A stretch of 64,000 nt of DNA from Dokdonella sp. (GTDB lineage Bacteria; Pseudomonadota; Gammaproteobacteria; Xanthomonadales; Rhodanobacteraceae): positions 1 through 64,000 of the forward strand of contig JAHCAR010000017.1 in NCBI GenBank assembly GCA_019634795.1. Direction: 5' to 3'. Below, piece after piece: positions 1 through 64,000 of the stretch; within the stretch, counting starts at the first letter, position 1; each line of letters begins with the position of its first letter. Made by a program: the position numbers and the translations under genes. The notes beneath the pieces were generated by a model, which saw only the letters and a program-made list of their open reading frames with translations, made no database searches and was not told the DNA's origin.

Positions 1-2
1 AA

Positions 3-1970
3 GAGATAGAAGGTGAACGCCTGAGAAAGTTGAAAACTAAGGCGCTGCTTTCGGTGGTCTTCTCGCTGCCGGTCTTTATCATTGGTATGTTCTTTATGGA
101 CATGCCCTATGGCGAAGAGATAACAGCGGTGCTGTCTACGCCGGTGGTGCTGTGGCTGGGTAGCGGCTTCTTTAAAAATGCCTGGAAGCAGGCGCGCCAT
201 CGATCTGCCAATATGGATACGCTGGTGGCGCTCAGTGTGGGTATAGCGTACATCTTCAGCCTGTTCAATCTTTTCTTTCCCGATTTCTGGCACCGCCGCG
301 GCATGCATGCGCATGTCTATTTCGAAGCTACTGCTGTTGTAGTCACTTTTATATTACTGGGCAAGCTGCTGGAGGAGAACGCCAAGGGAAACACATCTGC
401 CGCCATAAAGAAGCTGATGGGCCTGCAGCCTCGTACGGTCACTGTGGTGACAGATAGCGGTGTAGAAGAGATAAGGCCCATAGAGGAGGTGCAGAAGGGA
501 GATGTGGTGGTGGTGAAGCCGGGAGAACGTATAGCTGTGGATGGCCAGGTAGTATCAGGCAGCTCTTATGTAGACGAAAGTATGCTGAGCGGTGAGCCTG
601 TGCCGGTACTGAAGGAGGCTGATGCGCAGGTATTTGCCGGCACCATCAATCAGAAGGGTAGTTTCCGTTTCCGCGCGCAGAAGGTAGGTGCCGATACCAT
701 GCTGGCGCATATCATAGAAACGGTGGAGGCGGCACAGGGCAGCAAGGCCCCCGTGCAGAAGTTGGTAGATAAGATAGCAGCTGTTTTCGTTCCCACTATT
801 ATTGGTATTGCAATACTGACACTTATTACCTGGACGGTTTTGGGTGGAGAGCATGGATTGGTACAGGGCCTGCTGGCAGCAGTAACGGTACTGGTAATAG
901 CATGTCCGTGTGCGCTGGGCCTGGCCACGCCGATTTCGATCATGGTTGCCAGCGGGCGTGGTGCCGGCATGGGCGTATTGTTCCGCGAAGCGGCGGCGAT
1001 CGAGGGCCTCAGCCACATCGACACCCTCGTGCTCGACAAGACCGGCACGATCACCGAGGGCAAGCCGAAGCTGACCGACGTGGTCGCCGCCGACGGCTTC
1101 GACGAGGACGATGTGCTCGCCCTGGCCGCGAGTCTCGAGGCGGCCAGCGAACATCCGCTTGCCCACGCCGTCCTTGAAGGCGCCAGGGACCGCCACGTCG
1201 ACGTGCGCAAGACCCGGGGTTTCGATTCGGTGACCGGCGAGGGCGTGCGCGGCGAAGTCGAGGGCAGGAAGGTCGCACTGGGAAATGCAAGGTTGATGGC
1301 CAGCTACAGGATGCCGGATGCGCTGGCGGGCAGGGCCGATGTCTTGCGCAAGGATGCCAGGACGGTGATGTTCGTCGCCGTCGACGGCAGGGTGGCCGGA
1401 CTGATCGCGGTGCAGGATCCGATCGCGCATGGCGCCGTCGAGGCATTGAAGGCGCTCAAGGCCGAAGGCCTGCGCCTGGTCATGCTGACCGGCGACAACG
1501 AGGCTACGGCGAAAGCGGTGGCGGCCCGGCTGCCGCTCGACGAAGTGCGTGCCGGGCTTTCGCCGAAGGACAAGGCCGACGCGATTGCGCAGATGCAGAA
1601 CTCGGGTGCGCGCGTGGCCATGGCCGGCGACGGCATCAACGATGCGCCTGCACTGGCGGCTGCCGATATCGGCATTGCCATGGGCAATGGCACCGACATC
1701 GCCATGGAGAGCGCGCAGATCACCCTGGTCAAGGGCGAACTCGGCGGCATCCTGCGGGCCCGGCGCCTGTCAGCCGCGGCCGTGCGCAACATCCACCAGA
1801 ACCTCGCCTTTGCCTTCGGCTACAACGCGCTCGGCGTGCCGATCGCGGCCGGTGCGCTGTATCCGTTCTTCGGAGTCCTGCTGAGCCCGGTTATCGCCGC
1901 AGCCGCGATGAGTTTTTCCTCGGTATCGGTGATCAGCAACGCACTTCGCCTGCGTCGCGCAAGGCTCTGA
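3..1970 (+). CDS. copA: Copper-translocating P1B-type ATPase, CopA-like, 5' end outside the window
   Basis: ATP-driven heavy-metal (probably Cu+) efflux pump of the inner membrane. The frame is open to the window edge, so N-terminal metal-binding domains are missing; the TTG at 30 is only the first possible start codon inside the window. Counting from 30: actuator loop LSGEPVP, the ion-binding CPC of CPCALGLATP at 292-294, the phosphorylated Asp in DKTGT at 336-340, the P1B-typical HP motif (SEHPLAHA), and the hinge GDGIND at 533-538. Membrane helices flank these, with two more near the C-terminus. Odd: bases up to about 900 use ATA, GTA, AGC and other AT-ending codons and resemble Bacteroidota CopA. 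From about 945 on the codons are GC-ending like the rest of the window. The gene is therefore probably a chimera. Family certain; copper specificity rests on CPC and family resemblance. Confidence 0.9.
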   Translation, partial: EIEGERLRKLKTKALLSVVFSLPVFIIGMFFMDMPYGEEITAVLSTPVVLWLGSGFFKNAWKQARHRSANMDTLVALSVGIAYIFSLFNLFFPDFWHRRGMHAHVYFEATAVVVTFILLGKLLEENAKGNTSAAIKKLMGLQPRTVTVVTDSGVEEIRPIEEVQKGDVVVVKPGERIAVDGQVVSGSSYVDESMLSGEPVPVLKEADAQVFAGTINQKGSFRFRAQKVGADTMLAHIIETVEAAQGSKAPVQKLVDKIAAVFVPTIIGIAILTLITWTVLGGEHGLVQGLLAAVTVLVIACPCALGLATPISIMVASGRGAGMGVLFREAAAIEGLSHIDTLVLDKTGTITEGKPKLTDVVAADGFDEDDVLALAASLEAASEHPLAHAVLEGARDRHVDVRKTRGFDSVTGEGVRGEVEGRKVALGNARLMASYRMPDALAGRADVLRKDARTVMFVAVDGRVAGLIAVQDPIAHGAVEALKALKAEGLRLVMLTGDNEATAKAVAARLPLDEVRAGLSPKDKADAIAQMQNSGARVAMAGDGINDAPALAAADIGIAMGNGTDIAMESAQITLVKGELGGILRARRLSAAAVRNIHQNLAFAFGYNALGVPIAAGALYPFFGVLLSPVIAAAAMSFSSVSVISNALRLRRARL

Positions 1971-2051
1971 GCAACGGGATTCGCGGTCACACCCGCTTTT
2001 GCAACTGCGATCGGCGAACAATGTGTCACGCGGGCTTTGCTGACCGGTCCG

Positions 2052-2091
2052 GCGTCGCCGCTTCGTTGTAGGAAGCGGCTTCAGCCGCGAT
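2052..2091 (+). repeat. REP-like repeat, copy 1
   Basis: Copy with core GGAAGCGGCTTCAGCCGCGA, containing a GCGGCT/AGCCGC palindrome. It closely matches the copy at 2223 and is inverted relative to the copy at 2131. Similar sequences are common extragenic repeats in Xanthomonadaceae and pseudomonads (general knowledge). Confidence 0.75.
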
Positions 2092-2130
2092 GCTCCAAGT
2101 GTTTTGTGACGTGCGGGATCGTTATGAAAG

Positions 2131-2159
2131 GCATCGAGCCTGAAGGCTCTTCCTACAAG
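2131..2159 (-). repeat. REP-like repeat, inverted copy
   Basis: Read on the minus strand this is TTGTAGGAAGAGCCTTCAGG and onward, the same repeat as at 2052 with changes on both sides of the palindrome that keep its stem. It lies between the two direct copies, giving a head-to-tail cluster of three. Confidence 0.65.
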
Positions 2160-2222
2160 GACATGTGCGATGCGGCATACGTGAAGGGGCGACCTGCGGC
2201 GCGGGTTTCGATCGCCGTTTTC

Positions 2223-2262
2223 GCGTCGCCGCTTCGTTGTTGGATGCGGCTTCATCCGCGAT
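2223..2262 (+). repeat. REP-like repeat, copy 2
   Basis: Shares an exact 18-base start (GCGTCGCCGCTTCGTTGT) with the copy at 2052, followed by GGATGCGGCTTCATCCGCGA, again a palindrome. The stem changes relative to copy 1 are paired, as expected for a repeat selected for hairpin formation. Confidence 0.75.
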
Positions 2263-2479
2263 CAGCCATTCCAGGACTTGCCGAACGGCACCGGGCATGA
2301 ACGCCCTTTTTCCTGCGCGGCGCGCGTCAGACCGTCGCGGCTGTTTTTCCGGCAGATCCCTTGTCCGGCCGAATCTGATCTAGTGACTTTCGGCACCTCG
2401 ATTTGGTGCCGCCTGGCACCTGCGCGGCGGCCGCTGGAATTCCGATACTGATCCTGGCAATCAACCAGGAGAACAGTCC

Positions 2480-2899
2480 ATGAAATCCATCCTCGCCTGC
2501 ACGCTCACGGCCGGCATGTTCGCCGCCGGCTTCGTCCACGCCGCCGAACTGGTGGTCAAGGTCAACGACGTCCGCACTCCGAAGGGTCAGCTGCTGATGG
2601 CCGTGTTCGACTCGGCCGAGGCCTGGGACGGCAAGTTCGAGGCCGTGGCCAAACAGGCGCTCGAGGCCAGCGCGGGCGAAGTCGACTTCCGCTTCGCCGG
2701 TCTCGCCCCCGGTCGCTACGCGGTTTCGGTGATGCACGACGAAAACGGCAACCACAAGCTCGACAGCAACCTCATCGGCATGCCAGTCGAAGGCTACGGC
2801 TTCAGCAATGATCCGCAGGTCATGCGCAAGGCGACCTTCGAGGAAGCGGCGTTCGACCTCGGCGCCGACAACGCCACGATCGAACTGCACCTGCGCTGA
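2480..2899 (+). CDS. DUF2141 family exported protein
   Basis: A 139-residue protein with a clear Sec signal peptide (residues 1 to about 21, ending FVHA-A). The rest is a single beta-rich domain resembling DUF2141, including the segments GQLLMAVFDS, GLAPGRYAVSVMHDENGN and IGMPVEGYGFSND that are typical of that family. The function is unknown; the family is extracytoplasmic and sometimes lies near carotenoid or lipid genes. A strong ribosome-binding site (AGGAG) lies a few bases before the ATG. The gene is 32 bases upstream of the carotenoid oxygenase gene and probably co-transcribed with it. Confidence 0.85.
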   Translation: MKSILACTLTAGMFAAGFVHAAELVVKVNDVRTPKGQLLMAVFDSAEAWDGKFEAVAKQALEASAGEVDFRFAGLAPGRYAVSVMHDENGNHKLDSNLIGMPVEGYGFSNDPQVMRKATFEEAAFDLGADNATIELHLR

Positions 2900-2931
2900 G
2901 CTGAAGCGCGCGCCGAACCGGGAAACCCCTC

Positions 2932-4443
2932 ATGAACCGTCGTCGATTTCTGCTGAATGCACTCGCCGGAGCAAGCGCACTGGCGCTGGCACCGTCGCTG
3001 CTGCGTGCCCGATCGCTGCCGTCCATTGCCGAGGCGTTCGCCAGCGGCCTCGAGGCGAATCCCTGGATGGCCGGCTGGAAGAGCGTGGCCGCCGAATCGT
3101 TCGGTCCGGGCCCCGCCACCGTCGAAGGGCGCATCCCGGCGGAGCTGGCCGGAACCCTCTATCGCAACGGTCCGGCCCTCTACGAGCGGGCCGGCCAGCG
3201 CTACGAGCACTGGTTCGACGGTGACGGCATGCTGCATGCGTGGCGGCTCGATCAAAGCGGCGTGAGCCATCAGGCGCGTATGGTTGCGACGGCGAAGTAC
3301 CGGCGCGAACAGCGTGCCGGACGCTTCGTCGTGCCGGCCGCCGGCACCGCGATCGAAGGCGCCGAAGCGATCCGCAACAACGACGACATGAATACGGCGA
3401 ACACGTCGGTGCTGTGTCTCGGCGATCGCGTATTCGCGCTCTGGGAGGCCGGCTCGGCGATCGAACTCTCTCCCGAAGACCTGGCCACGCTCGGTCCGGT
3501 CACATGGCGCGATGAACTTGCTGCGGCGCCGTTCTCCGCGCATCCCTTGCGCGACCGCGACGGCTCGATCTGGAACTTCGGTTCGCTCGACATGCTCGGC
3601 GGCAAGGGTTTGCTGATCTGGCATCTCGACAGCGACGGCAGTCTGAAAGAAGTCGCGACATTGACCGATGGCCAGCCCGGCTACCTGCACAGTTTCGCGA
3701 TGAGCGAACGCCATCTCGTCTTCGTCCTGACGCCGTACCGCATGCGCGAAGGCAAGGCCTTCTTCGAGCGCCTGCGCTTCGCCGCCGACCTGCCTTGCCG
3801 GGTCGCCGTGGTGGCCAAGGACGCCCTGGCCGCGCCGCGCTGGTTCGATGTCGACTTCGGCATGGTCTACCACTTCGCCGATGCCTTCGAACAGGGTCGG
3901 GAAATCGTCGTTCGCGCCTCCCGCCATGGCAATCCGGTGGCGGCACGCTCGCCGTTCGCGGCGGCCATGCGCGGTGAAGTCGCTGCCGAGGAAGATCCGG
4001 TCGAGCTCGTCGAGTTGCGCATCGACCTTGCCGGCGGCAGCGTGCGCTGGGATGAAACCGGGATCCGTGGCACTGAATTCCCGACCGTCGATGCGCGCGC
4101 GACGAGGCCGCGGCAGTCGCGCATCTACGCGCCGGTCCGGCAAGGGCGAGCCCTGGCGCCGTATCCAAATGCGATCGCCTCGATCGACGTGCATCGCGGC
4201 CGCATGAACGTGCACCGCTACGGCGACGAGATCATGGCCGAGGAGCACGTCTTTGTTGCCAAGCCCGGATCGCACCGGGCCGGGCAGGGCTGGCTGCTCG
4301 GCACCCTGTTCGATCCGGTCAGGGGCCGCAGCGGGCTGGCCGTGCTCGATGCCGAACACCTCGATGCCGGTCCGCTGGCCAGCGCTTGGTTGCCGTTCAT
4401 GTTTCCGCTCGGCTTCCACGGTGCGTTCAGGTGGGACGCCTGA
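2932..4443 (+). CDS. Carotenoid oxygenase (RPE65/CCD family), exported
   Basis: Non-haem iron dioxygenase that cleaves double bases of carotenoids or related polyenes, or of stilbenes/lignin-like compounds in some members. The four iron-binding histidines of the family are visible: H204 (SAHPLRDRDG), H253 (YLHSFAMSERH), H314 (VYHFADAFEQG) and H496 (GFHGAF). The N-terminal signature LYRNGPALYE...HWFDGDGMLHAW is also present. Length 503 residues is normal. Residues 1-30 (NRRRFLLNALAGASALALAP) look like a twin-arginine signal, which suggests export of a folded, metal-loaded enzyme. The substrate cannot be told from sequence; no carotenoid synthesis genes are in the window. Confidence 0.88.
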   Translation: MNRRRFLLNALAGASALALAPSLLRARSLPSIAEAFASGLEANPWMAGWKSVAAESFGPGPATVEGRIPAELAGTLYRNGPALYERAGQRYEHWFDGDGMLHAWRLDQSGVSHQARMVATAKYRREQRAGRFVVPAAGTAIEGAEAIRNNDDMNTANTSVLCLGDRVFALWEAGSAIELSPEDLATLGPVTWRDELAAAPFSAHPLRDRDGSIWNFGSLDMLGGKGLLIWHLDSDGSLKEVATLTDGQPGYLHSFAMSERHLVFVLTPYRMREGKAFFERLRFAADLPCRVAVVAKDALAAPRWFDVDFGMVYHFADAFEQGREIVVRASRHGNPVAARSPFAAAMRGEVAAEEDPVELVELRIDLAGGSVRWDETGIRGTEFPTVDARATRPRQSRIYAPVRQGRALAPYPNAIASIDVHRGRMNVHRYGDEIMAEEHVFVAKPGSHRAGQGWLLGTLFDPVRGRSGLAVLDAEHLDAGPLASAWLPFMFPLGFHGAFRWDA

Positions 4444-4499
4444 ACCGGGGCCGCACGCCCAGTGCCGGAAACCAAGTTGCTTTTCCGTATCATGGCGGC

Positions 4500-5849
4500 A
4501 TGGCGCGCAAGAAGACCGCTGAAAACCCATCGCTGTTCAGCGAACCCGAAGGTCTCAAACCGCTGGCCGAGCGCATGCGTCCGCGCACGCTCGACGAGAT
4601 CGTCGGGCAGACGCGTCTGCTCGATGTGGGCAAGCCGCTGCGCCGCGCGATCGAGAGCGGCAAGCTGCATTCGATGATCCTGTGGGGGCCACCCGGCTGC
4701 GGCAAGACCACGCTGGCCCTGCTACTGGCCCGCTATGCCGATGCCGACTTCAAGGCGATTTCGGCGGTGCTTTCCGGATTGCCCGACGTGCGCGCCGCGC
4801 TGGCCGAGGCCGAGCTCAATTTCGGCCAGGGCCGGCGCACGGTGCTGTTCGTCGACGAGGTGCACCGCTTCAACAAGACCCAGCAGGATGCCTTCCTGCC
4901 GCACATCGAACGGGGCGTCATCATCCTGGTCGGCGCGACCACCGAGAACCCTTCGTTCGAGCTCAACTCGGCGCTGCTTTCGCGCTGTCGCGTGCATGTG
5001 CTCGAAGCGCTGACGATAGAGCAGATCGTCGCTGCCCTGCAGCGTGCGCTGGACGACAGCGAGCGCGGACTCGGTGAGCTCGGTCTTGCGGTCGAAGCCG
5101 AATCGTTGCGCCTGATCGCCCAGGCTGCCGATGGCGACGTGCGCCGAGCCCTGACCCTGCTCGAGATCGCCGCCGAACTCGCCGAAGAGGGTCGCATCGA
5201 CGAGAGCACGCTGACCCAGGTGCTGGCCGATCGCACGCGGCGTTTCGACAAGGGCGGCGAGCAGTTCTACGACCAGATCTCGGCCCTGCACAAGTCGGTG
5301 CGTTCCTCGGATCCCGATGCCGCGCTGTACTGGCTGACGCGCATGCTCGACGGCGGTGTCGATCCGGCCTACCTCGCCCGGCGCCTCACGCGCATGGCGA
5401 TCGAGGACATCGGCCTGGCCGATCCGCGTGCCCTCACCCTCGCGCTCGAGGCCTGGAACACCTGGGACCGGCTCGGCTCGCCCGAGGGCGAGCTGGCCTT
5501 CGCCGAACTGGCCATCTACCTCGCCGTCGCGGCCAAGAGCAATGCCGCCTATGCCGCGTTCAACGCGGCGCGCGCCGAGGTGCGCGCGAACGGCACGCTC
5601 GAGGTGCCGATGCATCTGCGCAATGCGCCAACCAAGTTGATGAAGGGACTCGGCTATGGCAAGGGCTATCAGTACGATCCCGATGCCGAAGGCGGCGTCG
5701 CCCTCGACCAGCAATGCCTGCCCGACGCGCTCGCCGAGCGCAGGTTCTATGAACCGGTCGAACGTGGCCTCGAACTGAAGATCGGCGAGAAGCTCGCCGC
5801 CCTGAGAGCCGCGCGCACGGCGGCGCGAACGAACAAGGGCGAGGCCTGA
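4500..5849 (+). CDS. rarA: Replication-associated recombination protein A (RarA/MgsA)
   Basis: AAA+ ATPase of the clamp-loader-like RarA family, which acts at stalled replication forks with SSB. Walker A GPPGCGKTT is at residues 63-71, Walker B LFVDEVHRF near 116-124, and the sensor-1 region GATTENPSFELNSALLSR follows. The C-terminal region (SALHKSVRSSDPDAALYW, RMAIEDIGLADPRAL) is the conserved RarA tetramerisation domain. The 449-residue protein starts at the ATG at 4500; an upstream in-frame ATG would overlap the carotenoid oxygenase gene and add a non-conserved extension. Its stop overlaps the start of the next gene (TGATG). Confidence 0.95.
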   Translation: MARKKTAENPSLFSEPEGLKPLAERMRPRTLDEIVGQTRLLDVGKPLRRAIESGKLHSMILWGPPGCGKTTLALLLARYADADFKAISAVLSGLPDVRAALAEAELNFGQGRRTVLFVDEVHRFNKTQQDAFLPHIERGVIILVGATTENPSFELNSALLSRCRVHVLEALTIEQIVAALQRALDDSERGLGELGLAVEAESLRLIAQAADGDVRRALTLLEIAAELAEEGRIDESTLTQVLADRTRRFDKGGEQFYDQISALHKSVRSSDPDAALYWLTRMLDGGVDPAYLARRLTRMAIEDIGLADPRALTLALEAWNTWDRLGSPEGELAFAELAIYLAVAAKSNAAYAAFNAARAEVRANGTLEVPMHLRNAPTKLMKGLGYGKGYQYDPDAEGGVALDQQCLPDALAERRFYEPVERGLELKIGEKLAALRAARTAARTNKGEA

Positions 5850-7468
5850 TGGTGAATCCGCAGATCGCCGGGCGACGCCTGCATGATCGACCCGGCGCGG
5901 CTTCGTGGCCTGGCCGGGCAGCGGGCATTGCCGTGCTTGCCGCCGCCATGCTGCTGCCCGGCATGGCGCGGCCGCAGGCGGCTGACGGCGCCTCGGAAGA
6001 TGCATCGACCGACGCGACTTCGCTGGCAACCCTCGCCGCGCGCATCGATGCGCACATCGGCGACCCGCAATTCGCCGACGCGTCCTGGGGCATCGACGTG
6101 GTTTCGCTCGACAGCGGCAAGACCCTCTATGCGCACAATGCCGACAAGCTGTTCGTGCCGGCCTCGACCGGCAAGCTGTACACGGCGGCCCTGGCCCTAG
6201 ACACCTTTGGCCCCGATTACCGGATTCCGACCAGCCTGTTCGCCACCGAAAAGGTCGGTCGCGATGGCGAGTTGCGCGGCGACCTGGTCCTGGTCGGCTA
6301 TGGCGATCCGACCCTCGGCTTCGACAAGCGCGTGTCCTGGGCCGACGTGCTGGCGACGGCGGTGCGCAAGTCGGGCATCAAGAGCGTGCGCGGCGCCCTG
6401 ATCGGCGATGCCACCTGGTTCTCGGCTCCGCTATACGGCAGCGGCTGGGAAGCGGGCGACCTGCAGAGCTGGTTCGGCGCACCGGTTTCGGCGCTCAGCG
6501 TCGACGAGAACGTGGTGCGCGTCGAAGTGCGCCCGGCGCCGCAGTTCGGAGCCAAGGCGCGCATCCTGTTCGAGCCGCCGGCTTCGGCGCCCACCCTCGA
6601 CAACGAGCTGCGCACCCTGCGCGCGCCGGCGCCGACCGATATCAGTCTGTACCGCGCCCCCGGTGAGCACGTGCTGCATGCCTTCGGCACGATCGCCAGC
6701 AATGCCGGTCCGCAGTTCTACCGGCTGGCCGCGCATGATCCGGCGCTGATCGCGGTCGAGCAGCTGCGCGCGGCGCTGGCGCGGCAGGGCGTCAGCGTGC
6801 AGGGCAAGTCACGCAGCATCTACTGGCCCGAGTCCAACGATCGCCTGGCCGCTGGAACACTGGAGCGCGTGGCCGATGTCTGGTCGCCGCCGATTTCGGA
6901 GATCGTCAGTCGCGGCCTCAAGGTTTCGCAGAATCTCTATCTGCAGAACCTGCTGCTCATGGTCGGCGCCAAGGCGGCTGCCGATGAGCGCGAGGCCGGC
7001 AAGGAATCGCCGATGTTCCGCTCGAACGAATCGCGCGGCATCCAGGCCCTGCGCAACTACCTGCGACGCATCGATGTCCCGCTCGACGGCGTGCTGATGG
7101 AAGACGGACCCGGCCTGTCGCGCCGCGACCTGACCTCGGCGGCCGCGTTGACCGCGCTGCTCACGCACCTCGGCGACAACCCGGCGGCGCGGGCTTTCCG
7201 GCTCGGCCTGCCCGAGGCCGGTGTCGACGGCTCGCTGACCGGACGCATGCGCAACAGCGCGGCGCAGGGCCGGATCCACGCCAAGACCGGCAGCATGGCC
7301 TTCACCTACGCGCTGGCCGGCTACGCCCTGACTGCGGCCAACGAGCGGCTTGCTTTCGCGATCATGCTCAACAACTACCGGCGCCCGCGCGACGCCGGCC
7401 GGCCGACTGCCGAGCTCGACGCAATCGCCATCATGCTGGCCGAATTGAGCGAGCGCAGCGCACCCTGA
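5849..7468 (+). CDS. dacB: D-alanyl-D-alanine carboxypeptidase/endopeptidase, PBP4 type (peptidase S13)
   Basis: Low-molecular-mass penicillin-binding protein that trims and cleaves peptidoglycan cross-links in the periplasm. The serine-hydrolase motifs are present: SxxK at S106-K109 (PASTGKLYT), SxN-type SQNLYLQN in the middle, and KTG at 479-481 (HAKTGSM). The long insertion between SxxK and SxN is typical of class C PBPs. A hydrophobic segment near residues 24-40 is the export signal. The ATG overlaps the rarA stop by one base, so the two genes are translationally coupled. Confidence 0.92.
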   Translation: MVNPQIAGRRLHDRPGAASWPGRAAGIAVLAAAMLLPGMARPQAADGASEDASTDATSLATLAARIDAHIGDPQFADASWGIDVVSLDSGKTLYAHNADKLFVPASTGKLYTAALALDTFGPDYRIPTSLFATEKVGRDGELRGDLVLVGYGDPTLGFDKRVSWADVLATAVRKSGIKSVRGALIGDATWFSAPLYGSGWEAGDLQSWFGAPVSALSVDENVVRVEVRPAPQFGAKARILFEPPASAPTLDNELRTLRAPAPTDISLYRAPGEHVLHAFGTIASNAGPQFYRLAAHDPALIAVEQLRAALARQGVSVQGKSRSIYWPESNDRLAAGTLERVADVWSPPISEIVSRGLKVSQNLYLQNLLLMVGAKAAADEREAGKESPMFRSNESRGIQALRNYLRRIDVPLDGVLMEDGPGLSRRDLTSAAALTALLTHLGDNPAARAFRLGLPEAGVDGSLTGRMRNSAAQGRIHAKTGSMAFTYALAGYALTAANERLAFAIMLNNYRRPRDAGRPTAELDAIAIMLAELSERSAP

Positions 7469-7567
7469 GGGGCATCGGCCAGGGCGCGCACGGCGCGCTG
7501 CATCGCAGCTTGCCGCGCCCGCGATCATCGCGTAGCGTCGGCGTACCATCTCTGGGAGGAGAGAACC

Positions 7568-8125
7568 ATGCGTATCCTGATAGCCGCCGTGCTCGGTACC
7601 GTCGTCATGTTCGCCTGGGGCTTCGTCGCCCATATGCTGTTGCCGATCGGTGAAATGGGCATGCACCTGCCGCAAAGCGAAGACGCCGTGCTCGAAGGGG
7701 TCAAGACCGGCATTCCGAATCCAGGCATCTACATGCTGCCCAGTCTCGATCCGCAGAAGTGGGGCGACGAGGCAGCCATGGCGCCCTGGGTCGAAAAGGC
7801 CAAGGCCAACCCGTTCGTCTACCTGGTCGTCGCGCCGCCGTCGACCGACCCGGCGAGCATGGGTCCGCAGCTGGTCAAGCAGGTCGGCAGCGACTTCCTC
7901 GGCTGCCTGATCGCCGCCTGGCTGCTGGCCGCCACGACCTGGGGCTTCGGCGCGCGCGTACTCGGTGCGGCCGGAATGGGTGTTTTCGCCTGGACCGCAT
8001 CGATCGTGCCGATGTGGAACTGGTACCGCTTCCCGACCGATTTCATGATCGGCGGCTTCATCGAGCAGGGCGCGGGCTGGCTGCTGGCCGGCATCGCCAT
8101 CGCCTGGTGGCTGGGCCGCAAATAG
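7568..8125 (+). CDS. Hypothetical membrane protein, 185 residues
   Basis: Not recognised. It has an N-terminal membrane helix (residues 2-24), a loop of about 85 residues outside the membrane (LPQSEDAVLEGVKTGIPNPG onward), and three closely spaced helices in the second half ending with WWLGRK. Overall architecture resembles small proteobacterial inner-membrane proteins of unknown function. A strong ribosome-binding site (GGGAGGAGAG) precedes the ATG at 7568. It stands alone between dacB and a repeat-filled gap. Confidence 0.75.
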   Translation: MRILIAAVLGTVVMFAWGFVAHMLLPIGEMGMHLPQSEDAVLEGVKTGIPNPGIYMLPSLDPQKWGDEAAMAPWVEKAKANPFVYLVVAPPSTDPASMGPQLVKQVGSDFLGCLIAAWLLAATTWGFGARVLGAAGMGVFAWTASIVPMWNWYRFPTDFMIGGFIEQGAGWLLAGIAIAWWLGRK

Positions 8126-9836
<1,711 letters not shown>

Positions 9837-9874
9837 GTGCGCGCCCGTAGCCGCCGGCATGGCTCACGCCCGCT

Positions 9875-9990
9875 CCCTTCTCCCTTTGGGAGAAGGTGGC
9901 CGCAGGCCGGATGAGGGTTCCTACGGAGCTTGGACCCAAATCAAAAGCGGACCCTCATCCGCCTTCGGCACCTTCTCCCGGAGGGAGAAG
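9875..9990. repeat. Convergent pair of REP-like repeats
   Basis: The left copy runs CCCTTCTCCC-TTT-GGGAGAAGG plus a tail ending GGATGAGGG. The right copy is its inverse, beginning ACCCTCATCC and ending CGGAGGGAGAAG. The pair can fold into one large stem, as BIME-type REP pairs do. It follows the serS stop by about 40 bases and could affect its 3' end, but there is no terminal T-run. Confidence 0.75.
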
Positions 9991-10067
9991 GACGCCAGTT
10001 GGGCGGAACCGGCGACTAGGCTAGACTTCACCGCCTGCAGCGCAAGCTGCGGCTAATGAAATCGTCC

Positions 10068-10254
10068 GGATCAAGGGGCGAGAGGTTCAAGGCAGCAGTC
10101 TCGCATTCGAATGCAGAGCCTGTCCCGGACTTGATCCGGGAAAGCCGAAGCCAACATCGCCGCAGGCGATGGCCCGTGGCGCGGAAGGCGGGACGCCCGA
10201 AGTCAAACTGCCGTGGTGGCGCGCGAAGCGCGCCTGCGGTAGACAACCGAATAC
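10068..10254 (+). repeat. tRNA-Ser-derived repeat unit A (most decayed)
   Basis: First of three tandem units of about 160-190 bases. Its left end keeps only AAGGCAGCAGTCT of the tRNA-Ser 5' half. Then come an insert with CCTGTCCCGGACTTGATCCG and a GC-rich core, then AACTGCCGTGG (the tRNA anticodon 3' strand), then the hairpin GGCGCGC-GAA-GCGCGCC. It aligns with unit B at a 187-base offset. Confidence 0.7.
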
Positions 10255-10441
10255 GGAGAGATGGCCGAGTGGTTTAAGGCAGCAGTCTCACATTTGAATG
10301 CAGAGCCTGTCCCGGACTTGATCCGGGAAAGCCGGAGCCAACATCGCCGCAGGCGATGGCCCGAAGGGCGGAGGGCGGGACGCCCGGAGTCAAACTGCCG
10401 TGGTGGCGCGCGAAGCGCGCCTGCGGTGGACAATCGAGTAC
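10255..10441 (+). repeat. tRNA-Ser-derived repeat unit B
   Basis: Bases 10255-10288 are identical to the first 34 bases of the real tRNA-Ser at 10603 (acceptor 5' strand, D arm, anticodon 5' strand). After about 104 inserted bases the unit resumes with AACTGCCGTGG, the anticodon 3' strand and what follows it. It then has a GGCGCGC/GCGCGCC hairpin where the long variable arm would be. T arm and acceptor 3' strand are absent, so this is not a functional tRNA. Confidence 0.8.
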
Positions 10442-10602
10442 GGAGAGATGGCCGAGTGGTTTAAGGCAGCAGTCTTGAGCGCGGAGGCAGGAAGCCGGAG
10501 CCAACATCGCGCCAGCGATGGCCCGAAGGGCGCAGGGCGGGACGCCCGGAGTCAAACTGCCGTGGTGGCTTGCGTAGCAAGCCATGGCGAGCGGAAAAAT
10601 TT
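10442..10602 (+). repeat. tRNA-Ser-derived repeat unit C
   Basis: Bases 10442-10478 match the first 37 bases of the real tRNA-Ser, including the anticodon TGA. A 76-base insert interrupts the anticodon loop, followed again by AACTGCCGTGG. The following hairpin is GGCTTGC-GTA-GCAAGCC, different in sequence from units A and B but with the stem preserved. The unit abuts the intact tRNA gene. Confidence 0.8.
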
Positions 10603-10692
10603 GGAGAGATGGCCGAGTGGTTTAAGGCAGCAGTCTTGAAAACTGCCGTGGGTTTACGCCCACCGTGGGTTCGAATCCCACTCTCTCCGCCA
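10603..10692 (+). tRNA. tRNA-Ser (anticodon UGA)
   Basis: A complete class II tRNA of 90 bases with encoded CCA. Acceptor stem GGAGAGA pairs with TCTCTCC, discriminator G. The D arm contains TGGCCGAGTGG. The anticodon loop is CTTGAAA with anticodon TGA. A long variable arm (GTGGG-TTTA-CGCCCAC) and a T arm GTGGGTTCGAATCCCAC complete it. It reads UCN serine codons. It follows three truncated copies of its own 5' half and is followed directly by a strong terminator. Confidence 0.97.
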
Positions 10693-10732
10693 GCTACGAA
10701 AAGAGCCCCTTGCGGGGCTTTTTTCGTAGCTG
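10693..10732 (+). terminator. Rho-independent terminator of tRNA-Ser
   Basis: Directly after the CCA end: stem AGCCCC-TTGC-GGGGCT followed by six T. An outer match (AGCTACGAAAA with TTTTCGTAGCT) extends the stem and makes it potentially bidirectional. A near copy occurs at 10949-10985. Confidence 0.9.
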
Positions 10733-10763
10733 TTGGACGGGGGTGCGTGGACGAACCCACTCG

Positions 10764-10837
10764 GTTGACTGCGGGCGTCCCGCCCTGCGCCCTTCGGGCC
10801 ATCGCCTGCGGCGATGTTCGCTTCGGCGTCCTGCCTT
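10764..10837 (-). repeat. Inverted copy of the GC-rich core of the tRNA-Ser repeat units
   Basis: On the minus strand this reads through the same core as units A-C, including ACATCGCCGCAGGCGATGGC and GGGCGGGACGCCC. It therefore lies on the other side of the intact tRNA in opposite orientation. Confidence 0.75.
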
Positions 10838-10933
10838 CGCAGTGAAAAATTCGTTGGGAACGAATTTTGACAGCCGCAGGCTGGCCCGGAGCGCGTAGCG
10901 CGGAGGGTGAGGCTCATGGATGAGCCGAGCCAT

Positions 10934-10985
10934 CCCACTCTCTCCGCCAACTACGAAATGAGCCCCCTCGCGGGGCTTTTTTTGA
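10934..10985 (+). repeat. Duplicate of the tRNA-Ser 3' end plus terminator
   Basis: CCCACTCTCTCCGCCA matches the last 16 bases of the intact tRNA. It is followed by ACTACGAAATGAGCCCC, a CGGGGC stem and an eight-T run, a near copy of the terminator after the real gene. A shorter third remnant (TTCCCACTCTCTCC) lies at about 11032-11045. Confidence 0.8.
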
Positions 10986-11100
10986 TCTTCCGAAAGTCGG
11001 CAATTTCACATTGCTCGATTCCATCGAACATTCCCACTCTCTCCCCGGCTAAAATGCAAAATCATCCAGGCGCGCCTGGGCAACGCGGGGAAGCTCGTTG

Positions 11101-11829
11101 ATGAGACCTTGGATCCTGGCAGTCCTCGTGACTGTGCTGTTTTCGGGCTGCGCCAACTACCAGACCATGGCCCTGAAGAAGGGGCAGGGTGCGATCAGCA
11201 CGACGACCGCGTCGGTGGTGCTGTTGACGGTGGAGGTGTCGCGACCGGATGGCAGTCGCTATCAGCCGAATCCGGCGATCATTCTCGTGTCTGCAATACA
11301 GGCCGACGATCGTGACCAGGCCACGCTGTTCCGCTTCAGCCGCAGGGATGATCTGGTCCAGGTGGACGGGCATGCCGTCTACCTCTCGAGCATGGCCCTG
11401 GCGCCTGGTCACTACCGCATCGACGGCATTTCGGGCGTCGCCAACGCGTTTCCGTTCATCGGCCAGTTCTTCATTCCCGTGCTGGCCGAATTCGACGTCA
11501 AGCCGCAGTCGGTCAGCTACCTCGGCCACATCGAGGCAATCATGCGCGAGCGGCGCGAAGGCGAATTTCGCGCGGGTTCCTCGATCCCGCTGATCGACCA
11601 GGCGGCCACCGGGATGATCAGTCATACCTGGGATGTCGCGATCGAGAACCGCTATGACGCCGACATCGCCACGTTTCGCGAGCGGATTCCGGCGCTCGTG
11701 GAGCTGAGCGTGCAAAGCGAACCCCTGCCTGCCTGGGATCGCGCGGCCGCCCAGCGGCTCTGGGACGGCGTCAGCAAACCCGAGTCCGAAGCAGGCACGG
11801 GCAAGGCGGCTTCTTCCGGGGCGAACTAG
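11101..11829 (+). CDS. Hypothetical lipoprotein, 242 residues
   Basis: Not recognised at family level. The N-terminus is a lipoprotein signal (WILAVLVTVLFSGC, Cys at about residue 17), so the mature protein is membrane-anchored in the envelope. The body is predicted mostly beta (ASVVLLTVEVSRPDGSRY, VYLSSMALAPGHYRIDGISG), with a carbohydrate-binding-like or Ig-like flavour. The last 30 residues are low complexity. The ATG at 11101 was chosen; a TTG codon lies immediately before it. It is monocistronic and convergent with chrA. Confidence 0.75.
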   Translation: MRPWILAVLVTVLFSGCANYQTMALKKGQGAISTTTASVVLLTVEVSRPDGSRYQPNPAIILVSAIQADDRDQATLFRFSRRDDLVQVDGHAVYLSSMALAPGHYRIDGISGVANAFPFIGQFFIPVLAEFDVKPQSVSYLGHIEAIMRERREGEFRAGSSIPLIDQAATGMISHTWDVAIENRYDADIATFRERIPALVELSVQSEPLPAWDRAAAQRLWDGVSKPESEAGTGKAASSGAN

Positions 11830-11904
11830 TGCGGTGCTCCGTCCGCGCGCGGTCGCTCGAGCTTCGTTGCGACCCCGAACGAGGATCGGGCCATCTCGAG
11901 GCAT

Positions 11905-13283
11905 TCACCCGCGAAGGACGATGCCGAGGATCCCGCAAGCGAGTAAGAGCCAACCCAGCGCGAGCCGGAAGCGCAGTATCGCGAGCAGCGCCGCAGCGGC
12001 CAGCAGCATGGCGGCCGGTTGCCATGAAGCCCAGACCGGCCAGTCGAACTGCAAAGGTCCCGCCGTCCATGGACGCAGTTCGCCGAACACCGTGTGCAGG
12101 GCAAACCATGCGGACAGGTTCAGGACCACGCCGACAACGGCAGCCGTGATCGCCGACAGCGCGGCGTGCAGACCGCGGTTGCGGCGCAATGCCTCGACAT
12201 AAGGCGCGCCGACGAGGATGAACAGGAAGCAGGGCACGAAGGTCACCCAGGTGGTGATCGCGGCGCCGAGCAGGGCGGCGGTCCATGGATCCAGCGTTCC
12301 TGGGTAGCGATGGGCGGCGATGAAGCCGACGAACTGCAGGACCATCACCAGCGGCCCCGGTGTCGTTTCGGCGAGGGCGAGGCCGTCGATCATCTGGCCC
12401 GGCTGCATCCAGGCAAAATCCTCGACCGCACGCTGGGCGACGTAGGCGAGCACTGAGTAGGCGCCTCCGAACGTGATCACCGCGGTCTGGCTGAAGAAAC
12501 GGCCTTCGCGTGCAATCACGTGGTCGGCGCCGAGCCACCACGCTGCGAGCAGCACCGGCGCGGCCCAGAGTAGCGCGCAGACAAGGCCGGTCCTCAATGC
12601 GCGCCGCAGGGATGGGGTTGTGTGCTGGGCCCGGCCCATGGCCAGCATGCGATCGACCAGATACTGCTGGTCGTTTTGCGCCGTGTCGGCTCTGGTTGCC
12701 GGCAACCATGAGGGAAAGGCGCGACTGACACTCCATCCGATCGCGGCGGCCCCGAGCACGATCCACGGAAACGGGACTTTCAGCGCGAAGATCGCGATGA
12801 AGGCGAGGGCGGCAAGGGCGATGAGAAACCGCGATTTCAGTGCGCGCCGCCCGATGCGCACTACCGCATCGACCACGATGGCCAGTACCGCCGCCTTGAG
12901 GCCGAAGAACAGCGCCGACACCAGCGGCAGGCTGCCGTAGCGCACGTACAGCGCGCTCAGCGCACCGAGGACGAGGGCACCCGGCAGCACGAACAGCAGA
13001 CCCGCGATCAGGCCACCACGGATGCGGTGCATCAACCAGCCGATATAAATGGCCAATTGCTGCGCCTCGGGGCCCGGCAGCAGCATGCAGTAATTCAGCG
13101 CATGCAGGAAACGCGGCTCGCTGATCCAGCGGCGCTGCTCGACCAGTTCCCGGTGCATCAGGGCAATCTGGCCGGCCGGTCCGCCGAAGCCGAGCCAGCC
13201 GATGCGCGACCAGACCCGGGCGCTATCGAGCAGGCCCGGTGCCTCGATGGCGGACGCGGCGGGCTGTTCCAACGCTGACCGGC

Positions 13284-13287
<4 letters not shown>
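11905..13287 (-). CDS. chrA: Chromate transporter ChrA
   Basis: Inner-membrane CHR-family protein that exports chromate in characterised members; the true substrate of many homologues is untested. Two homologous CHR domains are visible. The first is at about residues 25-190 (IGWLGFGGPAGQIALMHREL, LLPGPEAQQLAIYIGW). The second is at about 245-455 (TFGGAYSVLAYVAQ, AETTPGPLVMVLQFVG). Length 460 is normal for the bidomain long-chain type. It starts with GTG, and that GTGA overlaps the stop of the upstream kinase gene, so expression is coupled to the kinase. Confidence 0.92.
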
Positions 13288-15443
<2,156 letters not shown>

Positions 15444-15449
15444 GGGCAC

Positions 15450-15756
15450 CCCTCCGGTGAGTCGATTCGCCCTGATCTTTTACCGCTTCGCCGGGGAAAA
15501 TGATACTTCGATGCGGACCGGTTGCCGGCGTTCGTGGATCATGCGATCACCCCTTCGCGGTTCGCGATGTTGCGGCACGCAGGTTTGCGACTAAGATGGC
15601 CGGGTCGTAGCCGTGATGCCTTTGCGACTGACGGGGCGACCGCGTTTCGCCATGCCGGGCTCGGCGATTGCGGACCTGCTTCGCTGGCTGCGTTGGTGGA
15701 CAAGAGCGGCGCATGCCCTCGTGCAGGCGCCGCGGCAGAACAGGGAGACATCGGGC
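15450..15756. other. Intergenic region between kinase and crcB, no gene seen
   Basis: About 300 bases between divergent genes. Open frames through it have no start signal or recognisable product. I looked for the conserved fluoride-riboswitch core ahead of crcB and did not find a convincing match. Confidence 0.6.
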
Positions 15757-16158
15757 GTGGATCTGTTTTCGGCATCAGGCATTTTCGTGGGAGCCGGGCT
15801 CGGTGCGCTGCTGCGCTGGGGGCTCGGCATCGCGCTGAATCCGGTCTTTCCGACCGTGCCACTCGGTACGCTGGCGGCGAACGTGCTGGGTGGCCTGCTG
15901 ATGGGCCTGGCCCTCGGCCTGTTCACCCAGTTCGAAGGCCTGTCGCCGGCAATGCGGCTCACGATCACGACCGGCTTCCTCGGCGGCCTGACGACCTTTT
16001 CCACGTTCTCGGCGGAGACCGTCACCCTGATCATGCGCGGCGAATACGGCTGGGCCGGTGCGACGGTGGCCTCGCACGTCTGCGCTTCGCTGGTCGCGAC
16101 GTTTGCCGGCATCGGCCTGGTCCACTGGCTGCTCGGCCACCCGGGAGGAACGACATGA
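15757..16158 (+). CDS. crcB: Fluoride exporter CrcB (Fluc)
   Basis: Small four-helix inner-membrane fluoride channel acting as a dual-topology dimer. The conserved GALLRWGLG near the N-terminus, the N-containing helix ([14 protein letters not shown]) and the signature [16 protein letters not shown] are present. Start chosen as GTG 15757, preceded by AGGGAG, giving 133 residues, the normal size. An upstream ATG at 15613 would add 48 non-conserved residues. The stop overlaps the next ATG (ATGA). Confidence 0.93.
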
Positions 16159-16475
16159 ACGGCGTGCACCTGCGCTTCTACACCTACGAAGACCGCAAGC
16201 ACCGCGGGCTGCTCGTCTACGAGTGGCTGCTGCAGAACGCGCGCAAGCTCGGCATCCACGGCGGCTCGGCATTTCGCGCCATGGCCGGCTACGGGCGGCA
16301 CGGCAAGCTGCACGAGCAGCACTTCTTCGAACTGGCCGGCGAAGTGCCGGTGCTGGTCGAGTTCATCCTCGGCGAGGATGAGGCCGACAAGCTGATCGCG
16401 CTGCTGCGCGAAGAAGGCCTCGATCTTTTCTACGCGAAGTTGCCGGCGGAATACGGCATGGTCAAGGGCGATTGA
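16155..16475 (+). CDS. DUF190 domain protein, PII-like
   Basis: A 106-residue soluble protein of the DUF190 family, which has a PII-like alpha/beta fold. It is often encoded next to crcB, so a role tied to fluoride export or its control is likely but unproven. Recognisable segments are [40 protein letters not shown] and [20 protein letters not shown]. The ATG at 16155 overlaps the crcB stop. Confidence 0.88.
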
Positions 16476-16496
16476 GCGGCGGCGCTTGAAACCCGA

Positions 16497-17396
16497 TCAG
16501 GGAACCGCTTCATCGGTCTCGCCTGCCGTCCCGGCTCCGGTTTCGCGTGAACCGGACCATGCCGCACGCAGCAATACCGCGGCCGCATACAGCACGACCA
16601 CGACGACGCCCCAGCGCAGGGCATCCAGCGGCAGGTTCCTGACCACGTAGGCGGCAAGCAGGACCGCCGGAATGCCGCCGATAGCCAGGCCGAGGACGAT
16701 GCGCAGGTCGATGCGCGGCGTGACGATGAATCGCGTCGCGCTGATCGGCATGAGGAACGCGCAGGCACCCATCATGACCGGAAAGGCCGCCGTCGGGTTC
16801 AGCCCGAGCAGGCTCAGCAGGATCAGCGAAGGCGCATACAGGCCGATGCCGAAGGCCATCAGGGCGCCGAGCAGGAAGTGCGCGGCGATGGCCAGGCCGA
16901 ACAACCAGCCGCCGAGACCGAGCGCATTGCCGCCGGCCGGCACCAAACCGACATTGGTCATCGCATAGAGCACGGCGGCGACGAGCAGGGCGACACCGAC
17001 CACGGCCTGGACGCTGCGCACGCTGAGGCGCTGGACCAGCGGCACGCCAAGCGTCGCGCCGGCCACCGCGGCGCCTATGCAACCGAGCATCAGCAGCGGA
17101 TCGACCTCGACCAGCTTGATGAAGATCAGCGCCTGGCAGACCGTCGGCAGGGCGTGGCCGGTATTCAGCGTGGCCGGTATGAAGCTGTCCGGAACCAGCC
17201 CGCGCAACTTGATCCAGGCAGTCGTCGGCGCAAACGAGCCGATGCCCAGGGTGTCGAAGAAGTTGGTGACCGCGCCGAGAGCCACGGCTTCCGGGCGTGG
17301 CCGCAGCTGGCCGCGCTCGTGGGCGGCGAAAATCAGGCGAACGAGAAAGATCGTGGCAATGATTGTCAAAGACAGCAGCAGGAAAGTGACAATCAA
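16497..17396 (-). CDS. TauE/SafE family permease
   Basis: Inner-membrane transporter of the sulfite/organosulfur exporter family, 299 residues with about eight membrane helices. The first repeat holds GAVTNFFDTLGIGSFAPTTA and the second LIFIKLVEVDPLLMLGCIGA, both typical. Substrate is not predictable. Start is a TTG at 17396 with GAGGGGA about seven bases upstream; no better start is available. Confidence 0.85.
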   Translation of the reverse strand: MIVTFLLLSLTIIATIFLVRLIFAAHERGQLRPRPEAVALGAVTNFFDTLGIGSFAPTTAWIKLRGLVPDSFIPATLNTGHALPTVCQALIFIKLVEVDPLLMLGCIGAAVAGATLGVPLVQRLSVRSVQAVVGVALLVAAVLYAMTNVGLVPAGGNALGLGGWLFGLAIAAHFLLGALMAFGIGLYAPSLILLSLLGLNPTAAFPVMMGACAFLMPISATRFIVTPRIDLRIVLGLAIGGIPAVLLAAYVVRNLPLDALRWGVVVVVLYAAAVLLRAAWSGSRETGAGTAGETDEAVP

Positions 17397-17554
17397 TGCG
17401 CGGTCCCCTCGAGCATGCGGATGGGCGGTCCGACCGTGGCGGCCGAAGTCGCCGACTCTACTCCTTCACAAGGGGCTTGTTGAAAGTCCCGCAGGCTGGC
17501 TTCGGGGCCTGTCGCACGGGCGCGGTGCCGGAACGGAGGAAGCGGCACCCTGGG

Positions 17555-17586
17555 AAAACAAGGTCGGGCCGTTGCGGCCCGACCTT
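17555..17586 (-). terminator. Rho-independent terminator downstream of the 176-residue gene
   Basis: An eleven-base perfect stem (AAGGTCGGGCC/GGCCCGACCTT) with loop GCAAC, followed on the minus strand by GTTTTCCC. Confidence 0.75.
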
Positions 17587-17700
17587 TACGCAACGCACGG
17601 CCTGGGAATCCGTGCGGTCTTGCTGCCTGTCTGGTGGGGTCAGTACAGGCTCTCTTGGGATCGTTGGCGATAGGCGGAAATGCGTCTCTCTGGCGAAGTC
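17555..17700 (-). ncRNA. Putative structured small RNA, copy 1, or long 3' UTR
   Basis: Minus-strand order: stem GCCTGT/ACAGGC with loop ACTGACCCCACCAG (17625-17650), then stem GCACGG/CCGTGC with loop ATTCCCAGG (17595-17615). A terminator stem AAGGTCGGGCC/GGCCCGACCTT (17560-17586) followed by GTTTT ends the element. The last two hairpins match those at 18445-18507, with the same GCACGG/CCGTGC stem and nearly the same terminator. C-rich loops recall Xanthomonas sRNAs such as sX13, by analogy only. It starts just after the upstream gene's stop, so it may be that gene's 3' UTR. Confidence 0.45.
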
Positions 17701-17705
17701 CGGGT

Positions 17706-18236
17706 TCAGATGCTCGACAGCATCTGCTCGATGCGCCGGGCCATGGCCTCGGGATAGGCCGGTTCCGATTTGCGGCTCTTGGCCAGCAGCCGCTGGTACT
17801 CCGGGACGAGATCCGACAGCTCTTCCTTGCTGTTCGCGCGCTCCAGCTTGAGCGTGAACATGAAGGCGCGCAGACCGAGCGCGGCTACGGTCGTCTCGTT
17901 CATGAACTGGCGAACCAGGCCGATCGGCGGAATCGTATGCATCGAGCTCGAAGCGGCCGGCTCCGCATGCGGGGCAGCGGGCATGACCGTGTCGTTGGCC
18001 GGGGAGCTGGCATTGGCCAGCTTGCCATTGACATGGATGAGCCCGGCTTCGCGCAGTTCCTCGATCAGCGGCGACACGTCGCCGAGTACGCTGAACTGCT
18101 CGCGTACCTGCTGCACGCTGTGGGCGCCGTCTATGGATATCAGCAGCATCCTCTGCCGCGCGCCCAGATGCAGCTTGCGGTTCTGGATTTCCGCATAGCC
18201 AGCCGCTGTCTTGTTCGGAATGTCGGAACTGAGCAT
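17706..18236 (-). CDS. Hypothetical protein, 176 residues, possible winged-helix N-terminus
   Basis: Not recognised. Residues 1-70 (RKLHLGARQRMLLISIDGAH, EQFSVLGDVSPLIEELREAG) read like a small helical winged-helix-type domain. A linker rich in A, S and P follows, then a C-terminal helical segment (MNETTVAALGLRAFMFTLKL to the end). No signal peptide. Start ATG at 18236 has GAGGGGG upstream. It is bracketed by two related terminator-bearing elements and may belong with them. Confidence 0.7.
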   Translation of the reverse strand: MLSSDIPNKTAAGYAEIQNRKLHLGARQRMLLISIDGAHSVQQVREQFSVLGDVSPLIEELREAGLIHVNGKLANASSPANDTVMPAAPHAEPAASSSMHTIPPIGLVRQFMNETTVAALGLRAFMFTLKLERANSKEELSDLVPEYQRLLAKSRKSEPAYPEAMARRIEQMLSSI

Positions 18237-18444
18237 TTGTTGTATCCCCCTCGAGGTTGTTCCGGCTCGTCCTCGATCCGGAAGTTCCTGCGTCCTGGAA
18301 TCATCGTGTGCCGCGTTTCACCGGCGGGGCCATCGCACATGCATGGCCAACGCCCGTCCTTTCCGGGTGCCGGCGGACTGCTCGAAGCTAGCAATCTGCG
18401 TGCCATGTTCGTCCCCAAGATCGATTCGAGTCTCCCTGGCAAGC

Positions 18445-18477
18445 AAAAAAAGAGGTCGGACCTGGCGGTCCGACCTC
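18445..18477 (-). terminator. Rho-independent terminator
   Basis: Stem GAGGTCGGACC/GGTCCGACCTC with loop GCCA, followed on the minus strand by seven T. It ends the putative small RNA or the transcript of the upstream MFS gene. Confidence 0.88.
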
Positions 18478-18620
18478 ATCCGCGTCGCACGGGGGAGAGT
18501 TCCGTGCTCCGGGTGGCCTGCCTTGGAAGCCGGCGTGGCAGAAGCCGTCCGGGCTGCGAAGCCCGCTGCGCGGTCCATTTTTTCGCCGACTCCTGGCCCG
18601 TAGAACCACTACGGGCAGGC
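18445..18620 (-). ncRNA. Putative structured small RNA, copy 2
   Basis: Minus-strand order: GCCCGTAG-TGGTT-CTACGGGC (18596-18616), CGGGC-TTCGCA-GCCCG near 18550-18566, GCACGG-AACTCTCCC-CCGTGC (18487-18507), then a terminator. The GCACGG/CCGTGC hairpin and the terminator repeat those at 17555-17615. A TTGACG box at 18625-18630 (minus) could be a -35 element, though the -10 is poor. Not matched to 6S, tmRNA, RNase P or SRP RNA. Could instead be the 3' UTR of the MFS gene, whose stop lies about 100 bases upstream. Confidence 0.45.
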
Positions 18621-18721
18621 GAATCGTCAAGAAACTGTCCTCGCACATCGTCCTTCTCGCCTTGAACGTTCCTACCGCGCAGGCTCCTCGTGTGGGGTGG
18701 CAGGCCTCTTGGGACCGTGTT

Positions 18722-20377
18722 CTATTTCGAGATGTCGACGTCCTTGGTTTCCGGCAGGAACAGCGTGCCGATGATCAGGGTCATCGTTGCGATGATGACC
18801 GGATACCACAGGCCCTGGTAAATGTTGCCGGTCGCGGCCACCAGCGCGAACGAGATCGTCGGCAGGAAGCCACCGAACCAGCCGTTGCCGATGTGGTAGG
18901 GCAGGCTCATCGAGGTGTAGCGGATACGGGTCGGGAACAATTCGACCAACCAGGCCGCGATCGGGCCATAGACCATGGTCACGTAGATGACGAGGATCGT
19001 CAGCAGGACCAGAACCATCGGCGTATTGATGCGCTCGACATCGGCCTTCTGCGGATACCCGGCCGAGCTGAGCGCTTCTTTCACCTCGGTGCCGAAGCGT
19101 TCGGCTTCGGCCTTCGCGGCGTCTCCTTCGAGGCCAGAAGCCTCATAGGAGTTGATCGTGGTGTTGCCGATCCTGACGCTGGCGACGGTACCCGCGGGAA
19201 CGGCTTCGTTCGAGTAGGGCGTACCGCTGCGGGCCAGGGCGCTCTTGGCGATGTCGCAGGAGGTCGTGAACTTGCTCGTGCCGACCGGGTTGAACTGGAA
19301 GCTGCACGCACCGGGGTCGGCGACCACGACGACCGGGCTCGATTGCGCCGCGGCCTCGATCGCCGGATTGCCGAAATGGGTCAGCGCCTTGAAGATCGGG
19401 AAGTAGGTCAGGGCGGCAAGCAGGCATCCGGCCATGATGATCGGTTTGCGTCCTATCTTGTCGGACAGCCAGCCGAACACGATGAAGAACGGCGTGCCGA
19501 GGGCGAGTGCTCCGGCGATCATCAGGTTGGCGCTGGTCGCTTCGATCTTGAGCGTCTGCGTGATGAAGAACAGCGCGTAGAACTGGCCGGCGTACCAGAC
19601 CACCGCCTGGCCGGCGGTTGCGCCGAGCAAGGCCAGGATCACGACGCGGCTGTTCCTGGTCATGAAGCTTTCGGTCAGCGGCGCCTTTGAGGTCTTGCCC
19701 TCGTTCTTCATCTGCTGGAACAGCGGCGATTCGGCGAGCTGCAGGCGGATCCAGACCGACACCATCAGCAGGACGAAGGAGAGCAGGAACGGAATGCGCC
19801 AGCCCCAGGCCTCGAATGCGTCCTTGCCGAAGTAGAAGCGGCAGCCGAGGATGATCAGCAGGGACAGGAACAGGCCGAGCGTCGCCGTGGTCTGGATGAA
19901 GCTCGTGTACAGGCCGCGCTTGCCTTGCGGCGCATGTTCGGCGACGTAGGTCGCGGCACCGCCGTATTCACCGCCGAGGGCGAGGCCCTGCAGCAGCCTC
20001 AGCGTGATCAGGATGATCGGCGCGGCCACGCCGATCGTCGCGTAGCTGGGCAGGATGCCGACGAGGAAGGTCGACAGGCCCATGATCACGATGGTGACGA
20101 GGAAGGTGTACTTGCGCCCGATCATGTCGCCGAGCCGGCCGAACAGCAGGGCGCCGAACGGACGCACGGCGAAGCCGGCGGCGAAGGCGAGCAGGGCGAA
20201 GATGAAGCCGCTGGTCGGGTTCAGTGCCGTGAAGAACTGCTTGGCGATGATCGCGGCCAGCGATCCGTACAGGTAGAAGTCGTACCACTCGAACACGGTA
20301 CCGAGGCTCGAGGCGAAGATGACCTTCTTGTGGCCCTGGGTCAGGGTGCCCGGGGCTGGATGGGTTGCTGTTGCCAT
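18722..20377 (-). CDS. MFS transporter, metabolite:H+ symporter (ProP/MHS) type
   Basis: Proton-coupled uptake carrier in the inner membrane. Typical MHS features: the N-terminal segment SSLGTVFEWYDFYLYGSLAA, the loop 2-3 motif GRLGDMIGRKYTF, LRLLQGLALGGEYGGAATYV, and a second loop motif GWLSDKIGRKP. About 551 residues, longer than usual, because roughly residues 331-447 form a polar insert between late helices. It contains two Cys (PGACSFQF, FTTSCDIA). The gene lies 14 bases downstream of the porin gene and near acs, suggesting uptake of acetate, propionate or another short carboxylate. Confidence 0.88.
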   Translation of the reverse strand: MATATHPAPGTLTQGHKKVIFASSLGTVFEWYDFYLYGSLAAIIAKQFFTALNPTSGFIFALLAFAAGFAVRPFGALLFGRLGDMIGRKYTFLVTIVIMGLSTFLVGILPSYATIGVAAPIILITLRLLQGLALGGEYGGAATYVAEHAPQGKRGLYTSFIQTTATLGLFLSLLIILGCRFYFGKDAFEAWGWRIPFLLSFVLLMVSVWIRLQLAESPLFQQMKNEGKTSKAPLTESFMTRNSRVVILALLGATAGQAVVWYAGQFYALFFITQTLKIEATSANLMIAGALALGTPFFIVFGWLSDKIGRKPIIMAGCLLAALTYFPIFKALTHFGNPAIEAAAQSSPVVVVADPGACSFQFNPVGTSKFTTSCDIAKSALARSGTPYSNEAVPAGTVASVRIGNTTINSYEASGLEGDAAKAEAERFGTEVKEALSSAGYPQKADVERINTPMVLVLLTILVIYVTMVYGPIAAWLVELFPTRIRYTSMSLPYHIGNGWFGGFLPTISFALVAATGNIYQGLWYPVIIATMTLIIGTLFLPETKDVDISK

Positions 20378-20390
20378 GGTCGTGTCCCCC

Positions 20391-21740
20391 TCAGAATGAG
20401 TACTTGGTCGTGAACTGCAGGCGGGTCAGCGAACCGTCGACGCCGCTTTCGAGTTCACGCTTCGCGCGCATCAGTTCGATGCCGACATCGAGCTTGGGTA
20501 TTGGTGAGTAGAAGATGTTGGCGCGGAAGCTCTGCACGGACTCGTTGACGGCGGTGCCGGTCAGGTCGATCGGATTGTCGTACTGGCTGCGTGCGTAGAT
20601 CAGGTTCATGCGCAGCTGCGACGAGAAGACATGCCGCCAGGCGAGGTAGCCGGCGAACCCGCCGATCGCGTCGAGGTTGCCGTCCGCACTCAGGGCGGCA
20701 TCGCCGGTGACACCGAGGCCGATGTAGCGGCTCATGCCGTCGCCCGCGGTGACCTGGTAACGCAGGTCGTCGTTGCTGCCGAGCACCCATTTGCCGCCGA
20801 CCGTGAAGGCAAAGGCACCTTCGCTGTCGCTGATCGCCGGCGCCGAGGACGTTGCGGCACGGTCGATGTCGAGGCTGCGGAACAGCGCACCGATGCCGAA
20901 GGTTCCCCAGCTTCCTTTCCAGCCGTAGCGCAGGGTCAGGTCGGGCACCGCGCCGCGGTCCGAGGCGGTGGCCCCGCCGCCGCCGTTCGGAATGACCGTG
21001 GTTTCCGGATTTTCCAGGGATGCCGAGAATCCGCCGGTGGTATAGCGCACCTGGGCCTGGCGTACGAAGACGACGCCATCGGTCGGGCCGATGAAGTCGA
21101 CCGAATCGGGCAGTGCCGAGGTGTCCATGAAGTTCGACCAGGTCTGGCCGGCCAGCCAGTTGTTCCAGTAGGCGTAGGCATGGCGGACCGTGACGCCGTA
21201 GGTATTGGTCGAAGTCTGGTTGCCGAGCGCATTGCCGAAGAAATCCATCTCGAGGAAGGCGCCGGCCTTGTCGCCCGAGTCCGAAACGTTGTCGATGCCG
21301 ATGTTGAAGCGCGAGAATTTGGCATGCGCGTCGTAGTCGACATCCGAGCTGCTGCCGCCGACCGGCGTCTGTCCCGGCACGTACAGGATGCGCCCCGATG
21401 CCGCGTCGGCGAGCTGGCCGTCATGGGCCTTGGTCGCCATGAAGTCGGCCTTGATGAAGCCGCCGATCTTGACCGTCGTCCCGGCTGGCGAGCCAGGGGT
21501 CAGCGTGGTCAGCTGGATCGGCAGCTTTCCGGCCGGCAAGGCCGGCGCGGCGGGTGGTGGCGCTTCGCGCTGGGCGCGGATTTCGGCGGCGAGGCTTTGC
21601 AGTTGTTTTTCGAGGTCGTTGATGCGCTGCTCGAGCGCCTGTTCGCGGGCTTCATCGGCCATGGCGATGCCGGGCATGGCAACGAGGCAGGCGAGCGTGA
21701 GCGTGGAAATGCGAAATCCAAAGCGTTTATGGTGAATCAT
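20391..21740 (-). CDS. DcaP-like outer-membrane porin
   Basis: Trimeric outer-membrane channel of the DcaP family, associated with uptake of small organic acids. Residues 1-28 are a signal peptide. A coiled coil (EALEQRINDLEKQLQSLAAE region) follows, then a beta-barrel with the family segments KIGGFIKADFMATK, GQTWSNFMDTSALPDSVDFI, PTDGVVFVRQAQVRYT and the C-terminal aromatic LQFTTKYSF. Start chosen as ATG 21740, which follows AGGGGAGGGG; a longer reading is unlikely. The gene is divergent from acs and upstream of the MFS gene in one probable operon. Confidence 0.85.
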   Translation of the reverse strand: MIHHKRFGFRISTLTLACLVAMPGIAMADEAREQALEQRINDLEKQLQSLAAEIRAQREAPPPAAPALPAGKLPIQLTTLTPGSPAGTTVKIGGFIKADFMATKAHDGQLADAASGRILYVPGQTPVGGSSSDVDYDAHAKFSRFNIGIDNVSDSGDKAGAFLEMDFFGNALGNQTSTNTYGVTVRHAYAYWNNWLAGQTWSNFMDTSALPDSVDFIGPTDGVVFVRQAQVRYTTGGFSASLENPETTVIPNGGGGATASDRGAVPDLTLRYGWKGSWGTFGIGALFRSLDIDRAATSSAPAISDSEGAFAFTVGGKWVLGSNDDLRYQVTAGDGMSRYIGLGVTGDAALSADGNLDAIGGFAGYLAWRHVFSSQLRMNLIYARSQYDNPIDLTGTAVNESVQSFRANIFYSPIPKLDVGIELMRAKRELESGVDGSLTRLQFTTKYSF

Positions 21741-21779
21741 GGGTTCCCCTCCCCTTGGTGGCGGACCGAGAATGCGCAA

Positions 21780-21821
21780 GGTCGCCCGGCCAGACCATTA
21801 GCCAATGGTCTATGTGCGACC
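21780..21821. promoter_or_regulatory. Nested palindrome between porin and acs, candidate operator
   Basis: An inner inverted repeat GACCATT-AGCC-AATGGTC (21793-21810) sits almost concentrically inside an outer one, GGTCGC ... GCGACC (21780-21785 and 21816-21821). It lies in the divergent region 40 bases from the porin ATG and 80 from the acs ATG. It could be the site of CrbR or another regulator that switches both operons; identity is inference. Confidence 0.45.
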
Positions 21822-21902
21822 AAAGTCGAATAGCCGACCCGCGCGTTGAACCCGCGTGGCATTATCGAACGCAGTGATTTGCGTAGATGGCAGGAGGATG
21901 CG

Positions 21903-23846
<1,944 letters not shown>

Positions 23847-23917
23847 AGAATGGACCTGAAGGCGTTGCGTGAATGCCGCGTGGCGCCGGTCAGGATGCGG
23901 CCAGGCGGGAGCAGGGC

Positions 23918-24577
23918 ATGCCGGAAATCCTGATCGCCGACGACCACCCGCTGTTCCGCGATGCGCTTTGTCGCGCCGCGGCGCAGGCGGTGCCCTCGGC
24001 AACGCTGCTGCAGGCCGACAGCGTGCAGGCGCTGCTGGCCCTGGTCGACGCGCATGCCGAGGCCGATCTGCTGCTGCTCGATCTGCACATGCCCGGCGCG
24101 CGCGGCTTCTCCGCGCTGGCCCATTTGCGTGGCCAGTATCCGCAGCTTCCGATCATCATCGTCTCGGCGCACGAGGAAGCCGAGGTGGCGAGACGCGCGC
24201 TGGCTCACGGCGCAGCCGGCTACATTCCCAAGTCGCTGGCCAGCGAGAGTATCGTCGCCGCGATCCGGGCCGTCCTCGATGGCGAAATCTGGCTGCCGGC
24301 ACGCATGCCGGGCGCCGCCGCCGAACTGCGCGACGCGGAGGCCGAAGTGGCGGCACGCATCGCCGAACTGACCCCGCAGCAATTCCGCGTGCTGAACATG
24401 CTGGCCGACGGCTTGCTCAACAAGCAGATCGCCTATGAGCTCGGTATCTCCGAGGCGACGATCAAGGCGCACATGACCGCGATCATGCGCACGCTCGGAT
24501 GCAACAACCGCACCCAGGTCGCCCTGGTCGCGAGCCAGCTTGCGCTCGACCCCGACACGCTTCCTGCCAACCACTAG
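23918..24577 (+). CDS. crbR: LuxR/NarL-type response regulator, probable CrbR
   Basis: A 219-residue two-component regulator. The receiver has ILIADDH acidic residues, phosphoacceptor D55 (LLLLDLHMPG) and K105 (GYIPKSLA). The C-terminal helix-turn-helix is ELTPQQFRVLNMLADGLLNK onward with SEATIKAHMTAIMRTLG. Start at 23918 gives MPEILIADDH; the upstream in-frame codon lacks a better signal. CrbR of Vibrio and Pseudomonas activates acs with kinase CrbS. The position between acs and a CrbS-type kinase supports that name, which is inference from context. Confidence 0.88.
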   Translation: MPEILIADDHPLFRDALCRAAAQAVPSATLLQADSVQALLALVDAHAEADLLLLDLHMPGARGFSALAHLRGQYPQLPIIIVSAHEEAEVARRALAHGAAGYIPKSLASESIVAAIRAVLDGEIWLPARMPGAAAELRDAEAEVAARIAELTPQQFRVLNMLADGLLNKQIAYELGISEATIKAHMTAIMRTLGCNNRTQVALVASQLALDPDTLPANH

Positions 24578-24616
24578 AAACGCATGGGCCGCTTGGGCCA
24601 GGCCGGCGCGCGGCAG

Positions 24617-27600
24617 TCAGTCGACCCCGGTCGCTTCGCTGGTCGCCGGCTCGACCTTGGCGGTCTCGTCGAGCACCGGTGCCGGCCCGCCGGAGCGGCG
24701 CGCGAACGAGGAAAGCAAGGCGCGCAGCGCCGCCGGTCGCACCGGTTTGAGCAGCACCGGCAGGCCGAGCGCCCTGGCCCGCTGCTTGAGCTCCGGGCTG
24801 GCATCGGCCGTGATCAACGCGGCCGGTGGCGCCGGATTGCAGTGCTTGAGCAGTTCGCCGAGAACCTCGATGCCATCGGGGCCGGTGCCAAGGTGGAAAT
24901 CGATCAGGATCAGGTCGGGCCTTCGTCGCAGCAGCGCGTCGAACGCCTCGGTGCGATTGGCGGCGAGATCGCAGCTCATGCCCCAGCGGGTCAGAAGCGA
25001 CGCCATGCCCTCGAGGATCGATGGCTCGTTGTCGAGGCAAAGCACATGCTGGGGACGCAAATCCCCGACCAGCATCGAGCGGCGCGGCACGCTCGCTTCG
25101 TCACGCGCCCGAATGCGAACGCGCGGCACCTGGATGGCGAAACAGCTGCCGTGTCCGGGCCAGGAACGCACCCGCAGCTGGTGATTGAGGATGCGTGCGA
25201 TGCGTTCGCAGATCGACAGGCCGAGCCCGAGTCCCTGCTCACCCCAGGGTGACGCGCCGTCGACCCGGTGGAATTCGTCGAAGATGCGCTGGAGCTGTTC
25301 GTCGGCGATGCCGGGCCCGGTATCCCAAAGCTCGATGCGCACGTCGTCGCCGACGTGACGAATACCGAGGACGATGCGGCCCTTGCGCGTGTAGCGCAGC
25401 GCGTTGGTGCAGAAGTTCTGCAGGATCCGGCGCAGCAGGTGCGGATCACTGCGAATCACGGCCCGGCTCGGAATGACGCGAAACTCCAGGCCGCGTCGCT
25501 GCGCGAGCAGGGAAAACTGCTGGACTAGGGGTTCGATCAGCTCGGCCACGCCGATATCGGCCGGCTCGGGCCGGTACTTTCCGGCATCGAGTCGCGAAGT
25601 CTCGAGCAGGGATTCGAGCAGGTCCTCGGCGACTCGGAATGCGGTGTCGATGCGTTCGGCCAGCTGCGCGGATTCGGCATCGAGGGTCGGCTGGTGGCGC
25701 AGGGCCGAGGTGAAAAGACGGGCGGCATTGAGCGGCTGCAGCAGGTCGTGGCTGGCCGCGGCGAGGAAACGCGACTTGGACTGGTTGGCCGATTGGGCCT
25801 CGCAGCGTGCGAACTCCTGCGCTTCGAGCGCCGCGGACAATTCCGCGGTGCGCTGGGCGACGCGCTGTTCGAGGGTCTCGTTGGCTTCGAGCAGGGCGAG
25901 CTCGACCTTCTTGTAGTCCGAGACATCGGTAAATGTCGTGACGAAGCCACCGCCGGGCAGCTGCTGGCCACGCATCTCGAGAACGCTGCCGTCGGCTCGC
26001 TCGCGCTGGAATACATGGGCCGTTCCGGCGCGCATGTGGCGCAGGCGCTTGGAAACGTGTTCCTCGACTTCGCCCGGGCCGCACTCGCCGCGTTCGGCGT
26101 TGTAACGGATCAGGTCGGCGATCGGGCGACCGACGTAGACGAGGCCATTCGGGTAGTCGAACATCTCCAGATAGCGGCGGTTCCAGGAAACCATGCGCAT
26201 CTCCGCGTCGACCACGCTGATGCCCTGGGAGATGTTCTCGAGCGTGGTCGAGAGCAGTTCCCGATTGAATCGCAGTTCCTGCGATGCTTCGTCGAGCAGC
26301 GCAACCGCCTCTCCGAAATCGAGGCCGGTGCCGCGCAGCGCGGTCGTCAGCATGCGCCGCGCCGAGGCCGAACCGATCGCAGCCGCGAGCAGTCGTTCCG
26401 TGTACTGCAGCAGGGCACGATCGGCCGATGCATCGTCCTGCAGCGTGTTGCCCGATGCAGCCGCATATTCGGCGAAGGCACTCGCCGCATTGCGGTCGCC
26501 GAGGATGCGGCCGGTGATCGTGCGCAGGTCGGCGATGCTGACCCGGCCATGCCATTCGCTCGCGCCGGTCGGATTGCGCTCGGGACCGGCATCGAGGAAG
26601 CTCGCCGCGCGCAGGCGTTCCTCGACGCTCGGCCGGAAGCGCAGCGAGACGAAGACGCAGCCGGCGATATTGGCCAGCAGCGACCAGAATGTGCCGTGCG
26701 TGATCGGATCCCAGCTGCTCAGGTTGAACAGGGCGTGCGGTCGCAGCCAGGTTTGTCCGAACAGGCCTTCGCGCACCCAGGTGTCGTCGAACCATTCGGC
26801 GGTCGCCATGCTCGGCAGCAGCAGGGTGTAGATCCAGACCGCGAAGCCGATGACGAGGCCGACCAGCACGCCGCGACGGGAAGCGCCGCGCCAGTACAGG
26901 CCCGCGACGATGGCCGGCGCGAACTGGGCCACCGCTGCGAAGGCCAGCAATCCGATCGCGGCAAGGCCTTGGGCCTGGGAGACCGCCCGGTAGTAGGCCA
27001 GCGCGAGCACCGCCAGGCCGATGATGGCAGTGCGGCGGATGCCGAGCACGATGGAGGAAACATCGTTGCGCTCGTCGAGCCTGAGAAACTGCAGGCGCAG
27101 CAGGGCGGGCATGACGAGGTCGTTCGAGATCATCGTGGCCAGGGCCACGGATGCGACGATGACCATGCCGGTGGCAGCCGAAAATCCGCCGATGTAGGCG
27201 AGGATCGCGAGGCCGTTCTCGCCGTGCGCCAGTGGGAGCCACAACAGCAGCGCATCCGGACTGACCGAAGTGCCGGCGGTCGCCTCCATGCCGGCCTCGG
27301 CGATCGGCAGCACAAAGATGCAGATGATGGCCAGGTAGAGGGGAAACAGCAGGCGGCTTCTCGGCACGTCGGCCGGATTCTCGCATTCGACCACGCCGAC
27401 CTGGAACTGGCGCGGCAGGCAGAACATCGCCGTGAAGGCGAGCAGGGTCTGGGCGAGGAACCCCGACGGTAGCCCTTCACGCAGCACTTCGTCGAAGACG
27501 CTGTAGCTGCGCGCAGCGACATCGAATGGCATGTTCAGCGCATAGATGCCGATTGCGACGAAGGCGACCAGCTTCATCAGCGATTCGGCCGCGATCGCCA

Positions 27601-28177
27601 GCATCATGCCGTGGTGGTGTTCGGTGGCGTCGATGCGCCGCGTGCCGAACAGGATCGCGAACAGCGAGAGCATGACCGCCACGTAGAAGGCCGGGTCGTT
27701 CAGCAGCGGCACCTGGGCTGCGTCCGGCGCGCCGCCGCTGAGGACGCCCACGCTCATGGCGACCGCCTTGAACTGCAGCGCGATGTAGGGCACCGCCGAG
27801 GTCACCGCAATGACCGTGACCAGCGCGCCGAGCGCGTGCGACTTGCCGAATCGGGAACCGACGAAATCGGCGATCGAGGTGATGTTGTTGGCCTTGGCCA
27901 CCCGGGTCAGGCGCTGCAGCAACCCGCTGAAAAAGACGAACAGGATGATCGGCCCAAGGTAGATAGGCAGATAGGACAGGCTCGATCGCGATGCGCTGCC
28001 GACCGCGCCATAGAAGGTCCATGAGGAGCAGTAGACGGCAAGGGCGAGGCTGTAGACGATCGGGCGCAGGGCCGGCCGCGTCGGATAGAGCGGTCGCGAA
28101 TCACCGAAATAGGCGATGCTGAAAAGCGTGGCCACGTAGGCCAGCGAAACCAGCATCAGGATCCAGCCAGCGATCAA
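24617..28177 (-). CDS. crbS: Hybrid histidine kinase with N-terminal Na+/solute symporter domain, CrbS type
   Basis: A 1186-residue sensor. Residues 1 to about 500 form a sodium:solute symporter (SLC5/PutP-like) domain with about 13 helices (GPIILFVFFSGLLQRLTRVA, AYIGGFSAATGMVIVASVAL). A linker, a PAS domain (SVVDAEMRMVSWNRRYLEMF), HisKA with H810 (AAASHDLLQPLNA) and a HATPase with LWDTGPGIADEQ and GLGLSICERIARIL follow. A C-terminal receiver has the acceptor Asp near 1093 (LILIDFHLG). Start TTG at 28177 follows GGGAG and gives LIAGWILMLV; a TTG at 28246 is the alternative. The gene is convergent with crbR and likely signals acetate status to it. Confidence 0.9.
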   Translation of the reverse strand: MIAGWILMLVSLAYVATLFSIAYFGDSRPLYPTRPALRPIVYSLALAVYCSSWTFYGAVGSASRSSLSYLPIYLGPIILFVFFSGLLQRLTRVAKANNITSIADFVGSRFGKSHALGALVTVIAVTSAVPYIALQFKAVAMSVGVLSGGAPDAAQVPLLNDPAFYVAVMLSLFAILFGTRRIDATEHHHGMMLAIAAESLMKLVAFVAIGIYALNMPFDVAARSYSVFDEVLREGLPSGFLAQTLLAFTAMFCLPRQFQVGVVECENPADVPRSRLLFPLYLAIICIFVLPIAEAGMEATAGTSVSPDALLLWLPLAHGENGLAILAYIGGFSAATGMVIVASVALATMISNDLVMPALLRLQFLRLDERNDVSSIVLGIRRTAIIGLAVLALAYYRAVSQAQGLAAIGLLAFAAVAQFAPAIVAGLYWRGASRRGVLVGLVIGFAVWIYTLLLPSMATAEWFDDTWVREGLFGQTWLRPHALFNLSSWDPITHGTFWSLLANIAGCVFVSLRFRPSVEERLRAASFLDAGPERNPTGASEWHGRVSIADLRTITGRILGDRNAASAFAEYAAASGNTLQDDASADRALLQYTERLLAAAIGSASARRMLTTALRGTGLDFGEAVALLDEASQELRFNRELLSTTLENISQGISVVDAEMRMVSWNRRYLEMFDYPNGLVYVGRPIADLIRYNAERGECGPGEVEEHVSKRLRHMRAGTAHVFQRERADGSVLEMRGQQLPGGGFVTTFTDVSDYKKVELALLEANETLEQRVAQRTAELSAALEAQEFARCEAQSANQSKSRFLAAASHDLLQPLNAARLFTSALRHQPTLDAESAQLAERIDTAFRVAEDLLESLLETSRLDAGKYRPEPADIGVAELIEPLVQQFSLLAQRRGLEFRVIPSRAVIRSDPHLLRRILQNFCTNALRYTRKGRIVLGIRHVGDDVRIELWDTGPGIADEQLQRIFDEFHRVDGASPWGEQGLGLGLSICERIARILNHQLRVRSWPGHGSCFAIQVPRVRIRARDEASVPRRSMLVGDLRPQHVLCLDNEPSILEGMASLLTRWGMSCDLAANRTEAFDALLRRRPDLILIDFHLGTGPDGIEVLGELLKHCNPAPPAALITADASPELKQRARALGLPVLLKPVRPAALRALLSSFARRSGGPAPVLDETAKVEPATSEATGVD

Positions 28178-28373
28178 CGGTGTGCTCCCGCCCGCGCTCG
28201 AAGGCGCCCCGGCGCACAGACTCGACCGGGACGCGCCACAGGTCAAGCATCACGATCGGGGCCGCCGCCCGCTCCGCTGGAAGCGGGCAGCGAATCGGGC
28301 ATTGGAAGCAGTTCGACGCGGTGTCCCAACGCGATTTGGCGCCCGCCCGCCCGCGGGGGGCGCCAGGCCCCGG

Positions 28374-29108
28374 TCAGGCGGACTTGCCCGTGCCGACCTT
28401 GGCCACGACCGAGGCCGTGTTGTCGCCCTTGCGCCGGGTCTGCGCGATCTGGGTGCCGTGCACGATGAAGTAGACGTTCTCGGCGATGTTGGTGGCGTGG
28501 TCGCCGATGCGCTCGATGTTCTTGGCCATGAACAGCAGATGCGTGCAGGCCGTGATGTTGCGCGGGTCTTCCATCATGTAGGTGAGCAGTTCGCGGAACA
28601 TGCCGGTGTAGAGGCCGTCGAGTTCCTCGTCGCGCGCCCAGGCGAGCAGGGCGCGGTCGGCGTCGCGATCGCGGTAGGAAAGCAGCACTTCGCTGATGAT
28701 CTCGGCGGCCAGCTTGCCGAGGCGCGGCAGGCTGAAGACCGGCCGGACCAGATCGACGCGATTGAGCGCGATCGCACGCTTGGCGACGTTGGCCGCATAG
28801 TCGCCGATGCGCTCGATATCCGAGGAGATGCGCAGCGCCGCGAGCACTTCGCGCAGGTCACGGGCCATCGGTTGGCGCAGCGCGAGCAGGCGGATCACGT
28901 CCTGGCTGATATCGCTCTCGAGCTCATCGACCTGTCTGTCGCTGGCGACGATCCGTTCGGCCGAATCGCTGTCGCGCTCGACCACGGCGGTGATGGCCGC
29001 CTCGAGTTCGTTCAAGGCAAGGTCGCCCATGCGCTGGATCTCGCCGGTCAGGCGGGCCAGTTCTTCGTCGTAGCTCTTCACAATGTGTTCGCTCGAAAGA
29101 GAGGACAT
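28374..29108 (-). CDS. phoU: Phosphate transport regulator PhoU
   Basis: Cytoplasmic peripheral protein that links the Pst transporter to the PhoR kinase and represses the Pho regulon when phosphate is plentiful. Two PhoU helical-bundle repeats each carry the metal-binding signature (ISSDIERIGDYAANVAKR and AKNIERIGDHATNIAENVYF). 244 residues, normal. Last gene of the pst operon, nine bases after pstB. A GC-rich hairpin (28343-28367) lies just past its stop, but without a T-run. Confidence 0.95.
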   Translation of the reverse strand: MSSLSSEHIVKSYDEELARLTGEIQRMGDLALNELEAAITAVVERDSDSAERIVASDRQVDELESDISQDVIRLLALRQPMARDLREVLAALRISSDIERIGDYAANVAKRAIALNRVDLVRPVFSLPRLGKLAAEIISEVLLSYRDRDADRALLAWARDEELDGLYTGMFRELLTYMMEDPRNITACTHLLFMAKNIERIGDHATNIAENVYFIVHGTQIAQTRRKGDNTASVVAKVGTGKSA

Positions 29109-29117
29109 TCGGTTTCC

Positions 29118-29942
29118 TTAGCCGAAGCGGCCGGTGATGTAGTCTTCGGTCTGCTGCTTGGCCGGTTGCGTGAACAGCTTTTCAGTCTCGCCGAATTCGA
29201 TCAGTTCGCCAAGATACATGAAGGCCGTGAAGTCCGAGCAGCGCGCGGCCTGCTGCATGTTGTGGGTGACGATGGCGATCGTGAACTGCTCGGCCAGTTC
29301 GGCGATCAGCTGTTCGATCTTACCGGTGGCGATCGGGTCGAGCGCCGAGGTCGGCTCGTCGAGCAGCAGCACTTCGGGCTTGAGGGCGACGGCGCGGGCG
29401 ATGCACAGGCGCTGCTGCTGGCCGCCGGAAAGACCCAGCGCGCTCTGCTTGAGCTTGTCCTTGACCTCGTCCCAGAGTGCGCCCTGGCGCAAGGCTTCCT
29501 CGACCCGCGCATCCATCTCGGGTTTCTTGAGCTTCTCGTAGTGGCGGATCGCGTAGGCGATGTTCTCGTAGATCGACATCGGGAACGGCACGGGTTTCTG
29601 GAACACCATGCCGACCTTGCCGCGCAGGCGGTTCAGCGCGTATTTCGGATCGAGCACGTTCTCGCCGTCGAGCAGGACCTCACCTTCGGCCTCCTGCTTC
29701 GGATAGATCGCATAGATGCGATTGAAGATGCGCAGCAGGGTCGACTTGCCGCAACCGGAGGGGCCGATCAGGGCGGTGACGCGCTTCTCGGCGATGTCGA
29801 GGTCGACGTCCTTGAGCGCATGGAAGCGGTCGTAGTAGAAGTTGAGCTTGCGCGCGCTCATCTTCGGCTTGGCGCCGGCCTCGACCGCACGCCCGGAGGT
29901 CCCGACGACTGGCGCCGACATGGCGAAATTGAGGTCAGTCAT
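29118..29942 (-). CDS. pstB: Phosphate ABC transporter ATP-binding protein PstB
   Basis: ATPase of the high-affinity phosphate importer. Walker [10 protein letters not shown] at 60-68, the Q-loop [10 protein letters not shown], signature LSGGQQQR, Walker [13 protein letters not shown] and the switch His (VTHNMQQA) are all present. The N-terminal 30 residues are a family-variable extension. It overlaps the pstA stop by eight bases. Confidence 0.97.
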
Positions 29943-30825
29943 TGCTGGTCTTGTTCCTGAGAAGTATGGCTCGCGCGATCATGCTGAGAACCAGCACGAA
30001 AAACGTCAGTACGAGGGCGCCGGCCCAGGCCAGCGATTGCCAGGTTTCGTAGGGGCTGGCGGTGAACTGGTTCATGACTACCGGCACGCTGGCCATCGGC
30101 TGGGTCAGGTCGGTGCTCCAGTATTGGTTGCCGAACGAGGTGAACAGCAGCGGCGCGGTCTCGCCGCTGATGCGCGCGAGGGCGAGGATGATGCCGGTGA
30201 CGATGCCTGCGGAAGCGCCACGATAGAGCACCTGGACGATCACCTTCCATTGCGGCACGCCAAGCGACAGGGCGGCTTCGCGCATCTGCGCGGGGACCAG
30301 GCGCAGCATCTCGTCGGTGGTCCGCACGACCACCGGCAAGACGATGAAGGCCAGCGCGATGGCGCCTGCCAGCGCCGAGAAGCCGCCGCCCATCTGGGCC
30401 ACGACCAGGGTGTAGACGAACAGGCCGAGCACGATCGACGGCGCCGACAGCAGGATGTCGTTGACGAAGCGGATCACCGTGCCGATCTTGCGCGCGCCGG
30501 CGTATTCGGCGAGCCAGGTACCGGCGGCGATGCCGAGCGGCGTTCCGATGACGATCGCCAGCGCGCACATGACGGCGCTCCCGAAGAAGGCATTGGCCAG
30601 GCCGCCGGCCTGCATCGGCGGCGGCGTATTCTCGGTGAACAGGGCCAGCGAAATGCTGCCTATGCCCTTGCTGATCGTGGTCCAAAGGATCCAGGCGAGG
30701 AAGAACAGGCCGAAGATCGCCGCCGCGCAGGACAGGATGATGGCGACGCGGTTGACGATCCTGCGCTTGCGATAGAGACGCTCGGCAACCCGCGTCGACG
30801 CTTCTGCTGTCCGGGTCGTGCTCAT
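29935..30825 (-). CDS. pstA: Phosphate ABC transporter permease PstA
   Basis: Inner-membrane subunit of the phosphate importer with six helices. The permease motif [20 protein letters not shown] (EAA loop) contacts PstB. Start ATG at 30825 gives [10 protein letters not shown] and 296 residues. It overlaps the pstC stop (ATGA); the longer open frame upstream is out of frame with pstC and not real. Confidence 0.95.
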
Positions 30826-31793
30826 TTCAGGCCCTCCCGTCGCGCGAGCTGCATCAGCATCAGGCGCGCGATGGCGAGCACGAAGAAGGTGACGATGAAG
30901 AGGACGAAGCCGAGTAGCAGGAGCGCGGAACGATAGGTGTCGGTCGCTTCGGCGAAGTCGTTGGCGATCAGCGCGGCGATCGTCGTGCCCGGCTCGAGCA
31001 GGGAAACCGAGAAGCGCACGGTATTGCCGACCACATAGGCCACCGCCATGGTCTCGCCGAGGGCGCGACCGAGGCCGAGGAAGATGCCGCCGACCACGGC
31101 CGACTTGGTATAGGGCAGGACGATGTCCCAGACCACTTCCCACTTGGTCGCGCCGAGTGCGTAGGCCGATTCCTTGAGGCGCGAGGGAACGGTCAGGAAG
31201 ACGTCGCGCATGACCGATGAAACGAAGGGGATGACCATGATGGCGAGCACGAAGCCGGCGGTCAGCATGCCGATGCCGATCGGCGGACCCTGGAACATCG
31301 GGCCGATAACGGGCAGGGTGCCGAGATGGTCATTGAGCCAGGGTGTGCCGTACTCGGTCATGACCGGCACGAGCACGAACAGGCCCCACATGCCGTAGAT
31401 GATCGAAGGAATGCCGGCGAGAAGTTCGATCGCCGAGCCGACCGGCGTGCGCAGCCAGGACGGCGCCACTTCGGTCAGGTACAGGGCGATGCCGAAGCTG
31501 ACCGGCACCGCGATGATCATGGCGATGACGGCGGTGACCAGGGTGCCGAAGATCGGAACCAGTGCGCCGTAGCGGTTTTCGACCGGATTCCATTCGGCCG
31601 AGAAGAAAAAGCTCAAGCCTTCCTGGGCCAGCACGTGGCGGCCACCCCAGAGCATCGACAGAGCGGCGCCGGCGAGCGCGATCAGGACGAAGAATGCGGT
31701 GAAGGCAAGGACGTAGCTGAAGCCCTTGTCCTGCAGCTCGTCGCGGCGGGATTCGGGTTGGGGCACGGAGCCGCGAGCTGCAATCGTCGTCAT
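30822..31793 (-). CDS. pstC: Phosphate ABC transporter permease PstC
   Basis: Partner inner-membrane subunit of PstA, 323 residues. Features are the N-terminal helix, the large periplasmic loop (FFFSAEWNPVENRYGALVPI) and the EAA loop ALGATKWEVVWDIVLPYTKS. It starts about 160 bases after pstS; that gap holds no gene. Confidence 0.95.
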   Translation of the reverse strand: MTTIAARGSVPQPESRRDELQDKGFSYVLAFTAFFVLIALAGAALSMLWGGRHVLAQEGLSFFFSAEWNPVENRYGALVPIFGTLVTAVIAMIIAVPVSFGIALYLTEVAPSWLRTPVGSAIELLAGIPSIIYGMWGLFVLVPVMTEYGTPWLNDHLGTLPVIGPMFQGPPIGIGMLTAGFVLAIMVIPFVSSVMRDVFLTVPSRLKESAYALGATKWEVVWDIVLPYTKSAVVGGIFLGLGRALGETMAVAYVVGNTVRFSVSLLEPGTTIAALIANDFAEATDTYRSALLLLGFVLFIVTFFVLAIARLMLMQLARREGLK

Positions 31794-31953
31794 GTCGGAG
31801 CGGTCTTCGGGAGTTTTCCGGGCCGTGCCGGAGCCATCGGGAGTGTCGCCGGTGCGCCGGGGACATCGGCGATTATGTCAGGGCGCGCCGTCATTCTGAA
31901 GCAGACCCGATGGCGACCCGCGGCGCACCGCGGGTCGCTCGGGATAGAAACGA

Positions 31954-32973
31954 TTACTTGATGCGGTCTGCCCAGTAGGCCTTGATCTGCTCGACCAGGC
32001 TGTCCGGAAGCGGCACGTAGTCGAGCGCGGCGGCCTGCGCCTTGCCGTTCTCGTAGCCCCAGCTGAAGAATTCGCGGGCGGCCTTCGAGCGCTCGGCATC
32101 CTTCGGCTGCGCGTGCATCAGCACGAACACGGTGGCGCTGATCGGCCACGACGCGTCGCCCGGAGCATTGGTGATGACCAGGCTGAAGTCCTTCGCATTC
32201 TTCCAGTCGGCGCTGGCGGCGGCCGCAGCGAACGACTCGGCGCTCGGCTGGATGTACTTGCCGGCAGCATTCTGCATCTGCGTGTAGGACATCTTGTTCT
32301 GCAGCGCGTAGGACAGTTCGACGTAGCCGATCGCGTTCTTGACCTGCTTGACGTAGGCGGCGACGCCTTCGTTGCCCTTGCCGCCGAGACCGGCCGGCCA
32401 CTGCACCGAGGTGCCTTCACCGACCTTTTCCTTCCACTCCGGGCTGACCTTGGACAGGTAGTTGACGAAGTTGAAGGTTGTGCCCGAACCGTCGGAGCGG
32501 TGCACGATCGTGATCTTGCCGTCCGGCAGGCTCATGCCTTCGTTGATCGCGGCGATCGCCGGGTCGTTCCACTTGGTGACCTTGCCGAGGAAGATGTCGG
32601 CGAGCAGCGGACCGGTGAGCTTGAGCTTGCCCGGCTCGATGCCGGCGACATTGACGACCGGCACGACGCCGCCGATCACGATCGGGAACTGGGCGAGGCC
32701 GGCTTCGGCCACGTCAGCCGGCGGAAGCGGCTTGTCGGAAGCGCCGAAATCGACCGTTCCGGCCTTGATCTGGGCGATGCCGCCGCTGGAACCGATCGAC
32801 TGGTAGTTGATCTGGTTCTTGGTCGCGACGTTGTAATCGGCCGACCACTTCGACATCAGCGGGAAGACGAAGGACGAACCGGCGCCGGTCACTTCCGAGG
32901 CTTGCGCCCCGCTGGCGGCGAATACCGTGGCGATTGCGAAAACCGCTGCACTCAGTTTCGTTGGAATGGACAC
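31954..32973 (-). CDS. pstS: Periplasmic phosphate-binding protein PstS
   Basis: Captures phosphate for PstCAB. A Sec signal peptide (residues 1-25, ending AQA-S) precedes the PstS fold with phosphate-contact segments GAGSSFVFPLMSKW, SIGSSGGIAQIKAGTVDFGA and HRSDGSGTTF. Start is GTG at 32973, preceded by AAGGAG eight bases upstream; upstream in-frame codons have no such site. 339 residues. A Pho-box-like site lies about 60 bases upstream. First gene of pstSCAB-phoU. Confidence 0.95.
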   Translation of the reverse strand: MSIPTKLSAAVFAIATVFAASGAQASEVTGAGSSFVFPLMSKWSADYNVATKNQINYQSIGSSGGIAQIKAGTVDFGASDKPLPPADVAEAGLAQFPIVIGGVVPVVNVAGIEPGKLKLTGPLLADIFLGKVTKWNDPAIAAINEGMSLPDGKITIVHRSDGSGTTFNFVNYLSKVSPEWKEKVGEGTSVQWPAGLGGKGNEGVAAYVKQVKNAIGYVELSYALQNKMSYTQMQNAAGKYIQPSAESFAAAAASADWKNAKDFSLVITNAPGDASWPISATVFVLMHAQPKDAERSKAAREFFSWGYENGKAQAAALDYVPLPDSLVEQIKAYWADRIK

Positions 32974-33032
32974 GCTGGCAACTCCTTGGGATGGATTACA
33001 GAGACGGGATGCCGCCTTTGTAGCCCGCCAAG

Positions 33033-33050
33033 GTTGCAGTTGTGTTACAT
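33033..33050 (-). promoter_or_regulatory. Pho-box-like PhoB site upstream of pstS
   Basis: Minus strand ATGTAAC-ACAA-CTGCAAC: two seven-base half-sites at an 11-base period, resembling the PhoB consensus CTGTCAT-N4-CTGTCAT. It is about 60 bases before the pstS GTG. A matching site precedes the OprP-like porin. Confidence 0.6.
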
Positions 33051-33054
33051 GTTC

Positions 33055-33235
33055 GGGAATGGGGAATAGGGAATGGGGAGTGGATAGAAGCGATGCGGGA
33101 TGCCGATTCCTGTATTCCGCGCCAAGATTACAGGCTTCCATCGACGCTCTCGACGTTCTCGCGGAGAATCGGGAGCCGGTCGAATGCTGCTTGCATCCAT
33201 TCCCGATTCCCAATTCCCCATTCCCGATCCCCTAG
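33055..33235. repeat. Inverted GGGAAT-type simple repeats
   Basis: GGGAATGGGGAATAGGGAAT at about 33055-33082 and its complement (CCATTCCCGATTCCC and onward) at about 33197-33231 flank the region between pstS and the FmdB-type gene. Such GGGAATC/GGGAATG runs are common extragenic repeats in this bacterial group. They could form a long imperfect stem. Confidence 0.6.
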
Positions 33236-33513
33236 TCCCCGCTGATGTAATCCGGGCCCTTGCCGACCGTTTTCTCGTAGACGCCCTTGCCGGCCTTGCG
33301 GTACTGGGTGAAGCCGTGCTTGCCGATGTGGCTTTCGCTGCTGCGGTGGGCCTGTCCCGAGATGACCTGGGGGGCGCTGACGACGCGGTGGACCGGTGTC
33401 GCGCAGTCGGGGCAGGCGCTCAGTGCGGGATCGGACAGCCGCTGCAGGAGCTCGATGCCATTGCGGCAGGTCGCGCATCCGGGGCCATCGGCGGCATATT
33501 GATAGATCGGCAT
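33232..33513 (-). CDS. FmdB-type zinc-ribbon protein
   Basis: A 93-residue small protein starting with MPIYQY, as in the FmdB/zinc-ribbon family, with Cys pairs CATC and CPDC that would bind one zinc. The tail (SGQAHRSSESHIGKHGFTQY) is a family-typical basic extension. Exact role unknown. It lies 31 bases downstream of rnt on the same strand. Confidence 0.85.
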   Translation of the reverse strand: MPIYQYAADGPGCATCRNGIELLQRLSDPALSACPDCATPVHRVVSAPQVISGQAHRSSESHIGKHGFTQYRKAGKGVYEKTVGKGPDYISGD

Positions 33514-33544
33514 GTCCGCATCATGGGGCCGCACGGGCGCGCGT

Positions 33545-34219
33545 TCAATGCGGCTCGCTTTCGAGTTCGCCGTGGGCCGGTTCGGCATGCGTCTCGGCCA
33601 GGTCCGTCAGATGCTTCCAGCGGTTGATGATCTTGCAGAACAGCTCGGCCGTGCGCTCGGTATCGTAGACCGCCGAATGCGCCTGGCCGGGATCCCAGCT
33701 GGCGCCCGATGCGGCGACCGCGCGGGCCAGCACGGTCTGCCCGTAGGCCAGGCCGGCCAGGGTCACCGTATCGAAATTGCTGAACGGGTGGAACGGGTTG
33801 CGCTTGTGCCCGGTCCGACGCACCGCGGCATTGAGGAAGCCGAGGTCGAAGGCCGCATTGTGGCCGACCAGGATCGCGCGCTGGCAGTCTTCGGCGCGCA
33901 TGGCGGCGCGGACCGGCGCGAACACGTGGTCGAGTGCGGCGCGCTCCTCCAGCGCGTTGCGAAACGGGTGGTTCGGGTCGATGCCGGTGATCTCGAGGGC
34001 CTTGGGCTCGATATTCGCTCCGGGAAAGGCCTCGACATGCGTCGATACGGCCGGACGCGGGTACAGGAAGCCGTTCGCGTCCATGCCGATGACAACCACG
34101 GCGATCTCGAGCAGGGCGTCGCGCTCGCAATCGAAACCGCCCGTTTCAACATCGACGACGACGGGCAGGAACCCGCGGAATCGCTCGGCGATGCGGATGA
34201 CATGGGTGGATGAAGGCAT
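33545..34219 (-). CDS. rnt: Ribonuclease T
   Basis: 3'-5' exoribonuclease of the DEDDh family that trims tRNA and 5S/23S rRNA 3' ends; acts as a dimer in the cytoplasm. Exo I is [11 protein letters not shown] (D and E), Exo II contains [12 protein letters not shown], and Exo [18 protein letters not shown] gives the catalytic His and last Asp. 224 residues from ATG 34219. The longer upstream extension is not conserved. Confidence 0.95.
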
Positions 34220-34590
34220 TCGCCAAGGATAGCCGATTAGCCAACCCGGCGCGTTGTCGATGCAGCTACCAGAAATCGAGGGTCGATTCTGCAGGATCGC
34301 GCCAAAGGCCGGGCTGGCACTCGGGTTTGACGCGGTGGGAGCACGCCCGGGCCGGGCGCGCCGGTCCGCACAGGGCATGGCGCTGTCTGCTCGATTTATC
34401 CGGGCCATCGTGCCCGGCATTGCCGATATTTCGGTTTTCTGAAATGCAATAGCCGTGACATGCGGCTGTCATATTTCAGTTGCCGGACTGAAATGTAGCG
34501 GTAACAAACCAACAATACGCTTGCGCCCCGTTGGATACGTATACGCAGGCGTGTCCCGGTCAGTTCCTTCCTCCAAAAGAGATTTCACTC
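34220..34590. other. Intergenic region between rnt and the OprP-like porin
   Basis: About 370 bases between divergent genes. It contains a Pho-box-like site (next entry) and the leader of the porin gene. No protein-coding gene was seen; short frames in 34254-34450 have no start signals. Confidence 0.65.
34455..34472 (+). promoter_or_regulatory. Pho-box-like PhoB site upstream of the OprP-like porin
   Basis: GTGACAT-GCGG-CTGTCAT: two half-sites 11 bases apart, the second matching the PhoB consensus exactly. It is 119 bases before the porin ATG. Together with the site before pstS it supports joint phosphate-starvation control. Confidence 0.7.
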
Positions 34591-35754
34591 ATGAAACGTA
34601 TTGCTCCCCGATTGCTCGCCACCGCAATCATCGCGACGCTTGCCGGCCAGGCGCATGCCGACGTGGCCCTCGATGTGATCGGCGACTACGAAGTCAGCTT
34701 CGAAGGCCTGGTCCAGGCCGATGGCAACTGGTACAACAATGACGTCGTCGACCTCAATGGAACGAGCGGAAACGACGGCAAGGACTCCGAATTCGAGATG
34801 CGCCGCTCCGAGCTCGTGCTCAAGGGCAAGGGCACGATGTTCGACTGGGTGATCGGCTACGACGCCAGGGCGAACAAGTGGCTCGACGTGAACCTGAAGT
34901 GGAAACTCGGCTCCAACTACGTGCAGGTCGGCCAGTTCAAGCAGGTCAACAGCCTCGAGGAACTGAGCAGCACCAAGAACAACGATTTCATCTCCAAGGC
35001 CATGGTGACCAACACCTTCGGCATCAGCCGGCGCCTTGGCGTCACCTATGGTGATGGCGGCAAGAACTGGGGTTACACGGCCAACGTGTTCGGCCGCGAG
35101 CTGACCCGCAACCTCGGCCAGGGCCCCGGATTCGGCGGCCGCTTCTACTACGCACCGATCGTCGGCAACGGCAGCCTGCTGCATTTCGGCATCTCGGCGG
35201 TCGACTACGACACCAACAACGACACCCAGCGCTGGCGCATCCGTCCGGATGCCGATCTGGCCAGCGCACGTCTGATCGACACCGGCAACATCCTCAACAC
35301 CGATCGCAATCGCACCTTCGGCCTCGAAGCAGCCTGGGTCGGCGGCCCGTTCAAGGTGCAGAGCGAATACATGCGCACGACCACGACGCGCACGAACAAC
35401 ACCTCGGCTTCGGACTGGTCCGGCGACAGCTGGTACATCTCCGGCGTCTGGAACCTGACCGGCGAGACCTGGGGCTACAAGGGCGGCACGCCGACCACGC
35501 CGTTGCCGAACGATCCGGCCGCCGGCATGTGGCAGCTCGGCATCCGCTACGACGATGCCAACCTCAATGACGGCACGATCAAGGGCGGCGACGAGCACAA
35601 CATCACGGTCGGCGTGAACTACTACTGGCACTCGAACTTCAAGATCATGGCCAACTACGTGGCGGTCAGCAGCTCGAAGTTCAGTTCCGCGGCCGGCGCC
35701 AACGTCAGCGACGATCCTAACATCTTCGAAACGCGTCTCCAGTTCTTCTGGTAA
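34591..35754 (+). CDS. Phosphate-selective porin, OprP/OprO family
   Basis: Outer-membrane channel probably for phosphate or polyphosphate. Residues 1-23 are a signal peptide (GQAHA-D). The barrel begins with DYEVSFEGLVQADGNWYNND and contains the family segments FEMRRSELVLKGKGTMFDWV, LGSNYVQVGQFKQVNSLEEL and WYISGVWNLTGETWGYKGGT. It ends with the outer-membrane C-terminal Phe-Trp (TRLQFFW). 387 residues, slightly shorter than Pseudomonas OprP. Start at 34591 gives MKRIAPRLLA. The Pho box upstream supports phosphate as substrate. Confidence 0.9.
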   Translation: MKRIAPRLLATAIIATLAGQAHADVALDVIGDYEVSFEGLVQADGNWYNNDVVDLNGTSGNDGKDSEFEMRRSELVLKGKGTMFDWVIGYDARANKWLDVNLKWKLGSNYVQVGQFKQVNSLEELSSTKNNDFISKAMVTNTFGISRRLGVTYGDGGKNWGYTANVFGRELTRNLGQGPGFGGRFYYAPIVGNGSLLHFGISAVDYDTNNDTQRWRIRPDADLASARLIDTGNILNTDRNRTFGLEAAWVGGPFKVQSEYMRTTTTRTNNTSASDWSGDSWYISGVWNLTGETWGYKGGTPTTPLPNDPAAGMWQLGIRYDDANLNDGTIKGGDEHNITVGVNYYWHSNFKIMANYVAVSSSKFSSAAGANVSDDPNIFETRLQFFW

Positions 35755-36239
35755 GGCTTCATTCCCGGCAACGGGAAAACGACTCTCCCGCGACATCCTG
35801 GCTTTGAGCCAGTCGTGATTGGGGCGGTGTGCTTGGCACACCGTCCCTATTTTTTTGAGGCTGCCCGCAAGCGCAGCGAACGATTCCGCATTCGTCATGG
35901 ATGCCGGCAGATTGGGTATTGCGACGTTGGGGTTCGCAGGCTCACCGCAACCTACGGGTCTACGGCGCTTTGTGTCGCTCGGATTTCGTAGGTTGGCGCT
36001 GAGCGCAAGCGAAGCCCAACGGTTCCGGATCCGGCACGGATGCCGGCAGATCGGGCATCGCGGCGTTGGGGTTCGCAGGCTCACCCCAACCTGCGGGGCT
36101 TCGCAGTCGTGCGGGTTTCGCGGTCGCGCGGATCCTGTAGGTTGGCGCTGAGCACAAGCGAAGCCCAACGGTTCGGGATCCGGCAAGGATTCCGGCAGAT
36201 CGGGAATTGCGGCGTTGGGGTTCGCAGGCTCGCGCCGAC
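35755..36239. other. Intergenic region: terminator plus tandem repeats
   Basis: About 485 bases between convergent genes. It holds the porin terminator and three tandem repeat units (separate entries). Short frames in it follow the repeats and are not genes. Confidence 0.7.
35821..35856 (+). terminator. Rho-independent terminator of the OprP-like porin
   Basis: Stem CGGTGTGC-TTG-GCACACCG extended by GGGG/TCCC, followed by TATTTTTTT, 66 bases after the stop codon. Confidence 0.9.
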
Positions 36240-36247
36240 CTAGGGGG
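35858..36247. repeat. Three tandem repeats of a GTAGGTTG...CCAACCTAC type element
   Basis: Three units of about 100-110 bases at roughly 35858-35960, 35988-36098 and 36137-36247. Each contains CAAGCGAAGCCCAACGGTTC or a variant at the left, GGATGCCGGCAGATCGGG in the middle, and GCGTTGGGGTTCGCAGGCTC near the right. Ends read GTAGGTTGGCGCTGAGC and CAACCT(A/G)CGGG. They are a common extragenic repeat type in gammaproteobacteria. The third overlaps the nth stop codon by a few bases. Confidence 0.75.
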
Positions 36248-36878
36248 CCTGGACCTTGTGCCGCCACGCGCAGAGATCGCGGATCAGGCACTGTGGGCAC
36301 TCCGGCTTGCGTGCCTTGCAGACGTAGCGGCCGTGCAGGATCAGCCAGTGATGCGCGTCCTGACGGAACTCCGGCGGCACCACTTTCATCAGTTTGTCTT
36401 CGACCTTGCGCACGTCGGCGCCCGGCGCGAGGCCGGTGCGATTGGCGACGCGGAAGATGTGCGTGTCGACGGCGATCGTCGGTTCGCCGAAGGCCGTGTT
36501 GAGGACGACGTTGGCGGTCTTGCGGCCGACCCCGGGCAAGGCCTCGAGCGCTGAGCGGTCGCGCGGCACCTCGCCGCCATGCTGCTCGACCAGGATGCGG
36601 CAGGTGGCGATCACGTTCTTCGCCTTCGCGTTGAACAGGCCGATGGTGGCGATGTGCTTCTTCAGTGCCTCCTCGCCGAGTTCGAGCATGGCCTGCGGTG
36701 TATTGGCGACCGGAAACAGGCGTCGCGTGGCCTTGTTGACGCCGACGTCGGTCGCCTGCGCCGACAGGATCACCGCGACCAGCAATTCGAACGGTGAGGA
36801 ATAGTCGAGTTCGGTGCTCGGTTTCGGGTTGAACTCGCGCAGGCGCGAAAACATCTCGATGACGTGTTCGCGCTTCAT
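36240..36878 (-). CDS. nth: Endonuclease III
   Basis: DNA glycosylase/AP lyase that removes oxidised pyrimidines in base excision repair. The helix-hairpin-helix [13 protein letters not shown] contains the catalytic Lys, VDTHIFRV the catalytic Asp, and the C-terminal cluster [17 protein letters not shown] (C-x6-C-x2-C-x5-C) binds a [4Fe-4S]. 212 residues from ATG 36878. It overlaps the RnfB-like gene by four bases (ATGA). Confidence 0.96.
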
Positions 36879-37519
36879 GAGCGGGACGAACCGTCGTTGC
36901 CTGCCTTGCGCCTGGCCTTGCCGCGGGCGATGGCTTCGAGCACCGCGGTCCTGCTTATCGGCGGCGTGCTCGCGTTGGCTGCAGTCTGCGCGAAAGCCCG
37001 CTTCGCATCCCGTATGGAGCGATCCCGGTCGAGCCGCCGATTGCGCGCGTCGAAGCGGCGGCGTGCGTGATCGGCGCGCTCGAGGATTTCGACCCTCGGC
37101 AAGGGTTCGACGGCGGTCCTTGCCATCGCGATGCAGTCGACCGGACACGGTGGAATGCACAGTTCGCAGCCCGTGCATTCGGCCGCGAGTATGGAATGCA
37201 TGCGCTTGGCCGCGCCGACGATCGCGTCGACCGGGCAGGCCTGGATGCACTTGGTGCAACCGATGCAGAGTGCTTCGTCGATCACCGCGATGGCCGGCGG
37301 CGCCTCGACGCCGAAGTCGGGGTCGAGCGTCTTCGAGGCGCGGCCGAGCAGGGCTGCCAGCGCATCGATGCCGGACTGGCCGCCCGGCGGGCACCGGTCG
37401 ATATCGACTTCGCCGCGGGCGATCGCCTGCGCATACGGCAGGCAAGCCGGATAGCCGCAGCGCGTGCATTGCGTCTGCGGCAGCAAGGCGTCGATGCGCG
37501 TGGCAAGCGCAGCGTTCAT
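36875..37519 (-). CDS. RnfB/RsxB-like ferredoxin
   Basis: Electron-transfer protein with an N-terminal cluster motif ([16 protein letters not shown] ... CPPGG) of the RnfB type and two classic [4Fe-4S] motifs ([12 protein letters not shown] and [12 protein letters not shown]). 214 residues, with a basic C-terminal tail. It lacks the N-terminal membrane helix of true RnfB, and no other Rnf subunit is nearby. It probably acts as a stand-alone ferredoxin, perhaps for the Fe-S enzyme encoded by the overlapping nth; that link is inference. Confidence 0.85.
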
Positions 37520-38004
37520 TGGCCTGCCTCGACCAGGGCCGACTCCGCATCGCGTTGCTGGCTGCCGAACGGGGCCGAGCGCGGTTCGCGCCAGGTGTGT
37601 CGACACTGCCGGCAGCAATAGCGGCCAACCACCAGGCGACGAATCAGCATCGGCACCAGGGCAATCAGGCATCCGAACACGATGTATACGATGAAAAGCG
37701 CCCGACGCGGTCGTGGATCCTGCCCGGTCTCGTGTGCGCCGCAATACGGGCATTCGGGGTAGTCGTCGCGCGAGTCGCGGACCCGCAGGATATCGCTGCG
37801 GTACGCCGACACGAGACGTTTCGCTTCCGGGAACTGGTGTTCGGGCGTCATGATGCGAAAGCCACCATAGCCGAGCAGTTCGAACCAGTTCTGGCGAACG
37901 AAGTTCTCGTCGAAGACGACGGCTTCAAGGTCATGTGCCCGCAGCAGCATGGCGATGACGTGCGCCTCCACGTATTCGGCGGACCACTCGACGCAGCGCA
38001 TCAC
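37516..38004 (-). CDS. DUF2007 domain membrane protein
   Basis: 162 residues. The N-terminal 70 residues match the DUF2007 (putative signal-transducing) pattern ([40 protein letters not shown]). A Cys pair (CPYCGAHE), a membrane helix ([19 protein letters not shown]) and a second Cys pair (CCRQCRHTW) follow, so the two pairs may form a split zinc ribbon around the membrane segment. Overlaps the start of the RnfB-like gene by four bases. Function unknown. Confidence 0.82.
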
Positions 38005-38019
38005 GCCCGGGCCCTCGGA

Positions 38020-40176
38020 TCAGCGCACCGTCGCGCCCGCGGCGGCACCGGCGTCGACGTCGAGCAGCTTGAGATCCTCACCACCGCTGCCGGCCGAGAG
38101 GATCATGCCTTCGGACAGCCCGAAGCGCATCTTGCGCGGGGCCAGGTTGGCGATGAAGACGACGTTGCGGCCGACGAGTTTCTCCGGTTCGGAATAGGCG
38201 GCGCGGATGCCCGAGAAAATCTGGCGTTCGCCGAGTTCGCCGGCGTCGAGCCTGAAGCGCAGCAGCTTGTCCGAGCCTTCGACGAAGGCGCATTCGAGGA
38301 CCTTGCCGATGCGCAGGTCGAGTTTGGCGAAATCGTCGATCGAAACGAATGCCGGTGTAGTCGCTTCGGCAGGAGCTGCAGCCGCGGCTTCGAGGGTCTT
38401 CATCTTGCGCGTTTCGATGTCCGCCTGTGGCGGCTTGGCCGGTGCGGACAGGGACTCTTTCGATGCGTCGATCATGGCGGCAACCTGTTTCGGGTCGATG
38501 CGCGTGGCGAGGGGCTGGTAGGGCAGTACGGCATGCGCGCCGAGGTGGTTTCCGATATCGGCGAATCCGTCGAAGCGGCCGCCGGGCAGGGCCAGGAATG
38601 TCTCGGCGCGCGCAATGGTGGCCGGCAGAACAGGTTTCAGCGCGCAGGCGATCGCACGGAACAGGTTCATGCCGGTCGAAAGGACCACATGCAGTTCGTC
38701 GCGGCGCGCAGGATCCTTGGCCACCGCCCAGGGCGCCGCTTCGGCGATGTATTCGTTGGCGCGATCGGCGACCTGCATGATCGCGCTGATGCTGCGGTTG
38801 AAATCATCGCGCGCGTAGTGCGCCACGGCATCCTGCAGCAGGCCGGTCGCCTGGGTCAGCAGTTGCGCGCCCTTGCGCGCGAATTCCGGCATGTTCGCCG
38901 CGTCCGTCGCGTTCCAGAACGGCGCGGCGAGGCGGTTGTCGAAATTCGTTTCGAGCAGCTTCGCGCAGCGGCTGGCGATGTTGACGAACTTGCCGACGAT
39001 GTCGGCGTTGACGCGCTGGGCGAAATCCTCGAGGTTGAGGTCGAGGTCGACGACGCCGCCCGAGGACTTGGCCGCGAAGTAATAGCGCAGGTATTCCGGA
39101 TTGAGGCCGGCATCGAGGTAGGTGCGGGCCATGATGAAGGTGCCGCGCGACTTCGACATCTTTTCGCCGTTGACGGTCAGATAACCGTTGACGTGCAGCG
39201 CGGTCGGCACGCGCAAGCCGGCGCCGTGCAGCATGGCCGGCCAGAACAGGCCGTGGAAATTGACGATGTCCTTGCCGATGAAGTGGTGCAGCTCGGCGCT
39301 GCTGTCGGCATCGAGGAATTCCTCGAAGGACAGGCCGGTGCGATTGCACAGTGCCTTGAAGCTGGCCAGGTAGCCGACCGGTGCGTCGAGCCAGACATAG
39401 AAGAACTTGCCCGGCGCGTCGGGAATCGGAAAGCCGAAGTACGGTGCGTCGCGCGAGATGTCCCAGTCGCGCAGGCCGCCTTCGGCGTTGAGCCATTCGC
39501 CGAGCTTGGCGATGACGCCCGGATGGGCGACGGCCTGGCCGTGGGTCAGTTTGCCGGCCAGCCAGTCACGCAACAGCGAGGTGAAATGGCCCACGCCGAA
39601 AAAGAAGTGCTCGGAGTCGCGCAGCACCGGTTCGGCCCCCGACATGACCGAGCGCGGTTCGCGCAGGTCGGTCGGTGCATAGGTCGCGCCGCAGTTCTCG
39701 CAGTTGTCGCCGTACTGGTCGGGCGTGCCGCAGTTCGGGCAGATGCCGCGGATGTAGCGGTCCGGCAGGAACATCTGCTTGACCGGATCGTACAGTTGCT
39801 GGATCGAACGGCGCGTGATGTGGCCCGCATCGCGCAGCCGCGTGTAGATCATCTCGGCCAGTTCGCGGTTTTCCGCCGAGTGGGTGGAGTGGTACTGGTC
39901 GTAGTCGACCGAGAAATCCGCGAAGTCGCGCTCGTGCGAGGCCTGGATCGGCTTGATGAACTCCTCGGGGCTCAGCCCGGCTTTCTCCGCGGCCAGCATG
40001 ATCGGCGTGCCATGGGCGTCGTCGGCGCAGACGAAATGCACGGTATGCCCGCACATGCGCTTGGCGCGCACCCAGATGTCGGCCTGGATGTAGCCGACCA
40101 GATGGCCGATGTGCAGGGGCCCGTTGGCATAGGGCAAGGCATTGGAGACAAGGATCTTCCTTGCAGGCGAGCTCAT
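38020..40176 (-). CDS. metG: Methionyl-tRNA synthetase
   Basis: Class I synthetase, 718 residues. HIGH motif at 22-25 ([12 protein letters not shown]), zinc knuckle [17 protein letters not shown], and KMSKS near residue 339. The C-terminal tRNA-binding (EMAP/Trbp111-like) dimerisation domain begins at [19 protein letters not shown]. Starts with ATG 40176. It is the first gene of the minus-strand run metG-DUF2007-rnfB-like-nth. Confidence 0.97.
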
Positions 40177-40277
40177 TCCGTACAGGTTCCGCGCGTTCAG
40201 GGGCGCGGAATTATTGCACGCAGGACGCCGGCCATGGGCTGTCGGCGACGATCATTGCGGCAAGGCCCTGGCCGGCA

Positions 40278-40730
40278 TCAGAGGGTGCAGCCCAGCGCCT
40301 CGAGCTTCTTCGCCGCGAGCGCCCGCGATTTCTTGCATTGCTTGGCGACCCGGACCGGATCCACGCCGCGCGCGATGTTGCCGAGGATCGCGCGCACCGA
40401 GGCCTTGAGTTCGCTCGCCTTGGCCCGCCGTTCGTCGCTGCCGAGTCGGGAATTCAGGCACTGGCGATAGCTTTCGACGTAGTCGTCGCAGTCGGGGAAT
40501 CCGGTCTTTTCGAATTCCGGGATCGGATTGTCCAGCGGCGGTGGTGCGGTCTCCAGCGTCGCGACCGCCGTGGCCGCCGGTTTCGCCTCCGGTGCCGGTG
40601 CCGGTGCGGCTGGCGCTGCCGTCGGTGCGGCCGGTGTTTCGGGTATGCCGGAGGGCTGGTTCTTGCTGCAGGCGCCGACGGCGACAATCAGCGGAATCAT
40701 GAAGATCAGGCGGCTCGGATTCATGCGCAT
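40278..40730 (-). CDS. Hypothetical lipoprotein, about 150 residues
   Basis: Not recognised. Lipoprotein signal with lipobox VGAC (Cys near residue 21), then a long Ala/Pro-rich linker (residues 25-65) that could span the periplasm. A small helical C-terminal domain has four Cys (FPDCDDYVESYRQC, KQCKKSRALA, LGCTL) that could form two disulfides in a CX-type helical hairpin. Start MRMN or the second Met cannot be told apart. Confidence 0.75.
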   Translation of the reverse strand: MRMNPSRLIFMIPLIVAVGACSKNQPSGIPETPAAPTAAPAAPAPAPEAKPAATAVATLETAPPPLDNPIPEFEKTGFPDCDDYVESYRQCLNSRLGSDERRAKASELKASVRAILGNIARGVDPVRVAKQCKKSRALAAKKLEALGCTL

Positions 40731-40880
40731 GCTCGTGAACGAAAGGCGTCGGTTATCTTGGACTGCGGCGCAGCGCGACAGTTCAGTGCGGTCGCAGCGA
40801 GCGGCGCGCAGGCCGACTGCGCAGGGTAACCGCTTCGACGAAGCAGTACACTAGTGGGTCCCCGAATCCTGATCGAATCC

Positions 40881-41972
40881 ATGAGCGAAACCATTGAAGC
40901 ACGCGTCCGCGAAATCCTCGCCGGCATCATCGATCCGCACAGCGGCCAGGACCTCGTTGCCGCCGGCGCCCTGCGTGGAGTCGGGGTCTCCGGCGACAAG
41001 GTCTCCGTCGACATCCAGCTCGGCTACCCGGCACTGTCCTGGCAGGCGACCCTGTCGGCGCAGGTCAGGCAGGCCCTCGAAAGCGATCCGGCGATCGGCT
41101 CGGCGGCTGTCGGCGTGTCCTGCCGGGTCGGCGCCCATCGCGTCCAGGAGGGCCTGAGCCCGCTGCCGAACATCCGCAACATCATCGCCGTCGCCTCGGG
41201 CAAGGGCGGGGTCGGCAAATCCACCGTTGCCGCCAACCTGGCCCTCGCCCTGCGTGCCGAAGGCGCCAGCGTCGGCGTGCTCGATGCCGACATCTACGGT
41301 CCGAGCCAGCCGCGCATGTTCGGCCTGTCCGGCAAGCCCGATACCAAGGACGGCAGTCGCATCGAACCGAAGATCAATCACGGCATCCAGGTCATGTCGA
41401 TCGGCTTCCTGATCGAGGAGGACACGCCGATGATCTGGCGTGGACCGATGGTCACCCAGGCCCTGCAGCAGCTGCTCAGCGACACCAACTGGGTCGATCT
41501 GGACTATCTCGTCATCGACCTGCCGCCGGGCACCGGCGACATCCAGCTGACCCTGTGCCAGCGCGTGCCGGTCTCGGGTGCCGTGATCGTCACGACGCCG
41601 CAGGACATCGCCCTGCTCGATGCGCGCAAGGCACTGAAAATGTTCGAGAAGGTCAATGTGCCCGTGCTCGGCATCATCGAGAACATGTCGACCCACGTCT
41701 GCTCGAATTGCGGGCACGAGGAGCATGTGTTCGGCGAGGGCGGTGGCGAGCGCATGGCTGCACAGTACGGTGTGCCGATGCTCGGTTCGTTGCCCTTGGA
41801 CATCCGCATCCGCGAGCAGGCCGATGGCGGCACGCCGACGGTCGCCGCCCTGCCGGGTTCGGAACTGGCCGCGCGCTACCAGAACATCGCGCGCAACGCC
41901 GCGGCGCGGCTGTCCCTGCAGGCCCGCAACAAGTCGATCCAGTTTCCGAAGATCGTCATCCAGAACACCTGA
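40881..41972 (+). CDS. apbC: Iron-sulfur cluster carrier protein ApbC (Mrp/NBP35 family)
   Basis: P-loop ATPase that carries [4Fe-4S] clusters to target apoproteins. An N-terminal DUF59/MIP18-like domain (residues 1-95) is followed by the deviant Walker A GKGGVGKST at 107-115. The switch DADIYGPSQPRMFG, the segment DYLVIDLPPGTGDIQLT, and the cluster-binding C274-x2-C277 (VCSNCGH) follow. Start at 40881 (MSETIEARVR) gives 363 residues. Confidence 0.95.
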   Translation: MSETIEARVREILAGIIDPHSGQDLVAAGALRGVGVSGDKVSVDIQLGYPALSWQATLSAQVRQALESDPAIGSAAVGVSCRVGAHRVQEGLSPLPNIRNIIAVASGKGGVGKSTVAANLALALRAEGASVGVLDADIYGPSQPRMFGLSGKPDTKDGSRIEPKINHGIQVMSIGFLIEEDTPMIWRGPMVTQALQQLLSDTNWVDLDYLVIDLPPGTGDIQLTLCQRVPVSGAVIVTTPQDIALLDARKALKMFEKVNVPVLGIIENMSTHVCSNCGHEEHVFGEGGGERMAAQYGVPMLGSLPLDIRIREQADGGTPTVAALPGSELAARYQNIARNAAARLSLQARNKSIQFPKIVIQNT

Positions 41973-41974
41973 GC

Positions 41975-42580
41975 GTGCGGCTGCCTGTCCTCCCCGGAGT
42001 TCTCGCCCTGCTGCTGCTGGCCGGTGCAGCGCGGGGCGATGGCGAAACCGGGCGCATGCTCGCCGCCGCGCATGCGCAGATCGGGGTGACCGTCCGCTAT
42101 GCACCGGCCTATGTCCGGCTCGACTATCCCGGAGGCGACGTCGCGGTCGATCGCGGGGTCTGCTCGGACGTGCTGATCCGGGCCATGCGCGCGGTCGGCG
42201 TCGACCTGCAGGTCGACGTGCATCGCGACATGCGGGCGCATTTTTCCGACTATCCCCGGCACTGGGGCCTGACCCGGCCCGATGCCAACATCGATCACCG
42301 CCGCGTGCCCAACCTCGAACGCTACTTCGAGCGCAGCGGCAAGAGCCTGCCGCTGAGCCGGGATCCGGCCGATTTCGAGCCCGGCGATTTCGTCTCGTGG
42401 CGGCTCGACGGCGGCCAGCCGCACATCGGAATCGTCTCCGACCAGCGCAGCGCGGATGGTCTGCGGCCCCTGATCGTTCACAATATCGGCGCCGGGACTC
42501 AACTCGAGGACGTGCTCTTCGAGTGGAAGATGAGCGGTCATTTCCGGTATTTTGCCGGCCCCTCCGGCGCCACACCCTGA
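41975..42580 (+). CDS. DUF1287 family exported protein
   Basis: 201 residues, starting at a GTG three bases after the apbC stop, which gives a signal peptide ([19 protein letters not shown]). The mature part has the DUF1287 pattern: [19 protein letters not shown] with a conserved Cys, [14 protein letters not shown] and [20 protein letters not shown] with a conserved His. The family resembles NlpC/P60-like or amidase-type Cys-His hydrolases. An envelope hydrolase is plausible but unproven. Confidence 0.85.
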
Positions 42581-42653
42581 CCCGGGCCCATCCTTCCCGT
42601 ACCGCGCGTCGCAGGCCGACGCCGGATCCGGGCAATACCAGCGAGAGTCGCCC

Positions 42654-43223
42654 ATGAGCATCAAATCGGACCTGTGGATACGCCGCATGGCCCAGCAGCA
42701 GCGGATGATCGAGCCGTTCGAGCCCGGCCAGGTCAAGCTGAACGCCTCCGGTGGCCGCCTGATTTCCTACGGCACCTCGAGCTACGGCTACGACGTGCGC
42801 TGCGCGTCCGAGTTCAAGATCTTCACCAACATCAATTCGACGATCGTCGATCCCAAGCATTTCGAATCGGGCAACTTCGTCGACTTCAATGGCGATGTCT
42901 GCATCATCCCGCCGAATTCCTTCGCCCTGGCCCGGACCGTCGAGTACTTCCGCATTCCGCGCAAGGTGCTGACGATCTGCCTCGGCAAGTCGACCTATGC
43001 GCGCTGCGGCATCATCGTCAACGTGACCCCGCTCGAGCCCGAATGGGAGGGTCATGTAACGCTGGAGTTCTCCAACACGACGCCGCTGCCGGCACGCATC
43101 TACGCCAATGAGGGCGTCGCCCAGATGCTGTTCCTCGAGTCGGATGAGGAGTGCGAAACCAGCTACAAGGATCGCGGCGGCAAATACATGGGCCAGAAGG
43201 GCGTTACCCTGCCACGCACCTGA
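42654..43223 (+). CDS. dcd: dCTP deaminase
   Basis: Deaminates dCTP to dUTP for dTTP synthesis; homotrimer in the cytoplasm. 189 residues. Family segments [37 protein letters not shown] (active-site Arg and Ser) and the catalytic Glu in [18 protein letters not shown] are present. Start at 42654 gives [10 protein letters not shown]; the upstream extension is not conserved. Confidence 0.96.
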
Positions 43224-43271
43224 GCTTCGGTGGTAGGCTTGGCCTCTTGTCCTGACCCGGAGAGTGAGTCC

Positions 43272-43676
43272 ATGCGGCTGTTCGTGAGGAATCGTGGAAT
43301 GCGTCTGTTGGCCTTGGTCATGCTGGTCCTGGCGCTCGGCGCCTGCGCGAAGGGTACGCGGACCGATGCGGCCAGGGCTCCGGTGAACGTGCCACCCGCA
43401 TTCGATGTGACCTTGATTGCCACCAAGGACGGGCAGTTCGACTACCTCGACGCGCCGCTGACACCACAGGACCTGCGCGCCGCGCTGAACTACCGGAAAG
43501 AGCAGAACCTGCCGATGTCGACGGTTCTGCTCAAGCGCGGCGAAAAGGAGAAGGTCAAGGACGTCCATATCGTGGCACTGGCGCGGATTGCCGTCGCACT
43601 GGGCTTTACCGCCTACGTGATGGAAGACGGCGAAATCAACGAGATTCGCACGACCACCACCACCAAAGAAGAGTAA
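43272..43676 (+). CDS. Hypothetical lipoprotein, 134 residues, ExbD-like C-terminal segment
   Basis: Lipobox LALGACAKG places a lipid anchor at Cys near residue 22. The remaining domain alternates strands and helices (FDYLDAPLTPQDLRAALNYR, MSTVLLKRGEKEKVKDVHIV, ARIAVALGFTAYVMEDGEIN). The order resembles the periplasmic domain of ExbD/TolR, although the N-terminal membrane helix is replaced by the lipoprotein signal. Start ATG 43272. Thirteen bases before the next small exported gene. Confidence 0.75.
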   Translation: MRLFVRNRGMRLLALVMLVLALGACAKGTRTDAARAPVNVPPAFDVTLIATKDGQFDYLDAPLTPQDLRAALNYRKEQNLPMSTVLLKRGEKEKVKDVHIVALARIAVALGFTAYVMEDGEINEIRTTTTTKEE

Positions 43677-43688
43677 GCGGGGATCATC

Positions 43689-44045
43689 ATGAAAAAGTTC
43701 ATGCTCACGGTACGTGCGACGTTCCTCCTGGTCATGCTGGCCATGTTCCTGTCCACGGCCGCCCACGCCGGCGACGTGCGTGACGGCCGCGCGATCGTGA
43801 CTCCGGCCAAGGAGGACCGCTACAAGATCGGCAGCTATACCTTCGGCAAGGCGGAACTTTTCGGCTATATCAGCGAACTGAAGGAAACCAAGAAGATCAC
43901 CGGGATCGTGCTCAAGAATGGTTACAGCGACAGCAACAAGGCCACCGACGAGCAGCGCCATTCGATCGCCAGCATCGGCAAGACCCTGCAGCTCGAGACC
44001 TTCACCCAGGACGGTCGCGAGCTCGAACCGCTGTCCAACGACTAG
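43689..44045 (+). CDS. Hypothetical exported protein, 118 residues
   Basis: Not recognised. Clear Sec signal (MKKFMLTVRATFLLVMLAMF ... AHA-G, about 28 residues). The mature part of about 90 residues is mixed alpha/beta (YTFGKAELFGYISELKETKK, QRHSIASIGKTLQLETFTQD), with no Cys. Lies between two other small exported genes and is likely co-transcribed. Confidence 0.75.
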   Translation: MKKFMLTVRATFLLVMLAMFLSTAAHAGDVRDGRAIVTPAKEDRYKIGSYTFGKAELFGYISELKETKKITGIVLKNGYSDSNKATDEQRHSIASIGKTLQLETFTQDGRELEPLSND

Positions 44046-44133
44046 TCCGGTCCGTGGCGCGGCGCTCCTGCGGGGGCGCCCAGCCAGCCAGCGGCCGTCG
44101 AGGCCCTACGCGGCGATCGCGTTCGGATTCGGC

Positions 44134-44766
44134 TTGGCGCTGTCGCTGTCTGCGCCGACCGCTTCGGCGAGCAATCCGTTCGTGGCCTGGAAGGAGCGCC
44201 TGTTCGGCGCCAGGCCCGTGCATTCGCCGGTGCGCGAGTCGGATGCCGACGGCGTAATCGTCCTCGGCGTCGATCGTCCCGAGCATCTGCGCATCCTCGG
44301 TGATTCGGACCAGCGCGAGTTTCCCGAAGGCAAGAGCCGTTACCGCGAACTCGAACTGCAACGTGAATTCGAGCATGTCGCCTTGCGTGTGCAGGTGATC
44401 GCCCGGTCGAATCCGCACGGCCGCGGCAACGCCGTGTTCAAGCCGGTCATCTACCTGCTCGACGATCGCGGCGAAGTGCGCGAGAGCAAGGCCGTGGAAC
44501 CGCTCTACCTCGACATCCGGCCGTTCCGGCCGACCCGGCTGCTGGCCTGCGTACCGCTCGACAAGGTCCGCCGCTTCGCCGTGGCCACGCCGGCAGCAGC
44601 ACTCGGCACGTCTTACGAATCGAAGGCGCGCGGCAAGGTCAGCGCGACCAGCAAGGGCGGCTTCTATTACGCGACCGATCCGATCAAGGTCAATCTTCCG
44701 TACGTTGAAACCGGCGACCTGATCGTCGAGGTGGTTCGTGCGAAGCGCAAGGGCGAGGGCTGCTGA
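44134..44766 (+). CDS. Hypothetical exported protein, start unresolved
   Basis: A conserved-looking coding frame runs to 44766 (FVAWKERLFGARPVHSPVRE, LLACVPLDKVRRFAVATPAA, GFYYATDPIKVNLPYVETGD). A signal-peptide-like stretch (YAAIAFGFGLALSLSAPTAS) is visible upstream of it. However, no ATG or GTG lies in frame between the previous stop (44045) and that stretch. The nearest ATG (43918) would overlap the previous gene by 128 bases. The TTG at 44134 is given here but would cut the signal in half. A start in another frame (GTG 44054) plus a one-base frameshift, or a non-standard start, is possible. Function unknown. Confidence 0.55.
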   Translation: MALSLSAPTASASNPFVAWKERLFGARPVHSPVRESDADGVIVLGVDRPEHLRILGDSDQREFPEGKSRYRELELQREFEHVALRVQVIARSNPHGRGNAVFKPVIYLLDDRGEVRESKAVEPLYLDIRPFRPTRLLACVPLDKVRRFAVATPAAALGTSYESKARGKVSATSKGGFYYATDPIKVNLPYVETGDLIVEVVRAKRKGEGC

Positions 44767-44816
44767 CGGCCGATCGGCGGCCTGCATGGCTCGAAGCCGA
44801 TGAGCATGCCCGGCTC

Positions 44817-45470
44817 TCAGTGTGTGTTGCCGCCGGCGACCTCGAGATCCCGCGTGGTGGTCAATGCGCAGCCGATCGCGGCGCGAATGCCGCGCAGCAG
44901 GGTCGACAGCGGCAGGCACGGTTCTCCCGGATGCGCGGCGAGTTGCCCGGGTAGCCAGGGTACGTGGATGAAGCCGCCGCGCAGGCCGGTATGTTCGGTC
45001 GCCAGCAGATGGGCCAGCCAGTAGAACACCTGATTGCAGACGAAGCTGCCGGCGCTGAGCGAGAGCGCGGCGGGCACATCCAGTGCGCGCATCGCGGCGC
45101 ACATGGCCTTGACCGGCAGGCTCGTGAAGTAGGCCCCTGGGCCGTCCTCGAGCACGGCCTGGTCGATCGGCTGCAGGCCGGCGTTGTCGGCGATGCGCGC
45201 GTCGATCAGGTTGACCGCGATCCGTTCCAGCGAGACTTCGCTGCGTCCCCCGGCCTGGCCCAGGGCGATCACCAGGGCCGGCCGCCAACGCTCGAGCAGA
45301 TCGGCGAGCGCGATCGGCGCCTCGGCGAAGGACACCGGCAGGACCGCGCCGACCAGCCGGTGTCCGGCGATCGACTCGCCATCGAGGCTGCGCGCGATCT
45401 CGGCCGACGGATTGACCGACTCGCCGGCGAACGGCTCGAATCCGGCAACCAGGACGACCGGCTCGCTCAC
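44817..45470 (-). CDS. pcp: Pyrrolidone-carboxylate peptidase (pyroglutamyl peptidase I)
   Basis: Cysteine peptidase that removes N-terminal 5-oxoproline (pyroglutamate) from peptides; cytoplasmic. The catalytic triad is E82 (SLERIAVNL), C145 (AGSFVCNQVFY) and H169 (GFIHVPWLP), at the usual positions. 217 residues, GTG start that overlaps the DUF979 stop. Last gene of the 5-oxoproline cluster, so its product is passed to PxpABC. Confidence 0.95.
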   Translation of the reverse strand: MSEPVVLVAGFEPFAGESVNPSAEIARSLDGESIAGHRLVGAVLPVSFAEAPIALADLLERWRPALVIALGQAGGRSEVSLERIAVNLIDARIADNAGLQPIDQAVLEDGPGAYFTSLPVKAMCAAMRALDVPAALSLSAGSFVCNQVFYWLAHLLATEHTGLRGGFIHVPWLPGQLAAHPGEPCLPLSTLLRGIRAAIGCALTTTRDLEVAGGNTH

Positions 45471-46438
45471 CGGAACACCAGCAGGGCCATCAGGGCCACG
45501 TTGACGACCATCAGGGCGAGGGCGGTCGGAACCTGCGAGCGGATCACGCCGTACTGGTCGGGCAGTTCGAGCAGCACTGCCGGCACGATGTTGAAGTTGG
45601 CTGCCATCGGCGTCAGCAGGGTGCCGCAGTAGCCGGTCAGCATGCCGATCGCGCCGAGGATGGCCGGGTCGGCGCCGTGCCTGAGGACCAGCAAGGGCAG
45701 GCCGATGCCGGCCATCATGACCGGAAAGGCGGCGAAGGCGTTGCCCATGATCACCGTGAACACGACCATGCCGAGGGCGAAGGCGAGCAGGCAGGCCATG
45801 CGACTGTCGACCGGAATCACGGCACTGGCCAGCGCGGCGATCGTCTCGCCGACCCCGGTCGCGGCAAAGACGCCGCCCAGCGTGGCCAGGATCATCGGCA
45901 GCAGCACCGCCCAGCCCAGCGAATCGAGCAGGCGGCGTCCTTCGACGATTGAATGCAGCGGTCGCGCGCGGGTCACGCGCACGGCGGCGACCAGGGCCAG
46001 CAGGCTGGCCAGCCCCAGCGAGGTCAGGGTCAGGGCCTTCGGATCGAGCAGCGGCGTTCCGTTCACGGACAGGTGGCGACCGGCGAAAAACAGGGCGAGG
46101 GTCAGCAGCGGAATGGCCAGCGCCGGCGCGAACAGGCGGTTGCCGATGCGGGCGGCCGAATGCTCGCGTTGTTCGCGTTCGGCGGGCGTATCGGCCTTCG
46201 AGCGCAGGCCGCCGCGGGCGGCGAGCAGGCCGAGGGCGACGACACCGCCGCCCATCAGCTGGGCCGGCAGCGCTTCGTTGCGCTGGACGGCAGCCAGCAC
46301 GAGGTCGCCGAACACGAACGGGCCGGACAGGATCAGCCAGAATGCCGCCATCGAGTAATGGCGCTCGCGCACATTGAACCAGGCGGCCGCGATCAGGAAT
46401 GCGCCGACCAGCCAGTACAGGTACTCAACGCGAAGCAT
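45467..46438 (-). CDS. DUF979 family membrane protein
   Basis: 323 residues with about eight membrane helices. The conserved region VIMGNAFAAFPVMMAGIGLP and GAIGMLTGYCGTLLTPMAAN is the DUF979 signature. The family is encoded with DUF969 and pcp/pxp genes and is presumed to transport 5-oxoproline; transport is inferred from context. Start at ATG 46438, overlapping the DUF969 gene by 14 bases. Confidence 0.88.
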   Translation of the reverse strand: MLRVEYLYWLVGAFLIAAAWFNVRERHYSMAAFWLILSGPFVFGDLVLAAVQRNEALPAQLMGGGVVALGLLAARGGLRSKADTPAEREQREHSAARIGNRLFAPALAIPLLTLALFFAGRHLSVNGTPLLDPKALTLTSLGLASLLALVAAVRVTRARPLHSIVEGRRLLDSLGWAVLLPMILATLGGVFAATGVGETIAALASAVIPVDSRMACLLAFALGMVVFTVIMGNAFAAFPVMMAGIGLPLLVLRHGADPAILGAIGMLTGYCGTLLTPMAANFNIVPAVLLELPDQYGVIRSQVPTALALMVVNVALMALLVFR

Positions 46439-47144
46439 CGGCGGCTCCGTCCTTGCCGATCGAGCGCATTTCGCGGTCGATGCGACGCTGCAACAGGCGC
46501 ACGCGCACGGAATGGATGAGGAATGCCGCGATCGCGGTCGGCAGCGCCCACAGGGAAATGGCCAGCGGTTCGAGGACGATGCCGTTGCGCGCATAGAATC
46601 CCTGGATCAGCAGGACCGCACCGAAGGCGACGAACACGTCCTCGCCGAAGAAGCGGCCGACATTCTCCACGGCAGCGGCGCTGGCGCGCACGCGGTCGCG
46701 CTGCGAGTCGGTCAGCGTGCCGCGACCGCCCTCGGCCGCGCTTTCGCTCATCGGCGCGATCAGGGGACGAACGGTCTGGGCGTGACCGGCGATATCGATC
46801 AGGCCCGCCATGCTGAGCAGTTGGCGCAAGCCCAGGTAGGTGATCTGGAAGCGCGCCAGGGTCAGGCCGCGAAAACTCGATATCCAGCTGCGGGCGCGTT
46901 CGCGCAAGCCGAAATGCTCGAGCAGTCCGATCACTGGCAGGGTCAGCAGGAACAGCAGCAGGACGCGGTTCTCGACGAAGGTCCGGCCGAGCAGGGCGAG
47001 CAGGTCGGGCAAGGGCATGCCGGCACAGAGGCCGCTGACCAGCCCGGCGGTCACCACGACGAGCACGGGATTGCGGCGCAGGGTGAAGCCGACGACGACG
47101 ACGGCGACGCCGAGCAGCGGCCAGTAGTTGATGGCACCTGGCAT
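46425..47144 (-). CDS. DUF969 family membrane protein
   Basis: 239 residues, six or so helices, with the family segments LLGVAVVVVGFTLRRNPVLV, LLFLLTLPVIGLLEHFGLRE and LGLRQLLSMAGLIDIAGHAQ. Probable partner of DUF979 in a two-component permease. Sits about 90 bases after pxpA on the same strand. Confidence 0.88.
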   Translation of the reverse strand: MPGAINYWPLLGVAVVVVGFTLRRNPVLVVVTAGLVSGLCAGMPLPDLLALLGRTFVENRVLLLFLLTLPVIGLLEHFGLRERARSWISSFRGLTLARFQITYLGLRQLLSMAGLIDIAGHAQTVRPLIAPMSESAAEGGRGTLTDSQRDRVRASAAAVENVGRFFGEDVFVAFGAVLLIQGFYARNGIVLEPLAISLWALPTAIAAFLIHSVRVRLLQRRIDREMRSIGKDGAADASR

Positions 47145-47233
47145 CGGTGGAGCCTCCCGGATTGTCCAGCGGCCATGCTAACCCGATGCCGCGGCAGGGC
47201 CTATTCGGCCGGACCACGAATCGCGCGGGCGCT

Positions 47234-47986
47234 TCAGGCGATGGCGATGCCCTTGGCGACCAGGGCCTTGTGCAGGGCCTCGGCAAATTCGCTCGCATGG
47301 GCGCCGTCGCCGTGCAGGCAGAGCGTGTCGGCCCGCAGCCGCAGCACCGTGCCGTCGAGAGTCGTGACCCTGCCGTGCTGCACGATCGAAACGGCCTGCT
47401 CGACGGCGACATCCAGGTCGGTGATGACTGCGCCTTCGATGCCACGCGCTGCGAGCTGGCCACTGTCCATGTAGCGGCGGTCGGCGAAGGCTTCATGAGC
47501 GACCTGCAGGCCGGCGCGCTCGCCGGCTCGTGGCAGTTCGCTGCCGACCAGGCCGACCAGAATCAGTCGCGCGTCGAAACGGGCAACCGCGTCTGCGATG
47601 GTCTCGGCGAGGCCACGATCGCGAGCCGCCTGGTTGTAGAGCGCGCCGTGCGGCTTGACGTGCGTCAGGTCGACTGCTTCCTCGCGTGCGATCGCCGCCA
47701 GTCGCTGCAACTGCGCGTCGAGCGAGCGCGCAACCTCGGCATGCGGCAGGTCCAGTTCGCGTCGACCGAAGTGCCCAGGGTCGGCATGTCCGGGATGCGC
47801 GCCGGCCTTGACCCCGAATTGCCGGCACAGGCGCAGGGTCGCGCGCATGCTCGCTTCGTCACCGGCGTGGCCGCCGCAGGCGATGTTGGCCGAACTGATC
47901 CACGGCATGATCGCCGCGTCGTTGCCGCAGCCCTCGCCGAGATCGCAATTGAGGTCGATGTGCGCCGGCATGCCGTGCTCCACCAT
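47234..47986 (-). CDS. pxpA: 5-oxoprolinase subunit PxpA (LamB/YcsF family)
   Basis: Subunit of the ATP-dependent PxpABC enzyme that converts 5-oxoproline to L-glutamate. Signature HIDLNCDLGEGCGNDAAIMP at the N-terminus, then SANIACGGHAGDE with metal-binding His and HVKPHGALYNQAARD. 250 residues from 47986; the internal ATG at 47971 (MPAHIDLNCD) is the more usual N-terminus. Its start abuts the DUF885 stop. Confidence 0.94.
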   Translation of the reverse strand: MVEHGMPAHIDLNCDLGEGCGNDAAIMPWISSANIACGGHAGDEASMRATLRLCRQFGVKAGAHPGHADPGHFGRRELDLPHAEVARSLDAQLQRLAAIAREEAVDLTHVKPHGALYNQAARDRGLAETIADAVARFDARLILVGLVGSELPRAGERAGLQVAHEAFADRRYMDSGQLAARGIEGAVITDLDVAVEQAVSIVQHGRVTTLDGTVLRLRADTLCLHGDGAHASEFAEALHKALVAKGIAIA

Positions 47987-49771
<1,785 letters not shown>

Positions 49772-49845
49772 GGCAGGACTCCGGCACGGGCACGGCTTTC
49801 GAGACTAGGCAATTGCCCGGATGTGCGCAATGCAGCGCGGCTCTA

Positions 49846-50817
49846 TCAGCGCAGTTCGCTTCGCGCTGGCACCTGATCGATCGCGATGGCCATTCGGGCG
49901 AGGCGCTGGCGCCGGTCGTCGAGCAGGCGTTGGGCATCGGCCCGCGTGCAGGGCAGCAGGCGCAGGCAGTCGCCAGGGCGCAGCTGGGCCAGGCGGGGCA
50001 GGTCGGCGGCGATCGCGTGTGCAATGCGCGGATAGCCGCCATGGGTTTGCGCATCGGCCAGCAGCAGGATCGGTTGGCCATCGGGCGGCAGCTGCAGCGT
50101 CCCTGGCATCACCGGCTCGGATACGCGTTCGCCCGGATCGGCAAGCGCCAGGCGCGGTCCCTGCAGCCGCAAGCCCTGCCGATTGCTCGCGGCGTCGATC
50201 TGCCATTCGCCAGCGTGGAGCTGCTGCGATTCACGCAGGGCATCGCGGCCGGCCAGCACCCGCACCTCGGTCGGCTGGATGAAATCGAGGTCGGGCGCCG
50301 GATCGATCCAGCGCCGGTCGACTTCGAAGCGGTTCTGCAGGCGGTGGTCGCTGGCCTTGATCGCAAGGACGTCGCCGGCCGCCAGGGCACGGCCGTCTAA
50401 TCCGCCGAAGCCGCCGCGCAGGTCGGTGCTGCGGCTGCCGAGCACCGGCGCGATATCGAAGCCGCCGGCGACGGCCAGGTAGGCGCGTGCGCCGCGTCGA
50501 CAGGCGCCCAGCTTGAGCACGCTTCCTTCGGCCAGATCGACGCGTCGCCAGCCAGGCAGCTCGCGGTCATTCGCGCTTGCCTCGATCTGCGCGCCACAGA
50601 GTGCAATCCGGGCGGCCTCGGTGAATTGCAGGGTCGGTCCACCCAGGCAGATCTCGATGACCGCTGCGCCATCGGCATTGCCGACCAGGCGGTTGGCAAT
50701 GAGCGACGAGAACGGGTCGAGCACGCCTGCGCTGCCGACGCCGAGATGGCGGTAGCCGAAGCGGCCGCGGTCCTGAATCGTCGTCTGCAAGCCGGCGGAG
50801 ATGACGAGCACGCTCAT
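49846..50817 (-). CDS. pxpC: 5-oxoprolinase subunit PxpC (biotin-dependent carboxyltransferase-like, KipA)
   Basis: 323 residues with the PxpC/KipA pattern: TTIQDRGRFGYRHLGVGSAG, LEICLGGPTLQF-type segment near 53-66, the central GARAYLAVAGGFD, LGSRSTDLRGGFGG, and the C-terminal DAQTHGGYPRIAHAI. Forms a complex with PxpB. Start ATG 50817, overlapping the pxpB stop by four bases. A longer upstream reading is an artefact. Confidence 0.94.
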   Translation of the reverse strand: MSVLVISAGLQTTIQDRGRFGYRHLGVGSAGVLDPFSSLIANRLVGNADGAAVIEICLGGPTLQFTEAARIALCGAQIEASANDRELPGWRRVDLAEGSVLKLGACRRGARAYLAVAGGFDIAPVLGSRSTDLRGGFGGLDGRALAAGDVLAIKASDHRLQNRFEVDRRWIDPAPDLDFIQPTEVRVLAGRDALRESQQLHAGEWQIDAASNRQGLRLQGPRLALADPGERVSEPVMPGTLQLPPDGQPILLLADAQTHGGYPRIAHAIAADLPRLAQLRPGDCLRLLPCTRADAQRLLDDRRQRLARMAIAIDQVPARSELR

Positions 50818-51509
50818 CGCTGCGGCCCTGTCGGGCCTGTTTCCGGAACGAAGCGCACGCTGTCGCCGGGTTCGAGCAATGCCGGTGGATCGCGCATCGC
50901 ATCGAAGAGTTCGACCCCGGTACGACCGATGATTTGCCAACCGCCCGGTCCGCGCCGCGGATAGATGCCGGTCTGCGCACCGCCGATGCCGACGCTGCCG
51001 GCGGCGACGTCGGTTCGCGGTGTATCGCGGCGTGGCATGGCCAGCTGCGGGTCCATGCCGATCAGGTACGGGAAGCCGGCGGCGAAGCCGAGCATGGCGA
51101 CCCGGTAGGTCGCATGGGTGTGGCGCCGGATCAGTTCTCCGGGATCGATCCCGGCGTGCCGGGCCACCGCCTCCAGATCGGGTCCTTCGCTGCCGCCGTA
51201 GCGAACCGGGATGAGGTGATGGCGGCCTGGGGCGTCTTGCGGCTTGCCGATATCGCCGGCAGCGCGAGCGGCAAGCCAGCGACGCACGGCCGCGAGCGGT
51301 TCGCTCGCGCCGGCCAATGCCTCGAGGTCGACGCACAGGGCCAGGGTTGCGAAAGCCGGCACGATGTCGAGCAGCCAGTCGGGACGATCGCGGGCCAGAT
51401 CGGCAGCCAGGGCGTGGACGCGGGCGTTGGTCGCGGCATCGAGGCTGTCGCCGAAGCGCAGCAGCAGCGCATTCTCGCCGAGCTCCTCGATGGCGAAACC
51501 CGTGCTCAC
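50814..51509 (-). CDS. pxpB: 5-oxoprolinase subunit PxpB (KipI family)
   Basis: 231 residues with the cyclophilin-like KipI fold. Conserved segments are LLLRFGDSLDAATNARVHAL, IPVRYGGSEGPDLEAVARHA, GFAAGFPYLIGMDPQLAMPR and GSVGIGGAQTGIYPRRGPGG. Its ATG overlaps the HIT gene stop, and its stop overlaps pxpC. Confidence 0.94.
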   Translation of the reverse strand: MSTGFAIEELGENALLLRFGDSLDAATNARVHALAADLARDRPDWLLDIVPAFATLALCVDLEALAGASEPLAAVRRWLAARAAGDIGKPQDAPGRHHLIPVRYGGSEGPDLEAVARHAGIDPGELIRRHTHATYRVAMLGFAAGFPYLIGMDPQLAMPRRDTPRTDVAAGSVGIGGAQTGIYPRRGPGGWQIIGRTGVELFDAMRDPPALLEPGDSVRFVPETGPTGPQR

Positions 51510-51931
51510 CCGCGCAGGTGCTTTTCCAGCAGGCTGATTCGCTCGACCAGTTCTTCGGGTGGGTAGGGTCGCGATTCGACCTTGCCCCAGACCGGCGCGG
51601 GCCAGGCCGGGTCGTCCTCGAATCGGGCGATCACGTGCACGTGCAGCTGGGCCACGACATTGCCGAGCGCGGCCACGTTGAGCTTGTGCGGCCGGAACGC
51701 ATCGCGCAACAGCTGCGATGCGCGGTCGATTTCATCGCACAGCAGGTGTCGTTGCGCGGCATCGAGGTCGATCAGGTCGCGCGCGGCGGCGACGTGCGGA
51801 ACCAGCACCAGCCAGGGATAGTGGCTGTCGTCCATCAGGCGCAGTTCGCAGAGGGCGAATCGCGCGAGGGGGTGGGAGTCCGCGGCGAGCCGCGGATCGA
51901 GGGCGAATGGGGCAGGGCCGGCCGGCTTCAT
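51506..51931 (-). CDS. HIT family protein (histidine triad, two His of three visible)
   Basis: 141 residues, HIT-domain nucleotide-binding/hydrolase family. The core is VVAQLHVHVIAR; the usual HxHxH motif keeps only two His here (H-V-H-V-I). This variant is frequent in Xanthomonadales HIT proteins by my recollection. Catalytic competence is therefore unclear. Start ATG 51931; overlaps the pxpB start and follows the hydrolase gene. Confidence 0.85.
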   Translation of the reverse strand: MKPAGPAPFALDPRLAADSHPLARFALCELRLMDDSHYPWLVLVPHVAAARDLIDLDAAQRHLLCDEIDRASQLLRDAFRPHKLNVAALGNVVAQLHVHVIARFEDDPAWPAPVWGKVESRPYPPEELVERISLLEKHLRG

Positions 51932-52596
51932 GGCGATACCAGGGTGCGCTCGAAGAAATCCAGGGTGCGTTCGAAGGCGAGCTGCGCGCTCGCTGCATGG
52001 TAGTCCTTGCGGCGATCGCAGTTGAAGCCGTGCCCGGCCGGATAGACATGGATCTCGGCGCCGGGCAGCGCGTCGCGGTGCCGTTGCACGGCCGCAGCGG
52101 GAATGGAACTGTCGAATTCGCCGAAATGGAACTGCACTGGCGCCGCGAGTGGTTCGTGCAGGTATTGCACGTTCCTCGCACCGTAGTAGCTGACTGCCGG
52201 AAGTCCGAATCGCATCGCTGCGAGCAGGGCGATGCTGCCGCCCCAGCAATAGCCGACCACGCCGATGCGCCCGGCCGAACGGATCGCATCGGCGGCGCTG
52301 CCGACATCGGCCAGGGCGCGCTCGACGCCGAGCTCATCGACCAGGGCCCGTCCGCGGGCGATGCCCTGCGCGTCGTAGTCGAGTTCGACTCCGCTTTCGA
52401 GGTGATCGAAGAATGCCGGTGCGATGGCCATGTAGCCGTGTTCGGCGAAGCGTTCGACCAGGCTGCGGATATGTGCGTTGACGCCGAAGATTTCCTGGAC
52501 GACGACGATGCCGCCCTTGGGCGTTGCGGACGGCGCCGCACGATAGGCACCGATGCATTGCATGCCGCTGCTATTGAGGTGAAGGGTCTCGCCCAC
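51928..52596 (-). CDS. Dienelactone hydrolase family protein
   Basis: 222-residue alpha/beta hydrolase. The nucleophile elbow is GYCWGGSIAL (Cys), the acid is in GEFDSSIP, and the catalytic His in PAGHGFNC. VVVQEIFGVNAHIRSLVERF is the family N-terminal loop. The natural substrate in such orphan members is unknown. It is the first gene of the minus-strand cluster with HIT-pxpB-pxpC. Confidence 0.9.
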   Translation of the reverse strand: MGETLHLNSSGMQCIGAYRAAPSATPKGGIVVVQEIFGVNAHIRSLVERFAEHGYMAIAPAFFDHLESGVELDYDAQGIARGRALVDELGVERALADVGSAADAIRSAGRIGVVGYCWGGSIALLAAMRFGLPAVSYYGARNVQYLHEPLAAPVQFHFGEFDSSIPAAAVQRHRDALPGAEIHVYPAGHGFNCDRRKDYHAASAQLAFERTLDFFERTLVSP

Positions 52597-54703
52597 GAAT
52601 CAACTCCTCGACGGGGTGCGTCGCGCGGCCGAACTGGGCGACGCGGTTGCGGCCCGACGCCTTGGCACGGTACATGGCCTGGTCGCCGGCGTCGAACAGC
52701 GCGTCGATGCCGGCTTCCTCGACGACCGGCAAATCCGACAGCTGGGCCACGCCGATGCTCACCGTAACCGCAATGCCGTGCGTCGGCAGCCGCGACAGCG
52801 ACTCCTGCACCTGGCTGCGTATCGCTTCGGCCACGCCCACCGCAGCGAGCGCACGCTCGCCTTCGAGCACCGCGATGAACTCCTCGCCACCGAAGCGGCC
52901 GAGGATGTCGCCGTCCTCGAGGCAGTGCCGGATCGCTGCGATGCCGGCGATCAGGACGCGGTCGCCGAACAGGTGTCCGAGCTGGTCGTTGACCTGCTTG
53001 AACGAGTCGTAGTCGATGACCAGCACCGCCAGCGGTCGCCGCGATGCAATGCTCGCGGCCAGCTTGCGCGCCGACAATTCGCGCAGATGGGAACGGTTGT
53101 AGACGCCGGTCAGCGGATCGGTGATCGCGGCCTGGTAGAGCTCCGCGGCACGCTCTTCGAGTCGCGCGTTGGCATCGGCCAGCGCCTTGCTCTGCTGGTC
53201 GATCTCGGCATTCTTCTGGCGCAGGGTCTGATTGAGCCGCGAAATGCCATGGAATCGCCAGGTGATCAGCAGCAAGGCCAGGCCCAGGCTGATCAGGGCG
53301 ACCAGGCCGAGGCGTTTTTCGATTTCCTGCTTTTCGAGGCGAGCGTTCTGCAGTTCGTTGTCCTTTTGCAGCAGGGCCAGGTCCTTGTCCGCTTCGGCCC
53401 GCGCATGGCGCGCCTGCAGATCGCTGAGCTGACGGCTCGCACGCGTGCCGAGCAGCAATTCGCGCTGTTCCGCATAGCGCCGCAGGTAGCGCAGGGCAGC
53501 TTCCGGATCGTGCTCGGCCAGCGCAATCTTCTCGCGGACCGCGTAAGCCTGGACCAGTTGCGGCCGCAACAGGGCCTTCTCGAGGCCGGCGATCGCTTCA
53601 TCAATCATGCCGCGGGCGCGCAGGGATTCGTGCCGGGCCTGGCTGATCTCGGCCAGATGCAGCAACGCGCGCGAGACGATTTCATGCTGGTCGAGTTCGC
53701 GGCCGATGGCCAGTGCCGCTTCGAGCTGCTGCGCGGCCTCGTCGAGCTGCCCGAGCCCGAACAGGGCCCGCCCGGTCTCGAGGCGCTCGAGGCCTTGGTT
53801 GGCCCGGTTGCCGAGACCAAGGTCGATCTGTAGCGCCTCGCTCGCGGCCGAGAGTGCAGCTGCATGTTCGCCGATGTCGTTGAGCAGACTGGCATAGCTG
53901 CCGAGCACCGGCGCATAGGTCTCCGGACTGGCGAGCCGGTCGACGCTGTCCAGTGCACGCTCGAAGTAGCGGCGTGCCGTGGCCTCGTCCTCGATCTCGC
54001 GATAGAGCAGGGCGACGTTGCGCAGGCTCGTCTCGAGCCGATCGCCGATGCGTTCGCGGATCGCCAGCGCATCGAGTTGCAACTCGAGCGCGCGGGCGAA
54101 GTCGCCGCGATCGCGCATGACCGTTCCGAGATTGCTCAGGATCAGGGCCTTGCGAAAGTCATTGCCGCTGTCGGCGAGCAGCCCGGTCGCGGTTTCGTAA
54201 CTTTTCAGCGCGGCGTCGAGGTCGCCCTGGCGCCGGCCGAGGATGCCGAAATAGCCGTGTGCCGATGCTTCGTACTCTTTCGAGCCGGCCGATCGCGCGG
54301 TGTCGAGCAGACGCGTGGCCAGCTGTCGGGCCTGTGCGTAGTCGCTCAGCAACAGGGCGTATTCGGTCTCGCGCTCGAGTGCGTACATGGCGTCGCTCAG
54401 GTCGCCTCTGGCGCGCGCCATCTTCTCGACCCGATCCCACGCATTTCCGGCCGCGGCTACGGCATGCAGGGCTGACAGCGCATGTGCTTCGAAACGAACC
54501 AGGGCAAGCTCGCCGCGAGCGCCGAAAATCCCCGTACCGGCGATGGCCAGGCCATCGAGCAGAGGAACCAGGGTATTCGCCACGTCTCGCGTGTCGAGTG
54601 TGGCCGCAACGCCAGGCTCGCCGCCGGCGATGCCGGGTTTGCTGGCGGTCGCGGACAGCAAGCCAACAGCGAACAGGCAGGCGAGCAGAGGTTTGTTGTT
54701 CAT
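52571..54703 (-). CDS. TPR-containing diguanylate cyclase (GGDEF)
   Basis: 710 residues. Signal peptide at 1-25, then periplasmic TPR-like helical repeats (about 60-430, e.g. EASAHGYFGILGRRQGDLDA and LILSNLGTVMRDRGDFARAL). A coiled coil, a membrane helix at about 465-485 (LISLGLALLLITWRF), and a cytoplasmic GGDEF domain follow. The active motif is GGEEF at 605-609, preceded by LGRF; the RxxD inhibitory site is absent (LEDGD). Makes c-di-GMP in response to a periplasmic signal. Start ATG 54703; the longer open frame is not real. It overlaps the hydrolase start by 26 bases. Confidence 0.9.
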   Translation of the reverse strand: MNNKPLLACLFAVGLLSATASKPGIAGGEPGVAATLDTRDVANTLVPLLDGLAIAGTGIFGARGELALVRFEAHALSALHAVAAAGNAWDRVEKMARARGDLSDAMYALERETEYALLLSDYAQARQLATRLLDTARSAGSKEYEASAHGYFGILGRRQGDLDAALKSYETATGLLADSGNDFRKALILSNLGTVMRDRGDFARALELQLDALAIRERIGDRLETSLRNVALLYREIEDEATARRYFERALDSVDRLASPETYAPVLGSYASLLNDIGEHAAALSAASEALQIDLGLGNRANQGLERLETGRALFGLGQLDEAAQQLEAALAIGRELDQHEIVSRALLHLAEISQARHESLRARGMIDEAIAGLEKALLRPQLVQAYAVREKIALAEHDPEAALRYLRRYAEQRELLLGTRASRQLSDLQARHARAEADKDLALLQKDNELQNARLEKQEIEKRLGLVALISLGLALLLITWRFHGISRLNQTLRQKNAEIDQQSKALADANARLEERAAELYQAAITDPLTGVYNRSHLRELSARKLAASIASRRPLAVLVIDYDSFKQVNDQLGHLFGDRVLIAGIAAIRHCLEDGDILGRFGGEEFIAVLEGERALAAVGVAEAIRSQVQESLSRLPTHGIAVTVSIGVAQLSDLPVVEEAGIDALFDAGDQAMYRAKASGRNRVAQFGRATHPVEELIRGRDPSPQ

Positions 54704-54940
54704 GGACCGACCCGAATCATCGAGCGGATTTCCCGGAGGCTGCGCAATCAGGTGAATGCTATCGCGTTTGCGTGGGCGGCGAATGCCGGAGTGCACCTGC
54801 AGCAGGCGGCGGCCGCCTCGCTGCCGCCAGCGACCGGAGCGGATAGACTGTGCCGTTGCGCGTCGAATACGCCGTCGCTGCCAGGATGCGCGCGTGCCGC
54901 TCGATGCCGGGGCCCGTTCCCGAAGCCAGCATCCCAGACC

Positions 54941-55789
54941 ATGACAGTAGAATCCAACACGGTCCCGCATTCCTTCGTATTCGAGCGACCTCCGCTGGCT
55001 GACTGGGCCAACGAGTTCGCCGCGCTGTCGGCGGGCGAGCGCTGGCCCTCGATCGCCGACCTCGAGGCGCTGCGGCGTGCGAGCGAGTGTGCCGACGGCA
55101 TCGCGCGACCGCATTTCGTCGCCCAGTCGCGCGCGGTCCTCGCCGATGGGCTGCACTACGAGCAGCGCATACTTGGCGGACGCATCGCGACCCGCGAAAA
55201 CAACTGGCACGATCTCCTCAACGCCCTGGTCTGGCTGCGCTACCCGCGCACCAAGGCCGCCCTCAATGCGGCTCAATGCGCGGACATCGAAAAGGTCGGC
55301 CCGCGCCAGCGCACGCGCGCGCAGTGCGCCATGACCCATTTCGACGAAGCGGGTGCGATCGTGCTGTGCAGCGATCCGGAACTGATCGCGCTGTGGGACG
55401 AGCATGACTGGCACGGCATGTTCTGGCGCCAGCGCGAAGCCTGGAATACGCGCATCGCGGTGCTCGTCTTCGGCCACGCCATCCTCGAACTGGCCTTGCA
55501 GGCCGAGCGCTTCCTGGTCGCCAAATGCATCGCCTTGGCGGCGACCGAAGAGCAACTTGCCCGGCTTGCGACGAATGCCAGCGCCGGCCACGCCTGGGTC
55601 GATGCTCGCATCGCCCGTGCGATCGCCGCCGGCGACCAACTGCGCGATCCGCAGGAGCTGCGGCCGTTGCCGCTTTCCGGCATCCCCGGCTGGAACCCGG
55701 GTGCCGCGAACGAATCCTTCTTTGCCGAGGCGCCGTGCTTCCGGCCACTGCGCCCGGGGCGGCGCTATCCGCAGCCCGAGCGCGCCTGA
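54941..55789 (+). CDS. DUF3025 family protein
   Basis: 282 residues, soluble. The family segments ENNWHDLLNALVWLRYPRTK and HFDEAGAIVLCSDPELIALW are clear. No function is known. Start ATG 54941 (MTVESNTVPH). Divergent from the cyclase gene, with about 240 gene-free bases between. Confidence 0.86.
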   Translation: MTVESNTVPHSFVFERPPLADWANEFAALSAGERWPSIADLEALRRASECADGIARPHFVAQSRAVLADGLHYEQRILGGRIATRENNWHDLLNALVWLRYPRTKAALNAAQCADIEKVGPRQRTRAQCAMTHFDEAGAIVLCSDPELIALWDEHDWHGMFWRQREAWNTRIAVLVFGHAILELALQAERFLVAKCIALAATEEQLARLATNASAGHAWVDARIARAIAAGDQLRDPQELRPLPLSGIPGWNPGAANESFFAEAPCFRPLRPGRRYPQPERA

Positions 55790-55990
55790 GCGCGCGTTGC
55801 AACGCGGCGCTCGGGAACTTTTCGCCCCTTCCTGCTGTACATTGCGCATCGCTCGCAAACCCTGGCGTGTTCCGCTCCGGTTGTTTCCCCCGGCGGATTC
55901 CGACGCCCGGTACTGTGCCGCGATGGACCTGTCGATCGCTTCGCGACACGCGCGAAGTTCACGGAAACTGGCAAACAAGGTGATTCGACG

Positions 55991-56932
55991 ATGATAGAAA
56001 CCCAAGCTCTGGGAAAGCGGTATGGCGACCTGGTCGCCGTGGATGGCATCACGTTCAAGGTCGAACCCGGGCAGGTGCTCGGATTCCTCGGCCCGAACGG
56101 TGCCGGCAAGTCGACCACGATGAAGATGATCGCCGGCTTTCTCGCGCCGACTTCGGGCAGTGCGCGGGTTTGCGGATTCGACGTCGAAGAGCAGTCGCTC
56201 GAAGCGCGCCGGGTCGTCGGTTATCTGCCCGAGGGCGCGCCGAGCTACGGTGAAATGGACGTGCGCCAGTTCCTCGAATTCATCGCCGATGCGCGCGAGG
56301 TGCCGGCCAATCTGCGCAACAAGCGGATCGACGATGCGATCGACCGGCTCAACCTCGAAAACGTCCTGCAGCAGCCGATCGATACCCTGTCCAAGGGCTT
56401 CAAGCGTCGCGTCGGCCTGGCCCAGGCCATCCTGCACGATCCGAAGGTGCTGATCCTCGACGAGCCGACCGACGGTCTCGACCCGAACCAGAAGCACGAA
56501 GTGCGCACCCTGATCAACGCCATGGCGCGCGACAAGACCATCATCGTCTCGACCCACGTCCTCGAAGAGGTCCATGCGGTCTGCCACCGCGCGATCATCA
56601 TCGCCAGGGGCAAGGTACTGGCCGACGCGACCCCGGCCGAGCTCGAATCGCGTTCGCGCTACCACCAGGCGGTCTCGCTGACCGCCACCGACGTCAAGGC
56701 CGCGAAGGAAGCGTTGTCGCGGGTGCCCGATGTCGCCTCGATCGAAGTCGATGCCCAGGACGGACGCATCACCGCCTTTCCAAAGCCGGGCCGGCAGATC
56801 TTCGTCGCCGTCAACGCGGCCCTGCAGGAGCGCTCGATCGTGGTTCGCGAACTGGCCCTCGAGGGCGGTCGCCTCGACGAAGTCTTCCGCAGCATCACCC
56901 AGGGCAATGCGGCCACGGAGGCACGGGCATGA
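55991..56932 (+). CDS. ABC transporter ATP-binding protein, GldA-like
   Basis: ATPase of an ABC-2 type system, 313 residues. Walker A GPNGAGKST at 34-42, signature LSKGFKRRV, Walker B LILDEPTDGLDP and switch His (VSTHVLEEVH) present. The C-terminal 100 residues are an accessory domain as in GldA/NosF-like proteins. The stop overlaps the permease ATG by four bases. Operon: ATPase, permease, GldG-like, DUF4340. Confidence 0.92.
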   Translation: MIETQALGKRYGDLVAVDGITFKVEPGQVLGFLGPNGAGKSTTMKMIAGFLAPTSGSARVCGFDVEEQSLEARRVVGYLPEGAPSYGEMDVRQFLEFIADAREVPANLRNKRIDDAIDRLNLENVLQQPIDTLSKGFKRRVGLAQAILHDPKVLILDEPTDGLDPNQKHEVRTLINAMARDKTIIVSTHVLEEVHAVCHRAIIIARGKVLADATPAELESRSRYHQAVSLTATDVKAAKEALSRVPDVASIEVDAQDGRITAFPKPGRQIFVAVNAALQERSIVVRELALEGGRLDEVFRSITQGNAATEARA

Positions 56933-57663
56933 GCGCGATCACCACGGTCTGCAAGCGCGAACTGCGCAGCTACTTCGCAACGCCGGTAGCCTACGTCTTC
57001 ATCGTCATCTTCCTGGTCCTCTCGAGCGCCTTTACGTTCTACCTCGGCGGCTTCTACGAGCGCGGCCAGGCCGACCTGCTGCCGTTCTTCAATTTCCTGC
57101 CCTGGCTCTACCTGTTTCTGGTGCCGGCCGTTTCGATGCGGCTGTGGTCCGAGGAACGCAAGAGCGGCACGATCGAGTTGCTGCTGACCTTGCCGATCAC
57201 GATGTGGCAGGCGGTCATGGGCAAGTTCCTCGCCGCCTGGGCCTTCATCGGCATCGCCCTGGCCCTGACCTTTCCGCTCTGGATAACGGTCAACTACCTC
57301 GGTGATCCCGACAACGGCGTGATCTTCGCCAGCTACCTCGGTGCCTTGCTGATGGCCGGCTCGTTCCTCGCCATCGGCTCATGCATCTCGGCGGCCACGC
57401 GCAACCAGGTCGTCGCCTTCATCCTGACCGTGGTCGCCTGCTTCGTGCTGGTCATGGCCGGCTTTCCGCTGGTCCTCGATGCGTTCCGTTCGTGGGCGCC
57501 GCAAGGCCTCGTCGATGCGATCGCAGGGCTCAGCTTCCTGACCCATTTCGCCTCGATCAGCAAGGGCGTCATCGATCTGCGCGATCTGCTCTATTTCGTG
57601 CTGATGATCGGCTTCTGGCTGTACGCCAGCGCCATCGTGATCGACCTCAAGAAAGCCGACTGA
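56929..57663 (+). CDS. ABC-2 family permease, GldF-like
   Basis: 244 residues, six helices (AYVFIVIFLVLSSAFTFYLG, FLVPAVSMRLWSEERKSGTI, WQAVMGKFLAAWAFIGIALA). MRLWSEERKSGTIELLLTLP is the typical ABC-2 cytoplasmic loop. Forms the membrane part with the upstream ATPase; 14 bases before the GldG-like gene. Confidence 0.9.
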   Translation: MSAITTVCKRELRSYFATPVAYVFIVIFLVLSSAFTFYLGGFYERGQADLLPFFNFLPWLYLFLVPAVSMRLWSEERKSGTIELLLTLPITMWQAVMGKFLAAWAFIGIALALTFPLWITVNYLGDPDNGVIFASYLGALLMAGSFLAIGSCISAATRNQVVAFILTVVACFVLVMAGFPLVLDAFRSWAPQGLVDAIAGLSFLTHFASISKGVIDLRDLLYFVLMIGFWLYASAIVIDLKKAD

Positions 57664-57677
57664 GGAAGCCAAAGAAC

Positions 57678-59537
57678 ATGTCATCCAATCGCAAGACTCT
57701 CTCCGGCGGCGCCCTGATCGTCATGATCATCCTGTTCGTCGCCCTCATGCTCGTCGTCAACGTGCTGTTCCGCGGCGCCCGCGTCGACCTCACCGAGAAC
57801 AACCTCTACACGCTGTCGCCGGGCACCAAGGAAATCCTTTCCAAGCTCGACGAACCGATCAACCTGTATCTTTTCTATTCCGACAAGGGCACGCAGAACC
57901 TGCCGCAGCTGCGCACCTATGCGACGCGCGTGCGCGAGCTGCTCGAGGAGATGGCGGCGCGTTCGAACGGCCACATCAAGCTCGAGGTCATCGACCCGCT
58001 GCCGTTCTCCGAAGACGAGGACCGGGCCACGACCTACGGCCTGCAGGCGGTGCCGGTCAGCGCCGGCGGCGAGACCATCTTCCTCGGCCTGGCCGGAACC
58101 AACTCGACCAACGGCCAGGCGGTCATTCCGTTCTTCCAGCCGGAAAAGGAAGCCTTCCTCGAATACGACGTGGCCAAGCTGGTCCATGATCTGGCCACGC
58201 CGAAGAAGCCGGCGATCGCCCTTGTCTCGAGCCTGCCGATGGGCGTCGGCTTCGATCCTCAGACGCGGCAGATGCGCGATCCGTGGGCGATCCAGCAGCA
58301 GCTCTCGCAATCCTTCGACGTGCGCGACCTCAACGCGGCCGGCATCAAATCGATCGATCCCGACATCAACGTGCTCGTGCTCGTGCATCCGAAGGAACTT
58401 TCCGAGGATGCGCAATACGCGATCGACCAGTTCGTCCTGCGCGGTGGCCACCTGCTCGTGTTCGTCGATCCCGATGCCGAACTCGATACCTCCGGGGCCG
58501 ATCCGCAGAATCCGCAGGCGGCCATGTTCGCCGACCATTCCTCGGATTTGCCGAAACTGTTCAAGACCTGGGGCGTCGACTACGACCCGAAGAAGATCGT
58601 CCTCGACCGCGCCCGCGCCGTGGCGGTCAGCGTCGGCCAGGGGCGGGCGCCGGTGCGGCATCCGGGCATCATCGGCCTGACCGCCGAAGACCTGAACCGG
58701 GATGACGTGATCACCGCCAACCTCGACTCGATCAATGTTTCGAGCAGCGGCTACTTCGGTCTGGCCAAGGACGCCACGGCCAAGCTCGTCCCGCTGATGC
58801 AGAGTTCCGGCGACGCCATGTCGACCGCGGCCGATCGCCTGCGCATGTTGCCCGATCCATCCGCGCTGCTGAACGACTTCAATCCGAGCGGCGAGCGCTA
58901 CGTGATCGCCGGACGCGTCGAGGGCAAGTTCAAGACCGCATTCCCCGAGCGCAACGAATCCGGCCACCTCGCCGAGAGCAAGGATGACGGCCAAATCGTG
59001 ATCGTCGCCGATACCGACGTGCTGTCGGACCGGCTCTGGGTCCAGGTGCAGAACTTCCTCGGCCAGAAGCTCATGAACGCGTTCGCCAACAACGGCGATT
59101 TCGTCCTCAACGCGATCGACAACCTGACCGGCTCCTCGGCCCTGATCTCGATCCGCGGGCGAGCCACCTCGCAGCGGCCGTTCACGACGGTCGAAGCGCT
59201 CAAGCGCAGCGCCGACGACCGTTTCCGCGCCAAGGAGCAGGAGCTGCAGCGCGAACTGCAGGAAACCGAGCGCAAGCTGACCGAACTGCAGGGCGCAAAG
59301 TCGCGTGACCAGGCCATGATCATGTCGCCCGAACAGAAGGCCGAGCTCGACAACTTCATCAAGCGCAAGGCCGATATCCGCAAGGAACTGCGTGACGTCA
59401 GGCGCTCGCTCGATGCCGAGATCGAAGCCCTCGGCAGCCGCCTGAAGTTCTTCAACATCGTGCTCGTGCCGCTGCTCGTGACCCTGGCTGCGGTCGGATT
59501 CGCGATGTGGCGCGTGCGCCGGCGCAAGTCGGCCTGA
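57678..59537 (+). CDS. GldG-like ABC-transporter-associated protein
   Basis: 619 residues. One N-terminal helix (ALIVMIILFVALMLVVNVLF), a large periplasmic DUF7088/ABC_transp_aux-type domain (RVDLTENNLYTLSPGTKEIL, INVLVLVHPKELSEDAQYAI, FVLRGGHLLVFVDPDAELDT), a coiled coil (residues about 510-590) and a C-terminal helix. Gliding-type GldG homologue, widely found outside gliding bacteria. Start ATG 57678 with AGGAAG upstream; the longer reading overlaps the permease. Confidence 0.88.
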   Translation: MSSNRKTLSGGALIVMIILFVALMLVVNVLFRGARVDLTENNLYTLSPGTKEILSKLDEPINLYLFYSDKGTQNLPQLRTYATRVRELLEEMAARSNGHIKLEVIDPLPFSEDEDRATTYGLQAVPVSAGGETIFLGLAGTNSTNGQAVIPFFQPEKEAFLEYDVAKLVHDLATPKKPAIALVSSLPMGVGFDPQTRQMRDPWAIQQQLSQSFDVRDLNAAGIKSIDPDINVLVLVHPKELSEDAQYAIDQFVLRGGHLLVFVDPDAELDTSGADPQNPQAAMFADHSSDLPKLFKTWGVDYDPKKIVLDRARAVAVSVGQGRAPVRHPGIIGLTAEDLNRDDVITANLDSINVSSSGYFGLAKDATAKLVPLMQSSGDAMSTAADRLRMLPDPSALLNDFNPSGERYVIAGRVEGKFKTAFPERNESGHLAESKDDGQIVIVADTDVLSDRLWVQVQNFLGQKLMNAFANNGDFVLNAIDNLTGSSALISIRGRATSQRPFTTVEALKRSADDRFRAKEQELQRELQETERKLTELQGAKSRDQAMIMSPEQKAELDNFIKRKADIRKELRDVRRSLDAEIEALGSRLKFFNIVLVPLLVTLAAVGFAMWRVRRRKSA

Positions 59538-59554
59538 ACGGGGAGAAGCAGACC

Positions 59555-60784
59555 ATGATGAACCAGAGAAGTCTGATCAAGCTCGGCGCGGTCACCGTGG
59601 TGGCCGTGATCGCCGCATTCGCGATCAACCATTCGCGCCAGCCGGTCAGCGATTTCAGCACCCATGCGAGCTCGCTGGTCGAGGGCCTCGGCGAGCACGT
59701 CAACGATGTCAGCGGCCTCGGCCTGAGCGAGGCCGGAGGACGCAAGACGGTCGAGTTGACGCGTTCCGACAAGGGCTGGACGGTCAAGGACAAGGGCGGC
59801 TATCCGGCCGACACCGGCAAGTTGCGCGGCTACCTGCTCAAGGTCGCCGACGCCAACCTGATCGAACAGAAGACCGCGAACAAGGAACGCTATGCCGATA
59901 TCGGGGTCAGCGACATCAGCGAGCCCGCGGCCAAGGGCATCCAGGTCGAGATCAGCGGGCTGACCGCGCCGGTCAGCTTCATCGCCGGCAACTACAACGC
60001 GCAGGGCGGCGGTACCTATGTGCGTCGCAGCGGCGAGGCGCAGAGCTGGCTGGCCAAGGGCAACCTGATTCCGGACCGGAATGCATCGGACTGGCTGCGC
60101 AAGGATCTGGCCAACATCCCGTCCGATCGCATCGCCTCGGTGACGATCACGCACGCGGATGGCAAGACCCTGCGCGTCTACAAGAACGCGCCGGAAGATT
60201 CGCACTATGCGATCGCCGATCTGCCCAAGGGCCGCGAGGTGAGCTCCGAATTCGCCGCCAACGGCCTCGCCTCGGTGCTCGCCGACCTGCGCATCGACGA
60301 TGTCGCGCCGGGCAGCGAAGTCGCGGTGCCGGACAATGCCACGACGATCCGCTACCAGACCTTCGACGGGCTCGTCGTCGATGCCCGCGAATGGCAGGTC
60401 GGCGACAAGCACTATGCGACCTTTGCCGCATCGCTCGATGACGAAGCGGCGCAGAAGCACATCGCCGCGGAACAGGAAAAGGCCAAGACCGCCCCTGTCG
60501 CGGAGAAGCCGGAGTCATCCGATGCGGCCGCGCAAAAGACCGATGCGGCCGCCACCAAGCCGGCCGACGCTGACCAGCCTGCGCCGGCGGTCGATCCGGC
60601 CAAGGATCGCGAACAGCGCATGGCCGCGCTCAAGAGCGAGGTCGACACGCTCGACGCGGCATTCCAGGGCTGGAGTTTCGTCCTGCCGGCCTACAAGAGC
60701 GCCAACATGACCAAGACCATGGACGACTTGCTCAAGCCGCTCGAAGCCAAGGCCCCGGCGGCCAAGCCGAAGTCCGGCAAATGA
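59555..60784 (+). CDS. DUF4340 domain exported protein
   Basis: 409 residues. N-terminal helix (IKLGAVTVVAVIAAFAINHS) as anchor or signal, then DUF4340 repeats (VELTRSDKGWTVKDKGGYPA, GIQVEISGLTAPVSFIAGNY, SDWLRKDLANIPSDRIASVT). A low-complexity Ala/Lys/Pro-rich region lies at about 315-365. This family is commonly the fourth gene of GldA-GldF-GldG-type operons. Start ATG 59555 (or the next codon). Confidence 0.86.
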   Translation: MMNQRSLIKLGAVTVVAVIAAFAINHSRQPVSDFSTHASSLVEGLGEHVNDVSGLGLSEAGGRKTVELTRSDKGWTVKDKGGYPADTGKLRGYLLKVADANLIEQKTANKERYADIGVSDISEPAAKGIQVEISGLTAPVSFIAGNYNAQGGGTYVRRSGEAQSWLAKGNLIPDRNASDWLRKDLANIPSDRIASVTITHADGKTLRVYKNAPEDSHYAIADLPKGREVSSEFAANGLASVLADLRIDDVAPGSEVAVPDNATTIRYQTFDGLVVDAREWQVGDKHYATFAASLDDEAAQKHIAAEQEKAKTAPVAEKPESSDAAAQKTDAAATKPADADQPAPAVDPAKDREQRMAALKSEVDTLDAAFQGWSFVLPAYKSANMTKTMDDLLKPLEAKAPAAKPKSGK

Positions 60785-60839
60785 GCGGGGCGGCCGCGGG
60801 TCTTGCCGCCCGCGGCCGCGCCGCCGGCAGGCTCCGTCC

Positions 60840-61226
60840 GTGAACGGGTCGGCAAGCCGATGGCCGGGCCCGGCGGCCTGCCTGGTCGCCGCCCTGGCCG
60901 TGGCCGCCGGCGCATTCGGTGCACACGCCCTGAAGGGGAGGCTCGATGCGGATGCGCTCGCGCTCTGGAAAACCGCGGTCGACTATCAGTTCTGGCATGC
61001 CCTTGGGCTGCTCGCCCTGGCCATGATGCGCGGGCCGCGATCAGCTCTTGCCACGCTCGCGGCGAGCCTTCTGCTGGCCGGCATCGCCCTGTTCAGCGGC
61101 AGCCTCTACGCGCTCGCCCTCGGCGCGCCGCGGCTGGTCGGCGTGCTGACGCCCTTCGGTGGCGTTGCGCTGATTGCCGGCTGGCTTTGTCTCGCAATTG
61201 CACTCTGGCGCAAGGCCCTGGACTGA
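60840..61226 (+). CDS. DUF423 family membrane protein
   Basis: 128 residues, four helices. The family pattern AGAFGAHALKGRLDADALAL, WKTAVDYQFWHALGLLALAM and LFSGSLYALALG...PFGG is complete. Function unknown. Starts at GTG 60840. Confidence 0.92.
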   Translation: MNGSASRWPGPAACLVAALAVAAGAFGAHALKGRLDADALALWKTAVDYQFWHALGLLALAMMRGPRSALATLAASLLLAGIALFSGSLYALALGAPRLVGVLTPFGGVALIAGWLCLAIALWRKALD

Positions 61227-61384
61227 GCGGGGTCCGGCGAGACCGCACCGTCCGCGCCTCGCGCAAATCCACGGCAATTCGCAATCCCTCCCCAAGCCCG
61301 AATTCGATGGTCCATCCGGATCGCATGCGCTGAATTCCCGATGCACCGCACAAAAGGATTCTGTGAACCACAGCGCATAATGGC

Positions 61385-61400
61385 TCGAACAATCGTTCGA
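61385..61400. promoter_or_regulatory. Perfect 16-base interrupted palindrome upstream of the penicillin-acylase-family gene
   Basis: TCGAAC-AATC-GTTCGA, 24 bases before the ATG at 61425. A CATAAT box at about 61373-61378 could be a -10 element. The site resembles the Gram-positive LexA box CGAACN4GTTCG, but that regulator is not expected here; the binding protein is unknown. Confidence 0.35.
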
Positions 61401-61424
61401 ACCAATCCAATCGGAGGGCGGGTC

Positions 61425-64000
61425 ATGTCGCGTTCGATGTCAGGCGGTACTTTCCGTGCCAGGTCGGCACTGCTGTGCTGGATGGGACTGCTGCTTGCGT
61501 TCCCGGTGGCTGCGCAGACGCTCAGCGCGCCCGGACTCAAGGCGCCAGCCAGGATCACCTGGGATGCCGAGGGCATTCCGACCATCGACGCGTCCAATGA
61601 CAACGACGCCGCCTTCCTGCAGGGCTATGCGCATGCCCGCGACCGCTTCTTCCAGATGGACCTGACCCGCCGCTCGGTCAGTGGCTCGCTGGCCGAACTG
61701 GTCGGCATCTCGCAACTCGCGTCCGATGTACAGGCCCGCAATCTCGGCCTGCGCCGAGGCGCCGTGAAGACCTGGGCCGCGATGTCCGACGATTCGCGCG
61801 GCTGGCTGCGCGCCTACGCCGATGGCGTGAACTTCTGGCTGGCCAACAATCCGCTGCCGCCCGAATACGGGGCGCTGCAGTTGACCCATGCCGATCCGTG
61901 GACGCCGGTCGACTCGCTGTGCGTGGGCAAGGGATTGGCGTTCCAGCTCTCCTTCGATCTCGACATCAACCCGACGATCAACCTCGGTGCCTACCAGCAG
62001 GCCGGTCAGGCGGGTGGATTCGACGGTTCCACCCTGTATTTCGCCGATACGCACCGGATCGCTCCGGCCGATGATCGGGTCACCGTACCGGGCTTCGTAC
62101 CAGGTGGCACTGCGAACGGCGTCGCGCCGGCATTGTCGCAACCCGTGCCCGGCAGCCAGGCGCCGGCGGTCGGCGTCATCGACTCGAGGACGGTCGATCT
62201 GGCCCGCGCGTTCCGTGAACAATTGCAGGATTCGCCGTTGCTCGGCCGCGCCCTCGATGGACGCGATACGCCGATCGGCAGCAACGAGTGGGTCATTGCC
62301 GGCAGCCACACTGCGTCGGGCAAGCCGATCCTTTCCAACGATCCGCACCTCGGCCTCGATCTGCCTCCGGTCTTCATGGAGCAGCACGTGCTTTCGCGCG
62401 ACAGTCGCTATTCCACTCCGATGGACGTGACCGGCGTGACCGTACCTGGCACGCCCGGCGTGATTCAGGGCTGCAACCAGCGCATCTGCTGGGGAACGAC
62501 GACCAATTCGCTCGATGTGACCGACGTTTTCCAGGAACAACTCAAGCTCAATTCCTACGGACTGCCATACGCGATCGTGCACGACGGCCAGGAAGAGAAC
62601 CTGCAATGGGTGTTCCAGAACTACTACGTCAACCGCATGAACGGCACGCCCGACACGGTGACCCGCGAGAACTCGATCGGCTACGCCAATGGCGGGGTCA
62701 GCATCCTCGTGCCGCGGCGCAACAACGGCGCGCTGGTCAGCATCACCGGCGATACCGGATTGTCGATTGCCTATACCGGATGGGGCGCCACGTTCGAGAT
62801 CGAGTCGTTCCGGCGCATCAACCGCGCAGCCAACCTGGCCGACTTCCAGAGTGCCTTGAGCTACTTCGACTTCGGCTCGCAGAACTTCGCCTACGCCGAC
62901 GTCGACGGCAACATCGCCTATTTCGTCAGCGCCGAGGCACCCGTGCGCACCGACCTGCAGACTGAGAACGCGCCGGGCGGCGGCATTCCGCCGTTCGTGA
63001 TCCGCGACGGCACCGGCGCGCTGAAGCACGACTGGCTGCCGGTCATGCATCCGCAGCCGAACCAGGCGACGCCCTACGAAATCCTGCCGGCCAACGAAAT
63101 GCCGTTCGTGATCAATCCGTCCAGCGGTTACTTCGCCAATGCCAACAACGATCCGATCGGCTTCTCGCTCGACAACAATTCGCTCAACCAGCTGCGCCCC
63201 GGTGGTGGCATCTACTATCTCGATGTCGGTGGATCATCCGCCTATCGCATGGGCCGCATCGATCGCGAGATCCAGCGCCTTATCGCAGCCGGTGGCCATA
63301 TCACGGTGGCCGACATGAAGAACCTGCAGGCCAACAACCAGTTGCTCGACGCCGAACTCGTGCTGCCCTACCTGATCACCGCGTTCAAGGCCGGCGAGGC
63401 TCCGGGTGCGTGGTCGTCGCTGGCCGCGCTGGCCGCCGAGCCGCGCATCGTCGAGGCCATGAACCGCCTCGAGAACTGGGACTACTCGACGCCGACCGGC
63501 ATCCAGCAGGGCTTCGACCCGGGCGACAATCCTTCGGCGCTGCCGGTGCCCAGCCAGTCCCAGGTCGACGCCAGCATCGCCGCGACGCTCTATGCGACGT
63601 GGCGCAGCACTTCGATCCGCAACACGATCGACGCCGGCCTGACCGCGGTCGGCCTCGGCAACTACAAGCCGGGTGGCCGCGACGCCCAGGCCGCATTCAA
63701 GTTCCTGCTCGACAACTACGGCCAGCTCGGCGGCAAGGGTGCTTCGGGCGTGACATTCTTCTCGGCACCAGGTGCCCCGAATGCCGCTGCGGCGCGCGAC
63801 TACGTTTTGCTCAAGGCGCTTTCGGACAGCCTCGACCTGCTCGCCGGCGACAACTTCGCCGCCGCCTTCGCCGGCTCGACCAGCCAGTCGGACTACCGCT
63901 GGGGCAAGCTGCACCGCATCGTCTTCGAGCAGCCGCTCGGCGCACCGTTCAGCATCCCGGGGCCGAACGGTTACGGATACAGCGATCTGTCCGCGGAATT
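61425..64000 (+). CDS. Penicillin acylase family amidase, 3' end outside the window
   Basis: N-terminal nucleophile hydrolase, exported and self-cleaving, that deacylates amides such as N-acyl homoserine lactones or beta-lactam side chains. The signal peptide is at residues 1-30 (LLCWMGLLLAFPVAAQT). The early segment AFLQGYAHARDRFFQMDLTR is typical. The nucleophile is Ser 286 in IGSNEWVIAG, where the precursor is cut into alpha and beta chains. NDPHLGLDLPP and GVTVPGTPGVIQG follow. The frame is open to base 64000, so the last part is missing. Substrate cannot be predicted. Confidence 0.92.
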   Translation, partial: MSRSMSGGTFRARSALLCWMGLLLAFPVAAQTLSAPGLKAPARITWDAEGIPTIDASNDNDAAFLQGYAHARDRFFQMDLTRRSVSGSLAELVGISQLASDVQARNLGLRRGAVKTWAAMSDDSRGWLRAYADGVNFWLANNPLPPEYGALQLTHADPWTPVDSLCVGKGLAFQLSFDLDINPTINLGAYQQAGQAGGFDGSTLYFADTHRIAPADDRVTVPGFVPGGTANGVAPALSQPVPGSQAPAVGVIDSRTVDLARAFREQLQDSPLLGRALDGRDTPIGSNEWVIAGSHTASGKPILSNDPHLGLDLPPVFMEQHVLSRDSRYSTPMDVTGVTVPGTPGVIQGCNQRICWGTTTNSLDVTDVFQEQLKLNSYGLPYAIVHDGQEENLQWVFQNYYVNRMNGTPDTVTRENSIGYANGGVSILVPRRNNGALVSITGDTGLSIAYTGWGATFEIESFRRINRAANLADFQSALSYFDFGSQNFAYADVDGNIAYFVSAEAPVRTDLQTENAPGGGIPPFVIRDGTGALKHDWLPVMHPQPNQATPYEILPANEMPFVINPSSGYFANANNDPIGFSLDNNSLNQLRPGGGIYYLDVGGSSAYRMGRIDREIQRLIAAGGHITVADMKNLQANNQLLDAELVLPYLITAFKAGEAPGAWSSLAALAAEPRIVEAMNRLENWDYSTPTGIQQGFDPGDNPSALPVPSQSQVDASIAATLYATWRSTSIRNTIDAGLTAVGLGNYKPGGRDAQAAFKFLLDNYGQLGGKGASGVTFFSAPGAPNAAAARDYVLLKALSDSLDLLAGDNFAAAFAGSTSQSDYRWGKLHRIVFEQPLGAPFSIPGPNGYGYSDLSAE

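Follow-up and report, generated by a model that had tools for sequence, protein, structure and literature searches.

The tRNA-linked repeats (TLRs) of Escherichia coli have been known since 1978. In the accessible part of the report that describes them (PMC8144298), 22 such sequences are counted at ten E. coli loci, each sharing 18-19 bp with the 3′ terminus of the tRNA or rRNA gene before it, and no function is given as known before the work on RrA, RrB and RrF, the repeats of the rRNA operons. According to the same accessible text, RrB binds CsrA in vitro (by EMSA, with a Kd of about 100 nM), a GGA mutant of RrB loses this binding, RrB also binds Hfq in vitro, 19 of the 22 TLRs score <0.01 as CsrA sponges, and deletions of RrA, RrB and RrF had no clear phenotype (PMC8144298). 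The sponge RNA CsrB carries the repeat CAGGA(U/A/C)G in hairpin loops (PMC7652899, accessible part), and for Xanthomonas no CsrB/RsmXYZ homologue is reported in the accessible part of PMC7694677.

Here, a tRNA-Ser(UGA) locus of Dokdonella sp. (family Rhodanobacteraceae, order Xanthomonadales, class Gammaproteobacteria) is compared with these systems. It lies in a stretch of 64,000 nucleotides, the whole of which is called the window. The architecture of the locus, its homology to RrB and to the E. coli tyrT repeats, the compensatory changes in its helices, the presence of GGA in two of the four hairpin loops, and the placement of the element mostly after NGA were observed. Taken as a whole, the reading proposed for the locus, a cluster of TLRs with duplicated tRNA leader units and CsrA-binding loops, is considered rather probable.

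Architecture of the tRNA-Ser(UGA) Locus

The intact tRNA-Ser(UGA) gene (anticodon TGA) occupies positions 10603-10692 of the plus strand, on which all features lie unless stated otherwise. It is preceded by three upstream units starting at 10068, 10255 and 10442, i.e., with periods of 187, 187 and 161 nt, in each of which an insert follows the anticodon loop and then AACTGCCGTGG resumes. Unit 1 (10068-10254) comprises a degenerate tRNA 5′ half, the element, the 3′ strand of the anticodon stem, a hairpin and a spacer. Unit 2 (10255-10441) begins with exactly the first 34 nt of the tRNA and is otherwise like unit 1. Unit 3 (10442-10602) begins with exactly the first 37 nt of the tRNA; the element is inserted after CTTGA and is followed by AAACTGCC (the 3′ strand of the anticodon stem), another hairpin and the spacer. 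The left junctions of units 1 and 2 deviate slightly (CTCGCATTC and CTCACATTT). The first hairpin loop of unit 1 (10117-10141) and the first insert hairpin of unit 2 (10304-10328) contain a nested repeat, AGCCTGTCCCGGACTTGATCCGGGA; similar nesting is present in hairpin 4 of another stretch, L121.

Model R1, derived from an alignment of 22 left-hand elements (one of them partial), matches unit 1 at 10091-10212 (55.8 bits), unit 2 at 10278-10399 (66.7 bits) and unit 3, itself among the 22 sequences of the model, at 10465-10561 (89.5 bits). The fold of unit 3 has a z-score of -3.0.

The order of features 3′ of the tRNA is: terminator, inverted element, second element, 18-nt copy of the tRNA 3′ end, second terminator, remnant. 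The first terminator hairpin (10693-10730) is recognised from the sequence and predicted fold, and the consensus scan lists it on the minus strand only. The inverted element (10759-10853, minus strand; inverted repeat I1-I3) is of the anticodon-loop type and matches R1 with 69 bits. The second element (10840-10936), inside the downstream tRNA-linked repeat, is of the T-loop type and aligns with 24 other family copies; as a member of this alignment (A5), it scores 98.8 bits by construction with model R2, which was derived from T-loop copies. The 18-nt copy of the tRNA 3′ end, from T loop to CCA (10932-10949), reads ATCCCACTCTCTCCGCCA, which occurs only at 10675 and 10932, 257 nt apart; the second terminator (10960-10985, from the consensus scan) stands after the latter. 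Finally, there is a decayed 13-nt remnant of a further 3′-end copy, TCCCACTCTCTCC (11032-11044; repeat family D8).

Thus, the layout given in a preliminary description of this DNA is real: three tandem units left of the gene, two of them with exact tRNA 5′ starts; an insert at the anticodon loop followed by the 3′ anticodon strand; an inverted insert core on the right; tRNA 3′-end copies and a duplicated terminator, also on the right; and, overall, 5′ parts to the left, the intact gene in the middle and 3′ parts to the right. Chance and assembly error are excluded as a general explanation, because the repeats are exact and in register over 34-37 nt and the left-hand part of the layout is found in other genera; left-hand units are present in the single-contig genomes G025 and G031 as well as in G020 and G001. 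The regeneration of one intact gene, which the preliminary description had suggested, was not borne out: there is no sign of an integrase doing so, and tandem duplication of part of the gene, with the element in the dispensable copy, would explain the layout.

Serial integration of a phage- or island-like element, with crossover in tRNA loops catalysed by a tyrosine integrase and the units as minimal att remnants, is extremely improbable. A loop-level crossover preference of integrases was reportedly described by Williams in 2002. The same structured RNA stands at many different tRNAs across the class, and units of about 160-260 nt have no room for an integrase; in the window, only 239 nt separate the two 3′-end copies and the units are at most 187 nt. 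This speaks against integration, even though tRNA genes are sites at which genomic islands insert, a displaced piece of the gene staying behind (PMC9897764, accessible part; see also PMC4383910). Origin from phages or plasmids was rejected, as the best 20 of 103 phage records and the best 20 of 89 plasmid records cover the tRNA-Ser part of the query; for viral contigs, two of the four matches were read, and both were chance.

A promoter-like sequence, TTGGGC-N17-TAGACT (9999-10027, seen in the sequence), lies 5′ of all the units and, because of this position, the upstream units are probably part of the tRNA leader. The box is weak by consensus, and a generic consensus scan called no promoter for it. 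A TANACT box is found 5′ of the first 5′ half in all seven of the own-genus tRNA-Ser(TGA) loci examined (a set that does not include G006), and in four genomes (G000, G002, G004, G007) TTGGG(C/A) stands 17-18 nt ahead of it.

Other tRNA loci of the same genome are built in related ways. The same plan is present at tRNA-Ser(CGA) on contig C1, where the T loop of the upstream tRNA copy is interrupted (TTCGA^insert^ATCCC) and 257 nt separate the downstream copy from the 3′ end of the gene itself. A T-loop copy stands downstream of tRNA-Ser(GGA) (R2, 43.2 bits), the upstream copy at tRNA-Tyr is likewise interrupted in its T loop, and tRNA-Phe has two copies after the gene, 176 nt apart, with the element inverted in both. 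Among 40 tRNA matches, only Ser(TGA), Ser(CGA), Ser(GGA), Tyr and Phe have fragments of their own ends, by strict thresholds that may miss some.

Relationship to the tRNA-Linked Repeats

The preliminary description knew of no described element with this structure, which is not so: the part to the right of the gene is a tRNA-linked repeat like those of E. coli, and there is very little doubt that the element as such belongs to the TLRs. The homologous core that defines RrB and rtT is recognised by both models. In E. coli K-12, R1 has matches to rrB, located between the two terminators of rrnB (44.4 bits), and to four repeats at tyrT-tyrV (28-38 bits). R2 recognises rrB (31.6 bits) and each of the 25 class and order stretches searched with it, out of 51 fetched, and has no match to the tyrT repeats at E<=0.01. 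The E. coli argX-hisR-leuT-proM stretch has no R1 match (at most 8.6 bits). The Rfam RtT model matches stretch L257 at 42.8 bits (cut-off 45), stretch L255 four times at 34-38 bits, and the window at no more than 18.9 bits; L255 is also matched by AaHKsRNA22 at 45.0 bits (cut-off 39.8). A repeat specific to the family is excluded by the class-wide occurrence of the element and its relationship to RtT. Group I and group II introns were likewise rejected, with no Rfam intron above its cut-off (group-II-D1D4-2 at 19.4 bits, cut-off 36), and the Rfam sX4 matches cover only the tRNA and terminator.

The copy at 10840-10949 is an ordinary TLR. It is immediately downstream of the tRNA and ends in 18 nt of the tRNA 3′ end (10932-10949), within the 18-19 nt of the E. 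coli repeats. As in the E. coli TLRs, including the tyrT repeats (rtT RNA, Rfam RF00391), the element lies between TTCGA and ATCC of the T loop, the tRNA 3′ end of 18-19 nt follows it, and tandem copies (178 nt at tyrT) stand beside tRNA genes. E. coli TLRs have one to five tandem copies per locus; here, there are three upstream units, one downstream copy and one remnant. RrA, RrB and RrF share the four-hairpin element, GGA in hairpins 1 and 4 and two flanking terminators, but are linked to 5S rRNA instead of a tRNA and are without arrays of 5′ halves.

The left-hand units are a 5′-linked variant of the TLRs: the same element, upstream of the tRNA and in the anticodon loop, without the defining 3′ linkage. 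Whereas the E. coli TLRs lie downstream and share the 3′ end of the tRNA (PMC8144298, accessible part), none of the three upstream units is downstream of its tRNA, and they share up to 37 nt of its 5′ end instead. In the literature searched, which lay mostly outside subscription journals, no description of 5′-linked or anticodon-loop TLRs was found.

Fold and Covariation

For the left-hand type, RNAalifold without a given structure yields 25 pairs, which make up the anticodon stem and four hairpins, and 9 of the 25 pairs have double-sided changes. When the named structure was compared with 500 shuffles, none of the 500 reached its share of paired cells, its double-change pairs or cells, or its covariation score; the number of further pair types was reached by 141 of the 500, this being the one ordinary value among the five covariation measures. 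Sliding the structure along the alignment lowers the paired share from 97.6% to <=38.4%. For the T-loop type (25 sequences), RNAalifold gives 20 pairs, 11 of them with double changes. The covariation of the insert hairpins is independent evidence for the fold; that of the anticodon stem is not, because pairing there arises partly from units tracking the resident tRNA. In two stretches with mosaic units (L112 and L116), the anticodon stem is incompletely paired.

These changes bear on a further explanation, that the units are functionless decayed duplicates of the tRNA, retained by chance. Although unit 1 is degenerate and mosaics exist, this is very improbable in view of the compensatory changes and loop conservation across genera, the near-identical units in the four-unit array of genome G020, and the membership in the same family as the E. 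coli TLRs.

Spread and Placement

R1 matches 165 of 233 genomes of the family (E<=0.001) and, at E<=1e-5, 84 of 250 genomes of the order (31 of these 84 from the own family), as well as 39 of 229 class genomes; in all three counts, the genome of the window is itself included, as are copies that lie away from tRNA loci, and the strict filters lose weak copies. Besides the window's genome, 38 matching genomes of the class and 13 of the order contributed one stretch each; these 51, together with two E. coli stretches, contain 75 R1 matches. A T loop downstream of a tRNA holds 31 of these (3 in E. coli) and a T loop upstream of a tRNA holds 9 (one in E. coli, between tyrT and tyrV). Four are in an anticodon loop (one without its tRNA in the stretch; the second match of L306 was reassigned here from the D loop by reading) and three in a D loop, 17 have T- or D-like flanks without a matching tRNA in the stretch, and 11 are placed otherwise. 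The tRNAs involved are those for Gln, Arg, Pro, Ser and Tyr. For 29 of the 31 downstream copies (class, order and E. coli), exact identity with the tRNA 3′ end extends over 17-20 nt; in upstream copies, the tRNA is represented by its 5′ portion as far as the loop and by hardly more than the 3′ strand of the stem. All examples of the anticodon-loop form come from the order (families f1, f2, f4 and f7, in the window, L306, L305, L034 and L299).

A single rule covers most of these places: the left junction is NGA in 65 of the 75 matches. Examples are TTCGA^ATCC (T loop), CTTGA^AAAC (anticodon loop), GGCTGA^AGGC (D loop) and CTGGA^ATCCAG (outside tRNAs). TTCGAA is present in 28 of 30 locus-tRNA pairs with T-loop copies, compared with 17 of 40 tRNAs in the genome from which the window comes, which is not the same genome set and serves only as a rough background. 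There are exceptions, among them the tRNA-Phe of this genome, with TTCGAT. Thus, the targeting of the anticodon loop proposed in the preliminary description stands in so far as there is one fixed junction in that loop, but was too narrow, the element being found also in D loops, T loops and palindromes outside tRNAs.

Such a rule could also be that of a selfish palindromic repeat, i.e., a small hairpin, mobile or template-switched, that enters the loops of DNA hairpins at a point following NGA. The tRNA loops would then just be frequent targets, survivors would be left only in duplicated, dispensable copies, and the GGA loops would serve the repeat's own mobilisation and not the host. This is a serious possibility, though on balance not the expected one. 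Copies do occur in non-tRNA palindromes (CTGGA^ATCCAG and others, L185-L194) and in both orientations, other repeats are nested in hairpin loops (L034, L096, L121 and window units 1-2), and left-hand units have been gained and lost within the genus. Against it, for 42 of the 70 class and order matches (one relabelled), the loop occupied is that of an incomplete copy of a tRNA that is itself present in the stretch, retention of GGA throughout the class concerns two specific loops, and left-hand units recur in many species of Rhodanobacter and Dyella although clean deletion would be expected of them. Furthermore, R1 matches none of 18 regions fetched around Y1 transposase genes, these being a selection of the listed places.

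The REP palindromic repeats mobilised by RAYT transposases carry a GTAG head. The present element is like them in being short, palindromic and partly dispersed, but differs in its conserved RNA loops and in the lack of an R1 match in the 18 Y1-transposase regions; with no such linkage, mobilisation of the RAYT/REP kind was rejected. A scan with looser motifs near the Y1 genes showed one lone CAGGA hairpin (L237) and one ANGGAT hairpin (L243).

Left-Hand Arrays in Relatives

The search of related genomes that the preliminary description called for shows that the left-hand part recurs in related genera. Of 60 relatives, 59 match the region somewhere, the match being in many the tRNA itself. Left-hand arrays are present in several genera: genomes G020 and G001 have four units of 161-162 nt, which in G020 are near-identical, and G025, G028, G030 and G031 have one or two. 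A pattern scan of genome contigs gave 59 stretches, which by their printed context divide into 37 with a unit and 22 chance matches. In 30 of the 37, ARAGORN placed a tRNA-Ser(TGA) 110-791 nt downstream, and in the other 7 none was found near. The 37 come from genomes of Rhodanobacter, Dyella, Oleiagrimonas and Fulvimonas and from bins named Rhodanobacteraceae, Lysobacteraceae, Lysobacterales or unresolved Pseudomonadota; the largest array has five units (L112), and Oleiagrimonas soli has four.

The anticodon stem of the units follows that of the resident tRNA, with CCGG units where the tRNA has CCGG and GCAGT units where it has GCAGT, the exceptions being L181 and the mosaics L112 and L116; the comparison is one of stem classes only, the finer pattern having shifted frame in many rows. 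Units therefore appear to have been copied from, or to exchange with, the resident gene. They are present at 31 of 45 loci where the tRNA has a GCAGT stem and at 7 of 14 with a CCGGT stem.

Comparison of unit number within the own genus, also called for earlier, revealed variation. Among eight genomes with a recognised tRNA-Ser(TGA), a count that omits G003 and G005 (gene not identified there), left-hand units are present in G000, G001 and G007 and absent in G002, G004, G006, G008 and G009. In G007, the unit and the tRNA lie at two contig ends, so that its unit count is a minimum.

GGA Loops and CsrA/RsmA

GGA is concentrated in the first and last of the four hairpin loops. In the family set (158 matches, of which 150 were aligned, comprising 105 distinct sequences) it is present in hairpin 1 in 99/103, hairpin 2 in 1/104, hairpin 3 in 2/104 and hairpin 4 in 96/104, where nested inserts, not intact loops, supply two of the 99 and three of the 96, and where the hairpin 1 count, and to a lesser extent that of hairpin 4, is inflated by selection, the sequences of A1 having been picked by GGCAGG somewhere in the unit and many found by a pattern with AGGCAGG. 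In the set from the class, the order and E. coli the counts are 59/74, 1/74, 6/74 and 61/74, respectively. Predicted folds of 71 T-loop copies have GGA in the first loop in 54/63, in the middle loops in 3/58 and 2/53, and in the last in 38/71. The commonest heptamers of the family set (CAGGATG, CAGGAAG and CAGGACG) fit the CsrB repeat CAGGA(U/A/C)G, and the ANGGAT hexaloops of T-loop copies resemble the ANGGAN loop of RsmE ligands.

Several GGA hairpin loops, as in a CsrA-titrating RNA, are thus a property of the family; the window has them in weaker form. Hairpin 1 of units 1-2 is broken by another repeat, leaving no intact loop, and hairpin 4 reads CGGGACG instead of CAGGA. On the tRNA strand, GGA loops are absent from the inverted element to the right, which may also mask the T-loop element, the two being paired in the predicted fold. 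In the tyrT repeats of E. coli, the GGA loops have been lost. The units resemble the sponge RNAs CsrB, CsrC and RsmXYZ in their repeated hairpins with CAGGA(U/A/C)G loops, but have few sites each and are tied to a tRNA leader; no Rfam family for CsrB, CsrC or RsmXYZ matches the window.

CsrA is encoded in this genome, adjoining tRNA-Ser(GCT). Because of the GGA loops, the CsrB-like heptamers, the binding of CsrA by RrB, the presence of CsrA in the genome and the promoter-like box, the leader is tentatively put forward as a titrating element whose GGA loops bind CsrA/RsmA, a putative role that is possible rather than probable.

Proposed Explanation and Significance

A TLR is an RNA element of 75-95 nt with four hairpins, standing on a tRNA-loop stem that is provided by a partial copy of the neighbouring tRNA. 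On the right side of the present locus, this is the element in the T loop, followed by 18 nt of tRNA 3′ end and the second terminator; on the left side, there are the three 5′-linked units, each with a tRNA 5′ half, the element in the anticodon loop and the 3′ strand of the anticodon stem. By the simplest route, the arrays may have begun with tandem duplication of the leader together with part of the resident gene, the element being put in the dispensable copy, and may have grown by unequal exchange, as suggested by the near-identical units in G020. The units would be transcribed as the 5′ leader of tRNA-Ser, with RNase P cutting them off. Perhaps, and this is the least certain step, their GGA loops would bind CsrA/RsmA, so that making the tRNA would also release a CsrA-titrating RNA.

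The exact repeats of tRNA sequence are up to 37 nt long, and precise deletion of the left-hand units should therefore be easy. That such easily deleted units nevertheless recur in the family suggests either continual regeneration or selection. The most far-reaching form of the proposal is that TLRs are class-wide CsrA-binding elements placed after NGA^A in any tRNA loop, which have been built into the tRNA-Ser(UGA) leader of Rhodanobacteraceae and replace the missing CsrB/RsmZ; in this form it is unlikely.

The spread of the TLR element reaches well beyond E. coli. Its placement follows a single rule, the position being mostly after NGA in the D, anticodon or T loop, and to this are added a common fold with two conserved GGA loops and an upstream 5′-linked form in a probable tRNA leader. 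The function of TLRs is now testable in harmless environmental bacteria, in which copy number varies naturally from none to five units, and they are candidate CsrA/RsmA sponges for an order whose Xanthomonas lacks reported sponge families (PMC7694677, accessible part). If the most far-reaching form of the proposal were true, each round of tRNA-Ser(UGA) synthesis would also yield a CsrB-like RNA, which would make good the absence of a CsrB/RsmZ function from the order and couple the activity of CsrA to how fast the cells grow.

Other tRNA loci of the genus

At the tRNA-Ser(CGA) locus of the window's own genome (L002; contig C1, 366011-366650), the upstream copy is interrupted in the T loop, and a tRNA-linked repeat (TLR) lies downstream, with a spacing of 257 nt, as in the window. 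Upstream of tRNA-Tyr(GTA) (L055, 760-1180; contig C8) there are two copies with a period of about 206 nt, a long 5' copy and a partial one that is older, and both carry the four-hairpin element within the T loop. The tRNA-Phe gene (L065, 1577-1925; contig C7) is followed by two TLR-like copies spaced 176 nt apart, both with the element in inverted orientation. The T loop of this tRNA has the sequence TTCGAT and departs from the TTCGAA found in most tRNAs hosting T-loop copies. Downstream of tRNA-Ser(GGA) (L005, 1840-2200; contig C45), the sequence GGAAGGAAGCAACGGCAGCAAGTGACTCGGGTGCC occurs twice; it presumably resembles SRP RNA, and the doubled sequence apparently reflects another RNA gene that was duplicated in part.

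In the stretches L035 and L006, tRNA-Ser(GCT) lies directly downstream of csrA (Pfam-tested only in L006), and in L035, from the congeneric genome G003, this tRNA gene is followed by at least three T-loop copies in tandem. In the window, an imperfect inverted repeat, CCTTCTCCC...GGGAGAAGG (9876-9991), is placed between the promoter-like box and serS; it is also found in a second congeneric genome, G002 (L206).

The element outside tRNA loci and its nested repeats

The same four-hairpin element as in the window separates the two rrnB terminators of E. coli (L265, 230-319; NC_000913, 4171829-4171918), a stretch that belongs to the terminator cassette of many cloning vectors. Dispersed copies of the element are present in the stretches L185-L194, with no tRNA seen within the short stretch around each; several occupy the centre of other palindromic repeats, and the copy in L185 has flanks resembling AAAGCTGGA^ATCCAGCTTT. 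The hairpin loops of the element in turn hold other repeats, e.g., AGCCTGTCCCGGACTTGATCCGGGA, in L034, L096, L121 and the window, where the nested repeats lie at 10117-10141 and 10304-10328. In the genomes concerned, hairpin loops may be insertion sites in general.
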